From contig NZ_JPON01000001.1 of the NCBI RefSeq assembly GCF_000733935.1, positions 3,732,623 to 3,796,622 of the forward strand: 64,000 nucleotides of DNA. Direction: 5' to 3'. Below the pieces are notes generated by a model that did not search any database, had not been told where the DNA came from, and saw only the letters and a list, made by a program, of their open reading frames with translations. Positions 1-64,000 of the stretch are shown here, piece after piece. A program made the position numbers and the translations under genes. This stretch comes from Methylomarinum vadi. GTDB taxonomy: Bacteria > Pseudomonadota > Gammaproteobacteria > Methylococcales > Methylomonadaceae. How positions within the stretch are numbered: position 1 is the first letter of the stretch; the number at the start of each line of letters is the position of its first letter.

Positions 1-486
1 CGGGGCGCCCCATAGATAGACTTCGGGATCGCCGACGTTCACTCCCCACCAGCGCCTGGCCCTGATTCTTCCCGCTGCATCCGAAGCCTGCCGCCAGCGC
101 CCGAAATGAAAGATCAACGGTTGGCCGCTGGAGCCGCCGGTACTGTATTGTTTGCTGCCGCCGGGAACGTCTCGCCATCTCATTTCGGCCCCATGCAGTT
201 GAGCGTCTTGTTTGCTCATGGTGGGCAGACGCCGGAAATCCTCCAGGGTGCATCGCTCGGGAATTATATCGGCCGCTTTGATTCTTTCGGCATGCCAGGG
301 GCAGTGTCGTAACGCGGAGCTAAGCAGCGTACGTAGCTTTGTTACTTGTAGGGCTTCGGTGTCGTCTCTTGTTAGCCATTGGGTTTGTTCGAGCTGTTTT
401 AGATAGCGGAAAGTCGGGCGACTCAACAGCGCTTCTTGCAAGGGATAAATGACATTCCGAGAGAGAAAAGGCGGGAAAGAAGACAT
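1..486 (-). CDS. PaaK/CapK-family adenylate-forming ligase, N-terminal part
   Basis: An open frame of 162 codons starts at an ATG at 486 and runs off the left edge with no stop. Around residues 113-124 it has a Ser/Gly-rich phosphate-binding loop (YSTGGSSGQPL), followed by FHFGR and an RRWWGVNVGD stretch. These match the phenylacetate-CoA ligase / CapK / coenzyme F390 synthetase family of AMP-forming enzymes, which activate a carboxylate as acyl-AMP. In CapK-type members the role is tied to surface polysaccharide or specialised-lipid assembly. The substrate cannot be told from this fragment. The next gene upstream (647-1219) is on the same strand, but about 160 bp of AT-rich DNA separates them, so this gene probably has its own promoter. 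The family call is fairly secure; the function is open. Confidence 0.75.
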   Translation of the reverse strand, partial: MSSFPPFLSRNVIYPLQEALLSRPTFRYLKQLEQTQWLTRDDTEALQVTKLRTLLSSALRHCPWHAERIKAADIIPERCTLEDFRRLPTMSKQDAQLHGAEMRWRDVPGGSKQYSTGGSSGQPLIFHFGRWRQASDAAGRIRARRWWGVNVGDPEVYLWGAP

Positions 487-646
487 TGATAAAAGCCCAT
501 GAAGTTATAGAAGTTTTTTTCTGAAATGGTTGAACGTATATTATAAAAAAACTGTATCTTAAAATGTGTATTCGTGAAGAACAATCTTGTAAGTGTAGTG
601 GCTATGCTAATGTTTAACAAAAATGTTCAAAAATACGACCGTGCTA
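487..646. other. AT-rich intergenic segment
   Basis: This stretch is markedly AT-rich compared with its neighbours and has long A and T runs, for example around 530-550. It lies directly upstream of the leftward CapK-like gene and most likely carries its promoter. I see no gene or clear operator in it. Confidence 0.4.
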
Positions 647-1219
647 TCATTTTTCTGCTGCGTTAAATAATTGCTCTGCTTGTGTGAAGTTCAGGCTAAT
701 GATGCCGCCCTTTCTCATCGATTGTTTCAATGAATAACTAAGAGCCGAAGCCAGTATTCGGGAATAGTAGGGCAAGGTTTCGATGTAAGCGGGCAGAACA
801 TTGTCCACTTGCGTGGCTTGGCGTATTTTCTCGTCGAAGCGTTCGCGTTGGCGGGTGATTTCCGTGATCAATTTCTGATCGCTGCGGCTTTGCTCGGACA
901 ATTCCAGCGTCCAGGTCAGGTCTTTCTGTAGTTGGCAAACGCCTATGTAGCGGCCGGATTGCGCCGGGGTCCATTGTTCCGGGGCTATCAATGACAGTTG
1001 GTAGGTTCCGTCTTTACGGTAAAGCCAGTAGTCTTGGCCGCAGATCGGTTTGAAGCGAATTTGGCTGTGCAAGACGAAAAGGGAAGTGAATAATTCGTCG
1101 GCGATGCGATGGATGTCCTTGGCAGGGACGGACAGGTTTTGGGTGGTCTGTCGAAGGTTTTCCAGAATTGGGGCAAGTCCTTTTCCTTGGGGGTTAGCGG
1201 ATTTTCTGAAATCAGTCAT
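647..1219 (-). CDS. DUF2452-family protein
   Basis: A 190-residue soluble protein with no signal peptide or membrane segment. The middle contains F-K-P-I-C-G-Q-D-Y-W-L-Y (about residues 56-67), then a LSLIAPEQW stretch and a YIGVCQLQKDLTW stretch. This order (F-x-P-x-x-G-x-x-Y-x-L-Y, L-S-L-I-x-P, I-G-x-x-x-L-x-x-D-x-x-W) is what I recall for DUF2452 proteins, whose biochemical role is unknown. The N-terminal third resembles the family in having conserved hydrophobic heptads. It reads leftward away from the fae-like gene and is separated from it by a terminator hairpin, so it is probably its own unit. No function can be assigned. Confidence 0.7.
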   Translation of the reverse strand: MTDFRKSANPQGKGLAPILENLRQTTQNLSVPAKDIHRIADELFTSLFVLHSQIRFKPICGQDYWLYRKDGTYQLSLIAPEQWTPAQSGRYIGVCQLQKDLTWTLELSEQSRSDQKLITEITRQRERFDEKIRQATQVDNVLPAYIETLPYYSRILASALSYSLKQSMRKGGIISLNFTQAEQLFNAAEK

Positions 1220-1278
1220 TGCTTCCGAAAAAGGTTTTTCGAACCTCTATTCTTTTCGGTTGGCTGTGTGATTTTTTT

Positions 1279-1311
1279 CGCCTTAACAAAAGCCCCGCAA
1301 GGGCGGGGCTT
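1279..1311 (-). terminator. Intrinsic terminator after the Fae-family gene
   Basis: A 9-bp perfect stem (AAGCCCCGC at 1290-1298 with GCGGGGCTT at 1303-1311) has a 4-nt loop. Read leftward it is followed by a T-rich tract (TTTTGTT). It lies about 20 bp past the stop codon of the Fae-family gene. Confidence 0.75.
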
Positions 1312-1331
1312 CTTCTTGACGATAAAGCGGT

Positions 1332-1880
1332 TTAGATTTTGCCGTCCAGACCCATTTGGAAATACTTATGGGTGATTTTGTCCTGGTTTTCCAGCAACCA
1401 ATCGATGTCAGGCGTGTTGGTCATCGCTTTGTGGATCGCCTGCGCCGTTGCCTTGCGGTGGATGTCGAACAGGATTTGGTGGTCCAGGTTATCATCTTTA
1501 GCGACGCTAGGGTTCAACCAAACCGAGCAAATGATGCCCAGATCGTTGGCTTTTTCCTTGGGAATGTCGCCGGCGCGAACGGCATCGAGTACGCCGTTGG
1601 CAATAGCCGCCTGCACGGTCCCCATCAGGATGTTGGTGTAGCGGTTATTGTTAACGGTGACTTTGCTCACCATCAATGTGACAGGACGCACTTGAATGTC
1701 TGTATTCAGAATGGCAAAAACCTTGGAGTGGCCTTTGGTTTGGTCGCCGGTCAGGGTCGCCAACGCGGTGCCTACAGGGCCGTCCAGTTCACCGATGACG
1801 ATTTCCGGTTCCGCAGCCGTTCCCGGCGGCCCGCCTGCAACGAGAGCTTCACCGGTACGCATGATAATTCTTTCGCTCAT
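1332..1880 (-). CDS. Formaldehyde-activating enzyme family protein (Fae paralogue lacking the catalytic His)
   Basis: A 182-residue protein. The start at 1880 is chosen because a strong AGGAG sits about 7 nt upstream; a longer frame upstream has no such site. Residues 9-14 (TGEALV), 45-57 (F-A-I-L-N-T-D-I-Q-V-R-P region), and the TLMVSKVTVNN stretch match the Fae family, which condenses formaldehyde with tetrahydromethanopterin (H4MPT). In characterised Fae the catalytic base is His17 in an A-H-I-D-L context. Aligning on the following V/I-I-G places Glu24 there, and no His lies nearby. It therefore looks like a Fae paralogue (Fae2/Fae3-like), possibly with a binding or sensing role rather than standard Fae activity. 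It is monocistronic, with its own terminator, divergent from a radical SAM gene 80 bp away. Its presence supports a methylotrophic host. Confidence 0.8.
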   Translation of the reverse strand: MSERIIMRTGEALVAGGPPGTAAEPEIVIGELDGPVGTALATLTGDQTKGHSKVFAILNTDIQVRPVTLMVSKVTVNNNRYTNILMGTVQAAIANGVLDAVRAGDIPKEKANDLGIICSVWLNPSVAKDDNLDHQILFDIHRKATAQAIHKAMTNTPDIDWLLENQDKITHKYFQMGLDGKI

Positions 1881-1960
1881 GTTTATCTCCTGTAAAAACA
1901 TTAAAAAAGTATTCCTAACCCAGTAGAATAACATGTTTTGCAGCGAATCTTAACCGTACC

Positions 1961-2812
1961 GTGACACAGCGTTTAACGACCACCGATCATCGCCGCGATG
2001 CGGCAGGGTTGCACTATATTTATCCGGTCATTTCCCGCAGGGCAGGGGGGCTATCGATTGGAATTAACTTTAATACCAACAATTCCTGCAACTGGCGATG
2101 CGTCTATTGTCAGGTGCCCGATTTAAAGCGTGGATCCGCGCCGCCGCTCGATTTTGCCTTGTTGGAAAGTGAATTGAAGCATTTTCTCGATCGAGTACTG
2201 CATGGCGATTTTTTCGACTGTTTCGGTGTCCCGGAGCAGCAACGCGTAATCAAGGATATCGCCATTTCCGGCAATGGCGAGCCGACCAGTCTGCCGGAGT
2301 TTGCCGAGGCGGTTCGGCTTATCGGTGAGATAGGCGAGGCGAAGGGGATTTTTCCGGGCAGCGGTTTGGTTTTGATTACCAATGGCAGCCTGATGCATCA
2401 GGCGAAGGTTCAGGAAGGGCTCCGGGAGTTAAACCGTTTCGGCGGCGAGGTGTGGTTTAAGCTCGATAGCCCGACCAAGGCCGGGCGAGTCGCGATCAAT
2501 AACAGTTTGGAAAGTGACGATAAGGTTCTGCAGCATTTGCATATCTGTGCCGGTTTGTGCCCGACCAAACTGCAAACTTGCGTATTGAATTACAAGCGTT
2601 ATCCATGGAGTCAAGAAGAGAAGCAGGCATATTTGGAGTTATTGTCGCGGATCAAAAATGAGATAAAGCTTGAAAAGATCATGCTTTACAGCATTGCCCG
2701 CCAGTCGATGCAACCGGAGGCAAATGAATTGACCCCTGTGCCCGAAGAACAAATGCGGGAATTCGCCAAGCGAATTGAAAAGTTGGGCTACAAGGTTTCG
2801 GTCAGCGTGTAG
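1961..2812 (+). CDS. Radical SAM protein of unknown specificity
   Basis: A 283-residue protein beginning at a GTG; no ATG lies in frame before the conserved core, so GTG is the best start. Residues 46-53 give C-N-W-R-C-V-Y-C, the CX3CX2C motif that binds the SAM-reducing [4Fe-4S] cluster. It is followed by ISGNGEPT, the GGE-like SAM contact, and VLITNGS, all in the expected radical SAM order. No SPASM or B12 domain is visible, so this is a compact core enzyme with a short C-terminal extension. It is divergent from the Fae paralogue (80 bp) and convergent with a small gene. The class is certain; the substrate is unknown. Confidence 0.85.
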   Translation: MTQRLTTTDHRRDAAGLHYIYPVISRRAGGLSIGINFNTNNSCNWRCVYCQVPDLKRGSAPPLDFALLESELKHFLDRVLHGDFFDCFGVPEQQRVIKDIAISGNGEPTSLPEFAEAVRLIGEIGEAKGIFPGSGLVLITNGSLMHQAKVQEGLRELNRFGGEVWFKLDSPTKAGRVAINNSLESDDKVLQHLHICAGLCPTKLQTCVLNYKRYPWSQEEKQAYLELLSRIKNEIKLEKIMLYSIARQSMQPEANELTPVPEEQMREFAKRIEKLGYKVSVSV

Positions 2813-2846
2813 GGCGGATGCCGCAGGCAATCTGCCACTCCGCCTT
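2812..2846. terminator. Hairpin between convergent genes
   Basis: AGGGCGGA pairs with TCCGCCTT, with a smaller internal GCC/GGC stem. It sits exactly between the stop codons of the convergent radical SAM gene and the 85-aa gene, as a shared bidirectional terminator would. No long T tract is present, so the call is tentative. Confidence 0.4.
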
Positions 2847-3102
2847 AAACAAAGATATCGATGACGCTTTGTTTCATCTCGTGATCGGTTTGCAGTAGTT
2901 TAACGCCGGCCTGGTTCTCCAGGTTGGCTTCCTTCAGGCTGAGAAGAGCGGGAAGCGCCGAGCGGGAATCAAAGTCTTCGGGTTTTCCGACTTCTTGCTC
3001 GTCTACGGGAAGGGTTGCGATTTCGTGAGCGGCCTGACTGGCTTTTTGTTGGGAACTGGAGATCAGGTTAAACGCGCTGGTGGCCGGATCGGTGATGTTC
3101 AT
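2845..3102 (-). CDS. Small protein of unknown function (85 aa)
   Basis: An 85-residue protein with a good AGGAG site 7 nt before its ATG (start 3102). It has no signal peptide or membrane segment. The N-terminal half is Ser/Ala-rich helix; residues 50-85 form an amphipathic helix (A-L-L-S-L-K-E-A-N-L-E-N-Q then E-M-K-Q-S-V-I-D-I). This loosely recalls the C-terminal coiled-coil segment of flagellar rod/hook proteins (EM-x-K-x-x-L-D-I type), but no flagellar gene is nearby and the N-terminal rod motif is missing. I do not recognise the family with confidence. It is transcribed alone, convergent with the radical SAM gene. Confidence 0.6.
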   Translation of the reverse strand: MNITDPATSAFNLISSSQQKASQAAHEIATLPVDEQEVGKPEDFDSRSALPALLSLKEANLENQAGVKLLQTDHEMKQSVIDIFV

Positions 3103-3270
3103 AACAAACTCCTGTTTTATCTGTCTGTATTTTATATTCCTGTAGACAAATCCGACAACAGTTGGTTGTTTGCTATGTTCAAATTTGAGAGGCAGTTCAA
3201 TGAATGCAGGCGGCTATCTCGGATTCCGCGGTGTTGTATCCTGTTTGCGGCTGATCATCGTGATTTTATT

Positions 3271-3354
3271 GATGGGTTTCGGCTATCGCCTCTACCCATC
3301 CTACGCTATCTGGGAGCAGTTATGTAGGATGGGTAGAGCTTAAGCGAAACCCAT
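3271..3354. repeat. Long palindromic intergenic repeat
   Basis: Two arms of about 32 bp (3271-3304 and 3324-3354) are near-perfect inverted copies, each containing GATGGGTTTCG and TCTACCCATCCTAC. The loop is about 19 bp. A single arm of the same sequence recurs at 56979-57006. It lies just beyond the stop of lpdA (3371), so it may also act as a 3' stem-loop for the PDH transcript. It appears to be a dispersed genomic repeat. Confidence 0.75.
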
Positions 3355-3370
3355 CGATCGGGCTCCTCGG

Positions 3371-4789
3371 TTATTTTTTGAGGTATAAATCGGTGATCGT
3401 CCCGGTAACCATTTCGGCCGCGAAGGCGAAGGTTTCCGACAGGGTCGGGTGGGCATGGATGGTCAGGCCGATATCCTCGGCGTCCGCGCCCATCTCCAGC
3501 GCCAGCACCGCCTCGGCCAGCAACTCGCCGGCGTTCGGACCGACGATGCCGGCGCCGAGCAGGCGTCCGGTTTCCTTATCGCACAGGACCTTGGTGACGC
3601 CTTCGTTGCGTCCCAGACTCAACGACCGACCGCTGGCGGCCCACGGGAAGGCGCCTTTTTCGTATTCGATGCCTTGTTCCTTGGCTTGGTTTTCGGTCAG
3701 CCCCATCCAGGCGACTTCCGGATCGGTGTAAGCGACCGAAGGCACCGTCAATGCGTCGAAAGCGCTCTTATGGCCGCTGATGACCTCGGCGGCGATTTTG
3801 GCTTCGTAGGCGGCCTTGTGCGCCAACATGGGATTGCCGACGATATCGCCGATGGCGAAGATATGGCTGACATTGGTGCGTTGTTGCTTATCGACCGGAA
3901 TAAAACCGCGTTCGTCGATTTCGATGCCGGCTTTGTCGGCGTCGATCAGGTTACCGTTCGGCCGGCGGCCGACCGCGACCAGAACCTTGTCGAAGACTTC
4001 GCTGTCCGGTGCATCCTTGCCGTCGAAACTGACTTTCAAGCCTTCGTCACTTGCTTCGATCGCCGTGACCTGGGTTTTCAGCCAGATATTGTCGTATTGT
4101 TTTTTGATGCGTTTCTGCAGCGGCATGACCAGGTCCTTGTCGCAGCCCGGAATAATTTGCTCCATCAATTCGACGACACTGATTTTCGAACCCAGGGCAT
4201 GATAGACGGTGGCCATTTCCAGGCCGATGATGCCGCCGCCGACGATCAGCAGTTTTTCCGGAATGCTTTCCAGCGCCAGGGCTCCGGTGGAGTCTAGCAG
4301 ACGCGGGTCGTCGTTGGGGAATGAAGGGATCTGGGTCGGATGCGAGCCGGCGGCGATGATGGCGTTATCGAAGGTGACGGTTTGCACGCCGTCGTCGCCG
4401 TGAACTTCCAGCGTATTGGCCGAGGTGAATTTGCCGACGCCGGTGAGTCGGGTGATCTTGCGTTGCTTGACCAATTGCGCCAGGCCCTTGTTCAGCGACT
4501 GGGTGACGCTTTCCTTCCAACTGCGGATTTTATCCAGATCCAGTTCGGGCTTGGCGAAAGTCACGCCGTGCGCGGCAAAAGCATCTGCCTCGTGGATGAC
4601 TTGAGCGATATGCAGTAGGGCCTTGGATGGGATACAGCCGACGTTCAGACAGACGCCGCCCAGTACCGGATATTTTTCCACCAGCACCACTTTCTTGCCC
4701 AGGTCCGCGGCACGAAACGCGGCGGTATAACCGCCGGGGCCGCCGCCCAATACCAGGACTTCCGCATTGATAGTTGATTCAGCAGACAT
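3371..4789 (-). CDS. lpdA: Dihydrolipoamide dehydrogenase (E3 of pyruvate dehydrogenase)
   Basis: A 472-residue flavoprotein, full family length. It has an N-terminal FAD Rossmann motif (LGGGPGGYTAA) and the redox-active disulfide GGVCLNVGCIPSKALL at about residues 44-59. A second NAD-binding motif (IVGGGIIGLE) follows, and the C-terminal HAHPTLSE contains the catalytic His-Glu pair at the dimer interface. It reoxidises dihydrolipoyl groups on E2 with NAD+. It is the last gene of aceE-aceF-lpdA, 18 bp after aceF, so it is the PDH-dedicated E3. A second E3 for 2-oxoglutarate dehydrogenase could exist elsewhere. Nothing in the sequence looks degenerate. Confidence 0.95.
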   Translation of the reverse strand: MSAESTINAEVLVLGGGPGGYTAAFRAADLGKKVVLVEKYPVLGGVCLNVGCIPSKALLHIAQVIHEADAFAAHGVTFAKPELDLDKIRSWKESVTQSLNKGLAQLVKQRKITRLTGVGKFTSANTLEVHGDDGVQTVTFDNAIIAAGSHPTQIPSFPNDDPRLLDSTGALALESIPEKLLIVGGGIIGLEMATVYHALGSKISVVELMEQIIPGCDKDLVMPLQKRIKKQYDNIWLKTQVTAIEASDEGLKVSFDGKDAPDSEVFDKVLVAVGRRPNGNLIDADKAGIEIDERGFIPVDKQQRTNVSHIFAIGDIVGNPMLAHKAAYEAKIAAEVISGHKSAFDALTVPSVAYTDPEVAWMGLTENQAKEQGIEYEKGAFPWAASGRSLSLGRNEGVTKVLCDKETGRLLGAGIVGPNAGELLAEAVLALEMGADAEDIGLTIHAHPTLSETFAFAAEMVTGTITDLYLKK

Positions 4790-4807
4790 AGCCTTTCTCC
4801 CTTTTCC

Positions 4808-6112
4808 TTAAAGTAACAGACGGCGCAAATCGCCCAGATAGGATTTGATCGCTTCCATGAAGCGGGCGCCTTCCGCGCCGTCGATTACACGATGATCGTA
4901 GGTCAGGTCCAGCGGCAGCATTAATCTTGGCTCGAAGCTTTCGCCATTCCAGACCGGTTGCATTTTCGCCCGGGTCACGCCCAGGATCGCCACTTCCGGC
5001 GCATTGACGATCGGAGTAAAAGCGGTACCGCCGATGCCGCCGAGGCTGGAAATCGTCATGCAGCCGCCTTGCATATCGGCCGGCAGCAATTTGCCCTTTC
5101 TGGCCAGATCGCTTTTTTCCGATAGTTCCCGCGACAATTCGATGATGCTCTTTTTGTCGACATCGCGCAGCACCGGTACGACCAGGCCGTTAGGGGTGTC
5201 GACGGCAATCCCGATATTGAAGTATTTTTTAAAGAACAGTTTTTCGCCGTCGGTCGACAAGGAGCTGTTGAAGGACGGAAATTGTTTCATCGCCGCGGTC
5301 AGGGCCTTGATGATGAACACCAGTCCGGTCAGCTTGACTTCGGTGTTTTTGTCGGCATTGGTCGCCTTGCGGAACGCCTCCATGTCGGTGATGTCCACCT
5401 CGTCATGGTAGGTGACCATCGGCAGGTTCAGCCAGACGCGGCTCATGTTCTGACCGGTCAAACGCTTGATTTTGTTCAGCGGTTGTTCCTCGACTTCGCC
5501 GAACTGACTGAAATCGACCGCCGGAATCGGCGGAATGCCGGCGCCGCCCTGCGCGCCGCCGCTAGAAGCCATGACTTGCTTGACGAAGTTTTTGACATCC
5601 TCCTTTAGGATGCGGCCCTTACGGCCGCTACCGTTGCCGATCCGGCCGATATCGACGCCCAGTTCGCGGGCGAATAGCCTGACGCTAGGCGTGGCATGGG
5701 CCTTGGCGCCGCCGCTGGCGGGGAGGGTAACCTCGGCTGGCGCGGGGGCAGGCTTCGGCGTTTCCGTCTCGATTTTTACCGCCGGCGCTGCTACAGGCGC
5801 GGCCGTTTCCGGTTGCGCGGCAGGTGCCGGTTCTGCCGGCGCCGCAGCTTCTTCCTGTGCCGCGCCGGGAGCTGCGGGGGCTAGCATGGCGATCAGGGTG
5901 CCTTCGTTGACCTTGTCGCCGACCTTGATGTGGACCTGCTCGACCTTGCCGGCCGCGCTGGACGGTAGGTCCATCGTGGCCTTGTCGGTCTCTAGTACCG
6001 CGACGGTTTGTTCGACTTCGATCTCGTCGCCGGGCTGGATCAGGACTTCGATAACATCGATATCCGAGACATTACCCAGATCCGGGACTTTTATTTCAAT
6101 TAAAGATGTCAT
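4808..6112 (-). CDS. aceF: Pyruvate dehydrogenase E2, dihydrolipoamide acetyltransferase
   Basis: A 434-residue E2. One N-terminal lipoyl domain has the lipoylated Lys in LETDKATMDLP (Lys near residue 44). It is followed by an Ala/Pro-rich linker (about 75-130), a peripheral subunit-binding domain (ATPSVRLFARELGVDIG) and the catalytic acyltransferase domain. The catalytic DHRVIDG with the active-site His lies near the C terminus. It transfers acetyl from lipoamide to CoA and forms the core of the complex. E. coli AceF has three lipoyl domains; this one has one, a common arrangement elsewhere. It lies 14 bp after aceE and 18 bp before lpdA in one operon. Confidence 0.95.
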   Translation of the reverse strand: MTSLIEIKVPDLGNVSDIDVIEVLIQPGDEIEVEQTVAVLETDKATMDLPSSAAGKVEQVHIKVGDKVNEGTLIAMLAPAAPGAAQEEAAAPAEPAPAAQPETAAPVAAPAVKIETETPKPAPAPAEVTLPASGGAKAHATPSVRLFARELGVDIGRIGNGSGRKGRILKEDVKNFVKQVMASSGGAQGGAGIPPIPAVDFSQFGEVEEQPLNKIKRLTGQNMSRVWLNLPMVTYHDEVDITDMEAFRKATNADKNTEVKLTGLVFIIKALTAAMKQFPSFNSSLSTDGEKLFFKKYFNIGIAVDTPNGLVVPVLRDVDKKSIIELSRELSEKSDLARKGKLLPADMQGGCMTISSLGGIGGTAFTPIVNAPEVAILGVTRAKMQPVWNGESFEPRLMLPLDLTYDHRVIDGAEGARFMEAIKSYLGDLRRLLL

Positions 6113-6126
6113 TTATATTCTTTTCC

Positions 6127-8808
6127 TTATCTTAACCAGGGTGCAACGGCTTCAGGGTCGATGTTGTACTTGGCGATGGCTTCATCCACTTTGGCGGCCT
6201 CGATATCACCCTTCTGGGCCAAGCTGTAAAGGGCGGCGACGGTAATATGGTAACGGTCCACCTCGAAGAAGCTGCGCAGATTTTCGCGGGTATCGGAGCG
6301 GCCGAAACCGTCTGTGCCCAATACGGTATAGGATTCGTTGATATAGGGGCGAATCTGCTCGGCGAAGGCGCGCATATAGTCCGAGGCGGCGATGACCGGC
6401 CCCTTGGCCTTTTCCAGACAGGCGCTGACATGAGGCTGCCGTTGCTTTTGGGTCGGATGGAGGCGGTTCCAGCGGTCGCAGCTTTGGCCGTCGCGGGCCA
6501 GTTCGGTAAAGCTCGGACAGCTCCACAGGTCGGCTTCTACGGCCCATTCTTCCCGCAGCATATCCGCCGCTTTGATCACCTCGCAGAAGATCGTGCCGGA
6601 ACCCAGCAATTGCACGCGCGGTTTGCCTTTCGCCGCCGCGCCTTTCTTGAATTGATACATGCCTTTCAGAATGCTCTCTTCGGCGCCATCCGGCAATGCG
6701 GGGTGCTCGTAGTTTTCGTTCATCACCGTGATGTAGTAGAAGATATCTTCCTGCTCGACATACATGCGTTTCAAACCATCATGGATGATGACCGCGAGTT
6801 CGTAAGCGAAAGTCGGATCGTAGCTATAGCAGTTCGGTACCGTGGCGGCGATCAGGTGGCTGTGGCCGTCTTCGTGCTGCAATCCTTCGCCGTTCAACGT
6901 CGTGCGTCCTGCGGTGCCGCCCAACAGGAAGCCGCGGGTGCGTTGGTCGGCCGCGGCCCAGATCAGGTCGCCGACCCGTTGGAAACCGAACATCGAATAA
7001 TAAATAAAGAACGGAATCATCGGCACGCCGTGAGTGGAGTAGGCGGTACCTGCTGCGATCCAGTCGCACAGCCCGCCAGCTTCGTTAATGCCTTCCTGCA
7101 GTACCTGGCCGTTTTTGTCTTCCTTATAGAAGAGCAGTTGTTCGGCATCCTGCGGGGTGTACAGCTGGCCGACCTGGGACCAGATGCCCAATTGCCTGAA
7201 CATCCCTTCCATACCGAAAGTGCGCGATTCGTCCGGCACGATGGGCACGATGCGTTTGCCGATTTGCTTGTCCTTGACCAATTGGTTCAGGATGCGGACG
7301 AAAGCCATTGTCGTGGAGATTTCATGGCCCTCGCCAGTGCCTTTCAGCATCGCCTGGAAGTTATCCAATGGCGGGATTTCCAGCGGATAGGCCTTGGTTC
7401 GGCGGGAAGGCAGGAAACCGCCCAGTTCGGCGCGGCGTTCTTTCAGGTATTTCAATTCCTCGGAGTCTTCGGCAAGGCGGATATAAGGCAGATCATTCAA
7501 GGCTTCGTCGCTGACCGGTAGTTGATAACGGTCGCGGATGTGCTTGATCGATTCCATGCTCATCTTCTTCTGCTGATGGCTGGTGTTTTGCGCTTGGCCG
7601 GATTCGCCCATGCCGTATCCCTTGATGGTCTTGGCCAGAATCACGGTGGGCTGGTCCTTGTGATTGACCGCGGCATGATAGGCGGCAAAGATTTTCAATG
7701 GATCGTGGCCGCCGCGGTTCAGTTCCCAAATGTCCTGGTCGGTGTAATCGGCCACCAGCGCTTGCAGTTCCGGGGTGTTGAAGAACTTTTCCCGGACATA
7801 GGCGCCATCCTTGGATTTGAAGGTTTGATAATCGCCGTCCACGCATTCCATCATGCGTTTGGCGATCAGGCCGTCTTTGTCGCGCGCCAGCAGCGCGTCC
7901 CAGCGACGTCCCCAGACCACTTTAATGACGTTCCAGTTGGCGCCGCGGAAGTTGCCTTCCAATTCTTGAATGATTTTGCCGTTGCCGCGCACCGGGCCAT
8001 CGAGTCGTTGCAGGTTGCAGTTGACGACGAAGATCAAGTTGTCGAGCTTTTCCCGTCCGGCCATGCCGATCGCGCCCAAAGTTTCCGGTTCGTCGCATTC
8101 GCCGTCGCCTAGGAAAGCCCAGACCTTGCGGCCCTCGGTATCGGCCAGGCCGCGGTTTTGCATGTAATGCATGAAACGGGCCTGGTAAATCGCCATGATC
8201 GGTCCTAAGCCCATCGAAACGGTCGGAAATTGCCAGAAATCGGGCATCAACCAGGGGTGAGGATACGAGGACAAGCCGTCACCGTTGACTTCCTGGCGGA
8301 AATTATCCATCTGCTCTTCATTCAGGCGGCCGAGCAAAAAGGCATGGGCATAAGTTCCGGGCGCGGAATGGCCCTGGCTGAAAATCAAATCTCCACCGTG
8401 ATGATCGGATGGCGCATGCCAGAAGTGATTTTGCCCGACATCGTAAAGGGTAATGGCCGAGGCGAAGCTGGCGATGTGGCCGCCGACATTGGTATGTTTA
8501 TTGGCGCGCAATACCATCATCATGGCGTTCCAGCGCACATAGGATCGAACCGTACGTTCGATATCGGTATTGCCGGGGTATTTGGGTTGTTGCGGAATGG
8601 GGATGGTGTTGACATAAGGGGTGTTGGCACTGAAAGGGATGTCCGTGCCGGCTTTGCGGGCAGCTGTCACCAGCGTTTCGATCAGAAAACTGGCGCGATC
8701 GCTGCCTTCTTGTTCGATGACCGACTCCAGCGCTTCCACCCATTCGCGGGTTTCTTCCGGGTCGATATCAATTTTACCGATGATGTCGGAATTTAAACTT
8801 TTATTCAT
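6127..8808 (-). CDS. aceE: Pyruvate dehydrogenase E1 (homodimeric type)
   Basis: An 893-residue single-chain E1 of the AceE type. The thiamine diphosphate motif is visible as GDGECDEPETLGA followed about 25 residues later by NCN. The HRNRR-equivalent N-terminal region, SQGHSAPG and the C-terminal VLGTDGFGRSD are all in place. It decarboxylates pyruvate and reductively acetylates the E2 lipoyl group. Two adjacent start codons (GTG at 8811, ATG at 8808) are possible; ATG is preferred, and the Shine-Dalgarno is weak (AGG). It is the first gene of aceE-aceF-lpdA and is divergent from the 9136 gene. In a RuMP methanotroph PDH links pyruvate to acetyl-CoA for biosynthesis. Confidence 0.95.
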   Translation of the reverse strand: MNKSLNSDIIGKIDIDPEETREWVEALESVIEQEGSDRASFLIETLVTAARKAGTDIPFSANTPYVNTIPIPQQPKYPGNTDIERTVRSYVRWNAMMMVLRANKHTNVGGHIASFASAITLYDVGQNHFWHAPSDHHGGDLIFSQGHSAPGTYAHAFLLGRLNEEQMDNFRQEVNGDGLSSYPHPWLMPDFWQFPTVSMGLGPIMAIYQARFMHYMQNRGLADTEGRKVWAFLGDGECDEPETLGAIGMAGREKLDNLIFVVNCNLQRLDGPVRGNGKIIQELEGNFRGANWNVIKVVWGRRWDALLARDKDGLIAKRMMECVDGDYQTFKSKDGAYVREKFFNTPELQALVADYTDQDIWELNRGGHDPLKIFAAYHAAVNHKDQPTVILAKTIKGYGMGESGQAQNTSHQQKKMSMESIKHIRDRYQLPVSDEALNDLPYIRLAEDSEELKYLKERRAELGGFLPSRRTKAYPLEIPPLDNFQAMLKGTGEGHEISTTMAFVRILNQLVKDKQIGKRIVPIVPDESRTFGMEGMFRQLGIWSQVGQLYTPQDAEQLLFYKEDKNGQVLQEGINEAGGLCDWIAAGTAYSTHGVPMIPFFIYYSMFGFQRVGDLIWAAADQRTRGFLLGGTAGRTTLNGEGLQHEDGHSHLIAATVPNCYSYDPTFAYELAVIIHDGLKRMYVEQEDIFYYITVMNENYEHPALPDGAEESILKGMYQFKKGAAAKGKPRVQLLGSGTIFCEVIKAADMLREEWAVEADLWSCPSFTELARDGQSCDRWNRLHPTQKQRQPHVSACLEKAKGPVIAASDYMRAFAEQIRPYINESYTVLGTDGFGRSDTRENLRSFFEVDRYHITVAALYSLAQKGDIEAAKVDEAIAKYNIDPEAVAPWLR

Positions 8809-8811
8809 CAC

Positions 8812-9135
8812 AAATGCCTAGGGAAAATCAGTGGATTGTTTGATTTAATCGTACAATTGTAACTGTTAAGCGATTTTTTTGGAAATGCGCGGACATTTGT
8901 CTTTTGCCTGCAACCTAGATTTGTGTTGCAATATTTCTGTCTCGGACGGGTAGTTCACTGAATTGTAAAGCATTATTTAACGCAGCAATTTTGCGCGGCA
9001 GTTGATGTGTCGCATGAAAGTGAATTCTCCATGTCTCGGTCTTAAGCCAATATGCCGATTATTGCATAGGCAATATCGTTCTTGAATTATCAGAGTATAA
9101 TCCCGAGAAACGAATTTGAGAGTAGGCGAAAGTCG
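8812..9135. other. Divergent promoter region of aceE and the 9136 gene
   Basis: About 320 bp with no gene. It is AT-rich near 8830-8890. A near-perfect palindrome, TATTGC-ATAG-GCAATA flanked by CGA/TCG, lies at 9056-9078, some 60 bp before the rightward gene. It could be an operator, but nothing identifies the regulator. I see no PdhR-type box. Confidence 0.4.
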
Positions 9136-9597
9136 ATGCGACTTATATTGTTGATATTGTTGCTTTGTCAAAGTCTTACGGTGCTTTGCGGCACTCGAGA
9201 TCATATTTACCAGGCGGCCGAAGAAAGTTATCGCTATACCGTGGCGGAAACCGGGGAAAATTACACCTTCAAATTTGACCGTTCGCCTGGAGACATACCC
9301 GCAAAACTGCTAGCAGGCTATCAGGTATTGCGGCAAATCTACCGGGATGATTCGATTCACCGGCGCTATAGCGAACATTATATTAAAGAAAGAGCGCGCT
9401 GTTATGTTTTTGACAGCCATTTTTATACCTACAGCCTGTGTTTCTTGCCTAACGATTTCAACCGTAGTGAAAGCGAACGGTTTTGGGGCTTTGCCACGCG
9501 AATACCCAATTGGCTTTGGTTGCTAACGCGCATTCTGCTACCCGTATTAACGGGTTTCGGCTTGCTGTTTTATTTCACCAAGGCAAAGCAGGGCTGA
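9136..9597 (+). CDS. Small membrane/secreted protein of unknown function
   Basis: The start at 9136 is chosen because the protein then begins with a clean signal sequence or membrane anchor (RLILLILLLCQSLTVLCG); the frame extends 18 codons further upstream without a ribosome site. The product is 153 residues. A mostly periplasmic middle has aromatic residues and two spaced Cys (RCYVF and SLCFLP). It is followed by a C-terminal membrane helix (WLWLLTRILLPVLTGFGLLFYF) and a short basic tail, so both ends sit at the membrane. I do not recognise the family. It is followed by rpiA after 47 bp on the same strand, so they may be co-transcribed. Confidence 0.65.
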   Translation: MRLILLILLLCQSLTVLCGTRDHIYQAAEESYRYTVAETGENYTFKFDRSPGDIPAKLLAGYQVLRQIYRDDSIHRRYSEHYIKERARCYVFDSHFYTYSLCFLPNDFNRSESERFWGFATRIPNWLWLLTRILLPVLTGFGLLFYFTKAKQG

Positions 9598-9644
9598 GAA
9601 CGAAGCTATGAGGTAACGTTAACTTGACTTAGGGGGAGCCAGTT

Positions 9645-10331
9645 ATGAATGCCAAACAACGGGTCGCCGAGCACGCGGCCTCATTTGTTCAGGACGGAAT
9701 GTTGGTGGGTTTGGGAACGGGGTCGACCGCCGACTATTTTATCCAGGCACTAGCCAGGCTAAAGCAGGATGGCTTGCAATTTAATGCCGTCTCCAGTTCC
9801 GTTGTCAGCCAGATCAAGGCGCGGGCATTGGGGTTATCAGTGTTAGCGCTGGACCAGGTGAGTGAAATCGACCTGTATGTCGACGGTGCCGATGAAGTCG
9901 ATCCCGATTTGGTTTTGCTGAAAGGACAGGGCGCCGATTTAGTGCGGGAAAAGCTGCTGGCCAAAGCCAGCCGTCAATTCTTGGTATTGGTCGATGAAAG
10001 CAAACTGGTCGACCGGATTGGCAGCAATTTTTCCATTCCGATCGAAGTGATGCCATTTGCTTGGCAAATGGTCAAGGCGCAATTGGAGAAAGCCGGCGGG
10101 CAAGGCGATTTGCGCCGCATCCCCGGCAAGGACAATTTCATGCTGAGTTCCCACGGCAGTTTGATTCTGGATATGAAATTTCCCGAGGATATGCAAACGT
10201 CGGAATTGGACGATTTCTTGAACGATCTGCCGGGCGTGGTCGAGCACGGTATTTTCAGAAATCTCGCCAGTGCGGTGTTTATCGGCAAGGACGATAATGT
10301 TGAACAGCGTTGGGCCGAGGCTAACAGTTAG
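9645..10331 (+). CDS. rpiA: Ribose-5-phosphate isomerase A
   Basis: A 228-residue protein with a strong AGGGGGAG site before its ATG. Recognisable RpiA motifs are GLGTGSTADYF (phosphate loop, about residues 24-34), DGADEVD (about 81-87, containing the catalytic Asp pair) and KGQGADLVREK (usually KGGGGA-x-x-REK; one Gly is Gln here). It interconverts ribose-5-phosphate and ribulose-5-phosphate. In a RuMP-cycle organism this step helps regenerate the formaldehyde acceptor. It stands after the small membrane-protein gene and before a convergent diguanylate cyclase gene. Length and motifs are normal. Confidence 0.95.
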   Translation: MNAKQRVAEHAASFVQDGMLVGLGTGSTADYFIQALARLKQDGLQFNAVSSSVVSQIKARALGLSVLALDQVSEIDLYVDGADEVDPDLVLLKGQGADLVREKLLAKASRQFLVLVDESKLVDRIGSNFSIPIEVMPFAWQMVKAQLEKAGGQGDLRRIPGKDNFMLSSHGSLILDMKFPEDMQTSELDDFLNDLPGVVEHGIFRNLASAVFIGKDDNVEQRWAEANS

Positions 10332-10393
10332 TCTAAGATTTAGAATATTCCGTTGCATGGCGGCATATTATAGGGTGACGGCAACTTATCGGC

Positions 10394-10452
10394 ATGCCTG
10401 GTTGGGTTGTTTGCAAGGTTTGGCTTAATGAGAATGCCGCCTAGCCAGGCAT
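10394..10452. other. Inverted repeat between convergent rpiA and GGDEF genes
   Basis: ATGCCTGG at 10394-10401 and CCAGGCAT at 10445-10452 form an 8-bp perfect stem about 65 bp past the rpiA stop, with a shorter GGC/GCC stem inside. There is no T tract. It may act as a 3' stem-loop for either convergent gene. The rest of 10332-10527 shows nothing else. Confidence 0.35.
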
Positions 10453-10527
10453 TAACAAATGCAGTGCCATAATATTTATTCTTATATCAGTTTCAATGTT
10501 TTACGATCGAACAATGTTAAGGGTGGG

Positions 10528-11823
10528 CTAGGTAAATTCCGGTCGATAAATGACAACCCGGTTACGGCCGGAGGCTTTCGCTTGATACAAGGCTTTATCG
10601 GCCTGGCCGGTGATGGCTGTCATCAGGCTGCTTTTGTACTTATCGGCGGGTTTGCTGTTTTTTTCGGTAGCCAATAATTGCTTGTCCAATTCCAACAGGT
10701 GAACCGGAAATTCGGCGATGCCGATACTGATGGTAATCGAAACCGTTTGTTTGTTTTCGTTCTTGAAAGCCAGTTGTTCGATATTTTGCCGGATCCGCTC
10801 GGCGGCGGCCCATGCCTGATGGGCGTGGGTGTCGGCCAGCAATATCGCGAACTCTTCTCCGCCATAACGAATGGCGTCATAGCCGCGGAAACACTCGGCG
10901 ACCTTGACCAATACTTCGTCTCCGAAAATATGGCCGTGTTGGTCGTTGATCGCCTTGAAATGGTCGATATCCATGACCAGCAAGGAAAAATGGCGCCGGT
11001 GATCACGGTAAAAGCGTTCGATTTCGCGTTGGCCGAGTCGTTCGAAAGCATTGCGGTTATAGAGGTTGGTGAGTTGGTCGACGAACGAACGATTAATCTG
11101 CCGGCGTAGAAAGCTCGGTTTCAACACCTGGGCGTCATCGTGGAAGCCGGAAAGCCACTGTTGCAGTTTCATCGTATTCGGCACCTCGTAGGCTTCCAGA
11201 TTGAAGTAACCGGGAGAACCTTGCGGTTCCGTGATGGTCAGGTTCCGGCAGCGGATCGGATGGGATTTTACATAGAAATAGGATTTTTCCGGGAATTCGA
11301 TGATTAAATGTTCGATAACCGACGGCGGCACGGGATGGTTTAGATAGGTTTCCGAAAAAGCATCGAGATCGAAGTCGCTGGCGGGAGGCAATGCGCTTTC
11401 CTCGGTCAAGGATAATGCGTGTATTTTGTTGGCGGGCAATAAAGTCGGTTCCGGGTCGTTTTCATAACAGCCGGCGAAGAAATATTGTTTATTGCGGATA
11501 ACCAGGCCGAAGGGATTGAACAAAAATTCCTCGGCTCGTTCCTCGTAGGTGATTCTCAGTTTTTTTTCGGCGAATAAGGCTTGTTTATAAAGACTGGCCA
11601 GCGATTGGTATTTTTGTTCGACGTGATCGCTAAACACGCCTTGCCAATAGGATTGCACCGAAATCTTACTGTCCCAGTCTTGGATGGCTTGGGCTACAGG
11701 TTCGGTCAATGCCGGGTTTTGGGATTGCTGGTCGAGATAGCCCACTATTTCCGAGGGCAAAAGATGGGACAAATGTTTGTTGACGACATGGCGAATGAAG
11801 ACGTCCATATCTTGTTTTTTCAC
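10528..11823 (-). CDS. WYL-WCX-GGDEF fusion, predicted ligand-controlled diguanylate cyclase
   Basis: The GTG at 11823 is taken as start because AGAGGTG lies 7 nt before it; a TTG six bases further upstream is too close to that site. The product is 431 residues. The N-terminal ~75 residues are unassigned. About residues 80-150 read like a WYL domain (LRITYEERAEEFLFNPFGLV then QYFFAGCYEN, with QYFF where W-Y-L usually stands). About 165-245 resembles the WCX extension (LIIEFPEKSYFYVKSHPI then LQQWLSGFHDDAQVLKPSFL). The C terminus is a GGDEF domain with YGGEEF intact and an RGYD upstream that may be an RxxD inhibitory site, one residue closer than usual. It should make cyclic di-GMP under control of a ligand bound by WYL. 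The usual WYL partner, a DNA-binding HTH, is absent. Confidence 0.75.
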   Translation of the reverse strand: MKKQDMDVFIRHVVNKHLSHLLPSEIVGYLDQQSQNPALTEPVAQAIQDWDSKISVQSYWQGVFSDHVEQKYQSLASLYKQALFAEKKLRITYEERAEEFLFNPFGLVIRNKQYFFAGCYENDPEPTLLPANKIHALSLTEESALPPASDFDLDAFSETYLNHPVPPSVIEHLIIEFPEKSYFYVKSHPIRCRNLTITEPQGSPGYFNLEAYEVPNTMKLQQWLSGFHDDAQVLKPSFLRRQINRSFVDQLTNLYNRNAFERLGQREIERFYRDHRRHFSLLVMDIDHFKAINDQHGHIFGDEVLVKVAECFRGYDAIRYGGEEFAILLADTHAHQAWAAAERIRQNIEQLAFKNENKQTVSITISIGIAEFPVHLLELDKQLLATEKNSKPADKYKSSLMTAITGQADKALYQAKASGRNRVVIYRPEFT

Positions 11824-12009
11824 GGGCAATCACCTCTGAAAAAGTGCATTTCGACTGGTTTGCTGGTTATTGTTTTTCTTGGGCCGTGTAAGAATGCCGC
11901 CATACGGCGTAGGCGAAGGTTAATTGTGAAGCTTAACAAGATTCGGGCAAAAAACAACCATCTGGCGAATAATGGTTTTGTCATGGAGTTTGTCTGAGGC
12001 AATCAAAGA

Positions 12010-12834
12010 TCAACTTGCCAGCTGGTTTTCCGCATTCAATAATATGACTTCGATCTCCTCGGTTATCTCTTCCTGGCGGTATATTTGACTCATTCTGCGT
12101 AGTTTGGCCGTTTCCTGGTCCAGGTGTCTGACAGCATTATCCAGATGCTGTAAACGCTGATTGTTTTCGGCACTCAACGAGGTCAGCAGAATGTCTTGCA
12201 GCGAACTAAAGACAAATTGGTCGGCCAACTCGAACAGGAATTGAGCCGGCGATAAATTCAACAAGGGTTCGCTTTTGTGTTCAACCTGGCTTTCGATTGC
12301 GGCGAAAGGCGGAAGTAACGGTCGCAGCATCGTGCCGCCATGTTCATCGCGATGCGAAAGTACCGATAAGCGGAAAAAATCGTGCTGTTGTTGTAGATCG
12401 CTGATCGCCGCGATCAGGGCATTCAATACCTGGCTGATTTCTTCACTACTATTGGCGCCTGCCAGCTCGGTACAAGCGATACGATTGTTGCGTAGGCGAT
12501 GGCACAGACGGGTGCCGACGGCGATCAAGGTGGCCGGAAACAGCGGTGCAAGGTTTTCGATCAGGCTGTCATTGAAATTGCCGCAAAATCCTCTTTCCGA
12601 ACCCACCACGATGATGATCGACGGGTAATCAGGCGCAATTTCGGTTGGACCGGGGAAAAAATGTAAAAAATCGGCCGCGACCTCGGCGATTTGTTGCACG
12701 ACCAGATTATGGGTTCGTTGGTACTGGTTCAAGCGGTGAACTTCCATGAAAGCCATGTTTTTTAAGGAATGCAAAATGCCGCGGATTTCTTGCAGTTGTC
12801 CGATATGATGTTGTAAAACGCGGCTCTGGGTCAT
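12010..12834 (-). CDS. atpG: N-type ATPase gamma subunit
   Basis: A 274-residue gamma-like protein. The N-terminal helix ([30 protein letters not shown]) and the C-terminal helix ([37 protein letters not shown]) pair as the central shaft. The middle has [16 protein letters not shown], which matches the conserved gamma Rossmann segment (SDRGLCGGLN in standard gamma). It is the last gene of the atp operon, its ATG overlapping the atpA stop (ATGA). Divergence from housekeeping gamma subunits fits the N-ATPase group, which usually coexists with a standard F-ATPase elsewhere in the genome. Confidence 0.85.
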
Positions 12835-14333
12835 GGCGTGGTATGGTTATAGTTGTTGGACAGAACTTCGCCTAAAAATTGTCGCCATTCGGCTAGCTCG
12901 CTGTTCAACGACAGGGGCGAATCTTCCATCACGAATTGCAGTTGTTGCAATAGGCCGTCAATTTGGGACGGTTGCGCCGAATCGAACAGTCCGTCGTTAT
13001 AGGCGATCAGCCAGGCCAGCTGAAAAGGGACGCTAGCCGGTGCCAGTCGCTCCTGTTTCAGAATTTCCCGCAATAAACGTCCGCGTCGGATTCTGGCTTC
13101 CATCGATGCCTCCAATTTTTGCCCGAAACGGGAAAAATTTTCCAGCTCGAGAAATTGCAGGTATTCCAACTTTATCCGCCCGGCCTGGTCGCGTATTGCC
13201 GAGTGTTGTGCTTTACCGCCGATACGCGAAACCGATTTGCTGATATCGATGGCGGGTCGGAAACCCGAAGTAAATAAATCGCTGTTCAGGTAAATCTGAC
13301 CGTCGGTAATGGAAATCAGATTGGTGGGAATATAGGCCGCGATTTCGCCTTGTTGGGTTTCGACGATAGGCAAGGCTGTCATGCTGCCGCCGCCGTGGCT
13401 GGCGTGCAGTCGGGTGGCGCGTTCCAGTAGGCGGGAATGGACGAAAAAAATATCGCCGGGATAGGCTTCGCGCCCCGGCGGTCTGCGCAGTAACAGCGAT
13501 AGTTCGCGATAAGTTTTGGCATGGGTGGACAGATCGTCGTAAACGATTAGTGTGTCATGGCCTTGTTTCATCCAATGTTCGGCGAGGGCGCAACCGGCGA
13601 AGGGCGCGATGTATTGCAGGCCGGGCAGGGCGCTGGCCTCGGCGACCACGCAGACGCTGTAGTCGAGGGCGCCATATTTGCGCAACAGCTCGATGGTCGA
13701 TACGACGGCGGAACGCTTCTGGCCGATCATGACATAAATGCATTGCACATTTTTGCCTTTCTGATTGATCACGGTATCGATGGCCAGCGAACTGCGGCCG
13801 GTGCCTTCGTCGCCGATCAACAATTGGCGTTGGCCCTTGCCGATCGGAATCAGCGTGTCGATGATCTTGACGCCGGTATACAGCGGTTCGCTGACGAAGT
13901 CACGGGCGATGATCGGCGGCGAGGGCTGTTCCAGGTTGCCGCGCACGAGTTGGGAGGGGCTGCTTTGTCCGTCCAACGGTTCGCCGAGCGGGTCGATGAC
14001 GCGGCCTAAAAAAGTGTCTCCGATCGGTACGCTGAGACTGTAGCGGGCCAGATAGGCCAGCGTGCCGGCGGTCAAGGCCTCGCTTTGATAAAGTAGTATC
14101 GCGCCGATCAGTTCGCGGTTCAGGTCGAACACCATGGCGCGGCTGCCGTCGGCAAAAATGACGATGTCTTCGAGAGCCGCGGAAGGCAACCCCTTGATCC
14201 AGGCGATGCCGTCCCCGACCGAAATGACGATCCCTTGTTCGGCGGTGCGCAACTGGGGCCGGTAACGGCTCAACCAGTCTTGCTGTTTTTGCAGCAGGTC
14301 GCTTTCCGCATACCAGTCGGCCTCAGAAGTCAT
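12831..14333 (-). CDS. atpA: N-type ATPase alpha subunit
   Basis: The ATG at 14333 is preferred over a TTG two codons upstream because GGAG lies 7 nt before it. The product is 500 residues. The P-loop region reads [14 protein letters not shown], a GxxxxGR[ST] Walker A of the alpha type. [13 protein letters not shown] and the VSRIGGKAQ stretch with the arginine finger region ([11 protein letters not shown]) are present. It forms the catalytic hexamer with AtpD. Its start overlaps atpF by 11 bp and its stop overlaps atpG. It is the usual N-ATPase alpha, ordered after atpF with no separate delta gene. Confidence 0.9.
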
Positions 14334-15069
14334 CGGCAATCTCCGCGAAGCCGCTCAGTTCATGCTGCAGATTGACATGCAACACCCAGGCGCCGATGTC
14401 GATTCTGAAGCCGGCAAGCAGGTCGGGGGTCTGGCTGTATTCAAAATGCAGCGGATTATCGATCAGCGAAGTCAGCCGTTGTTCCAGCCGCTGCTTTCGC
14501 TCATGATCGATCGGATAGACGCTGCTGACATGGATGTCGAGTGTTTTATTGCGGTCCAGCGTTTGCAGCGAGTTCATACAGGCATCCGGCAACTGGTGTA
14601 TTTGTTGGAATAACAGATCGAACAAACGGTCTTCCAGTTGCGGTCCGGCAGCCTGTTTTAGAATCAATGACGCAAAGTGGGCGCCGTTCAATAATGCCAA
14701 TTTCTGTTGGTGGCGATGGATTTCCTGCTGTTGCCGTTGCATCGACGTTCTCGCCCGATGGCGTTCCAGCTCCAATTCCTCTCGCAGCTTAAGCAATTGT
14801 TGTTGTCGGTCGGTTTCCAATTGCTGGTGCAACGCGCTTATCGCCGCCTGTTTTTCTTGGTCCCATTGCTGTTGCCGGTTCTCGTAGGTCTTTTTCAACT
14901 CCAACGCTTCCTGGCGCATTTTTTCGGCCTGGGCCAGGGACTGGTCGATCAATTGCTTACGGCGATTGATCTGGTCTCTGACCGGACGGTAAAACAAGCG
15001 TTGTAGAATCCAGATTAAAATCAGAAAATTGACGATTTCGAGGAGGAATGTGGTCAGGTCGAATTCCAT
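14323..15069 (-). CDS. atpF: N-type ATPase b/delta fused stator subunit
   Basis: A 248-residue protein: one N-terminal membrane helix ([19 protein letters not shown]), then a long Gln/Glu-rich coiled coil (about residues 30-135), then a globular C-terminal region ending in [27 protein letters not shown]. This last stretch looks like the C-terminal part of the delta subunit (OSCP). N-ATPase operons have no separate atpH; AtpF carries the delta-like function, and that is what is seen here. It acts as peripheral stalk. It lies between atpE (15 bp) and atpA (overlap). Confidence 0.85.
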
Positions 15070-15084
15070 CGGGCGTTGTCCGCA

Positions 15085-15351
15085 TCAAGGCAAGATATAA
15101 GTCAGCAAGGGGTTCTTGAATAGCACGATCAAGATGATGACCAAGCAATAAATGGCCAGCGATTCGATCATCGCCAGCCCGATGAACAGCGTGCGCATCA
15201 ACGGACGTTCCGATTCCGGCTGGCGCGCCATTGCTTCCAACGAACTGCTGATGGCCCTTCCCATCGCCAGCGCCGGGCCGATCACGCCGATGGCTATGCC
15301 GATCACGGCGGCCACCGTCGATCCTAAAACTATCCAGGTCATTGCGTTCAT
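15085..15351 (-). CDS. atpE: N-type ATPase c subunit with altered ion-binding site
   Basis: An 88-residue, two-helix proteolipid. The loop ARQPES and the helix-2 motif AMIESLAIYCLV, with the ion-binding Glu, are clear. In Na+-binding c subunits (for example Ilyobacter tartaricus) helix 1 supplies Gln32 (Glu in many N-ATPases) and helix 2 supplies Glu65, Ser66, Thr67 and Tyr70. Here the helix-1 position is Met (GPALAMG) and the Thr is Leu (ESLAIY), so two polar ligands are replaced by hydrophobic residues while Glu, Ser and Tyr stay. That argues for H+ rather than Na+ coupling. Its ATG overlaps the atpB stop. Confidence 0.9.
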   Translation of the reverse strand: MNAMTWIVLGSTVAAVIGIAIGVIGPALAMGRAISSSLEAMARQPESERPLMRTLFIGLAMIESLAIYCLVIILIVLFKNPLLTYILP

Positions 15352-16025
15352 GATTTTCCTTGTTCTTCAGTATGTGATTGTTGCGATTGTATCGCACCGG
15401 CCAGATAAATCAGCGCCAACATGCCGAAAATATAGGCCTGCACCAAGGCTTCCACGATATGCAGCATCAAAATAGGCACCGGGGCGAGAAAACCGGCCAC
15501 CAGCAGAATCAGCATGGCCGCCATTTCCAGGCTCATGATATTGCCGAACAGGCGGACCGCCAATGCCAGGGTACGGGTCAATTCGCTAAGAATATGGAAT
15601 GGCAACAGGATTGGCGTGGGTTGCAGGTAATGGCGCAGATAGTTCTTGAGGCCTTGAGTGCGGATGCCGAACCAATGTACCGACAGAAACACCAGCAGCG
15701 CCAGTGAGGCGGTGACCGACAGGTCGCGGGTCGGGGAATGCAGGCCCGGAATCAGGCCGAGCAGATTGGCAACGACCAAAAACAGCCACAACGTGGCGAT
15801 GAAAGGCATGATCATGCGTCCGTGTTCCGGCGCGACCGCCAGAACGCTTTGCTCGATGACGCCGACGATTGCCTCGATAATCGTTTGCAGCCGGCTCGGC
15901 AACATTGTCATGTTGCGGGTGGTCAAGCCGGCGAAAGCGGTGATGGCCAACATGATGCCCCAGGTCGTGAGCACCGAGGAATGCAAGGTCAGGAAGCCGA
16001 AGGTGAGGGAAAAGTCGTTGTCCAT
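15348..16025 (-). CDS. atpB: N-type ATPase a subunit
   Basis: A 225-residue membrane protein starting at ATG 16025; a TTG 45 bp upstream is in frame but has no better ribosome site. It has multiple hydrophobic segments, and helix 4 carries the essential Arg in SELTRTLALAVRLFGNIMS. HYLQPTPILLPFHIL and LVQAYIFGMLALIYLAGAI are typical of the N-ATPase a subunit. It forms the ion half-channels against the c ring. The 107 bp between it and atpQ hold no atpR-sized gene. Confidence 0.9.
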   Translation of the reverse strand: MDNDFSLTFGFLTLHSSVLTTWGIMLAITAFAGLTTRNMTMLPSRLQTIIEAIVGVIEQSVLAVAPEHGRMIMPFIATLWLFLVVANLLGLIPGLHSPTRDLSVTASLALLVFLSVHWFGIRTQGLKNYLRHYLQPTPILLPFHILSELTRTLALAVRLFGNIMSLEMAAMLILLVAGFLAPVPILMLHIVEALVQAYIFGMLALIYLAGAIQSQQSHTEEQGKS

Positions 16026-16132
16026 TGCCGTCTGTTTTTTTGCTCGGTCGCCGTATTGTAATTCTAACAAAAAGCCCGGAACGAAAATCTTTAGGGATTC
16101 AAGAGCTTCGGTTACCCATTCCTATACCTCGT
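16026..16132 (-). other. Gap where atpR would be expected
   Basis: N-ATPase operons normally have atpR (about 90-110 codons) between atpQ and atpB. Here only 107 bp separate them. Reading leftward, an ATG overlapping the atpQ stop opens just 13 codons before a TGA. No frame across the gap is long enough for AtpR, so the gene is absent or deleted at this locus. Confidence 0.6.
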
Positions 16133-16411
16133 TCATTCATTTTCCCTGATCAATAAATATACGTTTATCACGCCAATTACCAAGCCTAACAGAATCAAGC
16201 CCAGGGTCCAGCGCATCGAATAGCCTTGCGCCATGCCGTCTAGCCAAAAACCCAGATAGGCACCGCCGATCACCGGCAGTACCAAGACCAGGCCCAGAGT
16301 ACCGAGAAACAAGGTTTGCGCTAGGATATTGTGTTGTTCCCTACGCGCTTTTTGCATGCGTCTGGCCTGGCGCTCGATTTGTCGTATCAGGTTCTTTTTA
16401 TGATCGTTCAT
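16133..16411 (-). CDS. atpQ: N-type ATPase accessory membrane protein AtpQ (AtpI-like)
   Basis: The start at ATG 16411 follows atpC by 5 bp; a much longer frame upstream only overlaps atpC out of phase. The 92-residue product has a basic N-terminal helix (RQIERQARRMQKARREQ) and two membrane helices (LFLGTLGLVLVLPVIGGAYLG and WTLGLILLGLVIGVINVYLL). Position and topology match AtpQ of N-ATPase operons (order D-C-Q-R-B-E-F-A-G), thought to help c-ring assembly like AtpI. AtpR, expected next, is not found. Confidence 0.8.
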   Translation of the reverse strand: MNDHKKNLIRQIERQARRMQKARREQHNILAQTLFLGTLGLVLVLPVIGGAYLGFWLDGMAQGYSMRWTLGLILLGLVIGVINVYLLIRENE

Positions 16412-16416
16412 GACGT

Positions 16417-18260
<1,844 letters not shown>

Positions 18261-18322
18261 CTAATTCCAGGCTACGTTTCATTGTCAGTATACTCTTTTA
18301 CCTTGAACCTGGCCTCTTTCAT

Positions 18323-19720
18323 TCAAGAACATTTTAGCCGATATTTCTGTACCCGATAGCGCAAGGTTTCCCGGGTCGAACCCAGCATCCTGGCGGCGGC
18401 CGTCACGTTATAATCGGTCAGTTCCAGCACCTTTTGCAAGATGTATTTTTCCATATCCTGCAACGACAGGCTGCCGTCCAGCGGGATATGCAATTGCCTG
18501 GCGTCATCGGCGGCGGGCGGTTGATTTTCCGCCACATGGTTGCCCGATAACTGTAGCCATTGCAACGGAAATTTATAGTCTTCGGCCAACAGCACGCAGC
18601 GTTCGATGACATTGCGCAATTCTCGCGTATTGCCGGGCCAATGGTAACGCTTCAGTTGCCGCCAGGTCTCGTCGCACAATTCGGTGCTGACTTTCTTGCC
18701 CGACTTGGCGTTGAATTCGTTGATGAAGGCCGGCACCAAGTCCTCCAAGTCTTCCAGGCGCTCGCGCAAGGGTTGAATGTGGACGGACAGGACGCTGAGG
18801 CGATGATAGAGGTCGCCGCGAAATTTTCCGGCGGCCACCAGCTTCGGCAGATCTTGGTTGGTGGCGGCGATAATTTGCACGTCCACGTCGATTTCGGTTT
18901 CGCTGCCCAGGCGGCGGATTTTCAGTTCCTCGACCGCCTTCAACAGTTTGCTTTGCAAATCGAGTTCCATTTCGCCGATTTCATCCAGAAACAGCGTACC
19001 TTTATGGGCTTGCTCGAACAGGCCGCGGTGCCGTTTGCGGGCGTTGGTGAAGGCCCCGGCCTCGAACCCGAACAGCTCCGATTCCAACAGTTCGTGGGGC
19101 AATGCCGCGCAGTTGATCTCGACCAAGGGCGCGGAAGCACGACTGCCGTTGTAATGCAGCACCTTGGCCAGCAGGCCCTTGCCGGTACCGGTCTCGCCGT
19201 GGATCACCAGGCTGGAAAAAGGGACTTTGGCGATCCGTTGCAACATGTTACGGAGCGATTTTGTGTTCGGGCTGCGTCCCAGCAAGGCTTTGTCGGAAAA
19301 TTTCTTATGGCTGCTTTCGGTTTCCTGCAGCAAGCGGCGTTGGGCCTTGGCGCTACGCGCCGCGCCTTCGATTTGCAGGTTCAGGCGGTTCAGTTCGCAA
19401 GGTTTTTCGATAAAATCGAAAGCCCCCAGGCGTAGCGCCCGTACCGAATCGGCGATGCTGCCGAAACCGGTCAGAAACAGCCATTCGATGCCTTCTATCG
19501 CCTGGCCGCGCATTTCCTCCAGGAAATCCAGCGCGTTGCCGTCCGGCAGGTTCATATCGGACAGTACGACGATGGGGTCGATTTTTTGCTGTAATAAAAT
19601 TTCCCGGGCCTCGCCGAGCGAGGTGACCCATTCGATTTCCCAGTCTTGTTTACTGAAAAAACGCTGCAACTCCAGGCCTAGCAGTTTCTCGTCTTCGATA
19701 ATTAACAAGCAGTCTTTCAT
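18323..19720 (-). CDS. Sigma54-dependent response regulator (NtrC family)
   Basis: A 465-residue protein with three domains. The receiver (about 1-120) has phosphoacceptor Asp55 in VVLSDMNLPDG and Lys in IEKPCEL. The AAA+ domain (about 145-385) has Walker A GETGTGKGLLAK and Walker B GTLFLDEIGEM. A Fis-type HTH closes the protein (NVTAAARMLGSTRETLRYRVQKY). The sigma54-contact loop reads GAFTNA rather than the usual GAFTGA; natural variants at that position are known, so it is probably functional. Its start overlaps the histidine kinase stop (ATGA), and the permease gene precedes the kinase, so the pair may regulate ion or membrane homeostasis. Targets are unknown. Confidence 0.9.
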   Translation of the reverse strand: MKDCLLIIEDEKLLGLELQRFFSKQDWEIEWVTSLGEAREILLQQKIDPIVVLSDMNLPDGNALDFLEEMRGQAIEGIEWLFLTGFGSIADSVRALRLGAFDFIEKPCELNRLNLQIEGAARSAKAQRRLLQETESSHKKFSDKALLGRSPNTKSLRNMLQRIAKVPFSSLVIHGETGTGKGLLAKVLHYNGSRASAPLVEINCAALPHELLESELFGFEAGAFTNARKRHRGLFEQAHKGTLFLDEIGEMELDLQSKLLKAVEELKIRRLGSETEIDVDVQIIAATNQDLPKLVAAGKFRGDLYHRLSVLSVHIQPLRERLEDLEDLVPAFINEFNAKSGKKVSTELCDETWRQLKRYHWPGNTRELRNVIERCVLLAEDYKFPLQWLQLSGNHVAENQPPAADDARQLHIPLDGSLSLQDMEKYILQKVLELTDYNVTAAARMLGSTRETLRYRVQKYRLKCS

Positions 19721-21153
19721 GAATTCAATACCGGTAAGGTTAACGTAACGCAGGCATGGCCGTCTTCGTTATTGTGCAATCGAACGGTCCCTTGCTGGGA
19801 TTTGACAAAACGCTGCACCATTGCCAAGCCCAGCCCCGTCCCTTTTTCCTTTAAACTGACGAATGGCTGGATGCCGTTGTTCAGTAGCGAATCGTCAAAA
19901 CCCGGTCCGCTGTCCTGAACGGTAATAATAATCCGCTCATCGTCGCGCCGGGCCGACAATTGAATCTGTCCGGCCTGGTTACCGATGGCATGAATCGCGT
20001 TCAATAGCAGATTCAACAAAGCCAGGCGAAATTCGGTCGGCGGCAAATGAGCTTTTAGTTTCGGATCGATATTATATGTCAGTTTTACGTTTTCAGGGAT
20101 TTGATATTTCAAAAATTGACTCAAATCGTTGCAAATTTGCCTGATATCGACAGTTTCGGCCTGATTGGACGGCGTGCGGGTCAAGGCCAACAGGTCGTTC
20201 AGATGTTGGGTCAACCGTTTGACTTCGTGAAAGACGGCCTCGAGCCGTTCCTGCAGTTCCCGGTCTTCGCATTCCAGCAGAATATTCTGCAGCGCCAGTT
20301 GGATACCGGCCAAGGGATTGCGTAATTCATGCGCGGTGCTGGCGGCCAGTTCGGCGACCACGGTCAAGCGTTCGCCGCGGGCGATCTGTTGACTTTGTTC
20401 GAATAAGGCGGATGTCGCCTCGCGAATTTTGTGCTCGAGTTCATGGGTGTAATCCAGATGCTCCTGCTCCAGCTCGGTCAAGCGCATGACCAGGTTGTTG
20501 TAATTGTCGAACAGTGCCTGCATGACCGGGTCGGCCGACTGCTGTTGAATCGGGCGCCGGTCGCCGCTGGCCAGCATTTGCAGGAATTCCTTCAACGAAC
20601 CGAGCGGCGCAAGCACGTTACGGCGGAAAAAGAAGCGCCCGATCACGAAGATAATGGCGAAAGTCAGCAGCGGAATGACGACGGCGAGTTCGAATTCCAG
20701 TTGACTGTCGGCGGCAATACTTTCCAGCAGGTTTTCCTCTTCGCGAATTTGTCTGGAAAACAATTGCCGGGTCGTTTCCAAGGATCGCACGAGACCTTCG
20801 TTATCGCCTTGCAGAGCCTTGGCGAATGCCTCCTGCAGCGACTTGATATCGGCGACGACTTGCGGGGAGCCGATCTGTTTTGGCGGCAGGATGTGTTGCA
20901 GCTCGGCCAACATATTCTGAGGATCGTCGGCAATACGGCCCGGCTTGCTGCTGCCGTCCGTTTGTAATTGGTTGGTCAATAAAACAAAGATGGTTTCTTC
21001 CAGACGATGGCCATTTCTGATATCGGCTTCCAGCATGTTCAGGCGTTGATGGTTGCGCCAGGTGAGTCCGCCAATGGCCAACAGTTCGACGACAATGAAC
21101 AATCCTAAGACGATGCTGACGAAGATGACGGGTCTGAATAATAAATTGAGCAT
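19717..21153 (-). CDS. Membrane sensor histidine kinase
   Basis: A 478-residue protein with an N-terminal membrane helix (VIFVSIVLGLFIVVELLAIGGL) and a periplasmic helical domain (about 35-160). A second membrane helix (LAVVIPLLTFAIIFVIGRFFF) and a HAMP-like linker follow. The phosphoacceptor H-box is STAHELRNPLAGIQLALQ, and the ATPase domain has an N-box (LLLNAIHAIGNQ), DSGPGF and GTGLGLAM. It phosphorylates the adjoining sigma54 response regulator, with which it overlaps by 4 bp. It lies 80 bp after the IS200-interrupted permease gene on the same strand, so the insertion may have polar effects on it. The ligand cannot be read from sequence. Confidence 0.9.
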   Translation of the reverse strand: MLNLLFRPVIFVSIVLGLFIVVELLAIGGLTWRNHQRLNMLEADIRNGHRLEETIFVLLTNQLQTDGSSKPGRIADDPQNMLAELQHILPPKQIGSPQVVADIKSLQEAFAKALQGDNEGLVRSLETTRQLFSRQIREEENLLESIAADSQLEFELAVVIPLLTFAIIFVIGRFFFRRNVLAPLGSLKEFLQMLASGDRRPIQQQSADPVMQALFDNYNNLVMRLTELEQEHLDYTHELEHKIREATSALFEQSQQIARGERLTVVAELAASTAHELRNPLAGIQLALQNILLECEDRELQERLEAVFHEVKRLTQHLNDLLALTRTPSNQAETVDIRQICNDLSQFLKYQIPENVKLTYNIDPKLKAHLPPTEFRLALLNLLLNAIHAIGNQAGQIQLSARRDDERIIITVQDSGPGFDDSLLNNGIQPFVSLKEKGTGLGLAMVQRFVKSQQGTVRLHNNEDGHACVTLTLPVLNS

Positions 21154-22571
21154 AAATGAAGGAGTAGTTAGTCAATACACACGAAACCGATAGGTTGGCG
21201 AATGGAGAGAATGAATTCCGACCCAGGCCTCATTATTTATGAGGATGAATCGGGGCGGCAAAAAAATCGAAAAACAGCGACATGCCCAGCGAGGAGACCA
21301 GCAATGTCAGAATCATCGCGGGCGTGCCTTTTTTGATCCATACCCCCGGCGTGATGGCCAGGTCCGGGTTGTTGTTCTCCTTCGCGATACGTTCCGACAG
21401 GGTCACGATGAAGACGTTGGCGGTCGAGCCGAGATGAGTGCCGTTGCCGCCCATGCCGACGCCGATCGCCAGGCTCCACCACAATGGCGCGACATTGATG
21501 CCTTGTGCTTCCAGGCCGAGTAAGATGGGCACCATCGCGGCGGTAAACGGGATGTTATCGATTAGCGCCGACAAAATGGCCGCTACCCACATCAGGACAA
21601 TACTGGCCAGTAACAGGTCGGAGGCGACGAACGGCTTGATGAAGGTGCCGATGTATTCCAGGAAATGACTGCGTTCGACGCCGCCCACCAGGATGAACAG
21701 CGACACGAAAAAAATCAGCAGGGTCATCTCCAACGAGCCGAACGACTCGTCGAGATCGATATGGTGGGCGATGAACACCAGCAAGGTCAGGCCGATAGCG
21801 GCCACCACCCAGGCATTCCAGCCCAGGTCGTGGTGGAATATAAACAGAATGACCATGAAGCCCAAGATCCACAGGGAAACGTTCCAGGTTTGCGGGTCCT
21901 TGATCGTTTCCTGCTCGGTGAAATCGGGCGTGTCCGGCGTGACCGACAATTCCTGGCGGAAGAAAAACTTCAAGGCGTACAGAATGGCCAACCAGGCGGC
22001 GAAGACAATCCCGCCCATGCGCATGAAGAAGGTATTGAAATCGATATGCGCGGCCGAGCCGATCATCAGATTGGGAGGGTCGCCGACCAGGGTCGCGACG
22101 CCGCCGGTATCGGAAAGCAAGGCGGCGGCCAGCAGGTAGGGAATCGGGCTGATGTTCAGTGCCTGGCAAATCAACACGATCAACGGCCCGAAGATCACTA
22201 CCGTGGTAACGTTATCCAGCAACAGGGAAATGACGGTCACCGCCGTTCCCAATAGCACCATTAATAAAAACAACTTGCCTCGGCTGTAATCGGCGATGCG
22301 GTAAGCCAGGGCCTGAAAACCGCCGGTAGGGATCATGATGCCGACGATGGTCATCATCGCGCCGAGCAGAAACACAACGTTCCAATCCACGGCTTTGAGC
22401 GCCAGGGAAGGGCTGTAAAAACCGAACCATTGGCCGGCGAAGATCATCGCACCCGCGCCCAACATGGCAAATTTGGTGCGGTGAAAGCCATGCACGCCCT
22501 CGGTAAAGATGCCAAGAAAAGTCAAAGCCATGATGCTGGCCGACACCAGCATCGAGTCGTTCCAGGTTAAT

Positions 22572-23157
22572 TATCCATCATAAGGTTTAAACCACCGGCT
22601 TTAGCCGGTCAGCTTTAGCTGCGATAATTTGCCCAAGGAGGTGGCGATGGACTATAGATACGGCAGCCATACGGTTTACCAAATTGAGTATCATTTTGTT
22701 TGGGTTACGAAGTATCGTTATAAAGTGCTGAAGGATGAAATAGCCGAACGAGTGAGAGACTTGGTGCGGCAGACATGCGAAGCCTTTGAGATACGGATTA
22801 TCAAAGGTGTCGTGAGCAAAGATCATGTGCACATTTTGGTGAGTGCGCCGCCGACTATGGCCCCAAGCGAAATCATGAGGCGAATCAAGGGACGAACTTC
22901 GAGCTATCTGTTCGAAGAGTTCCCGCACTTGAAAAAGCGATATTGGGGTCGACATTTTTGAGCCCGCGGTTATTTTTGCGCCACAGTGGGGCAAATGACT
23001 GATGAGATGATAAAGCAATATTTGGAGCATCACTTTGAACCTAATCCAAACGATAATTTCAAGATGGAGCCCGACTAAGACGCGTCGTTTAGTCGACGCG
23101 TATCCGGACTTTCAGTCCGTTATTGGAACCCACCCGCTTGAGCGGGTGGTTGTTTAG
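22572..23157 (+). mobile_element. IS200/IS605-type element, copy 1
   Basis: A 586-bp element from TATCCATC to GTTTAG with the flank GTTAAT directly 5'. The left end folds as ACCGGC-TTTA-GCCGGT; the right end folds as CCACCCGC-TTGA-GCGGGTGG. There are no terminal inverted repeats or target duplication, as expected for Y1-transposase elements. The exact ends are supported by the permease reading frame, which is restored only if 586 bp are removed. It carries tnpA with an in-frame TGA. Four more copies are in the window, all apparently identical. Confidence 0.9.
22647..23078 (+). pseudogene. tnpA: IS200 TnpA (Y1 HUH transposase) with in-frame TGA, copy 1
   Basis: The ATG at 22647 follows AAGGAGGT. 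The frame encodes 104 residues ending GRHF with the His-hydrophobic-His motif in KDHVHIL. It then meets TGA at 22959-22961, and continues in the same frame as A-R-G-Y-F-C-A-T-V-G-Q to a TAA ending at 23078. Known IS200 transposases read F-W-x-R-G-Y-x-x-x-T-V-G here, so the TGA stands for the conserved Trp (TGG). The catalytic Tyr (IKQYLEHH, position 125 of the 143-codon frame) lies after the stop. The protein as read is inactive unless the TGA is read through or transposase comes from elsewhere. Confidence 0.85.
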
Positions 23158-23380
23158 TCATGCGTCATTTATTAAGCTCCTTATCAATAAGCGATGGGAA
23201 GATTCCCTTCGGATGGCTTCTGATAGACTCGGCGATGAGGCGATTGGACGTTGCCCTTGCTTGCAAACCGGCCAGGCCGGACAGAGAGTATCAGAAGGCA
23301 TACGTTGGTTTCGGCTCGTCCTTGAGCATTGTCATCAGCCGGCTATGGAGTAAGCCGGCGATACTTTTCGACAGAACGGT

Positions 23381-23887
23381 TCAGGGCAATTTGACCGGGT
23401 GGGTAAAAACATAATCGTCTTTCTTGACGATGCTATGGCAATTGAAACATTCTTTGGCGAAGTTCTCGTCCTTGCCGTAGGGAACCGCATCCATCCCTTT
23501 CCAACGGGCATATCCCCAACCGCCGGTTTTTTTGTATTTGACGGCGTCCTTGATCATGAACTCGATGTGCGATAGCTCGCCGGGCACGGTGGCTTTGGCC
23601 CAATCCGGATGTTGCGAGTCTTTCCAGACCAGTTTGCCCAGCACGCTGCCCTTGGGCCAGGGTTTGGTTTTACCGGACTCGATCGCTTTGACGGCGATAT
23701 CGTTGCCGACGATGATGCGGAGGCTGCTGTTATCGGTGCGATGCGAAGTGCCGATGAACTGCCAGTTTTGATAGCCTCGGGGAACTTCGATGCCGTTGGG
23801 GGCGGGGGCAATGTCTTTGGCGAATAAGGTCTGGCTTCCGAGCATAAGAACGGCCGTTAGCATCCCTGTGGACGATTTTTGTTTCAT
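23381..23887 (-). CDS. Cytochrome P460-family c-type haem protein
   Basis: A 168-residue exported protein with a signal peptide (about 1-23, ending LFA-KD). The haem c motif CFNCH is at 147-151, followed by KKDDYVFTHP, the same order as in cytochrome P460. In Nitrosomonas P460 the haem is cross-linked to a Lys in GTVTVKELV. The matching stretch here is GSVLGKLVW, which puts Lys85 at that place. P460 oxidises hydroxylamine (to NO or N2O) and is known from Methylococcus capsulatus, where it may detoxify hydroxylamine made when methane monooxygenase oxidises ammonia. It stands alone; a MITE-like repeat lies in its upstream region. Confidence 0.85.
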   Translation of the reverse strand: MKQKSSTGMLTAVLMLGSQTLFAKDIAPAPNGIEVPRGYQNWQFIGTSHRTDNSSLRIIVGNDIAVKAIESGKTKPWPKGSVLGKLVWKDSQHPDWAKATVPGELSHIEFMIKDAVKYKKTGGWGYARWKGMDAVPYGKDENFAKECFNCHSIVKKDDYVFTHPVKLP

Positions 23888-23903
23888 AAATTGACTCCTG
23901 ATT

Positions 23904-24025
23904 AGGTTGTCGTAAAATTCAAAATGTAGGGTTTACTCTAAAGGGCATAAAAGCGAAGTGTAAGCCCAACGAAATGCAAAGGATGGGGACCGATACGCTC
24001 TATCCTGCCTTTTACGACCGCCCTC
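23904..24025. repeat. MITE-like element with IS1182-type ends
   Basis: AGGTTGTCGTAAAA at the left (from 23904) and TTTTACGACCGCCCT at the right (to about 24025) are inverted and resemble the ends of the IS1182-type element at 35424-37167 (GTCGTAAAA core in both). The 120-bp interior has no gene and partial internal symmetry (GGGTTTACTC, GTGTAAGCCC). It lies just upstream of the P460 gene and could affect its promoter. Confidence 0.55.
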
Positions 24026-24304
24026 CTGAGAGATGTTGGGTTAACTTGGCGAAAACCAACCGTGAGTATATGTTGGGTCCGGAATTAGCCTAACACAAGT
24101 CATTATAGTCTGGCAGTATTATCGAATCGATATTATTATACAGTTGCTATGTCTCTGCAAACAGGCGTTTCATTATCCTATGAGAGATAATTCGCAACCA
24201 GGGAAATGCTGATTAATCCGGTATTTTCTGGAGTACAGGGATGAACGGCGCTGAGGAATCCTGGACGGATTTATTCAGCGCTTTTCTCGGGGGGGCTCCA
24301 CTGC
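24026..24304. other. Non-coding stretch between P460 and hyfI, with a hairpin
   Basis: No gene is seen. At 24248-24281 GCGCTGA pairs with TCAGCGC around a 20-nt loop, about 25 bp beyond the hyfI stop. A T-run follows only on the rightward strand, so as a terminator for the leftward hyf operon it is not canonical. Confidence 0.35.
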
Positions 24305-24817
24305 TCATTTTTTCATCATCAAGCCCAACAAACCCTTGACCAACACTTCCGGCGTCGGCGGGCAGCCGGGAATGGTGACGTCGACCGGGATCACATTGGC
24401 TACCGCGCCGCAACAGGCATAGGACACACCGAATTCGCCGCCGCAAGCCGCGCAATCGCCGGCGGCGATCACCCATTTCGGATGCGGCGTCGCCTCGTAG
24501 GTGCGCAGTAGCGCGGTTTGCATATGCCGCGAGACCGGGCCGGTGACCAGCAGCACGTCGGCATGGCGCGGCGAGGCGACGAAATGGACGCCGAAGCGTT
24601 CGACATCGTAGAGCGGATTGTTCAGGGCGTGGATCTCCAACTCGCAGCCGTTGCAGGAGCCGGCGTCGACTGCGCGTATCGCCAGGCTACCGGCGAAGTA
24701 GCGATCGATATGGCGCTTGACTTCGATGCCCAACTGTTCCAGCTCGTCGTTTTTGGGGCGTTTGATCTTCTCGCTGATGATGCCGGTTTTCAGGGTTTTG
24801 GCAAAAAGTCTTAACAT
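24305..24817 (-). CDS. hyfI: Hyf-type small subunit (NuoB-like, [4Fe-4S] protein)
   Basis: A 170-residue NuoB/HyfI family protein. The cluster ligands are visible as GSCNGCELE (residues 53-61), GDCAACGG, and IPGCPPTPE, the standard four-Cys arrangement for the proximal (N2-type) cluster. It is the last gene of hyfB-C-E-F-G-I, 8 bp after hyfG. With all cluster ligands kept it should still transfer electrons, even though the partner large subunit has lost its NiFe site. That combination is the pattern described for energy-converting-hydrogenase-related (Ehr) complexes. Confidence 0.9.
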   Translation of the reverse strand: MLRLFAKTLKTGIISEKIKRPKNDELEQLGIEVKRHIDRYFAGSLAIRAVDAGSCNGCELEIHALNNPLYDVERFGVHFVASPRHADVLLVTGPVSRHMQTALLRTYEATPHPKWVIAAGDCAACGGEFGVSYACCGAVANVIPVDVTIPGCPPTPEVLVKGLLGLMMKK

Positions 24818-24825
24818 CGTCTGTC

Positions 24826-26400
24826 CTATAAATCATGCCCCGAATAGGAGCCGTTGACGGATTTGTTGCAGACCGGAAAATCCGGCACGATATTGTTCAA
24901 TACGATTCGTTCCAGCGCCGGCCAGTTCGGCAGGCTGGGATCGCGCGGGTAAAAACGGCCGATGCGGTTATCGCCGGCGAAGCGCACATAGGTGATTATC
25001 TCCCCGCGCCAACCGTCGATCATCGCCAGGCCTTCGCTGTGTTCGGCAGGTTGTTGCCAGGATACTAAGATATCGCCTTCCGGCAATTGTTGCAGCATTT
25101 GCCCGATCAGCTTGAGCGAGGCGAAGACCTCCTTGACCCGCACCCAAAAACGCGAGGCCACATCGCCTTGCTGTTCCAAGGCAACGTTAACCGTCAGGCG
25201 GTCGTAGGGCGGGTAGGGCGCATCGCGGCGCACGTCGAAATCCTGGCCGCTGGAACGGCCGACATAGCCCACGCAGCCGTATAATGCGGCGGTTTGCGGC
25301 GACAGGAAACCGGTCGTCAATAAGCGGTCTTCCAGCGAGGAATTCAGGTCCAGCGCCGGCAGCAGTTCGTCCAGTTCGGCCCGCAACGCCTTCAGTTCCG
25401 CCGCCATTGCCGAACAATGGGCGGCACTAATATCCGTTTTCACCCCGCCCGGCACCAGGCAGTCCATTAGCAAACGGTGCCCGAAGATGTCGGCCTGGCT
25501 GCGTTGCCATTGTTCGCGCAGGCGGGTGAATTGCATTTGCGCGAACGCGAAACCGACATCGTTGCAGATCGCGCCGATGTCGCCGAGGTGATTGGCGATG
25601 CGCTCGCGCTCGCACAGAATGCCGCGAATGAATTCGGCGCGCGGCGGGATGGCGAGGCCGGCGGCTTGTTCCATCGCCCGGCAGGCGGCCCAACTGTGGG
25701 CGACCGTGCTGTCGCCGGAGATGCGCCCGGCCAGCCGGGCCAGTCCTTCCGGATCGCGGCCTTCGGCCAGTTTTTCGATGCCCTTGTGCACATAGCCCAG
25801 GCGTTCCTCCAGATGCAGCACGGTCTCGCCGACCGCCTGAAAGCGGAAATGCCCCGGTTCGATAATGCCGGCATGCACCGGGCCGACCGGGACCTCGTAA
25901 ACGCCGGAACCTCGCGCCTTGACGAATTGGTAATCGGTGTCGGGCGGGGTAATCTCGGCCGGCTCGCCGTGCAGCGGAAAATCCTTGCGTAACGGATATT
26001 GGTGCTTGTGCCAGGCTTGATGCCGGACCCACGGCCGCGAGTCGGGATGTCCTTGGAAATGGATGCCGAACATATCCTGGGTGTGCCGTTCGCTACGGCT
26101 GGCGGCCGGATAAACGGAAGCCTGCGACGGTAGTTCGGGTTTGTCGCCCTTGACCGAGGTTTTTAGCCACAGATAATGGCCTTGTTTTTGCAAACAGGCA
26201 TGGACGCTGAAGCGATGATCGTGTTGTTCGGCCCAGCCCGCTGCCCAGCGCATTTGCTGTTGCTGGGCGAGTTCGGCCAGGCGTTGCCAATCCTCGGCCG
26301 CGACCCGCCATTGCTCGATATCCTTGCCCGAAATGTCGATCTGGAGACTGTGGTCCTTAAGCTGCGCCAGTATATTGTTGCGCCAATCGATATCGTTCAT
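24826..26400 (-). CDS. hyfG: Hyf/Ehr-type large subunit lacking the NiFe site
   Basis: The start at 26400 overlaps the hyfF stop. The 524-residue product has an N-terminal NuoC-like domain (about 1-150, with ASRSERHTQDMFGIHF) and a NuoD-like domain (HLEERLGYVHKGIEKL onward). In E. coli HyfG the first NiFe motif is R-x-C-G-I-C-x-x-A-H-S; here it reads R-I-S-G-D-S-T-V-A-H-S, both Cys replaced by Ser. The C-terminal D-P-C-x-x-C is replaced by DFPVCNKSVNGSYSGHDL with a single Cys. Three of four NiFe ligands are thus gone and hydrogenase activity is not expected. It probably belongs to an Ehr complex with another electron donor, perhaps coupled to ion pumping. Confidence 0.85.
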   Translation of the reverse strand: MNDIDWRNNILAQLKDHSLQIDISGKDIEQWRVAAEDWQRLAELAQQQQMRWAAGWAEQHDHRFSVHACLQKQGHYLWLKTSVKGDKPELPSQASVYPAASRSERHTQDMFGIHFQGHPDSRPWVRHQAWHKHQYPLRKDFPLHGEPAEITPPDTDYQFVKARGSGVYEVPVGPVHAGIIEPGHFRFQAVGETVLHLEERLGYVHKGIEKLAEGRDPEGLARLAGRISGDSTVAHSWAACRAMEQAAGLAIPPRAEFIRGILCERERIANHLGDIGAICNDVGFAFAQMQFTRLREQWQRSQADIFGHRLLMDCLVPGGVKTDISAAHCSAMAAELKALRAELDELLPALDLNSSLEDRLLTTGFLSPQTAALYGCVGYVGRSSGQDFDVRRDAPYPPYDRLTVNVALEQQGDVASRFWVRVKEVFASLKLIGQMLQQLPEGDILVSWQQPAEHSEGLAMIDGWRGEIITYVRFAGDNRIGRFYPRDPSLPNWPALERIVLNNIVPDFPVCNKSVNGSYSGHDL

Positions 26401-27860
26401 AGCGGAGCGCTCCCTGAAATCAAGATGGTGGCCTGGGTAAACCAATCGGCCAGCGCGTTAGGAATCGCCAGGCCCAGCCACAGCACAATGGTGAGATGGA
26501 TCATGACCGGCCATAGATTGGCCTTGATCGCCTGCTGGCCGTCGGGACGGTCGCCGTAGACCATCGGTTGGATGTTGCGGAACAGTCCGGCGCAGGCGAT
26601 GCCGATACCCAAGAGCAGCAGCGGCGTGAGCCAGGGATAACTTTCCATCGTCGCCAGCAGCACCAGAAACTCGCTGGTGAACACACCGAACGGCGGAAAA
26701 CCGGCAATCGCCAGCGTGCCGATCAACAAGCCCCAGCCGACTTTCGGCTGGGTTCGGATCAGGCCGCGAATTTTTTCGATACGTTGCGTGCCGGCGATTT
26801 GCGCGGCATGGCCGACGGTGACGAAAATCGCCGATTTGGTCAGCGAATGCACGGTCATGTGCAGCAACGCGGCAAAGGTCGCGAACGGCGTGCCGATGCC
26901 GAAGGCGAACGTCATCATGCCCATGTGTTCGATCGAGGAATAACTGAACAGGCGTTTGATATCCTTTTGTCGATGCAGAAAGAACGCCGCGACCAGGAAC
27001 GACAACAGGCCGAAACCCATCATCTGCAAGCCGGCGATATTGCTGCCGGTGGCACCGTCGACCAGCATCTTGTTGCGCACGACCGCATACAGCGCGTCGT
27101 TCAGCAGCAGGCCCGACAAGACCGCCGACATCGGCGTCGGGCCCTCGGAATGGGCGTCCGGTAACCAGTTATGCAACGGTACCAGGCCGATCTTGGTGCC
27201 GTAGCCGACCAGCATGAAGACGAAGGCGATTTCCAGGATGTCCGGGCTCAGTCGCTCGGCATTGTCGAACAACACCGACCACATCAGGGAATTTTCCGTA
27301 TCGCCGATCTGCATCGCGGCGTAATACAGCAGGATGGTGCCAAACAAGGCCTGGGCGATGCCGACGCCGCACAGGATAAAGTATTTCCAGGCCGCCTCGA
27401 CCGATTCCGGGGTCCGATACAGACTGACCAGTAATACCGTCGCCAAGGTCGCCGCTTCCATCGCCACCCACAGGATGCCCATGTTATTGGTGGTCAGCAC
27501 CAGATACATCGCGAACATGAAGCCTTGGTACATCGAGTAATACAGTTTCAGTCGCGAGTCGGTCAATTTGCCCAACTGTTTTTCATGATCCATGTAAGGA
27601 TCGGAAAAAATCGCCGTGGTCAGGCCGACGAAGGCCGTCAATACGATCAGATAGACATTGAAGGAGTCGACGATAAAATACTGGCTGCTTGATAGCAATG
27701 TACCGGAATTAAAAACCTCTATCGCCAGCCACAACGACAAGAACAAGGCGATGCCGTTGAACCAGACGTTGTGCCGACCGATTTCCTCCTTATGCCCCAT
27801 CAGGGCGAAATACACAATGCCGCCGAACGACAGCAGAAGAATTAAATACGCCGCAATCAT
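26397..27860 (-). CDS. hyfF: Hydrogenase-4 component F-like antiporter subunit
   Basis: A 487-residue membrane protein of the NuoM/NuoN/Mrp antiporter family with about 14 hydrophobic segments. GTKIGLVPLHNWLPDAHSEGPTPMSAVLSG and LFSYSSIEHMGMMTFAFG contain the conserved Lys and His of proton-pumping subunits. It should form a proton or sodium channel of the complex. Its ATG overlaps the hyfE stop and its stop overlaps hyfG. Length and motifs are intact, so it is not degenerate. Confidence 0.9.
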   Translation of the reverse strand: MIAAYLILLLSFGGIVYFALMGHKEEIGRHNVWFNGIALFLSLWLAIEVFNSGTLLSSSQYFIVDSFNVYLIVLTAFVGLTTAIFSDPYMDHEKQLGKLTDSRLKLYYSMYQGFMFAMYLVLTTNNMGILWVAMEAATLATVLLVSLYRTPESVEAAWKYFILCGVGIAQALFGTILLYYAAMQIGDTENSLMWSVLFDNAERLSPDILEIAFVFMLVGYGTKIGLVPLHNWLPDAHSEGPTPMSAVLSGLLLNDALYAVVRNKMLVDGATGSNIAGLQMMGFGLLSFLVAAFFLHRQKDIKRLFSYSSIEHMGMMTFAFGIGTPFATFAALLHMTVHSLTKSAIFVTVGHAAQIAGTQRIEKIRGLIRTQPKVGWGLLIGTLAIAGFPPFGVFTSEFLVLLATMESYPWLTPLLLLGIGIACAGLFRNIQPMVYGDRPDGQQAIKANLWPVMIHLTIVLWLGLAIPNALADWFTQATILISGSAPL

Positions 27861-28534
27861 TCATCCACCTCGCTCAGACGGTTAAGACGGTCCACATCCA
27901 GCGAATCGATACTGCTGCTGATCTGCAGGAAAAAGATCCCAAACAGCACGGCGGCGACCAGCACGTCGAAGGCCACGCCTAGTTCCACCACCATTGGCAT
28001 GCCGCGGGTCGACACGATCGCGGCGAAGAACAGGCCGTTTTCGATCGACATGAAACCGACCACGTGGGCGATGGCCTGGCGATGCGAAATCATCAGCAGT
28101 AGGCCCAATAACACCACGGCCAGGCTCAAGGCCAGCGCGTTGAGCAAAATGATGGTGGAGTCGGCCAGTATCGGGTGCAGTACGTAATAACTGAAGATGA
28201 CCAGCGAGGCGCCGCCCAGCATGACGCTGGTTTTATTCTTCAATGCCTCGACATCGCGGTGCATTTTAAGCTTTAAAATGTGGCGGCTGAGCATCCAGGG
28301 AATAAACAGCACTTTCAGCACCAAAGTAATCACCGCGGAAATATACAGATGATGATTGCTGAAACTATAGGCCGCCAGCGCGGTCGCCAGCACCAGCAAT
28401 AAGCCCTGCAGGGCGAATACTACAACCAGCCTCAGCAGGCGGCCTTGGCCCAGCATGATGAAGGAGCACAATGTGATCAGGCCCGCCAACGACAGGATGA
28501 TTTGGGTATAGAGATCGATCTGTTCGATATTCAT
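27857..28534 (-). CDS. hyfE: Hydrogenase-4 component E-like membrane subunit
   Basis: The start at ATG 28534 overlaps the hyfC stop by one base (TAATG); a longer frame extends back but overlaps hyfC in another phase. The 225-residue product has about seven hydrophobic segments, including VLKVLFIPWMLSRHI and HVVGFMSIENGLFFAA, the latter with the conserved Glu-Asn of HyfE (NuoK-like). It lies between the interrupted hyfC and hyfF. Confidence 0.88.
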   Translation of the reverse strand: MNIEQIDLYTQIILSLAGLITLCSFIMLGQGRLLRLVVVFALQGLLLVLATALAAYSFSNHHLYISAVITLVLKVLFIPWMLSRHILKLKMHRDVEALKNKTSVMLGGASLVIFSYYVLHPILADSTIILLNALALSLAVVLLGLLLMISHRQAIAHVVGFMSIENGLFFAAIVSTRGMPMVVELGVAFDVLVAAVLFGIFFLQISSSIDSLDVDRLNRLSEVDE

Positions 28535-29335
28535 TAGCGCGAGGCCTCCAGAATGATATGGCTGAGCATGCCCAGCAAGCCCAATAGGTAGGCGAAACTG
28601 AGGTATTCCTGCACCCGGAACAGGCGCATCTTGGCAAACAATGTTTCCGACGTGGCCATCAAGACGGCCAGCAAGGCCAGCTTGGCGACGATCGCCATCA
28701 GGCCGTAGCCCAGGTCGGCCGGGGTCAACGTTTCGGCGATGCCCCATGGAAAGAAAAGATTGGCGATCAACACGCCGTACAGCATCAGTTTCAATTGGCT
28801 GGCCCATTCGATCAGCGCCAGGTGGCGGCCGCTGTATTCCAGAATCATCGCCTCGTGGATCATGGTCAATTCCAAATGGGTGGCGGGGTTGTCCACCGGG
28901 ATGCGTCCGCATTCGGCGATCGCCACCAGCACCAGCGCGAACAGGGCGAAGATAAAGGAAGGCCGCAATACCATGCCTTCGCCCAAAACATGCGCGATGG
29001 CATAAGACAGGTTGGTCGTCGAGGCGGTCATCGTCAGCGTGAAAATGGCCATCAGCATGGCCGGCTCGGCCAACGAGGAAATCGTCATTTCCCGCGACGA
29101 GCCCATGCCGCCGAAGGCGGTGCCGACATCGAGGCCGGCCAATGCCAGGAAAAAACGGGCGAAGGCAAAGAAGCCGACCAGCACGATCACGTCGGCGCCG
29201 GCGGCGGTCGGCAGGTCGACCGCGATCAACGGCACCACGGCCGCGGCCAGGATCGTCGCGGAAAAGATGATATAGGGCGAAATGACGAACAGCCAGGAAG
29301 CCTGTTTCGAAACGACCGGCTGTTTATGCGTTAAT

Positions 29336-29921
29336 TATCCATCATAAGGTTTAAACCACCGGCTTTAGCCGGTCAGCTTTAGCTGCGATAATTTGCCCAA
29401 GGAGGTGGCGATGGACTATAGATACGGCAGCCATACGGTTTACCAAATTGAGTATCATTTTGTTTGGGTTACGAAGTATCGTTATAAAGTGCTGAAGGAT
29501 GAAATAGCCGAACGAGTGAGAGACTTGGTGCGGCAGACATGCGAAGCCTTTGAGATACGGATTATCAAAGGTGTCGTGAGCAAAGATCATGTGCACATTT
29601 TGGTGAGTGCGCCGCCGACTATGGCCCCAAGCGAAATCATGAGGCGAATCAAGGGACGAACTTCGAGCTATCTGTTCGAAGAGTTCCCGCACTTGAAAAA
29701 GCGATATTGGGGTCGACATTTTTGAGCCCGCGGTTATTTTTGCGCCACAGTGGGGCAAATGACTGATGAGATGATAAAGCAATATTTGGAGCATCACTTT
29801 GAACCTAATCCAAACGATAATTTCAAGATGGAGCCCGACTAAGACGCGTCGTTTAGTCGACGCGTATCCGGACTTTCAGTCCGTTATTGGAACCCACCCG
29901 CTTGAGCGGGTGGTTGTTTAG
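29336..29921 (+). mobile_element. IS200/IS605-type element, copy 2
   Basis: Apparently identical to copy 1 (586 bp, TATCC to TTTAG, 5' flank GTTAAT). It is inserted in hyfC in the opposite orientation to that gene, and removing it restores the hyfC frame. Confidence 0.9.
29411..29842 (+). pseudogene. tnpA: IS200 TnpA with in-frame TGA, copy 2
   Basis: Same 143-codon frame as copy 1, with TGA at 29723-29725 in place of the conserved Trp codon and the catalytic Tyr after it. Confidence 0.85.
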
Positions 29922-30063
29922 TTGAGCAAGTCGCGGTAAGGCTGCAACAACGACGGCGCCTTGCGGTTCTGCAAATGGCATTTGCACCATTTCACCCAAC
30001 CGGCCAACAGCGGCGCCAGGGCGATAAACAACAGCGTTTGCAGGAAAGCGAGTATGACATTCA

Positions 30064-32175
30064 TCAGCTGATAACCCAAAGCAGAAAGATTAAGGTGGCG
30101 AACGAATAGGCCAGATAGGTTCGGATATTGCCGGTTTGGATGCGGCCGATCAGCCGGGCCGAGCGGTTGACGCCGCGCTCGATCGGCTGGTACAGCTTGG
30201 GCCAGCTGTGGTCCTCGATATGCAGTTGATAATGGATATCGGTGACCTGCAACGGCATGCCGCCGGCCTGTCGGTCGATGATTTCATCCTGCCGCCAGGC
30301 CTTGGCGAAGATGCGGCGGAACGGCATCGTGAAGGCGCTGCTGCTGTATTGCATGCGCGCGGTCACCCCGCCGAAACCGCAATCCCAGGTCTCCGATTCG
30401 CGGAAGGCCATGGCGGGGTCGCGGCGCAGATAGCGAAAGCTGATGCCGCCGGCGATCAATACCCCGACCAACACGAATGGCGCCGAATACGACGCTTGTT
30501 CGGCGCTGACCGGGGCCAGCCACAGCCAGTCGGCCGCGTCGTTGTTCGGTAGCGTGTGTCCCAGTAATTGCAGATTGATCGAGTCGAGCAAATCGATGAT
30601 CAGCGCCGGAAAGACGCCGAACAGGAAACATAAGCCAGCCAACAGAGACAGGCCGGCCAGCATGCCCTTATCGCCGCATTCGTTGGCCTTGGCGCTGTGG
30701 GCGGAACGCGCCTGACCTAAAAATACGATGCCGTAAAGATTGACGAAACAAGCCGCCGCCAGCGCCGCGGTCAAGGCCAATGCGGCGGCGGCGACCGGGA
30801 TCAGGCTGCGCAGCACGCCGCTATCGAGCACGTCGACCTGCAGGGCGGTCTGAAACGCCAGCCATTCCGAGACGAAGCCGTTGAACAAGGGCAGGGAGGA
30901 AATGCTCATGCAGGCGATCAATAGCAGCTTGCTGGTGTGCGGCATGCGTTTGATCAAGCCGCCCATGACATCGATGTCCAGGTCATGCACCTGGTGCTGG
31001 ATGATGCCTGCGCCGAGAAACAGCAGATTCTTGAACAGGGCATGGTTAAAGGCGTGCAGCAAGGCCGCCACCAATCCCAGGGCCGCCAGTTGCGGATGGC
31101 CGTTGGCCAGAAAAATCATCGCCAGCCCCAGCACCATGAAGATAATGCCGATGTTCTCCACCGAACTATAGGCCAACAGGCGTTTCAGGTTCGATTGCAT
31201 CAGCGCGTAAAGAATGCCGGCCAAGGCGGACAGTGCGCCCAGAATCATCAACACCACGCCCCATTGCCATTGAATATCGCCGAGCAGATCGAAACTGAAA
31301 CGAACCAAGCCATAGAGAGCGACTTTCAGCATCACGCCGCTCATCAAGGCGGAAATATGCGACGGCGCCACCGGATGGGCTTCCGGCAGCCAAACATGGA
31401 TAGGCACCAGGCCGGCCTTCATGCCGAAACCGAGCAGGGCCAACACGAAGGCGATGCTGGTCCAAGTGGCGGACAGGTTGGCTTGTCTTAGCGCGTCGAA
31501 GGTAAAGCCGTCGGCGAAGGCGGCCAGCACGCCGAAGGCCAGGATAATCATGATCGCGCCGACTTCGGCCATGATCAGATAGAGAAAGGCGGCGCGGCGG
31601 TTGGCGGAATTTTCGTGTTGAAACGCCACCAGAAAATAACTGGCGACCGACATCAACTCCCAGGCGATCATGAAAAAGAAGGCGTCGTCGGCCAACAGCA
31701 CCAACAACATGCCGGCGATGAACAGGCCGCTGAACAAACCTAGCGCAGCGAAAGGGTGGGCCTGTTCGTCGTTGTTCTTGACATAACCGGGGCCGTAGGC
31801 ACTGACGGCCAGTACGGCAATTCCTATGATCAGATAAAATAAACCGGACAGACTATCGAAGCGCACATGCCAGGGCAGCCAGGGCAGGCCGAGGCTGAGC
31901 CGGTCGGTGACGGCGGCTTGGGTTAGCATGACCGTAAGACCGGCCAGGATCGCGAACACGGCGCCGATTCCCAGCAGTATGAACGAGCCCAGCCGTATTC
32001 GATCAGGATATCTGTCCGCCTCCAACCAGCCTTCCATTCGGCGTAGCGTTTCCGGTCGTCTGGCGCAACAAGCCTGGGCCAGGCTCAAGACCTTGTCGCG
32101 TTGGCGCAGCAACAAGGCCAGCAAGCCCGACAGCAGGCTAAACAGTACAGCCGCATAGGCCAGCAATAGAATCAT
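30064..32175 (-). CDS. hyfB: Hydrogenase-4 component B-like antiporter subunit
   Basis: A 703-residue membrane protein of the NuoL/MrpA family with about 16 hydrophobic segments. GFGMKAGLVPIHVWLPEAHPVAPSHISALMSGVMLK and LLAYSSVENIGIIFMVLG carry the usual Lys, Glu and His of the proton path. The C-terminal soluble part (MAFRESETWDCGFGGVTARMQYSSSAFTMPFRRIF) is typical of HyfB/HycC. It is first in the hyf-like operon; its stop overlaps the hyfC start (TGATG). Upstream, 32176-32400 holds the presumed promoter and a palindromic repeat. Confidence 0.92.
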   Translation of the reverse strand: MILLLAYAAVLFSLLSGLLALLLRQRDKVLSLAQACCARRPETLRRMEGWLEADRYPDRIRLGSFILLGIGAVFAILAGLTVMLTQAAVTDRLSLGLPWLPWHVRFDSLSGLFYLIIGIAVLAVSAYGPGYVKNNDEQAHPFAALGLFSGLFIAGMLLVLLADDAFFFMIAWELMSVASYFLVAFQHENSANRRAAFLYLIMAEVGAIMIILAFGVLAAFADGFTFDALRQANLSATWTSIAFVLALLGFGMKAGLVPIHVWLPEAHPVAPSHISALMSGVMLKVALYGLVRFSFDLLGDIQWQWGVVLMILGALSALAGILYALMQSNLKRLLAYSSVENIGIIFMVLGLAMIFLANGHPQLAALGLVAALLHAFNHALFKNLLFLGAGIIQHQVHDLDIDVMGGLIKRMPHTSKLLLIACMSISSLPLFNGFVSEWLAFQTALQVDVLDSGVLRSLIPVAAAALALTAALAAACFVNLYGIVFLGQARSAHSAKANECGDKGMLAGLSLLAGLCFLFGVFPALIIDLLDSINLQLLGHTLPNNDAADWLWLAPVSAEQASYSAPFVLVGVLIAGGISFRYLRRDPAMAFRESETWDCGFGGVTARMQYSSSAFTMPFRRIFAKAWRQDEIIDRQAGGMPLQVTDIHYQLHIEDHSWPKLYQPIERGVNRSARLIGRIQTGNIRTYLAYSFATLIFLLWVIS

Positions 32176-32311
32176 AATGGTGTCCGTAAGATTTGAAGTA
32201 GGTATTCATCGTTTATACACTCCGGTGTGGGAATGCAAAAAAGGACGATTAGCGTCCCGTGCCTCTGTGGAATGGCGCTGAGGTTTATGCTAACAATAAC
32301 TTCCCGATATA

Positions 32312-32334
32312 GTTCCCACGCAGAGCGCGGGAAC
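32312..32334. repeat. REP-like palindrome
   Basis: GTTCCC-ACGCAGAGCGC-GGGAAC forms a stem of 6 bp extended by G-C pairs. This is the widespread 'GTTCCCACGC...GCGTGGGAAC' type of intergenic repeat. A related partial copy (GCCTCTGTGGAATGGC) lies at about 32260-32276. Confidence 0.6.
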
Positions 32335-32400
32335 GATAGTGCAAAGACGTTACGCAAATGCTTGATTTCGCAATCGCTTGGTCCAAACCAAAGGTTGCTC

Positions 32401-34080
32401 TTAGCTATAAGAACGGCCGTTACGGCGCTCGTCCTCGGTCATCAGACGCGCCGCCAGTGCATGGTTGGAGAACGTGTGAATGGGCTCGCCGATTTGCTTG
32501 CAGTAGCCGCCATGGCTTTCGTAATCATGCATGAAATCATGCAGATATTCCATCACGGTATGGTCGATCAGATAACCGTTGGTTAAGTTGATCGTGATGT
32601 GTTTGCCTTTAGGAAGGTTGTCCATGGCTTTTTTCAGCGGGAGAAAGTTGGTGAACAGGGCGGAGCCGTGCAATTTCACGATATATTCCTCGCCGCTTTC
32701 GCTAACGGTGAAATGGATTTTGAACAAATTGGACCACCAGACACCGCGCATAATGTGGACGAGTAATTTGACCACGATGCCGATCGCAACCCCGATCAAC
32801 AGATCGGTCGCCAGCACGCCGACGATCGTGACGCAAAACATGAAAAACTGTTCCGTGCCCACTTTCAATACCTTGCTGAATTCTTTAGGCGAGGCCAGAC
32901 GGAAACCCGTATAAACCAGTAGTGCGGCGAGGGCCGCCAACGGAATACTGTGTATCACCTGAGGAAACAGCACGACGAACAACAGCATCAGCGAGCCATG
33001 AAAGAAATTGGCCCAGCCGGTTTTGGCGCCGTTATTGATATTGGCCGAACTCCGGACGATTTCCGAAATCATCGCCGACCCGCCGATCAAGCCGGACAGG
33101 GCGTTACCTGCGCCGATCGCGGCCAGATCCTTGTCCAGATTGGAATGGCGTTTATAAGGGTCGAGTTTGTCTACCGCCACGGTGCTGAGTACGCTTTCCA
33201 GACTGCCTACCAGACAGATGCTGACGACAGCTACCCAGAATTCCACGGTAAAAAATTTGCCGAAGTCGGGCAGATGAAAACTGGACATAAAGTGATTGGA
33301 AATCGCAACCAAATAGCTCGGTCCGACCTGGCCGTCGTGCAACGTATTCCTGGTCAACATTTCCAGTTGTTGGGGCAGGTGGAAAATATGCTGGTGTTGC
33401 AGATCGAAATAAGTGCCCAGGCCGATGCCCAGCAAGACGACCAAGATCGGCGCCGGAATTTTCTTTAGCCACGGATGGCTGAGGCGGTTCCATAAAATCA
33501 AAAGCAACAGGCCGAAGATGCCGATGACGCCGATTTCCGCGTTCATATTCAAAAAGCTGTGAGGGATCTGCGCCATGGTCGAGAACAGACTGCCGGATTC
33601 CGGCGTTACCCCCAGCATGACATGGACTTGCTTGGTCATAATGATGATGCCGATCGCGGTCAACATGCCATGCACCACCGATGTCGGGAAAAACGAACTG
33701 AGCGTTCCGACCTTGAAATACCCCATGATCAATTGCAGCACGCCGGCGACGACGATGGCGGCCAGGGTATAGTAATAACCTGCGGTCGGGTCGCCTTCGC
33801 CCAATGTGGTAACGGCATCCAATATCACGACGATCAGGCCGGCGGCGGGACCTGTGATCGTGACGAACGAGCCGTTGACTCTGGATACGAACATGCCGCC
33901 GACGATGGCGCTGATGATGCCGGCCATCGGCGGCAGGCCGGACGCCATCGCGATACCCAAACACAAAGGAAGGGCGATCAAAAATATCTGGAACCCGGAA
34001 AGCAGGTCATCACGCCAGTGTTTTTTCAAACCGGCCAGGCCGGTGAGTGACAGAGAGCTTGTTACGGATGAATTATTCAC
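32401..34080 (-). CDS. SulP-family anion transporter with STAS domain
   Basis: A GTG at 34080 is preferred over an upstream ATG (34116) that has no ribosome site, although GGGAAAGAG is close to the GTG. The product is about 559 residues. The SulP core (about 30-430) begins DDLLSGFQIFLIALPLCLGIAMASG and includes ITGPAAGLIVVI and the SLESVLSTVAVDKLDP motif. A C-terminal STAS domain (about 460-559) follows. Members move sulfate, bicarbonate or related anions, often with Na+. The sequence resembles the BicA-like bicarbonate group more than sulfate permeases, but substrate is inferred. It is monocistronic, between the hyf operon and a CDF gene. A perfect 13-bp-arm palindrome lies 120 bp upstream. 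Confidence 0.85.
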   Translation of the reverse strand: MNNSSVTSSLSLTGLAGLKKHWRDDLLSGFQIFLIALPLCLGIAMASGLPPMAGIISAIVGGMFVSRVNGSFVTITGPAAGLIVVILDAVTTLGEGDPTAGYYYTLAAIVVAGVLQLIMGYFKVGTLSSFFPTSVVHGMLTAIGIIIMTKQVHVMLGVTPESGSLFSTMAQIPHSFLNMNAEIGVIGIFGLLLLILWNRLSHPWLKKIPAPILVVLLGIGLGTYFDLQHQHIFHLPQQLEMLTRNTLHDGQVGPSYLVAISNHFMSSFHLPDFGKFFTVEFWVAVVSICLVGSLESVLSTVAVDKLDPYKRHSNLDKDLAAIGAGNALSGLIGGSAMISEIVRSSANINNGAKTGWANFFHGSLMLLFVVLFPQVIHSIPLAALAALLVYTGFRLASPKEFSKVLKVGTEQFFMFCVTIVGVLATDLLIGVAIGIVVKLLVHIMRGVWWSNLFKIHFTVSESGEEYIVKLHGSALFTNFLPLKKAMDNLPKGKHITINLTNGYLIDHTVMEYLHDFMHDYESHGGYCKQIGEPIHTFSNHALAARLMTEDERRNGRSYS

Positions 34081-34200
34081 GATCTCTTTCCCATAAGTTA
34101 CTAACCTTAGATACATCTGCAAGGGTTGTGCCAATAGGAGGGAGATTTTTAACCTATTGATTATGTGAATTTTGTAAAGTTGGTATGAGAAGACAGGCGT

Positions 34201-34231
34201 GGTTCATATCCACAAATGGTGGATATGAACC
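34201..34231. promoter_or_regulatory. Perfect palindrome upstream of the SulP gene
   Basis: GGTTCATATCCAC (34201-34213) and GTGGATATGAACC (34219-34231) are perfect inverted arms around AAATG. A third, degenerate half (GGTGGTTGATATAAACC) follows at about 34240. No T tract is seen on either side, so it looks more like an operator than a terminator. The regulator is unknown. Confidence 0.5.
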
Positions 34232-34375
34232 GAAATAGGGTGGTTGATATAAACCAATAGGTGCGGTTGTGCGAAAAACAAGTAGCGCTTACTAAGTGCC
34301 AGCGTGTCCGTCAAAATCATTCTGCGGATTCGAGGTTATCAAAAAACCGCAATTCCGGGTAATTTGGAGCGAAAA

Positions 34376-35278
34376 TCAATCGGCATTATCGATTTCGAAG
34401 AACACCCATTTAACCCTGTTGTGGGTTTGCTTGATTTGCCGTTCGATGGCGTTGATCTCCCGTACCGCCTCCTGCACCTTCAGGTCGCCCTGCAGTTCGG
34501 CCTTGATCGCCACCATGACATTGTTGCCATGGTTGATGGCCCACAGGTTCAGAACCTTTGCGACGCTGGGATGGGTTTCCAGATAGCGTTGGATTTCTTG
34601 TCTGATGGTTTCATCGCTTTCGCCGAGCAGTAAGGAATGCACTTCCTTCCCGACTAAGATAGCGACGGCGATCAGCAACAGCCCGATCAGCATCGAGCCG
34701 GCCGCGTCGAAGCCGGTGTTGCCGGTGAGCAGGGCCAGGCTGAGCATGACCAAGGCGATGACGAGCCCGGTCAATGCCGCCAAGTCCTCGCCGACGACTA
34801 CCATCAGTTCGCTGGAATGGGTTTCCCGGAACCATCGCCACAGGCTGCGCTCGCCTTGTTCCGGCGCCATGGCCGTCAACGCGCCTTTCAATGAAAAGTA
34901 TTCCAGCCCCGAGGCGATCAACAAAATGGCGACGGCGATGCCGGCATTCTCCAGCTCATGCGGATTGGTATAGCGTTGCCAGCCCTCATAGACGGAAAAC
35001 ACGCCGCCGACCGAAAACAACGTGAACGCGACCATCATCGACCAGATATAGGATTCCCGGCCATATCCCATCGGATGTTTCGCCGTCGCCTGTTTTTGCG
35101 AGCGTTTCATGCCGACGAACAACATCACCTGGTTGCCGCAATCGGCAAAGGAATGAATGGCCTCGGCCAACAACGAACCGGAACCGGTCCAGAGCGCGGC
35201 AAAGGTCTTGGCGATGGCAATGCCCAGATTGGCGGAGAACGCGTAGGTAACGGCCTTCAGAGAGCTGGAATGTGACAT
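34376..35278 (-). CDS. Cation diffusion facilitator (CDF) transporter
   Basis: A 300-residue protein with six hydrophobic segments and a C-terminal cytosolic domain (about 205-300). HSFADCGNQ (about residues 42-50) carries the helix-2 His/Asp metal site, and a second site lies in VVVGEDLAALTGL. CDF proteins exchange divalent cations (Zn2+, Cd2+, Co2+, Fe2+ or Mn2+) for protons. His-rich loops that would point to zinc are absent. It reads toward the SulP gene, with a 295-bp non-coding gap that holds the palindrome at 34201. It is probably a single-gene unit. Confidence 0.85.
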   Translation of the reverse strand: MSHSSSLKAVTYAFSANLGIAIAKTFAALWTGSGSLLAEAIHSFADCGNQVMLFVGMKRSQKQATAKHPMGYGRESYIWSMMVAFTLFSVGGVFSVYEGWQRYTNPHELENAGIAVAILLIASGLEYFSLKGALTAMAPEQGERSLWRWFRETHSSELMVVVGEDLAALTGLVIALVMLSLALLTGNTGFDAAGSMLIGLLLIAVAILVGKEVHSLLLGESDETIRQEIQRYLETHPSVAKVLNLWAINHGNNVMVAIKAELQGDLKVQEAVREINAIERQIKQTHNRVKWVFFEIDNAD

Positions 35279-35423
35279 GAAGTTGTTCGGATGATTGACT
35301 GAGCGTTGATTTAGGTATTAGACAATGAATTGCTTGGTTGAATAACTATAGACATATTCTGACTACCCATCAAAAATATAGTCATCGCATCAAAATTCGC
35401 CACATTGACACCTTCTCCTTTCG

Positions 35424-37167
35424 GAGGCTGTCGTAAAAGCCCCCCAACCAGCTACATACGGTAAAATAACCCTATCCAAACCTATTAGAAATAGATCAAT
35501 GGCAGCCGAAGTGAACATTAGACCCGTCAGGACATTGTATAGCGCCAAGCAATATTCGCTATTCGATGAATGCGAGGTTGAACCGTTACCTGAGTTGATC
35601 GCTCAATCGATCTCGAGCGAACCGATGGCCCGTTTTGAAGCGCCCGACCCGCGCGGCTTATCGATCAACGGTAAACCGCTCGGCGAACATCTGGAGCACG
35701 CCGGCTTAACCATCCCGTTGAAATTGCGCCCCTTCCTGCAATCGCTATCCTTCGCCGAGTTCGAAGCCCGTTATCGGCCCGGCGGGCGTCCGCCGTATGC
35801 GCCACGTGCGATGGTGGGGATTATTCTCTACGGCCTGTTACAAGGCATCAGCAGCCTGCGCGACTTGGAGCGTTTAGCTCGAGCCGATGTGGGGTGTTGG
35901 TGGCTAAGTGGCGGTATCATGCCGGATCACTCAGTCATTGGCCGTTTCGTCCATCAGCATGCCGAATCATTGACGACCGAATTTTTCGATCAACTGGCGC
36001 GTCGTACTTTGAAAGTCACAGGCTCAGGCACGACGACGTTGGCGGGCGACGGTACCGTGATCGAAGCCATGTCCTCCCGGTTTCAATTGATGAAGGAAGA
36101 AGCGCTCAAGCAAGCCTTGGCGCAAGCGCAGGAAGCCGCGCAAGCCAAACCCGACGATGCAGCGGCAAGCAAGCGGTTGAACCTATTGGAACAAGCCCAA
36201 GCCGAGCTAAAGTCTCGCCAGCAAAAACAAGCCGCCAAAGGCAAAGATCCGGCCAAGACCCAAGTACAAAGCAACGAGCCGGAGGCGGTATTACAGCCGC
36301 AAAAGAACTCCAAAGACTTTCGCGGCAGTTATAAACCGTCGGTATTGGCGAACGACAATCGAGTGATCGTGGCTTGCGACGTTCATCCTTCCAGCGAAAC
36401 CGAGGTGGTGCCGGGCTTACTGGATCGCGCCCAAGCCATGGGAGGCGTCGAAACAGCTCTGTTCGATGCTGGCTATTTCAGCAATGGCGTCTTGGATACT
36501 GCTGAGCAACACAACATCGAATTGCTTTGTCCGGAAGGCCAAAGTGAAGGAGACGATTGGAACAAACAATCCAACAAACAAATCCCCAAAAGCCGCTTTA
36601 TTTATCAGGCCGACGACGACACCTATCGCTGTCCGGGGCAACAACGCTTGACTCGCCGTCACACCTGCAAAGGCGGTAAAAGTGGCCGCGCTTATACCGT
36701 CTACGCCTGCGATGCCTGTTCAGACTGCCCGCTGAAATCCCAATGCACGCGTAGCGAGAGTGGTCGCACCCTCAAACGCTATGACAGCGATACCCAAAAA
36801 GAAGCCCTGCGCCTGAAAATGGACCAGCCCGAACCTCGGCAACGCTATCGACAGCGGCAGGCCATGGTGGAGCCCGTCTTCAGTCAGCTACGCGGTCGCC
36901 AAGGTTTGAATCGCTTTCGCCGTAAAGGTTTGGCGGGTGTCAAAGTAGAGTTCGCCTTGCACGCCATGGCTTACAATCTGAGCCGCGCCTTAGTGGCAGC
37001 TCTTTTTCGTGCTTTATATCATTGGCTTAGCCGGTTTATGAGCTCGTTTGACCGAATGGTCGACATTTGGCTGAGTTACACTACTGACTTGCCAACTTCG
37101 CCGACCGTGGAAAATACGGCCGGTTTCCAGTGGTAAATCAAAGAAATTGGGGTTTTACGACGCCCTC
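35424..37167 (+). mobile_element. IS1182-family element
   Basis: About 1744 bp, with imperfect terminal inverted repeats GAGGCTGTCGTAAAAGCCCC (left) and GGGGTTTTACGACGCCCTC (right), flanked by TTTCG on both sides (35419-35423 and 37168-37172). This looks like a 5-bp target duplication. It holds one transposase gene that appears intact, and it is inserted in the loop of a palindromic repeat. Confidence 0.8.
35499..37136 (+). CDS. IS1182-family DDE transposase
   Basis: A 545-residue transposase. The N-terminal DUF772-like region includes RPGGRPPYAPRAMVGIILYGLLQGISSLRDLERL. The DDE core shows Asp in TLAGDGTVIEA, Asp in TALFDAGYFSNG and Glu in RQAMVEPVFSQLRGRQGLNRFRRKG. A Gln/Ala/Lys-rich helical insert lies between the first Asp and the second (about 200-265). 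A Cys cluster (ACDACSDCPLKSQC, about 405-418) is typical of IS1182 members. The frame is full length and uninterrupted, so the element may still be active. Confidence 0.92.
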   Translation: MAAEVNIRPVRTLYSAKQYSLFDECEVEPLPELIAQSISSEPMARFEAPDPRGLSINGKPLGEHLEHAGLTIPLKLRPFLQSLSFAEFEARYRPGGRPPYAPRAMVGIILYGLLQGISSLRDLERLARADVGCWWLSGGIMPDHSVIGRFVHQHAESLTTEFFDQLARRTLKVTGSGTTTLAGDGTVIEAMSSRFQLMKEEALKQALAQAQEAAQAKPDDAAASKRLNLLEQAQAELKSRQQKQAAKGKDPAKTQVQSNEPEAVLQPQKNSKDFRGSYKPSVLANDNRVIVACDVHPSSETEVVPGLLDRAQAMGGVETALFDAGYFSNGVLDTAEQHNIELLCPEGQSEGDDWNKQSNKQIPKSRFIYQADDDTYRCPGQQRLTRRHTCKGGKSGRAYTVYACDACSDCPLKSQCTRSESGRTLKRYDSDTQKEALRLKMDQPEPRQRYRQRQAMVEPVFSQLRGRQGLNRFRRKGLAGVKVEFALHAMAYNLSRALVAALFRALYHWLSRFMSSFDRMVDIWLSYTTDLPTSPTVENTAGFQW

Positions 37168-37343
37168 TTTCGGGAGAAGGCTGAATGAGGGTCCATAAAA
37201 ACCGAATTTTGATGCGAATAGTATAGATCCCACGATTGAACCCAGTTTGGACCAGGCGCATGTTTTTTTTGCGGACGGGAAAGAATGACTGGCAATAGGC
37301 GTTTACAGCCCCTATTGTGCGGTATGACGATCGGATAATCCTT

Positions 37344-40019
37344 TCATGCGCGTAACAATTCTCTTAATTCGGCCAGGCAGGAGCCGCAGCCGGTTCCCGC
37401 GCCGAGATTTCGGCCTATCGCTTCGACATCCGTTAATTTCTGTTTCTCGATCGCATCGAGAATCGTTTTTTCGCCGATATTGAAGCAAGCGCAGACCGTT
37501 TTACCGACATCGGCTTGTCCTTGCGACGGTTTGCCGCTTAACAGGCTCAATCTTTCCGCCTGGTTTAATTGCGGTTTGTCGAACAGGTTCTGCAACCAAC
37601 CGGTATCGGGCAGGCGCCAATGGTCGGAGACGAAGACGCAGCTTTGCAAGCGGTCGCCGCCGATCTGCGCTGCCCGGTAAATGCCGGCCGCCTGGTCTTC
37701 ATATTCTATCCATTCCGGTAACCGTTCTGGATTGGCCTCCGGCAGCAACGATCGCGCCCAATGGGACAGGTCGTCGTGAGGGGTCCTGGTGGCGAGGTGA
37801 TAGAGCCAATAGCCGTTTCCCTTCACCTTGACGCGATAGTCGAATGGCGGTAATTGCAATGCCTGACGGCTCAGGATAAACAGATAATGGCGGGCGACGA
37901 AGGGAGACAACCACGCCGGCGTATGCTTGCTTTCCGGTTGGCCGGAAAAGGGGTCGACAACGGGATTGACCAGCGCGCCGACCCGTCCCCGGCTACACAA
38001 CTGTTCCGTCCAATGCATCGGTACGAACAAACTGCCCGGTTTCTGTTTCGGGGTGATGCTGGCGCGCCCAAGCATATTGCCCCAACGGCTGACGATCAGG
38101 GCCAGGCTGCCGTCTTCGATATTGGCTAGCTCGGCGTCGGTCGGATTCATTTCTACGAACGGTTCGGTTCTGTGGGCGTTCAAGCGAGGCGACAAGCCGG
38201 TTCGGGTCATGGTATGCCATTGATCCCGAATCCGGCCGGTATTCAGAATAAAAGGAAAATTGTCGGTAGGCGGATTGACAGGCGCTTTCCAACTCAACGG
38301 AACGAATTGGGCTTTGCCGTTGGCGGTGAGAAAACGACCGTCGCCGAACATGCGGGAGGCGCCCGCTTTCGTTTTCTCGGCAACCGGCCATTGTACCGGC
38401 TTCAAGCGCTCGTATTCCAGGTCCGACAATTCGCCGAGTCCCGCCAGATTGAACGCACGTCTGCCATGAGTATCGTCGTTTTCGAAGGCCGACAATGCCG
38501 CGTGTTCGCGGAATATCTCCGCGCTGGAGGCGAAATTGAACGCCTCGCCGAAACCCATGCGTCGGGCGACTTGGCAAATGATCCACCAATCCGGCCGCGC
38601 CTCGCCGCTTGACGGAAACAGGGGGCGTTGTCTCGAAATCCGTCTTTCGCAGTTGGTGACCGTGCCATCCTTTTCGCTCCAACCGGCGGCGGGGAGTTTG
38701 ACGTCGGCCCAAGCCGTGGTGTCGGTGGCGGCGATACAGTCCGACACGACCACCAATTCGCACTTGCTTAAGGCCTGTTTGACAGCGTCGGCATTAGGCA
38801 AACTAACGACGGGGTTGGTCGCCATGATCCAGACAGCCTTGACCTTGCCGGATGCCACCGCGTCGAAAAGTTCGACGGCTTTGAGTCCCTCGCGGTCGGC
38901 CACGCGATCGCTGTTCCAGAAGCGGGCAAGTCGCCGCACATGCTGGGGATTGTCCAGGTCCATATGCGCGGCCAAGGTATTGGCCAGCCCGCCGACTTCG
39001 CGTCCCCCCATGGCGTTGGGTTGGCCGGTCAACGAGAACGGCGAGGCGCCCGGTTTGCCGATGCGTCCGGTGGCCAGATGACAATTGATGATCGCATTGC
39101 ATTTATCGGAGCCGGAACTGGATTGATTGACCCCCTGCGAATACAGGCTGACCGTCTTGTCGAAGTGCATGAACCAAGCATAAAACTGCAATAAATCCGT
39201 CTGCGGCAAACCGCAATGTTCGGCCACCGAGGTCAAATCTCCGGCATCGCCGCGCGCGGCCCGCAAAGCCGAGGTAAAGCCATCGGTATGCGCCTCGATA
39301 AATTCCCTGTTCAGGCCATTGTGATCGGCCAAATAGCACAGTAAGCCGTTAAACAGGCGGACATCGGTGCCGGGCCGCAACGGCAAATGCAGGTCGGCTA
39401 GGTCGCAGCTGTCCGTCAGTCGGGGGTCGATGACGACGACCTTCAGGGCCGGATTGTTTTCCTTGGCCTTGTGGATACGTTGAAAGGCGACCGGGTGGCA
39501 CCAGGCGGCGTTGGAACCGATCAAAACCAGAAAATCGGCCAATTCCAGGTCCTCGTAATTGCCGGGCACGGTATCCGATCCGAAGGCGCGTTTATAACCG
39601 ACCACGGCGGACGACATGCACAAGCGCGAGTTGGTGTCGATATTGGCCGAACCGATGAAACCTTTCATCAGTTTATTGGCGACATAATAATCTTCCGTCA
39701 GCAATTGGCCGGACACATAAAAGGCCACGGCATCCGGGCCATGCTTGGCGATGACCTCGTTAAATCCGGTTGCGACGTGCGTCAATGCCCGGTCCCAACT
39801 GCAACGTTGCCCTCGGATTTCCGGATAGAGCAGGCGCCCCTCCAGCGTTACCGTGTCTGCCAGGGCGGAGCCTTTGGAACACAAACGGCCGTAGTTGGCC
39901 GGATGGTCTTTATCGCCGCGTATCTTTATTTTGCGCGTTCCGGCATCTTCGATCTCGGCTTCCACGCCGCAGCCGACGCCGCAGTAGGGGCAAGTGGTTT
40001 TAATGCTATTTTCATTCAT
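37344..40019 (-). CDS. nasA: Assimilatory nitrate reductase catalytic subunit
   Basis: An 891-residue molybdenum enzyme. It has an N-terminal [4Fe-4S] motif (CPYCGVGCGVEAEI...LCSKG), the molybdopterin core with SRLCMSSAV, and NADH- or ferredoxin-side electron entry through a C-terminal BFD-like [2Fe-2S] domain (CACFNIGEKTILDAIE and GAGTGCGSC at the end). It reduces nitrate to nitrite in the cytoplasm. No signal peptide is present, as expected for the assimilatory type. It follows nasC by 19 bp; the pair is transcribed from a sigma54 promoter through a leader with an intrinsic terminator. Confidence 0.95.
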   Translation of the reverse strand: MNENSIKTTCPYCGVGCGVEAEIEDAGTRKIKIRGDKDHPANYGRLCSKGSALADTVTLEGRLLYPEIRGQRCSWDRALTHVATGFNEVIAKHGPDAVAFYVSGQLLTEDYYVANKLMKGFIGSANIDTNSRLCMSSAVVGYKRAFGSDTVPGNYEDLELADFLVLIGSNAAWCHPVAFQRIHKAKENNPALKVVVIDPRLTDSCDLADLHLPLRPGTDVRLFNGLLCYLADHNGLNREFIEAHTDGFTSALRAARGDAGDLTSVAEHCGLPQTDLLQFYAWFMHFDKTVSLYSQGVNQSSSGSDKCNAIINCHLATGRIGKPGASPFSLTGQPNAMGGREVGGLANTLAAHMDLDNPQHVRRLARFWNSDRVADREGLKAVELFDAVASGKVKAVWIMATNPVVSLPNADAVKQALSKCELVVVSDCIAATDTTAWADVKLPAAGWSEKDGTVTNCERRISRQRPLFPSSGEARPDWWIICQVARRMGFGEAFNFASSAEIFREHAALSAFENDDTHGRRAFNLAGLGELSDLEYERLKPVQWPVAEKTKAGASRMFGDGRFLTANGKAQFVPLSWKAPVNPPTDNFPFILNTGRIRDQWHTMTRTGLSPRLNAHRTEPFVEMNPTDAELANIEDGSLALIVSRWGNMLGRASITPKQKPGSLFVPMHWTEQLCSRGRVGALVNPVVDPFSGQPESKHTPAWLSPFVARHYLFILSRQALQLPPFDYRVKVKGNGYWLYHLATRTPHDDLSHWARSLLPEANPERLPEWIEYEDQAAGIYRAAQIGGDRLQSCVFVSDHWRLPDTGWLQNLFDKPQLNQAERLSLLSGKPSQGQADVGKTVCACFNIGEKTILDAIEKQKLTDVEAIGRNLGAGTGCGSCLAELRELLRA

Positions 40020-40038
40020 GTCTTCAATTCCGCATGTT

Positions 40039-41262
40039 TCATTGGGCTTCGGCTGGAGCCGATTTGCCGAAAATCAAACCGTCCCGCATGCGGGAAACAT
40101 CCACATTATCCCGGATCAACTGTTGGAACCATGCGCTTTCGCTCGTGTCGCCGTACATTAGCATCCCGACAATCGTGTTATTCCGCAAGACGATCTTGCG
40201 GTAAATGCGCCGGGCATGGTCGATCAATAATTGAATCTCGGTATTTTCGTCTCCGCGATAATCGCCGATCGAAAACAGGTTGATGCCGCTCACTTTCAAT
40301 GCGGTAGCCGGGGCGATCGACCTGAAGGCGGCCTGGTTTTCGCCGGCGAGATTTCGGGCGCATACCTTGGCTTGTTGATAGACCGGCGCGACCAAGCCGA
40401 ACAATTCGCCTCTGTGCTGCACGCATTCGCCAATCGCATACACCCGCTCATCGCTGGTCAGCAAGCTATCTTTGACGATAATGCCGCGCTCGCAGCGCAA
40501 ACCGGCCGATTGCGCCAGTTCGATATTCGGCACGATGCCTGTCGCCATGATTAAAAGGTTTGCCGGCAATTCGCTGCCGTCGTCGAGTACGACCCCGGTG
40601 ATATGCTTGTCGTCATTGGTGACCGTGCTTATCGTCGTGCCGAGGCGGAATCGTACTCCTTTCGCTTCCAATTCCTTCTGCAGCATTGCCGCCGCGCATT
40701 CATCCAGTTGCTTGTTGAGAATATGTTTGGCGCGGTTGACGACCGTTACCCGCATGCCGCGTTGCAGCAAACCGTTGGCGGCTTCCAGCCCGAGCAGGCC
40801 GCCGCCCAACACGACGGCATGTTCATGCGTCCGCGACCGGTCGATCATGTATTCGACGTCGGCGATATCGCGGAAACCGATGACGCCTTCGACTCCCGCG
40901 CCGGGGATCGGCAGGATATGCGAGCGGGAGCCGGTGGCGATCAGCAGACGATCGTAATGTGTGCGGCTGCCGTCCCGCGCAATGACGAGGCGTTTGTCGC
41001 GATCGATCGCAATGATTTCTTGCTCGGGACCGCAACGCAATACGATTCGGTGCTCACGATACCAAGCCAGGTCGTGAATCATAATATCTTCGATCCGTTT
41101 GCCGCCATACAGGACCGGAGTCAACAGGATGCGATTGTAATTTCCGTAGGGCTCCGCTCCGAACACCGTAATCGCGAATTTATCCGCCGCGATACCCAGC
41201 AACTCTTCGATGCAGCGCATCCCGGCCATGCCGTTACCGATGACAACGAGTTTTTCTTTCAT
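40039..41262 (-). CDS. nasC: FAD/NAD(P)H electron-transfer subunit of assimilatory nitrate reductase
   Basis: A 407-residue flavoprotein of the NirB-N-terminal / rubredoxin-reductase type. FAD motif VIGNGMAGMRC is at the N terminus, VLGGGLLGLEAANGL is the NAD(P)H Rossmann motif, and VYAIGECVQHRGELFGLVAPVYQQA is the second FAD contact. It passes electrons from NAD(P)H to NasA (compare NasC of Klebsiella, NasB of Bacillus). It is the first gene after the sigma54 promoter at 41356-41371 and the leader terminator at 41275-41314. It lacks the C-terminal [2Fe-2S] and sirohaem domains of NirB. Confidence 0.88.
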   Translation of the reverse strand: MKEKLVVIGNGMAGMRCIEELLGIAADKFAITVFGAEPYGNYNRILLTPVLYGGKRIEDIMIHDLAWYREHRIVLRCGPEQEIIAIDRDKRLVIARDGSRTHYDRLLIATGSRSHILPIPGAGVEGVIGFRDIADVEYMIDRSRTHEHAVVLGGGLLGLEAANGLLQRGMRVTVVNRAKHILNKQLDECAAAMLQKELEAKGVRFRLGTTISTVTNDDKHITGVVLDDGSELPANLLIMATGIVPNIELAQSAGLRCERGIIVKDSLLTSDERVYAIGECVQHRGELFGLVAPVYQQAKVCARNLAGENQAAFRSIAPATALKVSGINLFSIGDYRGDENTEIQLLIDHARRIYRKIVLRNNTIVGMLMYGDTSESAWFQQLIRDNVDVSRMRDGLIFGKSAPAEAQ

Positions 41263-41274
41263 AACGTTTCACCC

Positions 41275-41314
41275 AAAAAAAAACGCCTTATCCCCCTTGC
41301 CGGGAGATAAGGCG
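41275..41314 (-). terminator. Leader terminator before nasC-nasA
   Basis: CGCCTTATC and GATAAGGCG (41284-41292 and 41306-41314) pair, and read leftward the stem is followed by nine T. It lies inside the leader, between the sigma54 promoter and the nasC start, so it must be bypassed for expression. Its 5' arm overlaps hairpin P2 of the leader. Confidence 0.85.
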
Positions 41315-41345
41315 CCATTGCCTAACACAGGAGCTTTCGTTAGCC
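41310..41345 (-). promoter_or_regulatory. NasT/ANTAR-type leader RNA hairpins (P1 and P2) of nasC-nasA
   Basis: Reading leftward, P1 is GGCT, loop AACGAA, AGCT (41345-41332) and P2 is AGGC, loop AATGGC, GCCT (41323-41310), separated by 8 nt. Both hexaloops have A at position 1 and G at position 4, the recognised ANTAR-binding signature. P2 uses bases of the terminator stem (41310-41314), so P2 and terminator cannot form together. Confidence 0.75.
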
Positions 41346-41355
41346 TCAATGTTGA

Positions 41356-41371
41356 TGCATTATCCAGGCCA
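41356..41371 (-). promoter_or_regulatory. Sigma54 promoter of nasC-nasA
   Basis: Reading leftward TGGCCTGGATAATGCA has the invariant GG-N10-GC of -24/-12 promoters (consensus TGGCACG-N4-TTGCA). Initiation about 12 nt downstream would place P1 at the 5' end of the transcript. Confidence 0.75.
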
Positions 41372-41493
41372 GCGAACTATTCTTAAAAAAAGTATTGTTC
41401 GATTAGCCGCGCGGGCTATCGTACGCACAATGCAAGCCGGGCCGGTCATTCGCGGCGACAGGCCGGCCTCGCCTTGATGGTGCGCGTGCACCG

Positions 41494-42090
41494 TTATTGT
41501 GTGCTATTCTGGTGCAACAGGTCGGCCATCGCCAGCACGTTTTTCGCCATTTCGCCGATCGTCAGGCTCCGTTCCATGGCCAGTTTGCGTAACGCATGGT
41601 AAGCCTGTTCTTCCGAATAATCCTGGGTCTTGATCAACAAGGCCTTGGCCTTGTCGATATCCTTGCGTTCCTCGAGCCGGTTTTTGGTTTTTTCCAATTC
41701 CCGCTTCAATGCCTGCTGTTCCTTGAAGCGGGCCATGGCGATGTCCACGATCGCCTTGATGCGCTTGGCCTCGAAACCGTCGACGATATAGGCGCTGACG
41801 CCGGCCTTGATCACCTTGTTGATGGTATCGGTGCTCTGGTCCTCGGCGAACATGATGACCGGTACGGCCTGGCGATGCTGGTTGATGGCGATGACCTGCC
41901 GCAGGACGGTATTTTCGGGGCGGTATAGATTTAGGATCACGATGTCCGGGTTCAGGGTATTGACGACCTCGGACAATTCCAAGCCGTTCAGATTCAACAC
42001 GGCGACCTCGTAACCGCATTTTTGCAGGATTTGCTGCAATACGTCGTCATCCTCCAACTCGTTGGCCACCAACACGTTCAACTTGCTCAT
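41494..42090 (-). CDS. nasT: NasT-type ANTAR antiterminator
   Basis: A 198-residue protein: receiver-like domain (about 1-120), a linking helix (FKEQQALKRELEKTKNRLEERKDIDKAKALL), and an ANTAR RNA-binding domain (KAKALLIKTQDYSEEQAYHALRKLAMERSLTIGEMAKNVLAM). In other bacteria NasT binds paired hexaloop hairpins in nitrate-gene leaders and prevents termination. The predicted phosphoacceptor is Asn54 (PDIVILNLYRPEN) instead of Asp, so phosphorylation is unlikely and control by a partner (NasS in other systems) would be expected. No nasS is in this window. It is the last gene of the nirB-nirD-phzF-transporter-nasT unit. Confidence 0.88.
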   Translation of the reverse strand: MSKLNVLVANELEDDDVLQQILQKCGYEVAVLNLNGLELSEVVNTLNPDIVILNLYRPENTVLRQVIAINQHRQAVPVIMFAEDQSTDTINKVIKAGVSAYIVDGFEAKRIKAIVDIAMARFKEQQALKRELEKTKNRLEERKDIDKAKALLIKTQDYSEEQAYHALRKLAMERSLTIGEMAKNVLAMADLLHQNSTQ

Positions 42091-42093
42091 GAC

Positions 42094-43572
42094 TCAATCC
42101 AGTTCGATAACGGCCAGCGTTCCGTCGGGCATGATTTCGGTGATCACGCTTTTCGGCTCATCCAGAAACACGACGGCCCCCAGCGACAGCAAGCAGAACA
42201 AGGCCAGAATCAGGAAAAAACTCGAGGCCGGCACGAAGGTCAGGATCACCAGAAACAGAATGGTTCCGGCATTGCCATAGGCGCCGACGATGCCGGCGAT
42301 TTGCCCCGTCATGGAACGCTTGACCAAGGGCACCACTGCGAATACCGCGCCTTCCGCGCCTTGCAGAAAGACCGAACAGAGCAACGTCACGGCAACTGCC
42401 AGAGCAATCGGCCAATTCGGCGAGATTTGCGACATCAAGACGTAGCTGAGGGTCAAGCCTGCACAATACAGGGTCAACGTCGATTTACGGCCAAACCTAT
42501 CGCTCAACCAGCCGCCCACCGGCCGGGCGACCAGATTCAACAACACGAAACAGGCCGCCAATAGGCCGGCGTCGACCAGGGTGATCTGTTGCGTGGCGTT
42601 GAAGGTCTGATAGAAAAAAATCGGCAACATCGACACCACCGCCAGCTTGGAGCCGAATGTCGCCAAATACAGTAGGCCCAGCACCAACACCTGGTTGAAT
42701 TTGAAACGGTGGACGATCGCCACCGGTTGGTTGAGACGTTCCGCATTCAAATCGACCGCTTTGTAGGCGTGGTAAAAGAACACGCTCCAAATCAGCAGAT
42801 TGGTCGTGACGACCCAAAAGTCCGATAACAACGCCATTTCCGGGCGGGACAGTTTCCAGACCAGCAACGACAACGCCCCGTACAGGGGAGCGATGGCGAA
42901 GATATACAAGAACAAATCGCGAATACTGGAAACTTCGAGAATCGCCGTGGGGCCGCGCTGCAGAAAATGCTTTTCATCCGGCAGGTTGCTGACGTTGACA
43001 TAATAAAGGCCGGCAAAACCCAACGATAACAAGCCGGTCAGGGCGATGGCGAAGCGCCAGCCGTTTTCGCCGCCGAAATACAAAGCCAGCCCCGGCAGCA
43101 GCATCGCGGCGACGGCCGAACCGCAGTTGCCCCAGCCGGCATAAATGCCCTCGGCGGTGCCCATTTGCCGCGAGGGGAACCAGTCGCCGATAATGCGTAT
43201 GCCGACGACGAAGCCGGCCCCGATGCCGCCCAACAGAAAACGCGCCCAGGCCAATTGAGCGAAACTGTCGGCCAGCGCGAACAGGAAGCACGGCAGGCTG
43301 CAGACAGCCAGCAACACGCTGTAGCTGAGGCGGGCGCCATAGCGGTCGACCAGTACGCCCACCAGCAAGCGTGCCGGAATCGTCAACGCCACATTCAACA
43401 ACAAGATGATGTTGACCTCCAATTGCGTCAAACCGACATCCTGCTGAATCATCAGCATCAACGGCGCATGATTGAACCAGACGATAAAACTGATCAAAAA
43501 AGCCAGCCAGCTCATGTGCAAAATTTTCATTTTGCCTCGCAGGCTGAACAGGTTGATTACGAATACGGGCAT
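42094..43572 (-). CDS. Nitrate/nitrite MFS transporter (NarK/NrtP family)
   Basis: The start at 43572 has AGGAA 6 nt upstream; the open frame extends further without a ribosome site. The product is about 492 residues with 12 hydrophobic segments. WFNHAPLMLMIQ, RFLLGGIGAGFVVGIRIIGDWFPSRQMGTAEGIYAGWGNCGSAVA (nitrate signature) and the second nitrate motif QGAEGAVFAVVPLVKRSMTGQIAGIVGAYGNAGTI are clear. It imports nitrate, possibly in exchange with nitrite. It is followed 3 bp later by nasT. It sits in the nirB operon, so this strain has both an MFS and an ABC nitrate uptake system. Confidence 0.92.
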   Translation of the reverse strand: MPVFVINLFSLRGKMKILHMSWLAFLISFIVWFNHAPLMLMIQQDVGLTQLEVNIILLLNVALTIPARLLVGVLVDRYGARLSYSVLLAVCSLPCFLFALADSFAQLAWARFLLGGIGAGFVVGIRIIGDWFPSRQMGTAEGIYAGWGNCGSAVAAMLLPGLALYFGGENGWRFAIALTGLLSLGFAGLYYVNVSNLPDEKHFLQRGPTAILEVSSIRDLFLYIFAIAPLYGALSLLVWKLSRPEMALLSDFWVVTTNLLIWSVFFYHAYKAVDLNAERLNQPVAIVHRFKFNQVLVLGLLYLATFGSKLAVVSMLPIFFYQTFNATQQITLVDAGLLAACFVLLNLVARPVGGWLSDRFGRKSTLTLYCAGLTLSYVLMSQISPNWPIALAVAVTLLCSVFLQGAEGAVFAVVPLVKRSMTGQIAGIVGAYGNAGTILFLVILTFVPASSFFLILALFCLLSLGAVVFLDEPKSVITEIMPDGTLAVIELD

Positions 43573-43634
43573 GACGCGTTCCTGAATAGCAATTGATTTG
43601 CTCGAAAGCAATATTCATTCCTATTGAAAATGGA

Positions 43635-44546
43635 TCAAACAAATAGGGTGCCTTCGGCGAAAATCACCGCTTCCCCGCCCACGCGCAGCGGCAACAATGC
43701 CTCGCCTTTATTGTCCATTTCGATGTTCAACACGCTGCGCCGGCTTTCCGCATCGCCCCGGTCCACGGCAAAGGTGTAAGTCCCCTTACGGGTAAAGTCG
43801 AAAGAACAGAGGTAGGCGGCAAAGGCCGGGATGGCGTTACCCACGGGCGGGTCTTCATGCAGGCCGATGTTCGGCCCGAGCAGGCGCAGATTGAAGTCGG
43901 CGTCCGGATAGGGGGTTTTAGGCGCGAACAGCAAAATTTCCTGAGCCGCTGTCTGCGGCGCCACCGATTGGCTCCAGGTCGCGTAGTTGAACCGGGCCTT
44001 GCGCACGCTGGCGTAATTCCATACCGGCACGACCAGAAAGGGAAATCCGCACGAGACCAGCCTGGGCGCGTATTTTTTATGATCGAGATCCGAAACCAGC
44101 AATGACAGGAAACCGGCCAATTCCTGGTCGCTGGGGGCGAAGCGGTCGACCACCGAAGCGACTTTGCGGGTGAATTGCACCAATGTGGGCCGGCCGCCGC
44201 TGGCCGATATGTTGACATCGACCGGACCCGATTTTTGTTCGAAAACCCGATGCGTTACCGGTTCGTTGAGTTGGATGTCGCCGCAATGCCCGAGCACATA
44301 AGCCGTCGCGATAATCGGATGGCCGGCGAAATCGATCTCGCCATGAGGGGTGAAGGTGCGCATGAAGCGCCGTTCCGTATTGGTTTCGGGATGAAAGACG
44401 AACACCGTTTCGGTCAGCGCAAACTCCTTGGCGATCGCCGCCATTTGCTCGTCGGACAATCCGTCGGCCCGGGGAACTACGGCAATCTGCGCGCCCCCGA
44501 ACAGCTCTCGGGTAAACACGTCTGTTATGAAGTATTTATAACGCAT
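43635..44546 (-). CDS. PhzF-family protein in the nitrite reductase operon
   Basis: A 303-residue PhzF-fold protein: VDVFTRELFGGAQIAVVP-like start, ALTETVFVF (family Glu45 position, in S/T-E-T), TPHGEIDFAGHP (conserved DFxGHP motif) and VGNAIPAFAAYL near the end. PhzF relatives isomerise or epimerise small substrates; the family Glu45 catalyses in phenazine synthesis. Its ATG overlaps the nirD stop, so translational coupling is likely. No phenazine genes are present, and its function in nitrogen assimilation is unknown. Family call strong, role open. Confidence 0.85.
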   Translation of the reverse strand: MRYKYFITDVFTRELFGGAQIAVVPRADGLSDEQMAAIAKEFALTETVFVFHPETNTERRFMRTFTPHGEIDFAGHPIIATAYVLGHCGDIQLNEPVTHRVFEQKSGPVDVNISASGGRPTLVQFTRKVASVVDRFAPSDQELAGFLSLLVSDLDHKKYAPRLVSCGFPFLVVPVWNYASVRKARFNYATWSQSVAPQTAAQEILLFAPKTPYPDADFNLRLLGPNIGLHEDPPVGNAIPAFAAYLCSFDFTRKGTYTFAVDRGDAESRRSVLNIEMDNKGEALLPLRVGGEAVIFAEGTLFV

Positions 44547-44881
44547 CAGTCGCTCCCCAGGGCAATTTGCACACGTCGGTTATCGATGCGGGCATCGTAA
44601 GTTTGCAGTTTGACCGAGGCGTCCTCGAGGCACGCGCCCGTCCGCAGGCTGAAATGTTGTTTATACATCGGCGAGGCCACCATCGGTTCGCCCTGCAAAT
44701 CGCCGATCATGCCGCGCGACAGGACGTTGGCCCGGGAAAACGGGTCACGGTTGTCCAGCGCGAATACGGATTGCTCCTTGGGTAGATAAAAGAGGGCGAT
44801 TTGCCGTTCGCCAACCAGGGCGCAGACGCCAGAATCGGGTTGCAGATCGTCCACGGCGCAAATATTGATCCATTCGGTCAT
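44546..44881 (-). CDS. nirD: Nitrite reductase small subunit
   Basis: A 111-residue Rieske-fold protein. The start at 44881 overlaps the nirB stop (ATGA). IALFYLPKEQSVFALDNRDPFSRANVLSRGMIGDLQGEPMVASPMYKQHFSLRTGACLED matches NirD, the small partner of NirB that lacks the Rieske cluster ligands. Together with NirB it reduces nitrite to ammonium with NADH. A longer frame upstream lies inside nirB and is not real. Confidence 0.92.
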   Translation of the reverse strand: MTEWINICAVDDLQPDSGVCALVGERQIALFYLPKEQSVFALDNRDPFSRANVLSRGMIGDLQGEPMVASPMYKQHFSLRTGACLEDASVKLQTYDARIDNRRVQIALGSD

Positions 44882-47421
44882 GCCAGAGCCTCCTCGTTTG
44901 AACGATGTTGTTCGCGTTCGCTTTCGTTGGCCGGGCGAACCTGTCCGCGTTCCTCGACGAACAAAATGTTGTCGTCCGGCCGGTCGCTGTTGACGAAATG
45001 ACGGAAGCGTTTGAGTTTCTGTTCGTCCTGCACGGTCGTTTTCCATTCGCATTGATAGGTGGCGACGACATGCCGCATCTGCGCTTCCAACTGCTCGCAA
45101 ATACCCAATTTGTCGTCGATCACCACCGCGCGCAGATAATCCAGCCCGCCTTCCATGTTTTCCATCCACACCGAGGTGCGCTGCAAGCGGTCGGCGGTGC
45201 GCACGTAAAAGATCAGCACGCGGTCGATGTATTTGATCAGGGTTTCCTTATCCAGGTTGGTGGCGAACAAGTCCGCATGGCGCGGTTTCATGCCGCCATT
45301 GCCGCAGACATACAGGTTCCAGCCGCCCTCGGTGGCGATGACGCCGATGTCCTTGCCCTGCGCCTCGGCGCATTCCCGGGTGCAGCCCGACACGGCGAAC
45401 TTGATTTTATGAGGCGCGCGCAGTCCCTTGTAACGGTTTTCCAGTTCGATCGCCAGGCCGACGCTGTCGTCGACGCCGAACCGGCACCAGGTACTGCCGA
45501 CACAGGATTTGACCGTGCGCAGCGATTTGCCGTAGGCATGTCCGCTCTCGAACCCGGCGTCGATCAACTCCTGCCAGATCGCCGGCAATTGCTCGACCCG
45601 CGCGCCGAACAGGTCGACGCGCTGGCCGCCGGTGATCTTGCTGTACAGGCGGTATTTTTTCGCGACGCCGCCCAGGGCGATTAATTGATCCGGCGTGATC
45701 TCGCCGCCCGGTACCCGGGGAACGACGGAATAGGAGCCGTCCTTCTGCATGTTGGCGAGAAAAATGTCGTTGGTATCCTGCAGACCGATATGCTCTTTTT
45801 TCAAGATATACTCGTTCCAATAGGAGGCCAGAATCGAGCCGACCGCCTGGCGGCAGATTTCGCAGCCGCGTCCCCGGCCGTGCTTGTCGAGCAACTCGTG
45901 GAAGGTCTTGATTTCCTCGACGATGACCAGATTGTAAAGATCCTGGCGGGAATAGGGGAAATGCTCGCAAATATCGGTATTGACCTCGATCCCGGCTTTT
46001 TTCAGCTCGCAATCCAATACCGATTTTAACAACGGCACGCATCCGCCGCAGCCCGTGCCTGCCTTGGTGCCGTTTTTCAATGCGGGCACGCTGGTGCAGC
46101 CATTTTCGATCGCTTGGCAAATTTGGCCCTTGGAGACGTCGTGGCAGGAACAGATCTGCGCCGATGCCGGCAAGGCATCCGGGCCCAGTCCCGCCGATTC
46201 GCCGGATCGCGCAGGCAAGATTAACGAATCGGGATTGTCCGGCAACTCGATGCCGTTCAGGCAATATTGCAACAAGGTGCTATAGGCGGACGCATCGCCC
46301 ACCAAAACGGCCCCCAACAAACGCTTCTTGTCCGCGCTGACCACCAGGCGTTTGTACACCTCGTCGGAGTCGTTTTGATAGGTATAAACCAAGGCGCCCT
46401 GGCTTTGCGCATGGGCATCGCCGATACTGGCGACATCGACCCCCATCAGTTTCAACTTGGTGCTCATGTCGGCGCCTTGAAAGCGCTCCGCTTTTCCGGT
46501 TAGATTGGCGACCACGGCGCGGGCCATCGTGTAACCGGGCGCGACCAGGCCGAATATGCGTCCGTTCCATAACGCGCATTCGCCGATGGCGTAAATATCC
46601 GGGTTCGACGTCTTGCATTCGTCGTCGATGACGATACCTCCGCGCGGACCGACTTCGAGGCCGCTGTGGCGGGCGATGTCGTCGCGCGGCCTGATGCCCG
46701 CGGAAAACAGGATCAAATCGGTCTCCAGAGTTTCGCCGTCCGCGAACTCCATTTTCAAAGCATGTCGTTCGCCTTCGGCAATATTGCCGGTGTTTTTGCT
46801 AGTATGCACCGTCACGCCCAAAGCCTCGATTTTCTTCCTCAGCATCGCGCCGCCGCCGTCGTCCAATTGCACCGCCATCAAACGCGGCGCGAATTCCACC
46901 ACGTGAGTCTGCAGACCCAAGTCGGTCAACGCCTTGGCCGCTTCCAGTCCTAACAGCCCGCCGCCGACGACAACGCCAACCCGAGCATTTTTGGCGCATT
47001 CCGTAATCGCCTCCAAATCCTCGATGGTACGGTAAACCAAACATTGTTCCCGATCGTGACCGGGAATAGGCGGTACGAACGGATAAGAGCCGGTCGCCAA
47101 CACGACTTTGTCGTAACGAATGGCCAGACCTTTCGCGGAATGAACCAGCCGCTGTACCTGGTCAATTTTGACCGCCCGGTCGCCCAGATGGATTTCGATG
47201 CCTTCCCGCTCGAAGAAGCCGTCTTCCACCAGTGAAAGATCCTTCGCGCTCTTGCCGCTGAAATATTCCGACAGATGCACCCGGTCGTAAGCCGGGCGGG
47301 TTTCCTCGCAGAAGGTCACGATGTCGTATTGGCGGCTTGCTCCGCTGTTGACCAGGGTAGTCAAAAAATGCTGGCCGACCATTCCGTTTCCTATCACTAC
47401 CAGTGTTTGTTTCGCGTTCAT
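44878..47421 (-). CDS. nirB: NADH-dependent assimilatory nitrite reductase large subunit
   Basis: An 847-residue enzyme; the start at 47421 has GAGAGG upstream. FAD motif VVIGNGMVGQHF opens the protein and VVVGGGLLGLEAAKAL is the NADH site. A BFD-like [2Fe-2S] region (CSCHDVSKGQICQAIE and GTGCGGC) and a second Cys pair follow. The sulfite/nitrite-reductase domain ligates sirohaem and [4Fe-4S] by SCVGSTWCRFG and SGCTRECAEAQGKDIG. It reduces nitrite to ammonium. It is the first gene of nirB-nirD-phzF-transporter-nasT, transcribed from a sigma54 promoter through a leader terminator. Confidence 0.95.
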   Translation of the reverse strand: MNAKQTLVVIGNGMVGQHFLTTLVNSGASRQYDIVTFCEETRPAYDRVHLSEYFSGKSAKDLSLVEDGFFEREGIEIHLGDRAVKIDQVQRLVHSAKGLAIRYDKVVLATGSYPFVPPIPGHDREQCLVYRTIEDLEAITECAKNARVGVVVGGGLLGLEAAKALTDLGLQTHVVEFAPRLMAVQLDDGGGAMLRKKIEALGVTVHTSKNTGNIAEGERHALKMEFADGETLETDLILFSAGIRPRDDIARHSGLEVGPRGGIVIDDECKTSNPDIYAIGECALWNGRIFGLVAPGYTMARAVVANLTGKAERFQGADMSTKLKLMGVDVASIGDAHAQSQGALVYTYQNDSDEVYKRLVVSADKKRLLGAVLVGDASAYSTLLQYCLNGIELPDNPDSLILPARSGESAGLGPDALPASAQICSCHDVSKGQICQAIENGCTSVPALKNGTKAGTGCGGCVPLLKSVLDCELKKAGIEVNTDICEHFPYSRQDLYNLVIVEEIKTFHELLDKHGRGRGCEICRQAVGSILASYWNEYILKKEHIGLQDTNDIFLANMQKDGSYSVVPRVPGGEITPDQLIALGGVAKKYRLYSKITGGQRVDLFGARVEQLPAIWQELIDAGFESGHAYGKSLRTVKSCVGSTWCRFGVDDSVGLAIELENRYKGLRAPHKIKFAVSGCTRECAEAQGKDIGVIATEGGWNLYVCGNGGMKPRHADLFATNLDKETLIKYIDRVLIFYVRTADRLQRTSVWMENMEGGLDYLRAVVIDDKLGICEQLEAQMRHVVATYQCEWKTTVQDEQKLKRFRHFVNSDRPDDNILFVEERGQVRPANESEREQHRSNEEALA

Positions 47422-47626
47422 AATACAAACCTCTCTATCAATCGCCAGGCATGGCATCCCGGTGCCGCGTGCTTTCAGAATCTTTGCAACACACTTATCG
47501 GTTCAAAACAAAGATGCCGTAAAACCATTTTCATGTTGCCGGGAAAGCGATCTCATCATTACCGGCTCAAGTCCCTCAATGCCGCGACCGGGACTTGCGC
47601 AAGTGCGTTCAAAAAAACCTTCGGGC

Positions 47627-47665
47627 AAAAAAAAAGCGCTTTAACCCCGCGAAGGGTTAAAGCGC
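47627..47665 (-). terminator. Leader terminator before nirB
   Basis: GCGCTTTAACCC (47636-47647) and GGGTTAAAGCGC (47654-47665) form a 12-bp perfect stem, and read leftward nine T follow. It lies inside the nirB leader, about 205 bp before the start codon. Confidence 0.88.
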
Positions 47666-47676
47666 CAGTGCTTTAA
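47657..47676 (-). promoter_or_regulatory. ANTAR-type hairpin P2 in the nirB leader
   Basis: Reading leftward, TTAAAGC, loop ACTGGC, GCTTTAA gives a 7-bp stem with A at loop position 1 and G at 4. It shares bases 47657-47665 with the terminator stem, so the two folds exclude each other. I do not see a clear P1 in the roughly 29 nt between it and the predicted start of transcription. Confidence 0.7.
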
Positions 47677-47715
47677 TCAACAAATAAGTGTATGGAATCA
47701 ATGTGCCCTAGCAAA

Positions 47716-47731
47716 TGCAGTTATGATGCCA
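47716..47731 (-). promoter_or_regulatory. Sigma54 promoter of the nirB operon
   Basis: Reading leftward TGGCATCATAACTGCA contains GG-N10-GC and shares TGGCAT and CTGCA with the nrtA promoter. It lies about 40 bp upstream of hairpin P2. Confidence 0.75.
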
Positions 47732-47824
47732 ACATAAAGATTTTGTTCTATGTCTTTGTTAATATGTGACTTTTAACTATGTGGAAGTTTCGTTTTCATT
47801 TCGCTTAAGCATTCCGTGCGCGCT

Positions 47825-47848
47825 AAAATTGTGCTTATGCACAATTTT
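47825..47848. promoter_or_regulatory. Perfect palindrome between nirB and nrtA
   Basis: AAAATTGTGC and GCACAATTTT are perfect 10-bp arms around TTAT. It stands about 95 bp upstream of the nirB sigma54 promoter. The half-site order (GTGC then GCAC) is opposite to NtrC sites, so another dimeric regulator is likely. Confidence 0.5.
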
Positions 47849-48320
47849 GGTTCGTTTATTACCGGTATTTTCCTTTATCACAAGTTTAAAATGCTTTCGT
47901 AGTCTTTTTGTCGATTGGAAAATCGCTGACCAAACCCTGAGACCCTGGTCTAGTAATAGTGAAGAATGCATGTGAGGGGATGGCGCCCCACCAATGGGAC
48001 GATATTTCTCCTTCGGTCACTTCATGCCGAGCTTTACCCTTTATATTGATTGTTAGTATCAAGGCTTCCTGATCGAATCACGCTTAATCTGACTCTAATG
48101 TTAATGTTAAAAACACTTTAGCCATTCCATTTTTCGCCGATTTGCTCATCTAAATAAACAACCGCCTGTGGGGTGCGACTCGCAATACGTCTGCGCTGGT
48201 TGATTCAAACTCGATACAGTCAACAATTCAAATGCGCCAAATAATGTCGGCCGAAGAGGGCGGGAAAGAAATTGCGCGCGGCAATGGTTGGCATGGTTCT
48301 GCTGCAACATAGTGCCGGGC

Positions 48321-48336
48321 GCACCAAATTGGTTAG
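48321..48336 (+). promoter_or_regulatory. Possible NtrC binding site upstream of nrtA
   Basis: GCACCAAATTGGTTAG resembles the NtrC dyad (GCACCA-N3-TGGTGC), with a weak second half. It lies about 120 bp upstream of the sigma54 promoter, a normal enhancer distance. Confidence 0.35.
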
Positions 48337-48457
48337 TGATGAGAAACAACCCGGTGTGCGCAAACCTTATTCTGTTTATTGGAATGACTGTAAGTAAAAA
48401 CGTAAGATTCTGTTTATCAATGATTTTCTCGCTTTATTCGAACAGTTTTTCTTAATC

Positions 48458-48473
48458 TGGCATAGCTGCTGCA
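48458..48473 (+). promoter_or_regulatory. Sigma54 promoter of nrtA-nrtB-nrtCD
   Basis: TGGCATAGCTGCTGCA has GG-N10-GC and TGGCA/TGCA ends. Initiation about 12 nt on (near 48484) puts hairpin P1 (48489) at the very start of the transcript. Confidence 0.8.
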
Positions 48474-48488
48474 TAACTTAAGGCAACC

Positions 48489-48546
48489 GCTTCATCGTCG
48501 AAGCTAAATTTGCAGTCCGTAGCAGGACAACCACGACAAAGGCGTC
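48489..48546 (+). promoter_or_regulatory. ANTAR-type leader RNA of nrtA
   Basis: P1 is GCTTC, loop ATCGTC, GAAGC (48489-48504), with A at loop position 1 and G at 4. Two candidates exist for P2. GTCC, loop GTAGCA, GGAC (48515-48528) has the right spacing but G at position 1. GAC, loop AAAGGC, GTC (48535-48546) has the A1/G4 loop and overlaps the terminator arm but has only a 3-bp stem. Confidence 0.65.
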
Positions 48547-48586
48547 ATCAGGATATCTCCCGGTATCCGATGACGCCTTTTTTTTT
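48538..48586 (+). terminator. Leader terminator before nrtA
   Basis: AAAGGCGTCATC (48538-48549) pairs with GATGACGCCTTT (48569-48580), with an inner GGATA/TATCC stem, and a run of nine T follows. The nrtA start is 22 bp downstream. Confidence 0.9.
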
Positions 48587-48608
48587 GGAAATCAACTGCG
48601 AGAGATTT

Positions 48609-50000
48609 ATGAAAACATATCAAGGCAACCCAGCGACACAATGGTTATGCGCTTTAACGACGGCAGCCGCGATCTGCTGGTCGGGACAGGCCGGCGCGGT
48701 CGAGAACATCGAGAAGGAAGAACTGAAATTCGGCTTCATTAAACTGACCGACATGGCGCCGTTGGCCATCGCCTATGAAAAGGGCTTTTTCGAGGACGAA
48801 GGTTTGTATGTCCAGTTGGAGGCCCAGGCCAACTGGAAGGTGTTACTGGACCGGGTCATCAACGGCGAGCTGGACGGCGCGCATATGCTGGCGGGACAGC
48901 CGTTGGGCGCCACGATCGGCTTCGGCACCAAAGCGGATGTGATCACGGCCTTCAGCATGGATCTGAACGGCAACGGCATTACCGTTTCCAACGGCATTTG
49001 GCGACAGATGAAAGCGCATGTGTCGATGGCGGACGGTAAGCCGGTGCATCCCATCAAGGCCAGCGCCCTGAAGCCGGTGGTCGACAAATACAAGGCGGAG
49101 GGCAAGCCATTTAACATGGGCATGGTTTTCCCGGTATCGACCCACAACTACGAATTGCGCTATTGGCTGGCCGCCGGAGGCATTCAGCCGGGCTATTATG
49201 CGCCTCCGCAAGATATCAGCGGTCAAATAAACGCCGATGCCTTGCTGTCGGTGACGCCGCCGCCGCAAATGCCGGCGACCTTGGAGGCGGGGACGATTTA
49301 CGGTTACTGCGTCGGCGAGCCCTGGAACCAACAGGCCGTGTTCAAGGGCATCGGCGTTCCAGTCGTGACCGACTACGAAATCTGGAAAGACAACCCGGAA
49401 AAAGTATTCGGCGTCAGCAAGGCATGGGCGGACAAATACCCCAACACCCATCTGGCCGTCGTCAAATCCCTGATCAGGGCGGCGATGTGGCTGGACGCGG
49501 ACAACAATAAAAATCGTCCGGAGGCGGTCAAGATTCTGTCCGACAGCGCCTATGTCGGGGCCGATTACGAGGTCATCGCCAACAGTATGACCGGCACATT
49601 CGAATACGAAAAAGGCGACAAGCGTCCTTTGCCCGACTTCAACGTCTTCTTCCGCTATAACGCCACCTATCCCTATTACAGCGATGCGATCTGGTATCTG
49701 ACGCAAATGCGCCGGTGGGGGCAAATCAACGAATACAAGCCGGACAGCTGGTATAGGAATATCGCGAAAAAAGTTTACCGTCCCGACATCTACATGGCCG
49801 CCGCGAAGGAGTTGATCGCCGAAGGCAAGGCCAAGGCCGCTGACTTTCCAGCGGATGACGAAAGCGGTTTCAAGCCGCCGCAAAGCGAATTCATCGACGG
49901 CATCGTCTATGACGGCAGCAAGCCGAACGAATACTTGGCCAAGTTTGCCATCGGTCTGAAGGGGAAGCAACGCGTTGTCGACGGCAAGGTGGTCGAGTAG
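48609..50000 (+). CDS. nrtA: Nitrate ABC transporter substrate-binding protein
   Basis: A 463-residue protein; the ATG at 48609 follows GAGAG. An N-terminal signal peptide (about 1-29, ending GQAGA-V) precedes the NMT1/NrtA-like domain: [45 protein letters not shown] and [14 protein letters not shown]. These residues form the nitrate-binding cleft in NrtA and its relatives. It delivers nitrate to the NrtB/NrtCD transporter. NasS, the usual sensor partner of NasT, belongs to the same fold, but this protein is exported and part of the nrt operon, so it is the transport protein. Confidence 0.93.
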
Positions 50001-50111
50001 TCCTTGTTTTAATAAATGATTTTTCGTTAGTGGTGTTCTCGGTAGTACAAGGAAGTCTTTTGGCACCTGGATGTGCCCTTTTTTCAGAAGCAACGCCAAA
50101 CGGGTGAAAAG

Positions 50112-51128
50112 ATGAATAATAAATTGATCAAGTTTTTTACTATCACGGGACTGACTTGGTTCGTGCCGGTCGTCAGAATCTGCAACGGGGACAATCCTCG
50201 GCAGCAAATCAAAGCGTTATGGATGGCAATGGGCGTTCCGGTCGTTGCATTTATCGGGTTTCTGATGTTGTGGAATGCCGTGGCGCAACAAATACAAACC
50301 AGCTTGGGCGCTTTGCCTGGGCCGGTCGCCGTCTGGGAGGAGGTCGATTCGTTAATCGAAGACCATTACGCCGAGCGGGAAAAAGAAGCCGCCTTCTATG
50401 AACGGCAGCATAAGCGGAACGAGAAAAAGCTGGCCAGGAATCCGAACGCGACAGTCAAAATCCGTTCTTATACGGGCAAGCCGACTTATCTGGATCAGAT
50501 CGTCACCAGCCTGTATACCGTTTTTTCCGGATTTCTGCTGGCGATCTTCGTCGCCGTGCCGCTGGGTATCTTGTGCGGCATGAACCGGGTCTTCAATATC
50601 GCGCTGAATCCGCTGATCCAGGTGTTCAAGCCGGTCTCGCCGCTGGCCTGGCTGCCTATCGTGACATTGATCGTCAGCGCGGTGTACGTCACCAACGACG
50701 ACTCCTGGTTCGAAAAAAGCTTTCTGACCTCGGCGATTACCGTCACTCTTTGTTCGTTGTGGCCCACACTGATCAATACGGCCGTAGGCGTATCCTCGGT
50801 CGAGCAGGACCTGGTCAATGTCGGCAGAGTGTTGCGTTTGAATTACAGCACCCAGATCAAGAAAATCATCTTGCCGTCGGCGTTGCCTTATATCTTTACC
50901 GGCATGCGTCTGTCGCTGGGGGTCGGCTGGATGGTGCTGATCGCCGCCGAGATGCTGGCGCAAAACCCCGGACTGGGGAAATTTGTCTGGGACGAATTCC
51001 AGAACGGCAGTTCTCATTCGTTGAGCAAAATCATGGTGGCCGTGTTCACGATCGGCATCATCGGTTTCATTCTCGACCGCATCATGCATTCGCTGGAAAA
51101 CATCTTTTCTTTCGGTAAGGCAATCTAG
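50112..51128 (+). CDS. nrtB: Nitrate ABC transporter permease
   Basis: The start at 50112 is preferred; the longer frame begins inside the upstream gap. The 338-residue product has an N-terminal membrane helix, then a charged region of about 70 residues (EDHYAEREKEAAFYERQHKRNEKKLARNP, about 85-115). Five further helices of a BPD-type permease follow. The coupling-helix region reads VGRVLRLNYSTQIKKIILPSALPYIFTGMRLSLGVGW, matching the EAA loop. The charged segment lengthens the N-terminal domain compared with cyanobacterial NrtB as I recall it. It lies between nrtA and nrtCD (9 bp). Confidence 0.9.
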   Translation: MNNKLIKFFTITGLTWFVPVVRICNGDNPRQQIKALWMAMGVPVVAFIGFLMLWNAVAQQIQTSLGALPGPVAVWEEVDSLIEDHYAEREKEAAFYERQHKRNEKKLARNPNATVKIRSYTGKPTYLDQIVTSLYTVFSGFLLAIFVAVPLGILCGMNRVFNIALNPLIQVFKPVSPLAWLPIVTLIVSAVYVTNDDSWFEKSFLTSAITVTLCSLWPTLINTAVGVSSVEQDLVNVGRVLRLNYSTQIKKIILPSALPYIFTGMRLSLGVGWMVLIAAEMLAQNPGLGKFVWDEFQNGSSHSLSKIMVAVFTIGIIGFILDRIMHSLENIFSFGKAI

Positions 51129-51137
51129 GAGAACGCT

Positions 51138-52883
51138 ATGGCTGCAGCCCGACATTTGATGATCGAAGAATTAAGAAAGGAAAAAGCCGCCGAGCCCGAA
51201 AATTCGCAGGCTTTGATCGAACTCAACAATGTTTCCAAGTGGTATGGGGAAGGGGCCGAATATCATTCCATACTCAAGGATATCGACCTGGAGATTCGCG
51301 AGGGTGAATTCGTCGCCATTGTCGGTTTTTCCGGCAGCGGAAAAACGACCTTGATTTCGCTGATCGCCGGTTTGATTCAAGCCGACCGGGGGCAACTCCT
51401 CAAGGCCGGCGAACCCATTTCCGGCCCCGCGCCGGATCGCGGCGTGGTATTCCAGAACTATTCCCTGATGCCTTGGCTGACCGTTTATGAAAATGTCGCG
51501 TTGGCCGTCGATCAGATATACGGCGAGTGGGACAAGGAAAGGCGCAAGGCGCATACGGAAAAATACATCGATATGGTCAATCTCGGCGCGGCGATGGGAA
51601 AACGGCCGGCCGAACTGTCCGGCGGCATGCGCCAGCGGGTCAATGTGGCCCGCGCGCTGGCGGCCAATCCCGAAATTCTCCTGCTGGATGAACCGTTGAG
51701 CGCGTTGGACGCGCTGACCCGCGGCAAATTGCAGGACGAGATTCTACAGATCTGGGAGCGGGAAAAGAAAACGGTCGTTTTGATCACCAATGACGTCGAC
51801 GAGGCGATCTACATGGCGGACCGGGTCATTCCGCTCAATCCCGGACCCAACGCTACTTTCGGCCCTCATTTTGCTATCGATATCGAGCGCCCGCGCGACC
51901 GCACGGCCTTGAACCACGACGACAATTTCAAGCGTCTGCGCGCTGACATTACCGGCTATCTGATGGAAGTCGGCATGGAACGCGCGAAAGTGAGGGAAAG
52001 AGAAGATTTAGTGCTACCGGACGTGCGGCCCAATACGAGTAACGATTGGAAATTGGACACTTCGGCATTGAAGCCGGACCAGCAAGACGTCGGCAAGCCT
52101 CGTTATCTGGAATTTTCCCGCTTAGGCAAAATTTATCCGACGCCGGACGGCAACGGCACCGTCAAGGTAGTCGACGGCTTCGACCTGAAAATGAAGAAGG
52201 GGGAGTTCGTTTCCATCATCGGCCATTCGGGCTGCGGAAAATCGACCGTGTTGACGATGACGGCGGGCCTCAACGATATCTCGGAAGGCGGTATTATTCT
52301 GGACAACAAAGAAATCGACGGCGCCGGCCCCGACCGAGGAGTGGTATTCCAGGCGCCCAGTCTGTTTCCGTGGCTGACGGCGTTCGAAAACGTTTCGCTC
52401 GGCGTGGAGAAAGTCTACCCTCATGCCCTGCAATCCGAACGCGACGATATCGTCGAATATTATCTGACGCGGGTGGGGCTTGGCGATTCGCTGTACAAAA
52501 AAGCGGCGGATATGTCCAATGGCATGCGCCAACGGGTCGGCATCGCCCGCGCCTTTGCCCTGTCGCCGAAGCTGTTATTGCTGGACGAGCCATTTGGGAT
52601 GTTAGATTCCCTGACCCGCTGGGAACTGCAAGAAGTATTGATGGAAGTCTGGGAACGTACCCATGTGACGGCCATCATGGTCACGCATGATGTCGACGAG
52701 GCCATCCTATTAGCCGATCGGGTCGTCATGATGACGAATGGACCGATGGCCAAGATCGGTAAGATCGAAGAAATCGATCTGCCGCGTCCCCGCAGCCGAA
52801 AGTCTTTGCTGCAACACCCGGATTATTACCGTTATCGCGAGAGTTTACTGACTTTTTTGAACGAGTGCGATCACGCTCATTAG
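51138..52883 (+). CDS. nrtCD: Nitrate ABC transporter ATPase, two NBDs in one chain
   Basis: A 581-residue fusion of two ATPase domains. NBD1 (about 27-260) has Walker [10 protein letters not shown], signature LSGGMRQRV, Walker [12 protein letters not shown] and H-loop position LITNDVDE with Asn in place of His. NBD2 (about 318-560) has Walker [10 protein letters not shown], signature MSNGMRQRV (degenerate), Walker [12 protein letters not shown] and an intact MVTHDVDE. Pairing NBD1 Walker A/H-loop with the NBD2 signature gives one site carrying both defects, while the other composite site stays canonical. In cyanobacteria these are separate proteins, NrtC and NrtD. IS200 copy 3 lies 67 bp after the stop. 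Confidence 0.92.
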
Positions 52884-52949
52884 ATAACCGGTTCAATCGG
52901 GTTTCGCTTTAGCCACGGTCGTTCGGCTCTGACCGGATTGACGGTTAAT

Positions 52950-53535
52950 TATCCATCATAAGGTTTAAACCACCGGCTTTAGCCGGTCAGCTTTAGCTGC
53001 GATAATTTGCCCAAGGAGGTGGCGATGGACTATAGATACGGCAGCCATACGGTTTACCAAATTGAGTATCATTTTGTTTGGGTTACGAAGTATCGTTATA
53101 AAGTGCTGAAGGATGAAATAGCCGAACGAGTGAGAGACTTGGTGCGGCAGACATGCGAAGCCTTTGAGATACGGATTATCAAAGGTGTCGTGAGCAAAGA
53201 TCATGTGCACATTTTGGTGAGTGCGCCGCCGACTATGGCCCCAAGCGAAATCATGAGGCGAATCAAGGGACGAACTTCGAGCTATCTGTTCGAAGAGTTC
53301 CCGCACTTGAAAAAGCGATATTGGGGTCGACATTTTTGAGCCCGCGGTTATTTTTGCGCCACAGTGGGGCAAATGACTGATGAGATGATAAAGCAATATT
53401 TGGAGCATCACTTTGAACCTAATCCAAACGATAATTTCAAGATGGAGCCCGACTAAGACGCGTCGTTTAGTCGACGCGTATCCGGACTTTCAGTCCGTTA
53501 TTGGAACCCACCCGCTTGAGCGGGTGGTTGTTTAG
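52950..53535 (+). mobile_element. IS200/IS605-type element, copy 3
   Basis: Apparently identical to copy 1, with 5' flank GTTAAT. It lies between nrtCD and the porin gene without breaking a reading frame. It may separate the porin from nrt read-through. Confidence 0.9.
53025..53456 (+). pseudogene. tnpA: IS200 TnpA with in-frame TGA, copy 3
   Basis: Same frame as copy 1; the in-frame TGA is at 53337-53339, before the catalytic Tyr. Confidence 0.85.
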
Positions 53536-53645
53536 TGATTTCCCTTCTTTCCTTCCCGGCAGCGCGGTCGGGAAGGAAACGAATACTGACGCTTTCAACC
53601 CATCGTTTCATCTTTATTCACATGCCAATTATTTGGAGAATCGTC

Positions 53646-54932
53646 ATGACTCTGCCCAAAAGAAAGACTATACCGCTTCATGCCTTAACGCCTCGAATCG
53701 CCGCGGCGTGTTTGTTTTCACTGGCCGTCATCCCATCCGCCAAGGCCGGACTCGACGAGAAGATCGAACAGGCCCTGAGGTTCGGTCAGGACACCGTTCA
53801 AGACTATGGTCAAATCAAACTGGATCTCAATTATCGTTATGAATACGCCGATACCGATAACACCGCTCCGGAACCCGCCCATGGCAACACATTCCGCCTA
53901 CGCCTGGGATATTTGACGCCCGAGATTTTCGGCTTTCAGGCTTTCGCCGAATATGAAAACCTGTTCGCGGCGCAAAACGATTACCGGGGCGGAAGCGTTT
54001 ACGGCGATCCCAATCACCATGTTATTGCCGATCCGGCGGATCGTCACGAATTGAACCGTTTATGGTTGAGCTACAAGGGGATTCCCGATACCGAGATCAA
54101 AGGCGGAAGGCAACGCATCAAGATCGACGACGACCGCTTTATCGGCAACGTCGGCTGGCGGCAAATGGAGCAAACCTACGATGCGGTAATGGTCACCAAT
54201 GTGTCCATTACCGATTTGACGATCAAAGCGGGTTATATTGGCAGGGTCAGAAATATTCTCTCGCTGACGGACAATATCGACGCGCCGTTCGTCAACGTCA
54301 ACTATCGCCTCGGTAACCTGGGCAACGCGATCGGTTACGGTTATTGGCTGGATTTCAGAGACGATCCGGCTAACTTCGCCAAATCCAGCGAAACCTATGG
54401 CGTCCGTTTCGTAGGGTCGCCGAAACTAAATGAAGATATCACCCTGCACTACACGGCGGAATACAGTTATCAACAAGATTACGGCACCAACAGCAGCGAT
54501 TTCTCGCGAGACCGCTACAATTTGATGGGGGGAATCAGCGTGGCCGGAATCACCGTGAAGGGGGCCATGGAGCAATTGGACGGTCGCGACGGCGGTGTAT
54601 TTACAACCCCGCTGGGAACCAATCACGCCTTTCAAGGCTGGGCGGACCGTTTTTTGAACGCCGCCCTATATCCGAACGGCGTGAGAGACGTCAATGCCAC
54701 GGCGTCGACAGCGATTGCCGGCGCCAAGTTAATGTTCGTTTATCACAACTTCAAGGATGACGCGGGCAGTTTTACCTACGGCGACGAATACGACTTTCTG
54801 GTCACGAAAAAATTCGGCAAACATTATGCGTTATTGGCCAAGTACGCTTACTACGACGGTGATGATAATGCGCCGGGCGGGTTCAAAAACGATACCCAAA
54901 AAATTTGGGTCCAGGCCAATGTATCGTTCTGA
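53646..54932 (+). CDS. Outer-membrane beta-barrel porin (alginate-export type)
   Basis: The start at 53646 has GGAGAAT upstream and yields a signal peptide (about 1-36, ending PSAKA-G). The rest of the 428-residue protein is rich in alternating beta strands with frequent Tyr and Phe, closing with an aromatic terminal residue (QANVSF), as outer-membrane barrels do. The sequence resembles the alginate-export/porin family. Placed after the nrt operon, it may pass nitrate or another anion, but no residue proves that. IS200 copy 3 now lies between it and nrtCD. Confidence 0.75.
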   Translation: MTLPKRKTIPLHALTPRIAAACLFSLAVIPSAKAGLDEKIEQALRFGQDTVQDYGQIKLDLNYRYEYADTDNTAPEPAHGNTFRLRLGYLTPEIFGFQAFAEYENLFAAQNDYRGGSVYGDPNHHVIADPADRHELNRLWLSYKGIPDTEIKGGRQRIKIDDDRFIGNVGWRQMEQTYDAVMVTNVSITDLTIKAGYIGRVRNILSLTDNIDAPFVNVNYRLGNLGNAIGYGYWLDFRDDPANFAKSSETYGVRFVGSPKLNEDITLHYTAEYSYQQDYGTNSSDFSRDRYNLMGGISVAGITVKGAMEQLDGRDGGVFTTPLGTNHAFQGWADRFLNAALYPNGVRDVNATASTAIAGAKLMFVYHNFKDDAGSFTYGDEYDFLVTKKFGKHYALLAKYAYYDGDDNAPGGFKNDTQKIWVQANVSF

Positions 54933-54965
54933 GCGATGAATCGACAAGGTTTAGTCATCGCACTT

Positions 54966-55037
54966 CAAATTTCGGCACCTTAATACCTTTGCCCTCCGGG
55001 AGAAGGCTGGATGAGGGCATCAAAAAACCGGAATTTG
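54966..55037. repeat. Palindromic repeat related to the one split by IS1182
   Basis: Outer arms CAAATTTCGG and CCGGAATTTG and the core GGGAGAAGGCTGGATGAGGG match the repeat at 35386-37216 in layout and sequence. It lies directly after the porin gene. Confidence 0.6.
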
Positions 55038-55043
55038 CAGTTT

Positions 55044-55124
55044 GTAGCCTGGATGCAGCGTAGCGGAATCCGGGATGGCGCGGTTCCGAGGCCCCGTATT
55101 CCGCGATGCTTCATGCGGGTTACG
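55044..55124. repeat. Inverted genomic repeat
   Basis: GTAGCCTGGATGCAGCGTAG (continuing to a GGAATCCGGG) at 55044-55074 is inverted at 55093-55124. This 'GTAGCC(C/T)GGATGCAGCG' sequence is a common dispersed repeat in proteobacteria. It lies just before the thioredoxin-like gene end. Confidence 0.6.
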
Positions 55125-55136
55125 AGGCTTCTTCGC

Positions 55137-55622
55137 TCATTGCATGATTTGTCCGATAAACCGCTCGTAATCCTGTTTCGATAAAACACCGCTGATTCCG
55201 CTTCTGTCATGGGCGGAATCGTAAAAATAGGTGCGGGGCAGCTCGCCGTACCAGGTCGGGTCGATCTGATAGCGGAGCTGGGCCGAATTGGCTTCGGTGA
55301 ACAGCCAGTTGTTCATTTCTTCCAGCTGGTTATTCTTCAACACTTTCCGGACTTGCTCGGCGTCGCCGGAATCGTCGACCGAAACCAACACGATGGATAG
55401 GCCGGGATGGTTGTCGCCGATTGTTTTCAGCATCCTCATTTCCTTCATGCAGGATGAGCAGGTCAAGGACCAGAGTACCAGCATCAGCGGGTGGTTGTGT
55501 TGTTGTCTGAGTAAAGTCTGGTAGCTCCCTGGTCCGAAAGGCTTTAATAGGGCAGTTTCGGCACGTGTCGACGAAGCGAACAGCGCGCTGAGCAGACAAA
55601 GTGTTAACGACAGTTTTTTCAT
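55137..55622 (-). CDS. Thioredoxin-like protein (TlpA/periplasmic type)
   Basis: A 161-residue protein with a signal peptide (about 1-21, ending STRA-E) and the thioredoxin fold. WSLTCSSCMKEM carries a CSSC redox pair in place of the usual CGPC/CxxC. VLVSVDDSGDAEQVRKVLKNN and ELPRTYFYDSA (cis-Pro) complete the fold. It is probably a periplasmic disulfide or metal-handling protein. Its start overlaps the stop of the sialidase-like gene, so they form one unit and may act together. Confidence 0.8.
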   Translation of the reverse strand: MKKLSLTLCLLSALFASSTRAETALLKPFGPGSYQTLLRQQHNHPLMLVLWSLTCSSCMKEMRMLKTIGDNHPGLSIVLVSVDDSGDAEQVRKVLKNNQLEEMNNWLFTEANSAQLRYQIDPTWYGELPRTYFYDSAHDRSGISGVLSKQDYERFIGQIMQ

Positions 55623-56806
55623 AGCTTGACGATTTGATGACCTTGTTCGGAGGACACCCAGGAAAGAAAAATGTCTTGGCCGTTGCTGATCAGGGCAGGA
55701 TGGCCGTTGTCGCCGCGGGTCGTGAACACCGTTCTGGGTTCAGACCAATTGGCGCCCCGGTCGGCGGACTCTTGCACATGAATGCTGGTTTGTTTGCCGT
55801 CAAACTCTTTCCAGGTCAGGATTACGCGTTCTTTCAGCGCCAGGATGTCGGGATGACCGGGTAGGCGCTCTCGATTGCCCACTCTCATCGGTTCGCTGAC
55901 GTTGGCGCCGAAATCGTCGGTTTGCGCGTAAAAGATACCCTGACGGACATTGCCGAGCGTAAACCAGGTCATGTGGGTGCGGCCGTGCTGGTCGATCGCC
56001 AACGCCGGACCGTGCTCGGGGCAGGCTTCGATGGTCCATTGATCGGCGGTGACGCGGATCGGTTTCGACCATTTGCCGTTTTTATCAAGGCGCATCAGCG
56101 CGTGTTCGCGAACGCCGTCGGGGAACACCATGCGCGCCAACAATACCGGCATGTTGTTCGGCGCCAGTGCGGTCGCGGTGCGGCAGCAAGAGCAGATGCC
56201 GTTGCTGATGAAACGGTTGTAAAATTCGGGATGTTGGTTGTCGGAGACCGCGTAATAGAGCGACAACACGCCCGAACCGAGTTTTTGGTCGAGCAATTCA
56301 TGGCGGCGGTCGTGCCAGAATAGATACACCTTGTCTTCGTTGTCCAGTAGCATTCTGTCCATGTAATGCATGGCCGAATCGGCATGGTCGCTGACCAGCT
56401 TGGGCAGGCTGAAGGTCTTGCCGCGGTCGTCGGAATAACTGTAGAAGCTGGTGGAGCGTTGCGCTTCGTCGGCATAGTAAAGTACATGGATACGCCCGTT
56501 CCGGCCGATGGCGATGGCGGGCGGATTCTCCGGCCAGACGCTGATTTTCTGCGCGGCGGGATTGACTCGTCTAGGAGCGGAGAAGCTTCGGCCTTCGTCG
56601 TCGGAATAGTCGACGTAGACCGCCTCAGGCGTCGGAGTCAGGCGCCATAAACGTCCGTCGGGCGCGAAAGCGACGGCGACCGTGGAACGCAGTGCCGGTG
56701 TCGGAAGACTTTCGGCCTTGGCCACCGGATTCTGGGTTTGACAGGCGTTAAGCAGCAGTAAAAGGAAAAAGGCAAGGAAAGTCTTGGGTATTTGGTATTG
56801 ACGCAT
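55619..56806 (-). CDS. BNR/sialidase-like exported lipoprotein
   Basis: A 395-residue protein with a lipobox (LLNAC, Cys near residue 22), so it is a predicted lipoprotein. It has repeated Asp-box/BNR-type blades: YSDDEGRSFSAPRRV, YSDDRGKTFSLPKLV, TDDFGANVSEPMRV and SADRGANWSEPRTV. These give a beta-propeller fold as in sialidases. The unusual GICSCCRTA (about 203-211) sits in a loop and may bind metal or redox partners. No catalytic Arg triad of true sialidases is obvious to me. It is the upstream partner of the thioredoxin-like gene. Confidence 0.75.
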   Translation of the reverse strand: MRQYQIPKTFLAFFLLLLLNACQTQNPVAKAESLPTPALRSTVAVAFAPDGRLWRLTPTPEAVYVDYSDDEGRSFSAPRRVNPAAQKISVWPENPPAIAIGRNGRIHVLYYADEAQRSTSFYSYSDDRGKTFSLPKLVSDHADSAMHYMDRMLLDNEDKVYLFWHDRRHELLDQKLGSGVLSLYYAVSDNQHPEFYNRFISNGICSCCRTATALAPNNMPVLLARMVFPDGVREHALMRLDKNGKWSKPIRVTADQWTIEACPEHGPALAIDQHGRTHMTWFTLGNVRQGIFYAQTDDFGANVSEPMRVGNRERLPGHPDILALKERVILTWKEFDGKQTSIHVQESADRGANWSEPRTVFTTRGDNGHPALISNGQDIFLSWVSSEQGHQIVKL

Positions 56807-56978
56807 TGACAGACTCTTCGGACAACAAAAACGGCTGAGACGGAAATTGATATAGTTTCGAGAAAACGCGTTTAGTTCATTGCGAAAGCCTTACCTTCAA
56901 TTTCGACGCCCTATGTTAAGAGTTTCCATTATTTTTTGCCAGAAAGGTCGGGATGACAATCGCCGTCCACGACAAAAA

Positions 56979-57006
56979 GATGGGTTTCGCTATCGCTCTA
57001 CCCTAC
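56979..57006. repeat. Single arm of the 3271-type palindromic repeat
   Basis: GATGGGTTTCGCTATCGCTC followed by TACCCTAC matches one arm of the repeat at 3271-3304. The second arm is not seen; IS200 copy 4 begins 22 bp on, so it may have been lost. Confidence 0.55.
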
Positions 57007-57028
57007 AAGCCTGATTCGAGTTGTTAAT

Positions 57029-57614
57029 TATCCATCATAAGGTTTAAACCACCGGCTTTAGCCGGTCAGCTTTAGCTGCGATAATTTGCCCAAGGAGGTG
57101 GCGATGGACTATAGATACGGCAGCCATACGGTTTACCAAATTGAGTATCATTTTGTTTGGGTTACGAAGTATCGTTATAAAGTGCTGAAGGATGAAATAG
57201 CCGAACGAGTGAGAGACTTGGTGCGGCAGACATGCGAAGCCTTTGAGATACGGATTATCAAAGGTGTCGTGAGCAAAGATCATGTGCACATTTTGGTGAG
57301 TGCGCCGCCGACTATGGCCCCAAGCGAAATCATGAGGCGAATCAAGGGACGAACTTCGAGCTATCTGTTCGAAGAGTTCCCGCACTTGAAAAAGCGATAT
57401 TGGGGTCGACATTTTTGAGCCCGCGGTTATTTTTGCGCCACAGTGGGGCAAATGACTGATGAGATGATAAAGCAATATTTGGAGCATCACTTTGAACCTA
57501 ATCCAAACGATAATTTCAAGATGGAGCCCGACTAAGACGCGTCGTTTAGTCGACGCGTATCCGGACTTTCAGTCCGTTATTGGAACCCACCCGCTTGAGC
57601 GGGTGGTTGTTTAG
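57029..57614 (+). mobile_element. IS200/IS605-type element, copy 4 (tandem with copy 5)
   Basis: Apparently identical to copy 1, with 5' flank GTTAAT. Its right end abuts copy 5 directly with no bases between. Confidence 0.9.
57104..57535 (+). pseudogene. tnpA: IS200 TnpA with in-frame TGA, copy 4
   Basis: Same frame as copy 1, with TGA at 57416-57418. Confidence 0.85.
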
Positions 57615-58200
57615 TATCCATCATAAGGTTTAAACCACCGGCTTTAGCCGGTCAGCTTTAGCTGCGATAATTTGCCCAAGGAGGTGGCGATGGACTATAG
57701 ATACGGCAGCCATACGGTTTACCAAATTGAGTATCATTTTGTTTGGGTTACGAAGTATCGTTATAAAGTGCTGAAGGATGAAATAGCCGAACGAGTGAGA
57801 GACTTGGTGCGGCAGACATGCGAAGCCTTTGAGATACGGATTATCAAAGGTGTCGTGAGCAAAGATCATGTGCACATTTTGGTGAGTGCGCCGCCGACTA
57901 TGGCCCCAAGCGAAATCATGAGGCGAATCAAGGGACGAACTTCGAGCTATCTGTTCGAAGAGTTCCCGCACTTGAAAAAGCGATATTGGGGTCGACATTT
58001 TTGAGCCCGCGGTTATTTTTGCGCCACAGTGGGGCAAATGACTGATGAGATGATAAAGCAATATTTGGAGCATCACTTTGAACCTAATCCAAACGATAAT
58101 TTCAAGATGGAGCCCGACTAAGACGCGTCGTTTAGTCGACGCGTATCCGGACTTTCAGTCCGTTATTGGAACCCACCCGCTTGAGCGGGTGGTTGTTTAG
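57615..58200 (+). mobile_element. IS200/IS605-type element, copy 5 (tandem with copy 4)
   Basis: Apparently identical to copy 1, but with the right end of copy 4 as its 5' flank instead of GTTAAT. Its right end falls at the 3' end of the MFS small-subunit gene and replaces that gene's stop. Confidence 0.9.
57690..58121 (+). pseudogene. tnpA: IS200 TnpA with in-frame TGA, copy 5
   Basis: Same frame as copy 1, with TGA at 58002-58004. Confidence 0.85.
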
Positions 58201-58321
58201 TGAACAAGGCTAGGGCTTTTTGCAGCGTCGACCAGATGCCCCAGGCGAGAGGTACGGTCACGTAAAGCCAGAACAATACCAGCCAGGGGTTGAATCTTTT
58301 ACGGGGAGTGTTATCGGTCAT
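58163..58321 (-). CDS. MFS transporter small subunit, C terminus altered by IS200
   Basis: A 52-residue protein too short for most gene finders. From ATG 58321 it reads M-T-D-N-T-P-R-K-R-F-N-P-W-L-V-L-F-W-L-Y then a single membrane helix (VTVPLAWGIWSTLQKALALF). This matches the small single-helix proteins found next to OFA-type MFS transporters. Removing the IS200 pair gives LF-N-stop; with the IS present, 12 foreign residues (TKQPPAQAGGFQ) are added before a TAA inside copy 5. It lies 70 bp after the MFS gene. Function is likely to assist that transporter. Confidence 0.75.
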   Translation of the reverse strand: MTDNTPRKRFNPWLVLFWLYVTVPLAWGIWSTLQKALALFTKQPPAQAGGFQ

Positions 58322-58391
58322 GTCGTTCCGTTAATGGTTGATTATCGGTGGTCGGGAATGCGGTGTTCCCATCGCATCATGTCGTCCAGCA

Positions 58392-59759
58392 TTAAACGAT
58401 CGGATCATCGATTTCATCGGCTTTCATGTGGTGTTTTTCATGCACCGGCCTGATCAGCAGGTTGCAGAAAAAGCCTAGGGCGAGTATGCCGGCCATGATG
58501 TACATCGTCACATTGTAGGCGTCGGCCTTGGCTACGCCTTGTTCAATCTGGAATTCGCGCAGGTAATTGACCAAGACCGGGCCGAAGATTCCGGCGCTGG
58601 CCCAGGCGGTCAGCAGCCTGCCATGAATGCCGCCGACGTATTTGGTGCCGAAGATATCGGCCAGATAGGCCGGAATGGTGGAAAAGCCGCCCCCGTACAT
58701 GCTCAGGATGATGGCGTAGAGCAGCACGAACAGCGGCATGTTACCGGCCGCGCCGACCGACGGCACCGCCGCATACAAGGCGATGCCGAGGGCGAAGAAG
58801 ATCAAATAGGTGTTTTTCCGGCCGAGATAATCGGAGGCGAAGGACCAGAAAAATCGGCCGCCCATATTGAACAGGCTGAGCAGGCCGACGAAGCCGGCCG
58901 CCGCGGCGGCGGTCACGCTGCCCTTGAATATCTCCTGGATCATGACCGAAGCCTGGCCCAGTACGCCGATGCCGGCGGTGACGTTCAGGCACAGCACCAG
59001 CCACAACAGATAAAATTGTGGCGTTTTCAGGGCCTGGTCGATGTGGACATGGTTTTGCGTGATCATCTTGTTAGTGACCGCCGGCGGCGTCCAGCCCTCC
59101 GGTTTCCAGTCGGCGGGCGGCGTGCGTATCGTCAATGAACCGATCAGCATGGACAGGAAATAGATGCCGCCCATCACCATAAAGGTTTCCATAACGCCCA
59201 CCGACGTGGCGGATTGGAAATGATCCATCAACAGCACCGATAATGGCGCGCCGATCATCGCGCCGCCGCCGAAACCCATGATCGCCATGCCGGTCGCCAA
59301 GCCGCGGCGATCCGGGAACCATTTGATCAGCGTCGAAACCGGCGAGACGTATCCCAGGCCCAGGCCGATGCCGCCGATGACGCCATAGCCCAGGTAGACC
59401 AGCCAGATTTGGTGCAGGTACACGCCCAGCGCGGCCACCCAAAAACCGCCGCCGAAACAGCAGGCTGCGACAAACATGGTCAGGCGGGGGCCGACCTTTT
59501 CCAGCCATTTACCGCCGAACGCGGCCGATAAGCCTAAAAAAACAATCGCCAAACTGAATATCCAGCCCAGCGTGGTCAATTTCCAGTCCCCGGGAGCGGA
59601 CGTATCGATGCCGATGACGCGGGTCAACGGTTCGTTAAAAACGCTGAAGGCGTAGGCCTGGCCTATGCATAGGTGAACGGACAGGGCGGCGGGCGGCGCC
59701 ATCCAGCGGCTGTAACCGGACTTGGCCTGGGCGCGCCGGGGTGAAAAAAAACCAGACAT
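58392..59759 (-). CDS. OFA-family MFS transporter (oxalate/formate antiporter-like)
   Basis: A 455-residue MFS protein with 12 hydrophobic segments and GAGGAG before its ATG. WMAPPAALSVHLCIGQAYAFSVF, GGIGLGLGYVSPVSTLIKWFPDRRGLATGMAIMGFGGGAMIG and MYGGGFSTIPAYLADIFGTKYVGGIHGRLLTAWASAGIFGP are the signature stretches of OFA proteins (OxlT relatives). The substrate is unknown; formate, oxalate or a monocarboxylate would suit a methylotroph. It is followed by its small partner. A structured non-coding segment lies upstream. Confidence 0.88.
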   Translation of the reverse strand: MSGFFSPRRAQAKSGYSRWMAPPAALSVHLCIGQAYAFSVFNEPLTRVIGIDTSAPGDWKLTTLGWIFSLAIVFLGLSAAFGGKWLEKVGPRLTMFVAACCFGGGFWVAALGVYLHQIWLVYLGYGVIGGIGLGLGYVSPVSTLIKWFPDRRGLATGMAIMGFGGGAMIGAPLSVLLMDHFQSATSVGVMETFMVMGGIYFLSMLIGSLTIRTPPADWKPEGWTPPAVTNKMITQNHVHIDQALKTPQFYLLWLVLCLNVTAGIGVLGQASVMIQEIFKGSVTAAAAAGFVGLLSLFNMGGRFFWSFASDYLGRKNTYLIFFALGIALYAAVPSVGAAGNMPLFVLLYAIILSMYGGGFSTIPAYLADIFGTKYVGGIHGRLLTAWASAGIFGPVLVNYLREFQIEQGVAKADAYNVTMYIMAGILALGFFCNLLIRPVHEKHHMKADEIDDPIV

Positions 59760-59947
59760 CGGTGAGCTCCTCTTCTTGTAATTGTATGTCGTCGGTTTGC
59801 GGACAGTTCGGGTGCTTATCGGACAAATTGGTCATTTTACCCCACAAAAACGCTATGATCAGCTCGGTACTGTTCTCAGGATGGGCGTCAATTCATTACA
59901 GTATTTGGCTACTGCGGCTTACAAGCGCATGGAAAGTTAGGCGTTAA

Positions 59948-60060
59948 AGCGCTATCTCCCAACAGTTCGACAGGATTCGTAAAAGGGATAGCGCTCCGAC
60001 GGGATAGGTGCGTAACCGCTTAGGGTTTTGCTAAGGACGTGAGAACCCGTCTAGGGGCGC
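59948..60060. ncRNA. Candidate structured RNA or composite repeat between the MFS and cynS genes
   Basis: AGCGCTATC with CCC (59948-59960) pairs with GGGATAGCGCT (59985-59995). GCGCTCC-GACGGG (59991-60003) pairs with CCCGTC-TA-GGGGCGC (60046-60060), enclosing a CTTAG/CTAAG hairpin; the shared GCGCT makes the folds alternative. AGGACG (60034-60039) could also pair with CGTCCT (60065-60070). I do not recognise a known riboswitch. It lies upstream of the leftward MFS gene and downstream of cynS, and the strand cannot be told. Confidence 0.4.
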
Positions 60061-60128
60061 TCCAGCGTCCTGAGCCGCAGGGCGGGGGAAAGATAGAGCG
60101 TTATTTACGACTATATCTTTAACGACGT

Positions 60129-60620
60129 TCACCAGGATTTATAGGGAAGAAATTTACCGTTCATTTTGATCACGACCCGGTCCCCGGCCGGATTTTCTTC
60201 CTTGTCGACGCTCATGCTGAAATCGATCGCGCTCATGATGCCGTCGCCGAATTTTTCATGGATGATTTCCTTCAACGTACCGCCGTAAACGCCGACGATC
60301 TCGTAAAGCCGGTAAATCAATGGGTCCTGAGGTATTTGGTAGGACCAGGTTTTGTTGGGGAACATTTCCAGCGCCGATTGGACGTCGGGGCCAAGTTCCA
60401 GCACGGCGCACAGTTTCTCGGCCAGTTCCGCTTTCATGCTGTTCATGCCCAGGCAGGCCGAGGCCAACCAAACTTCATCGACGCCGATTTGGTCGGCGAT
60501 GGCTTGCCAGGTAAGTTGTTTCTTCACCTTGGCGGAAACAATCAGATCGGTCATTTGTTCCTTGCTCAGCATGGAATCGGCGTTGCTGGAGGATGGGGTT
60601 TGTGCGGGTTTTGTTTGCAT
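60129..60620 (-). CDS. cynS: Cyanase (cyanate hydratase)
   Basis: The start at 60620 has GAGGTAA upstream; the longer frame runs back into the kinase gene region without a ribosome site. The 163-residue protein has the N-terminal helical domain (SAKVKKQLTWQAIADQIGVDEVWLASACLG) and the C-terminal catalytic domain with Arg and Glu in LIYRLYEIVGVYG and Ser in MSAIDFSMS, the cyanase triad. It converts cyanate and bicarbonate to ammonia and CO2, a nitrogen-scavenging or detoxifying step. It ends the FNT-kinase/phosphatase-cynS operon. Confidence 0.95.
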   Translation of the reverse strand: MQTKPAQTPSSSNADSMLSKEQMTDLIVSAKVKKQLTWQAIADQIGVDEVWLASACLGMNSMKAELAEKLCAVLELGPDVQSALEMFPNKTWSYQIPQDPLIYRLYEIVGVYGGTLKEIIHEKFGDGIMSAIDFSMSVDKEENPAGDRVVIKMNGKFLPYKSW

Positions 60621-60664
60621 GTCGATTACCTCGTGGAAAGTGAAGGGGGTTAAAAGTGGTCGTG

Positions 60665-62395
60665 CTAATTCATCCGTATCAATAAAGCGATGAGTAATAT
60701 GGTTAGGAGTAACGAAAGGCCCTTCCAAAATGCCACCGGATCGTGTTGCATCAATGGCGGTCGGGTCTTGTTCAGAAAAGCTTGATTTGGATGGCGCAAA
60801 TCATGGATGTATTCGGACATTTCCTGGTAGCGGTGGTAAGGATTCGGGTGGACTGCTTTGCCGATGGCATCGTCGATCCAGGCGGGGATTTCACCCTCGT
60901 CGGAAAGCAGGCTACGGTAGCGTAATTTGTTCTGGGCGGTCCGCGATCTGGCTTTGGCGACGTCGAGTCCGTAAGGCAATTTGCCTGATAGCATTTGATA
61001 GGTAATGACGCCCAGCGAAAACAAATCGGAGCGTGATGATCCTCCGTCGCCGAGAAAATATTCGGGAGCGGTATATTGCGCCGTGCCTAGTATGGGCTGT
61101 TGATCGATGGCCGTGGAAATTTCCGTCAGGCCCGCCACCCGAGTCGAACCAAAGTCGATGATTTTTACCGTCCCGGTGTTGTCGATCAGGATATTGTCGG
61201 GCCTGAGATCCTGGTGCAGCATTTCCAGCCGATGGAAGGCGCGCAGTCCCTTGGCGATTTGTTCGACGATTGCTCGCACGGTTTCCAAGTCGGGTTTCGG
61301 ATGGTCGATCATCCATTGCGTTAAGGTTTGTCCCTGAACGTATTCCATGGCGAGATATAAAAACCGTCTTGTCCGGGTCGGTTTGCAGGGTTTCAGGACA
61401 AAGGGATTGTCGATACGACGGGCGATCCATTCTTCCAGCAAAAAACGTTCTATGTAGTCGCGGTCGTCGCGCAGATCGATAGAGGGCGTTTTAAGGATGG
61501 CTTGCATGCCTGTTTTGTCGTCTACAGCTAAATAAACATGGCTGCGACTACTGGCATGGGCCTCCCTGACGATGGTATAACCATCGAACTTCATTCGGGC
61601 TTGCAAAATAGGCGGGAAAGGCAGGGTGGTTAATTGTCTATAAGCCTCGCCGGCCTCCGGTTCGGGCAATTGTTCGATTCTGATCAATTGCACGGTCAGG
61701 TTATCGGTACTGCCGCGCCGGTAGGCTTCGTTGACGAGGTTGTGCGCGGCGGCATCGAGATCGTTTCCCTGTTGTTCGAGGACGGCTAGGATGAAATCGT
61801 CCGGGACGTGTTCGTAAACGCCGTCCGTTGCCAATAAAAAGAGATCGCCTTGTTCCAGGGGTAGCGTCCGATAATCTATTTCAAGATGAGGGGCTATGCC
61901 CAAGGCGCGGCTTAGATAGCTTTTATCCGACGAGACCCAAAGCCGGTGATCGTCGGTCAATTGTTCCAGTGTGGCGCCACCATGCACACGGTAGATGCGG
62001 CTGTCCCCCACATGAAAGAGATGCGCGGTAGTCGATTTGAAGATGATGGCACTGAACGTGCAGACATAACCCTTATTCTTGTCATAGGGATACAGGCTTT
62101 GCCGGGTTTGCGCATAAAGCCAGGAATTGGTTGCCAGCAAAATCCTGTGCGCCGACTTTTTGACCGACCAGGTTTCCGAAGTACAAAAATAATCGGCGAA
62201 AAAACCGCTGACGGCGGCTTCGCTGGCGATCTGGCTGACGTCGCTGCTGCTAATACCGTCGGCCAGCGCTACGGCAATTCCTTTCGAACTCAATAGTGGA
62301 TCTTCGGGAATATAAATACCGTGAAAATCCTGATTGATTTCCTTGCGGCCCTTGTCGGAATATTGGCCGACGGCGATCGTTAATTGCGTGGGCAT
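60665..62395 (-). CDS. PP2C phosphatase-Ser/Thr kinase fusion, membrane-anchored
   Basis: A 576-residue protein. The N-terminal PP2C domain (about 1-240) has the metal-binding Asp residues in NQDFHG, ALADGISS, LLATDGVYE and GSTDNLTVQ. The C-terminal kinase (about 270-530) has Lys in QAILKTPS, a catalytic loop HQDLRPDNIL (HQD for HRD) and DFGST. The glycine-rich loop is poor in Gly. A C-terminal membrane helix (LSLLLTILLIALLI) anchors it. Such fusions occur in nitrate/nitrite assimilation clusters and may control the neighbouring FNT channel by phosphorylation; that role is inferred from context. It lies between the fnt gene (87 bp) and cynS (44 bp). Confidence 0.88.
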   Translation of the reverse strand: MPTQLTIAVGQYSDKGRKEINQDFHGIYIPEDPLLSSKGIAVALADGISSSDVSQIASEAAVSGFFADYFCTSETWSVKKSAHRILLATNSWLYAQTRQSLYPYDKNKGYVCTFSAIIFKSTTAHLFHVGDSRIYRVHGGATLEQLTDDHRLWVSSDKSYLSRALGIAPHLEIDYRTLPLEQGDLFLLATDGVYEHVPDDFILAVLEQQGNDLDAAAHNLVNEAYRRGSTDNLTVQLIRIEQLPEPEAGEAYRQLTTLPFPPILQARMKFDGYTIVREAHASSRSHVYLAVDDKTGMQAILKTPSIDLRDDRDYIERFLLEEWIARRIDNPFVLKPCKPTRTRRFLYLAMEYVQGQTLTQWMIDHPKPDLETVRAIVEQIAKGLRAFHRLEMLHQDLRPDNILIDNTGTVKIIDFGSTRVAGLTEISTAIDQQPILGTAQYTAPEYFLGDGGSSRSDLFSLGVITYQMLSGKLPYGLDVAKARSRTAQNKLRYRSLLSDEGEIPAWIDDAIGKAVHPNPYHRYQEMSEYIHDLRHPNQAFLNKTRPPLMQHDPVAFWKGLSLLLTILLIALLIRMN

Positions 62396-62482
62396 TGGTG
62401 GGTTATGATGACGCGGCCTTTTGTCAGGGAACGCAGTCGCGCACCCTGACCTTTAGCGTTTATTTCGCAGGCCTCCGTTGCT

Positions 62483-63295
62483 TTAGGCTAAAGCGCGTTT
62501 CGGAGCCGTTTTGGCGTGGGTTGCGTATAATGTAAGTCCGGTGAAGGCCAGTCCGCCAACCAGGTTGCCGAGAACGGTCGGAATCTCGTTCCAGATCAAA
62601 TAATCCATGATCGAGAAGTTGCCCCCCATGATAAGGCCCGACGGAAAGAGGAACATATTGACGACGGAATGTTCGAAGGCCATGCCGAAGAAGAGCATGA
62701 TCGGCATCCACATCGCGATGACCTTACCGCTGACCGTGGTGGAAATCATCGCGCCGACCACGCCGGTGGAGACCATCCAGTTACATAGCATACCCCTGAT
62801 AAATAGCGTCAGCATGCCGGCCGCGCCGTATTTGGCGTAACCTACTGTACGCCCTTCGCCGATGGTGGCGATTTTCTGACCGACGGCGTTGGGTTCGGTC
62901 GAAAAACCATAAGTAAATACGATCGACATCATCACCGCCACCGTCAGCGCGCCCAGGAAATTGCCGACGAAAACCAATCCCCAGTTTCTGAACACGCCGC
63001 CTAGTGTCACACCTGGGCGTCTATCCAGCCAAGCCAGCGGCGTCAGGACAAACACGCCGGTAAGCAGGTCGCAGCCGAGTAGATACAGCATGCAAAAGCC
63101 CACGGGAAACAAAATAGCGCCGATGATCGGATAACCCGTTTGTACGGCGACGGATATCGCAAATACCGCGGCCAAGGCGAGAATCGCGCCGGCCATGTAA
63201 GCCCTGATCACCGTATCGCGGGTCGACATATAAATCTTGGATTCTCCGGCATCTACCATTTTTGTGACGAATTCTGCGGGAACTAGATAAGACAT
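62483..63295 (-). CDS. Formate/nitrite transporter (FNT) channel
   Basis: A 270-residue protein with six membrane segments. The FNT selectivity motifs are visible: LGCDLLTGVFVLTP, FVGNFLGALTVA, RGMLCNWMV and the central His in GMAFEHSVVNMF. FNT channels move formate or nitrite/nitrate with pH gating. Next to cyanase and a kinase/phosphatase, nitrite is more likely than formate, but in a methylotroph formate remains possible. It is first in its operon. The 527 bp to the divergent fhcB gene hold its promoter and two palindromes. Confidence 0.9.
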   Translation of the reverse strand: MSYLVPAEFVTKMVDAGESKIYMSTRDTVIRAYMAGAILALAAVFAISVAVQTGYPIIGAILFPVGFCMLYLLGCDLLTGVFVLTPLAWLDRRPGVTLGGVFRNWGLVFVGNFLGALTVAVMMSIVFTYGFSTEPNAVGQKIATIGEGRTVGYAKYGAAGMLTLFIRGMLCNWMVSTGVVGAMISTTVSGKVIAMWMPIMLFFGMAFEHSVVNMFLFPSGLIMGGNFSIMDYLIWNEIPTVLGNLVGGLAFTGLTLYATHAKTAPKRALA

Positions 63296-63472
63296 GTTTC
63301 ACCTCTTTAGATTGTGTGTTTAATGCGGTTGCCGGATTTGAATACAGTGCCGAGTTACAGGCGTGGCCGGGTTATGAGAAACCATAAGAGGTCGATCCCT
63401 GTTCCGCCACAGAGTGATAGAGGAAATTAAGGCCAGGGTGTAGTCCCCTGAATTTCGTCGGCTGGTTGTATT

Positions 63473-63524
63473 GAATTCCGGCGCTGGAATTCGAGATTTT
63501 AGGAGAATTCCGACGTTGGAATTC
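63473..63524. promoter_or_regulatory. Two tandem 20-bp palindromes
   Basis: GAATTCCGGCGCTGGAATTC (63473-63492) and GAATTCCGACGTTGGAATTC (63505-63524) each have GAATTCC/GGAATTC arms, spaced 32 bp apart (about three helical turns). Paired sites at this period suggest cooperative binding by one regulator, perhaps controlling fnt or fhcB. Confidence 0.6.
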
Positions 63525-63751
63525 ATAAGTTAGTACAGCAGAAACCATGCCAGCCCACAATCGTGAAATAACGGGGTTGTTGGAATGTCATTGAAGCTAT
63601 TCTGCACCGATTTGATTCAATTCGGCTGATTTTTGGTGCGAAACGGATAGATTTTGTAGGGCAATCGGATGGATCGTAATTCGCTTTTGTCACGAAAGAG
63701 ACAGCGGCTTATAGATTGCGATAGAATACAAGTCATTTTACATTTGATTTT

Positions 63752-63782
63752 CAGACGGGCGGGATAGATTTTGCGCCGTCTG
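63752..63782 (+). promoter_or_regulatory. Stem-loop before fhcB
   Basis: CAGACGG (63752-63758) pairs with CCGTCTG (63776-63782), about 40 bp before the fhcB start. It may be a leader hairpin; no T tract follows. Confidence 0.4.
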
Positions 63783-63822
63783 TTTGATGTGTAGCTTTAA
63801 ATTTATTCAAGAGGGAAAGCGT

Positions 63823-64000
63823 GTGGCAGAAATAACAGAAGTGCCCAGTCCTTTTTGCGGCATCGGCACCGACGACCTGACGGTTCAGGTCGACGGTAAT
63901 GCGGTGAAGGTGACTGAAAATGGTTGCGCCGTCAATACGCCGGCGTTCGAACAGGCCATTACCGATACCCAAGCCAGGGTCGATGGCCGGGAAGTCAGCC
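63823..64000 (+). CDS. fhcB: Formylmethanofuran dehydrogenase subunit B (FhcB), N-terminal part
   Basis: The frame begins at GTG 63823 with GAGGGA 7 nt upstream and runs off the right edge after 59 codons. It reads M-A-E-I-T-E-V-P-S-P-F-C-G-I-G-T-D-D-L, matching the start of FhcB/FmdB, where P-F-C-G-x-x-x-D-D-L is characteristic. In methylotrophs the Fhc complex (formyltransferase/hydrolase) converts formyl-H4MPT to formate, the last steps of H4MPT-linked formaldehyde oxidation. It is the clearest sign, with the Fae-family gene, that the host is a C1 user. Confidence 0.85.
   Translation, partial: MAEITEVPSPFCGIGTDDLTVQVDGNAVKVTENGCAVNTPAFEQAITDTQARVDGREVS

Follow-up and report, generated by a model that had tools for sequence, protein, structure and literature searches.

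Organization of the insertion locus

The DNA analyzed (hereafter the window) is a 64,000-nucleotide stretch of the Methylomarinum vadi genome. It contains an insertion sequence (IS) flanked by two minus-strand genes, named by inspection: one of the cation-efflux type and a large one for a molybdopterin-type oxidoreductase. The features of the locus, in window coordinates, are as follows.

35385..35399, plus strand: palindromic repeat, left outer arm TCGCATCAAAATTCG, 15 bp
35411..35418, plus strand: central hairpin, left arm CCTTCTCC
35419..35423, plus strand: target duplication TTTCG, left copy (the hairpin loop)
35424..37167, plus strand: IS1182-family insertion sequence, 1744 bp, terminal inverted repeats GAGGCTGTCGTAAAAG / GTTTTACGACGCCCTC
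35499..37136, plus strand: transposase ORF, 545 aa, DUF772 and DDE domain, NF033551 IS1182 family
37168..37172, plus strand: target duplication TTTCG, right copy
37173..37180, plus strand: central hairpin, right arm GGAGAAGG
37203..37217, plus strand: palindromic repeat, right outer arm CGAATTTTGATGCGA, 15 bp
54948..55055, minus strand (contig 3787570-3787677): empty copy of the ~109-nt palindromic repeat, central hairpin CCTTTGCC-CTCCG-GGAGAAGG

Judged by its sequence, the transposase is a predicted DDE enzyme of the IS1182 family. It passes the curated family model NF033551 with 286.2 bits (cut-off 270) and carries the Pfam domains DUF772 and DDE_Tnp_1_6; the arrangement of a single 545-aa ORF within 1744 bp with matching ends agrees with the family (~1.5-1.8 kb), and the element is mobile and multicopy (16 copies, 13 of them with an exact 4-5 bp duplication). 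As the original prediction had it, the IS is flanked by TTTCG on both sides, and removing it together with one TTTCG rebuilds stem, loop and stem (CCTTCTCC-TTTCG-GGAGAAGG, 8/8 bases paired); the outer arms were rightly described as perfect, their length being 15 bp and not 14. The IS and its duplication hence split a perfect 8-bp-stem hairpin inside a larger palindrome, and the joined flanks with one TTTCG fold into a central hairpin nested within the outer arms at -25.9 kcal/mol.

The interrupted site is a member of a ~109-nt palindromic, MITE-like repeat with outer arms of 15-18 bp around a central hairpin and ends near TATACTGTTCGCACTTCAAA / TTTGAAGTGCGATGACTATA. Empty repeats, whose existence the original prediction had proposed to look for, were indeed recovered: a covariance model found 17 distinct ones in the M. 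vadi genome, one of them in the window, and further ones in congeners, and in Photorhabdus, which harbors a related element (see below), nine or more empty copies of that element's target repeat were present. The arms of the ~109-nt repeat show one clear compensatory position (A-U, U-A and G-C at one pair), and no match to the repeat was found in Rfam. In a congener the neighbouring efflux gene is 81% identical and the intergenic region is unrelated, so that no orthologous empty site can be read there.

Copies of the element in the M. vadi genome

The M. vadi genome (4.34 Mb, one contig) carries 16 copies of the IS, which fall into a subgroup of eleven (97-100% identity) and one of five (96-97%); no other copy was found at strict E-values among 151 genomes of the family or 369 of the class. 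The ends of partial copies were placed by terminal-repeat matching. The five older copies (L012-L016 / L064-L068) form a second subfamily, whose transposase ends at an earlier stop close to its C-terminus, with changed codons before this stop and a different tail; reading the "internal stop" as a sign of inactivation was rejected, since it lies past the DDE domain.

The exact duplication seen in 13 copies measures 5 bp in twelve and 4 bp in one, and it mostly reads CNNNG. Six of the 16 copies (L022, L023, L026, L027, L028 and L032) lie in REP-like hairpins whose arms are CCTTCTCC or CCCTCTCC, and the same central five bases are split in all six. Among the 13 copies with an exact duplication, the arms pair at 8/8 positions at two sites and at 7/8 or better at four, while around any 5-mer of the window 8/8 pairing occurs at 2/62,118 positions and at least 7/8 at 52/62,118 (~8e-4). 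Binomial probabilities, computed by hand, are roughly 8e-8 for the two sites at 8/8 and 3.5e-10 for the four at 7/8 or better; thus insertion into hairpins is not due to chance.

Other copies soften this picture. At least six of the 16, all with duplications, interrupt genes. Pfam identifies the ORFs restored by joining their flanks as a TOTE-type primase-helicase, CorA, an MFS transporter, a SpoIIE-type phosphatase, an amidohydrolase and a resolvase. The safe-site strategy between genes, which had been proposed for the element from the window locus, is therefore not borne out. The first of these genes, with primase and helicase domains of a TOTE conflict system, is a putative defence gene and is interrupted by copy L025 (contig about 3489763-3491506). 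Copy L023 was not counted as disrupting a gene, the stop-to-stop ORF crossing its junction only upstream of the likely start.

Half of the duplicated sites show no clear hairpin, and copies with unpaired flanks, the case that the original prediction had set against itself, were encountered for about half of the M. vadi copies. At the seven non-REP sites, left and right arms show no excess of pairing over shuffled flanks (3.29 vs 3.06 of 8, p=0.37), and by DNA-fold energies 1622/2000 shuffles were as good as the real flanks. What these sites share is sequence: position -4 on the left is C in 7/7 and position +2 on the right is G in 6/7 (13/13 and 11/13, respectively, over all duplicated sites), and a symmetric preference for pyrimidines on the left and purines on the right is enough to explain them. 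A perfect hairpin, CCACCCGC-TTGA-GCGGGTGG, present in the window at about 23138, 29902, 53510, 57589 and 58175 with a similar second hairpin nearby, is used by no IS1182 copy, which indicates that hairpins as such are insufficient.

Relatives in other genera

A scan of 84,980 species genomes with a three-sequence alignment returned 50 loci; a single-protein query against genome contigs gave no match. The relatives occur in Massilia, Photorhabdus, Marinomonas, Advenella, Halomonas-like species and others, with transposases mostly 44-48% identical, and one in Methylotetracoccus is at 63%; a copy on a Xenorhabdus plasmid, found in a separate search, is a further relative. Their ends are GAGGGTGTCGCAAAAG or near it.

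Inspection of their flanks had been suggested as a check, and the relatives with 44-48% identical transposases (in Photorhabdus, Massilia, Advenella, Xenorhabdus and Halomonas) give the hairpin idea better support than the M. vadi copies do. At 11/18 duplicated sites the 4-5 bp duplication coincides exactly with a hairpin loop, the stems being unrelated, as in ACCCCCCGTTC-TGGT-GAACGGGGGGT, GTTCCCGC-TTTC-GCGGGAAC, CCTCGCCC-TTCA-GGGCGGGG and CGCCG-TGTA-CGGCG; at the other 7/18 the duplication is not exactly the loop. With each of the 13 target families represented by one site, the flanks pair at 6.08 of 8 positions vs 4.13 after shuffling (p=5e-5), and DNA-fold energies agree with the pair counts (28/2000 shuffles as good as the real flanks). 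When shuffles were confined within the host the p value was 0.04-0.08 (seven sites), so this covariation lies partly between hosts and host-specific symmetric consensus sequences are possible. Both in the M. vadi copies and in the relatives, pairing is high only in registers whose dyad axis runs through the middle of the duplication.

Among Photorhabdus thracensis copies about 99.5% identical to each other, the duplication is TGGT (4 bp) at a tetraloop (L090) and AGTGC/GCACT (5 bp) at pentaloops (L086, L089); at a further copy, L088, it is TATA, with no clear hairpin. These few sites are suggestive of a loop length that sets the duplication length.

Several copies lack a duplication. In P. thracensis such copies are L085, L087, L100, L101, L102, L106 and L115, mostly bearing the same hybrid flanks, with CTCCCCGCCGTAAA on one side and GCACTGG..AGGGTTTACGG on the other, or the reverse complement; either recombination between copies or insertion at the edge of the loop may have produced them. 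In Massilia cavernae, L081 and L083 occupy the same repeat in opposite orientations, their flanks being near reverse complements, as expected of a symmetric target. Plasmid-borne IS1182 copies that are more distantly related often have 4-bp duplications and weakly symmetric flanks.

Comparison with known systems

That IS1182 members can target palindromes is known from published work: a 2015 review, as it is cited in PMC5678879 and PMC4923244, states this for some members, and IS1272 and TnSha1, IS1182-family elements of Staphylococcus, target stem-loops of varied sequence, delete them and make no target duplication (PMC5678879, PMC4923244). The authors of the IS1272 work propose that structure is recognized over sequence, and pathway c of their model (Fig 13) foresees loop duplication as an alternative (PMC5678879). 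The M. vadi element shares with them the family and, at part of its sites, a target that is an inverted repeat able to form a stem-loop, probably of variable sequence in the wider clade; its transposase has only ~25% similarity to that of IS1272, over part of the length. IS1272 removes the stem-loop, whereas in the present case both stem arms persist, one on each side of the IS, and the 4-5 bp of the loop are duplicated, which sets the element apart from stem-loop-replacing transposition. Targeting of inverted repeats irrespective of sequence, as in those systems, is indicated for the relatives by the pairing statistics above and is not seen at the non-REP sites of M. vadi. What distinguishes the present case is the loop-duplicating outcome, together with the variation between 4 and 5 bp.

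ISs that target REPs are known from five other families and include IS1397, ISKpn1 and ISPsy8 (IS3), IS621, ISPa11 and ISPpu9/10 (IS110), ISRm22 and others (PMC1525189). Like the M. vadi element they have a fixed insertion point in repetitive extragenic palindromes, some with short duplications, and in ISRm22 hybrid copies without matching duplications were also found (PMC1525189). Their transposases belong to other families, IS1182 not being among the five of PMC1525189, and each follows a near-fixed REP sequence, while relatives of the M. vadi element use unrelated stems and many copies lie outside repeats. For the type 1 ISs of PMC1525189, insertion is essentially confined to REPs; here only 6/16 are in REP-like hairpins and at least six in genes. 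Plasmid-borne IS1182 elements of the ISPa7/ISPa22 type have in common with it the family, a similar terminal repeat (GAGGCTGTGTGAAAAC) and often 4-bp duplications in a somewhat symmetric context, but their transposases are about 26-30% identical and the few examined show no clear strong hairpin.

Target recognition and its outcome

The data support insertion of the element and its relatives at the centre of dyad symmetry in palindromes, the duplicated bases being the loop. We consider it probable that the M. vadi element is a recently active, ordinary IS1182-family DDE element that prefers dyad-symmetric targets centred on the cut, hairpin-forming palindromes being those that fit best. The transposase, as the presumed recognizing agent, would act on a symmetric target, REP/MITE-like hairpins with loops of 4-5 nt being favoured; the two strand transfers would flank the loop, gap repair would leave it duplicated (4-5 bp), and one stem arm would remain on each side of the IS. 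The target may be extruded when attacked. Across the wider clade, recognition is probably directed, at least partly, at the hairpin or cruciform itself.

A serious possibility is pure sequence recognition, in which a transposase dimer binds a dyad-symmetric consensus in duplex DNA with no hairpin or cruciform involved. DDE transposases usually have symmetric targets, and for the M. vadi element the consensus would be roughly CNNC-NC[C-NNN-G]G-NG, with REP hairpins fitting by symmetry and C/T-G/A bias alone; the C at -4 and the G at +2, the many CNNNG duplications and the lack of per-site pairing beyond the consensus at non-REP sites all speak for it. Against it, unrelated stems pair site by site across the 13 target families of the relatives, and duplication length tracks loop length in the near-identical Photorhabdus copies.

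This last observation also bears on the spacing of the strand transfers, which we tentatively suggest could be set by the hairpin loop and not by the transposase, both ends of an extruded loop being attacked, so that a single element of this clade would give 4 bp at tetraloops and 5 bp at pentaloops. If true, it would correspond to the loop-duplicating pathway in the model of the IS1272 authors, who drew it and did not observe it.

The original prediction held that a hairpin loop or cruciform is recognized and duplicated. Insertion at the dyad centre and duplication of the loop stand; a strict requirement for a hairpin does not, given the seven non-REP sites. Such strict recognition, with loop duplication serving as a safe-site strategy, would account for the window site, the five other REP-type copies and the hairpins of the relatives, and it appears unlikely against the copies within Pfam-recognizable genes and the half of the duplicated sites that lack a clear hairpin. 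Finally, a random insertion that fell into one repeat, or an assembly artefact, had nothing in its favour but the single locus as first seen and is refuted by the multi-copy statistics, with six copies at the same centre against a background of 8e-4 and relatives behaving likewise across several genera, leaving it practically no credence.

The preference for dyad-symmetric targets, as we read these data, is no strict safe-site rule, and it illustrates how one conspicuous locus can suggest a stronger rule than the other copies in the same genome bear out. It also places palindrome targeting in a defined proteobacterial clade of the IS1182 family, with loop duplication instead of loss of the stem-loop, and the many natural insertion sites and empty sites make the question of structure versus sequence in targeting by a DDE transposase directly testable.
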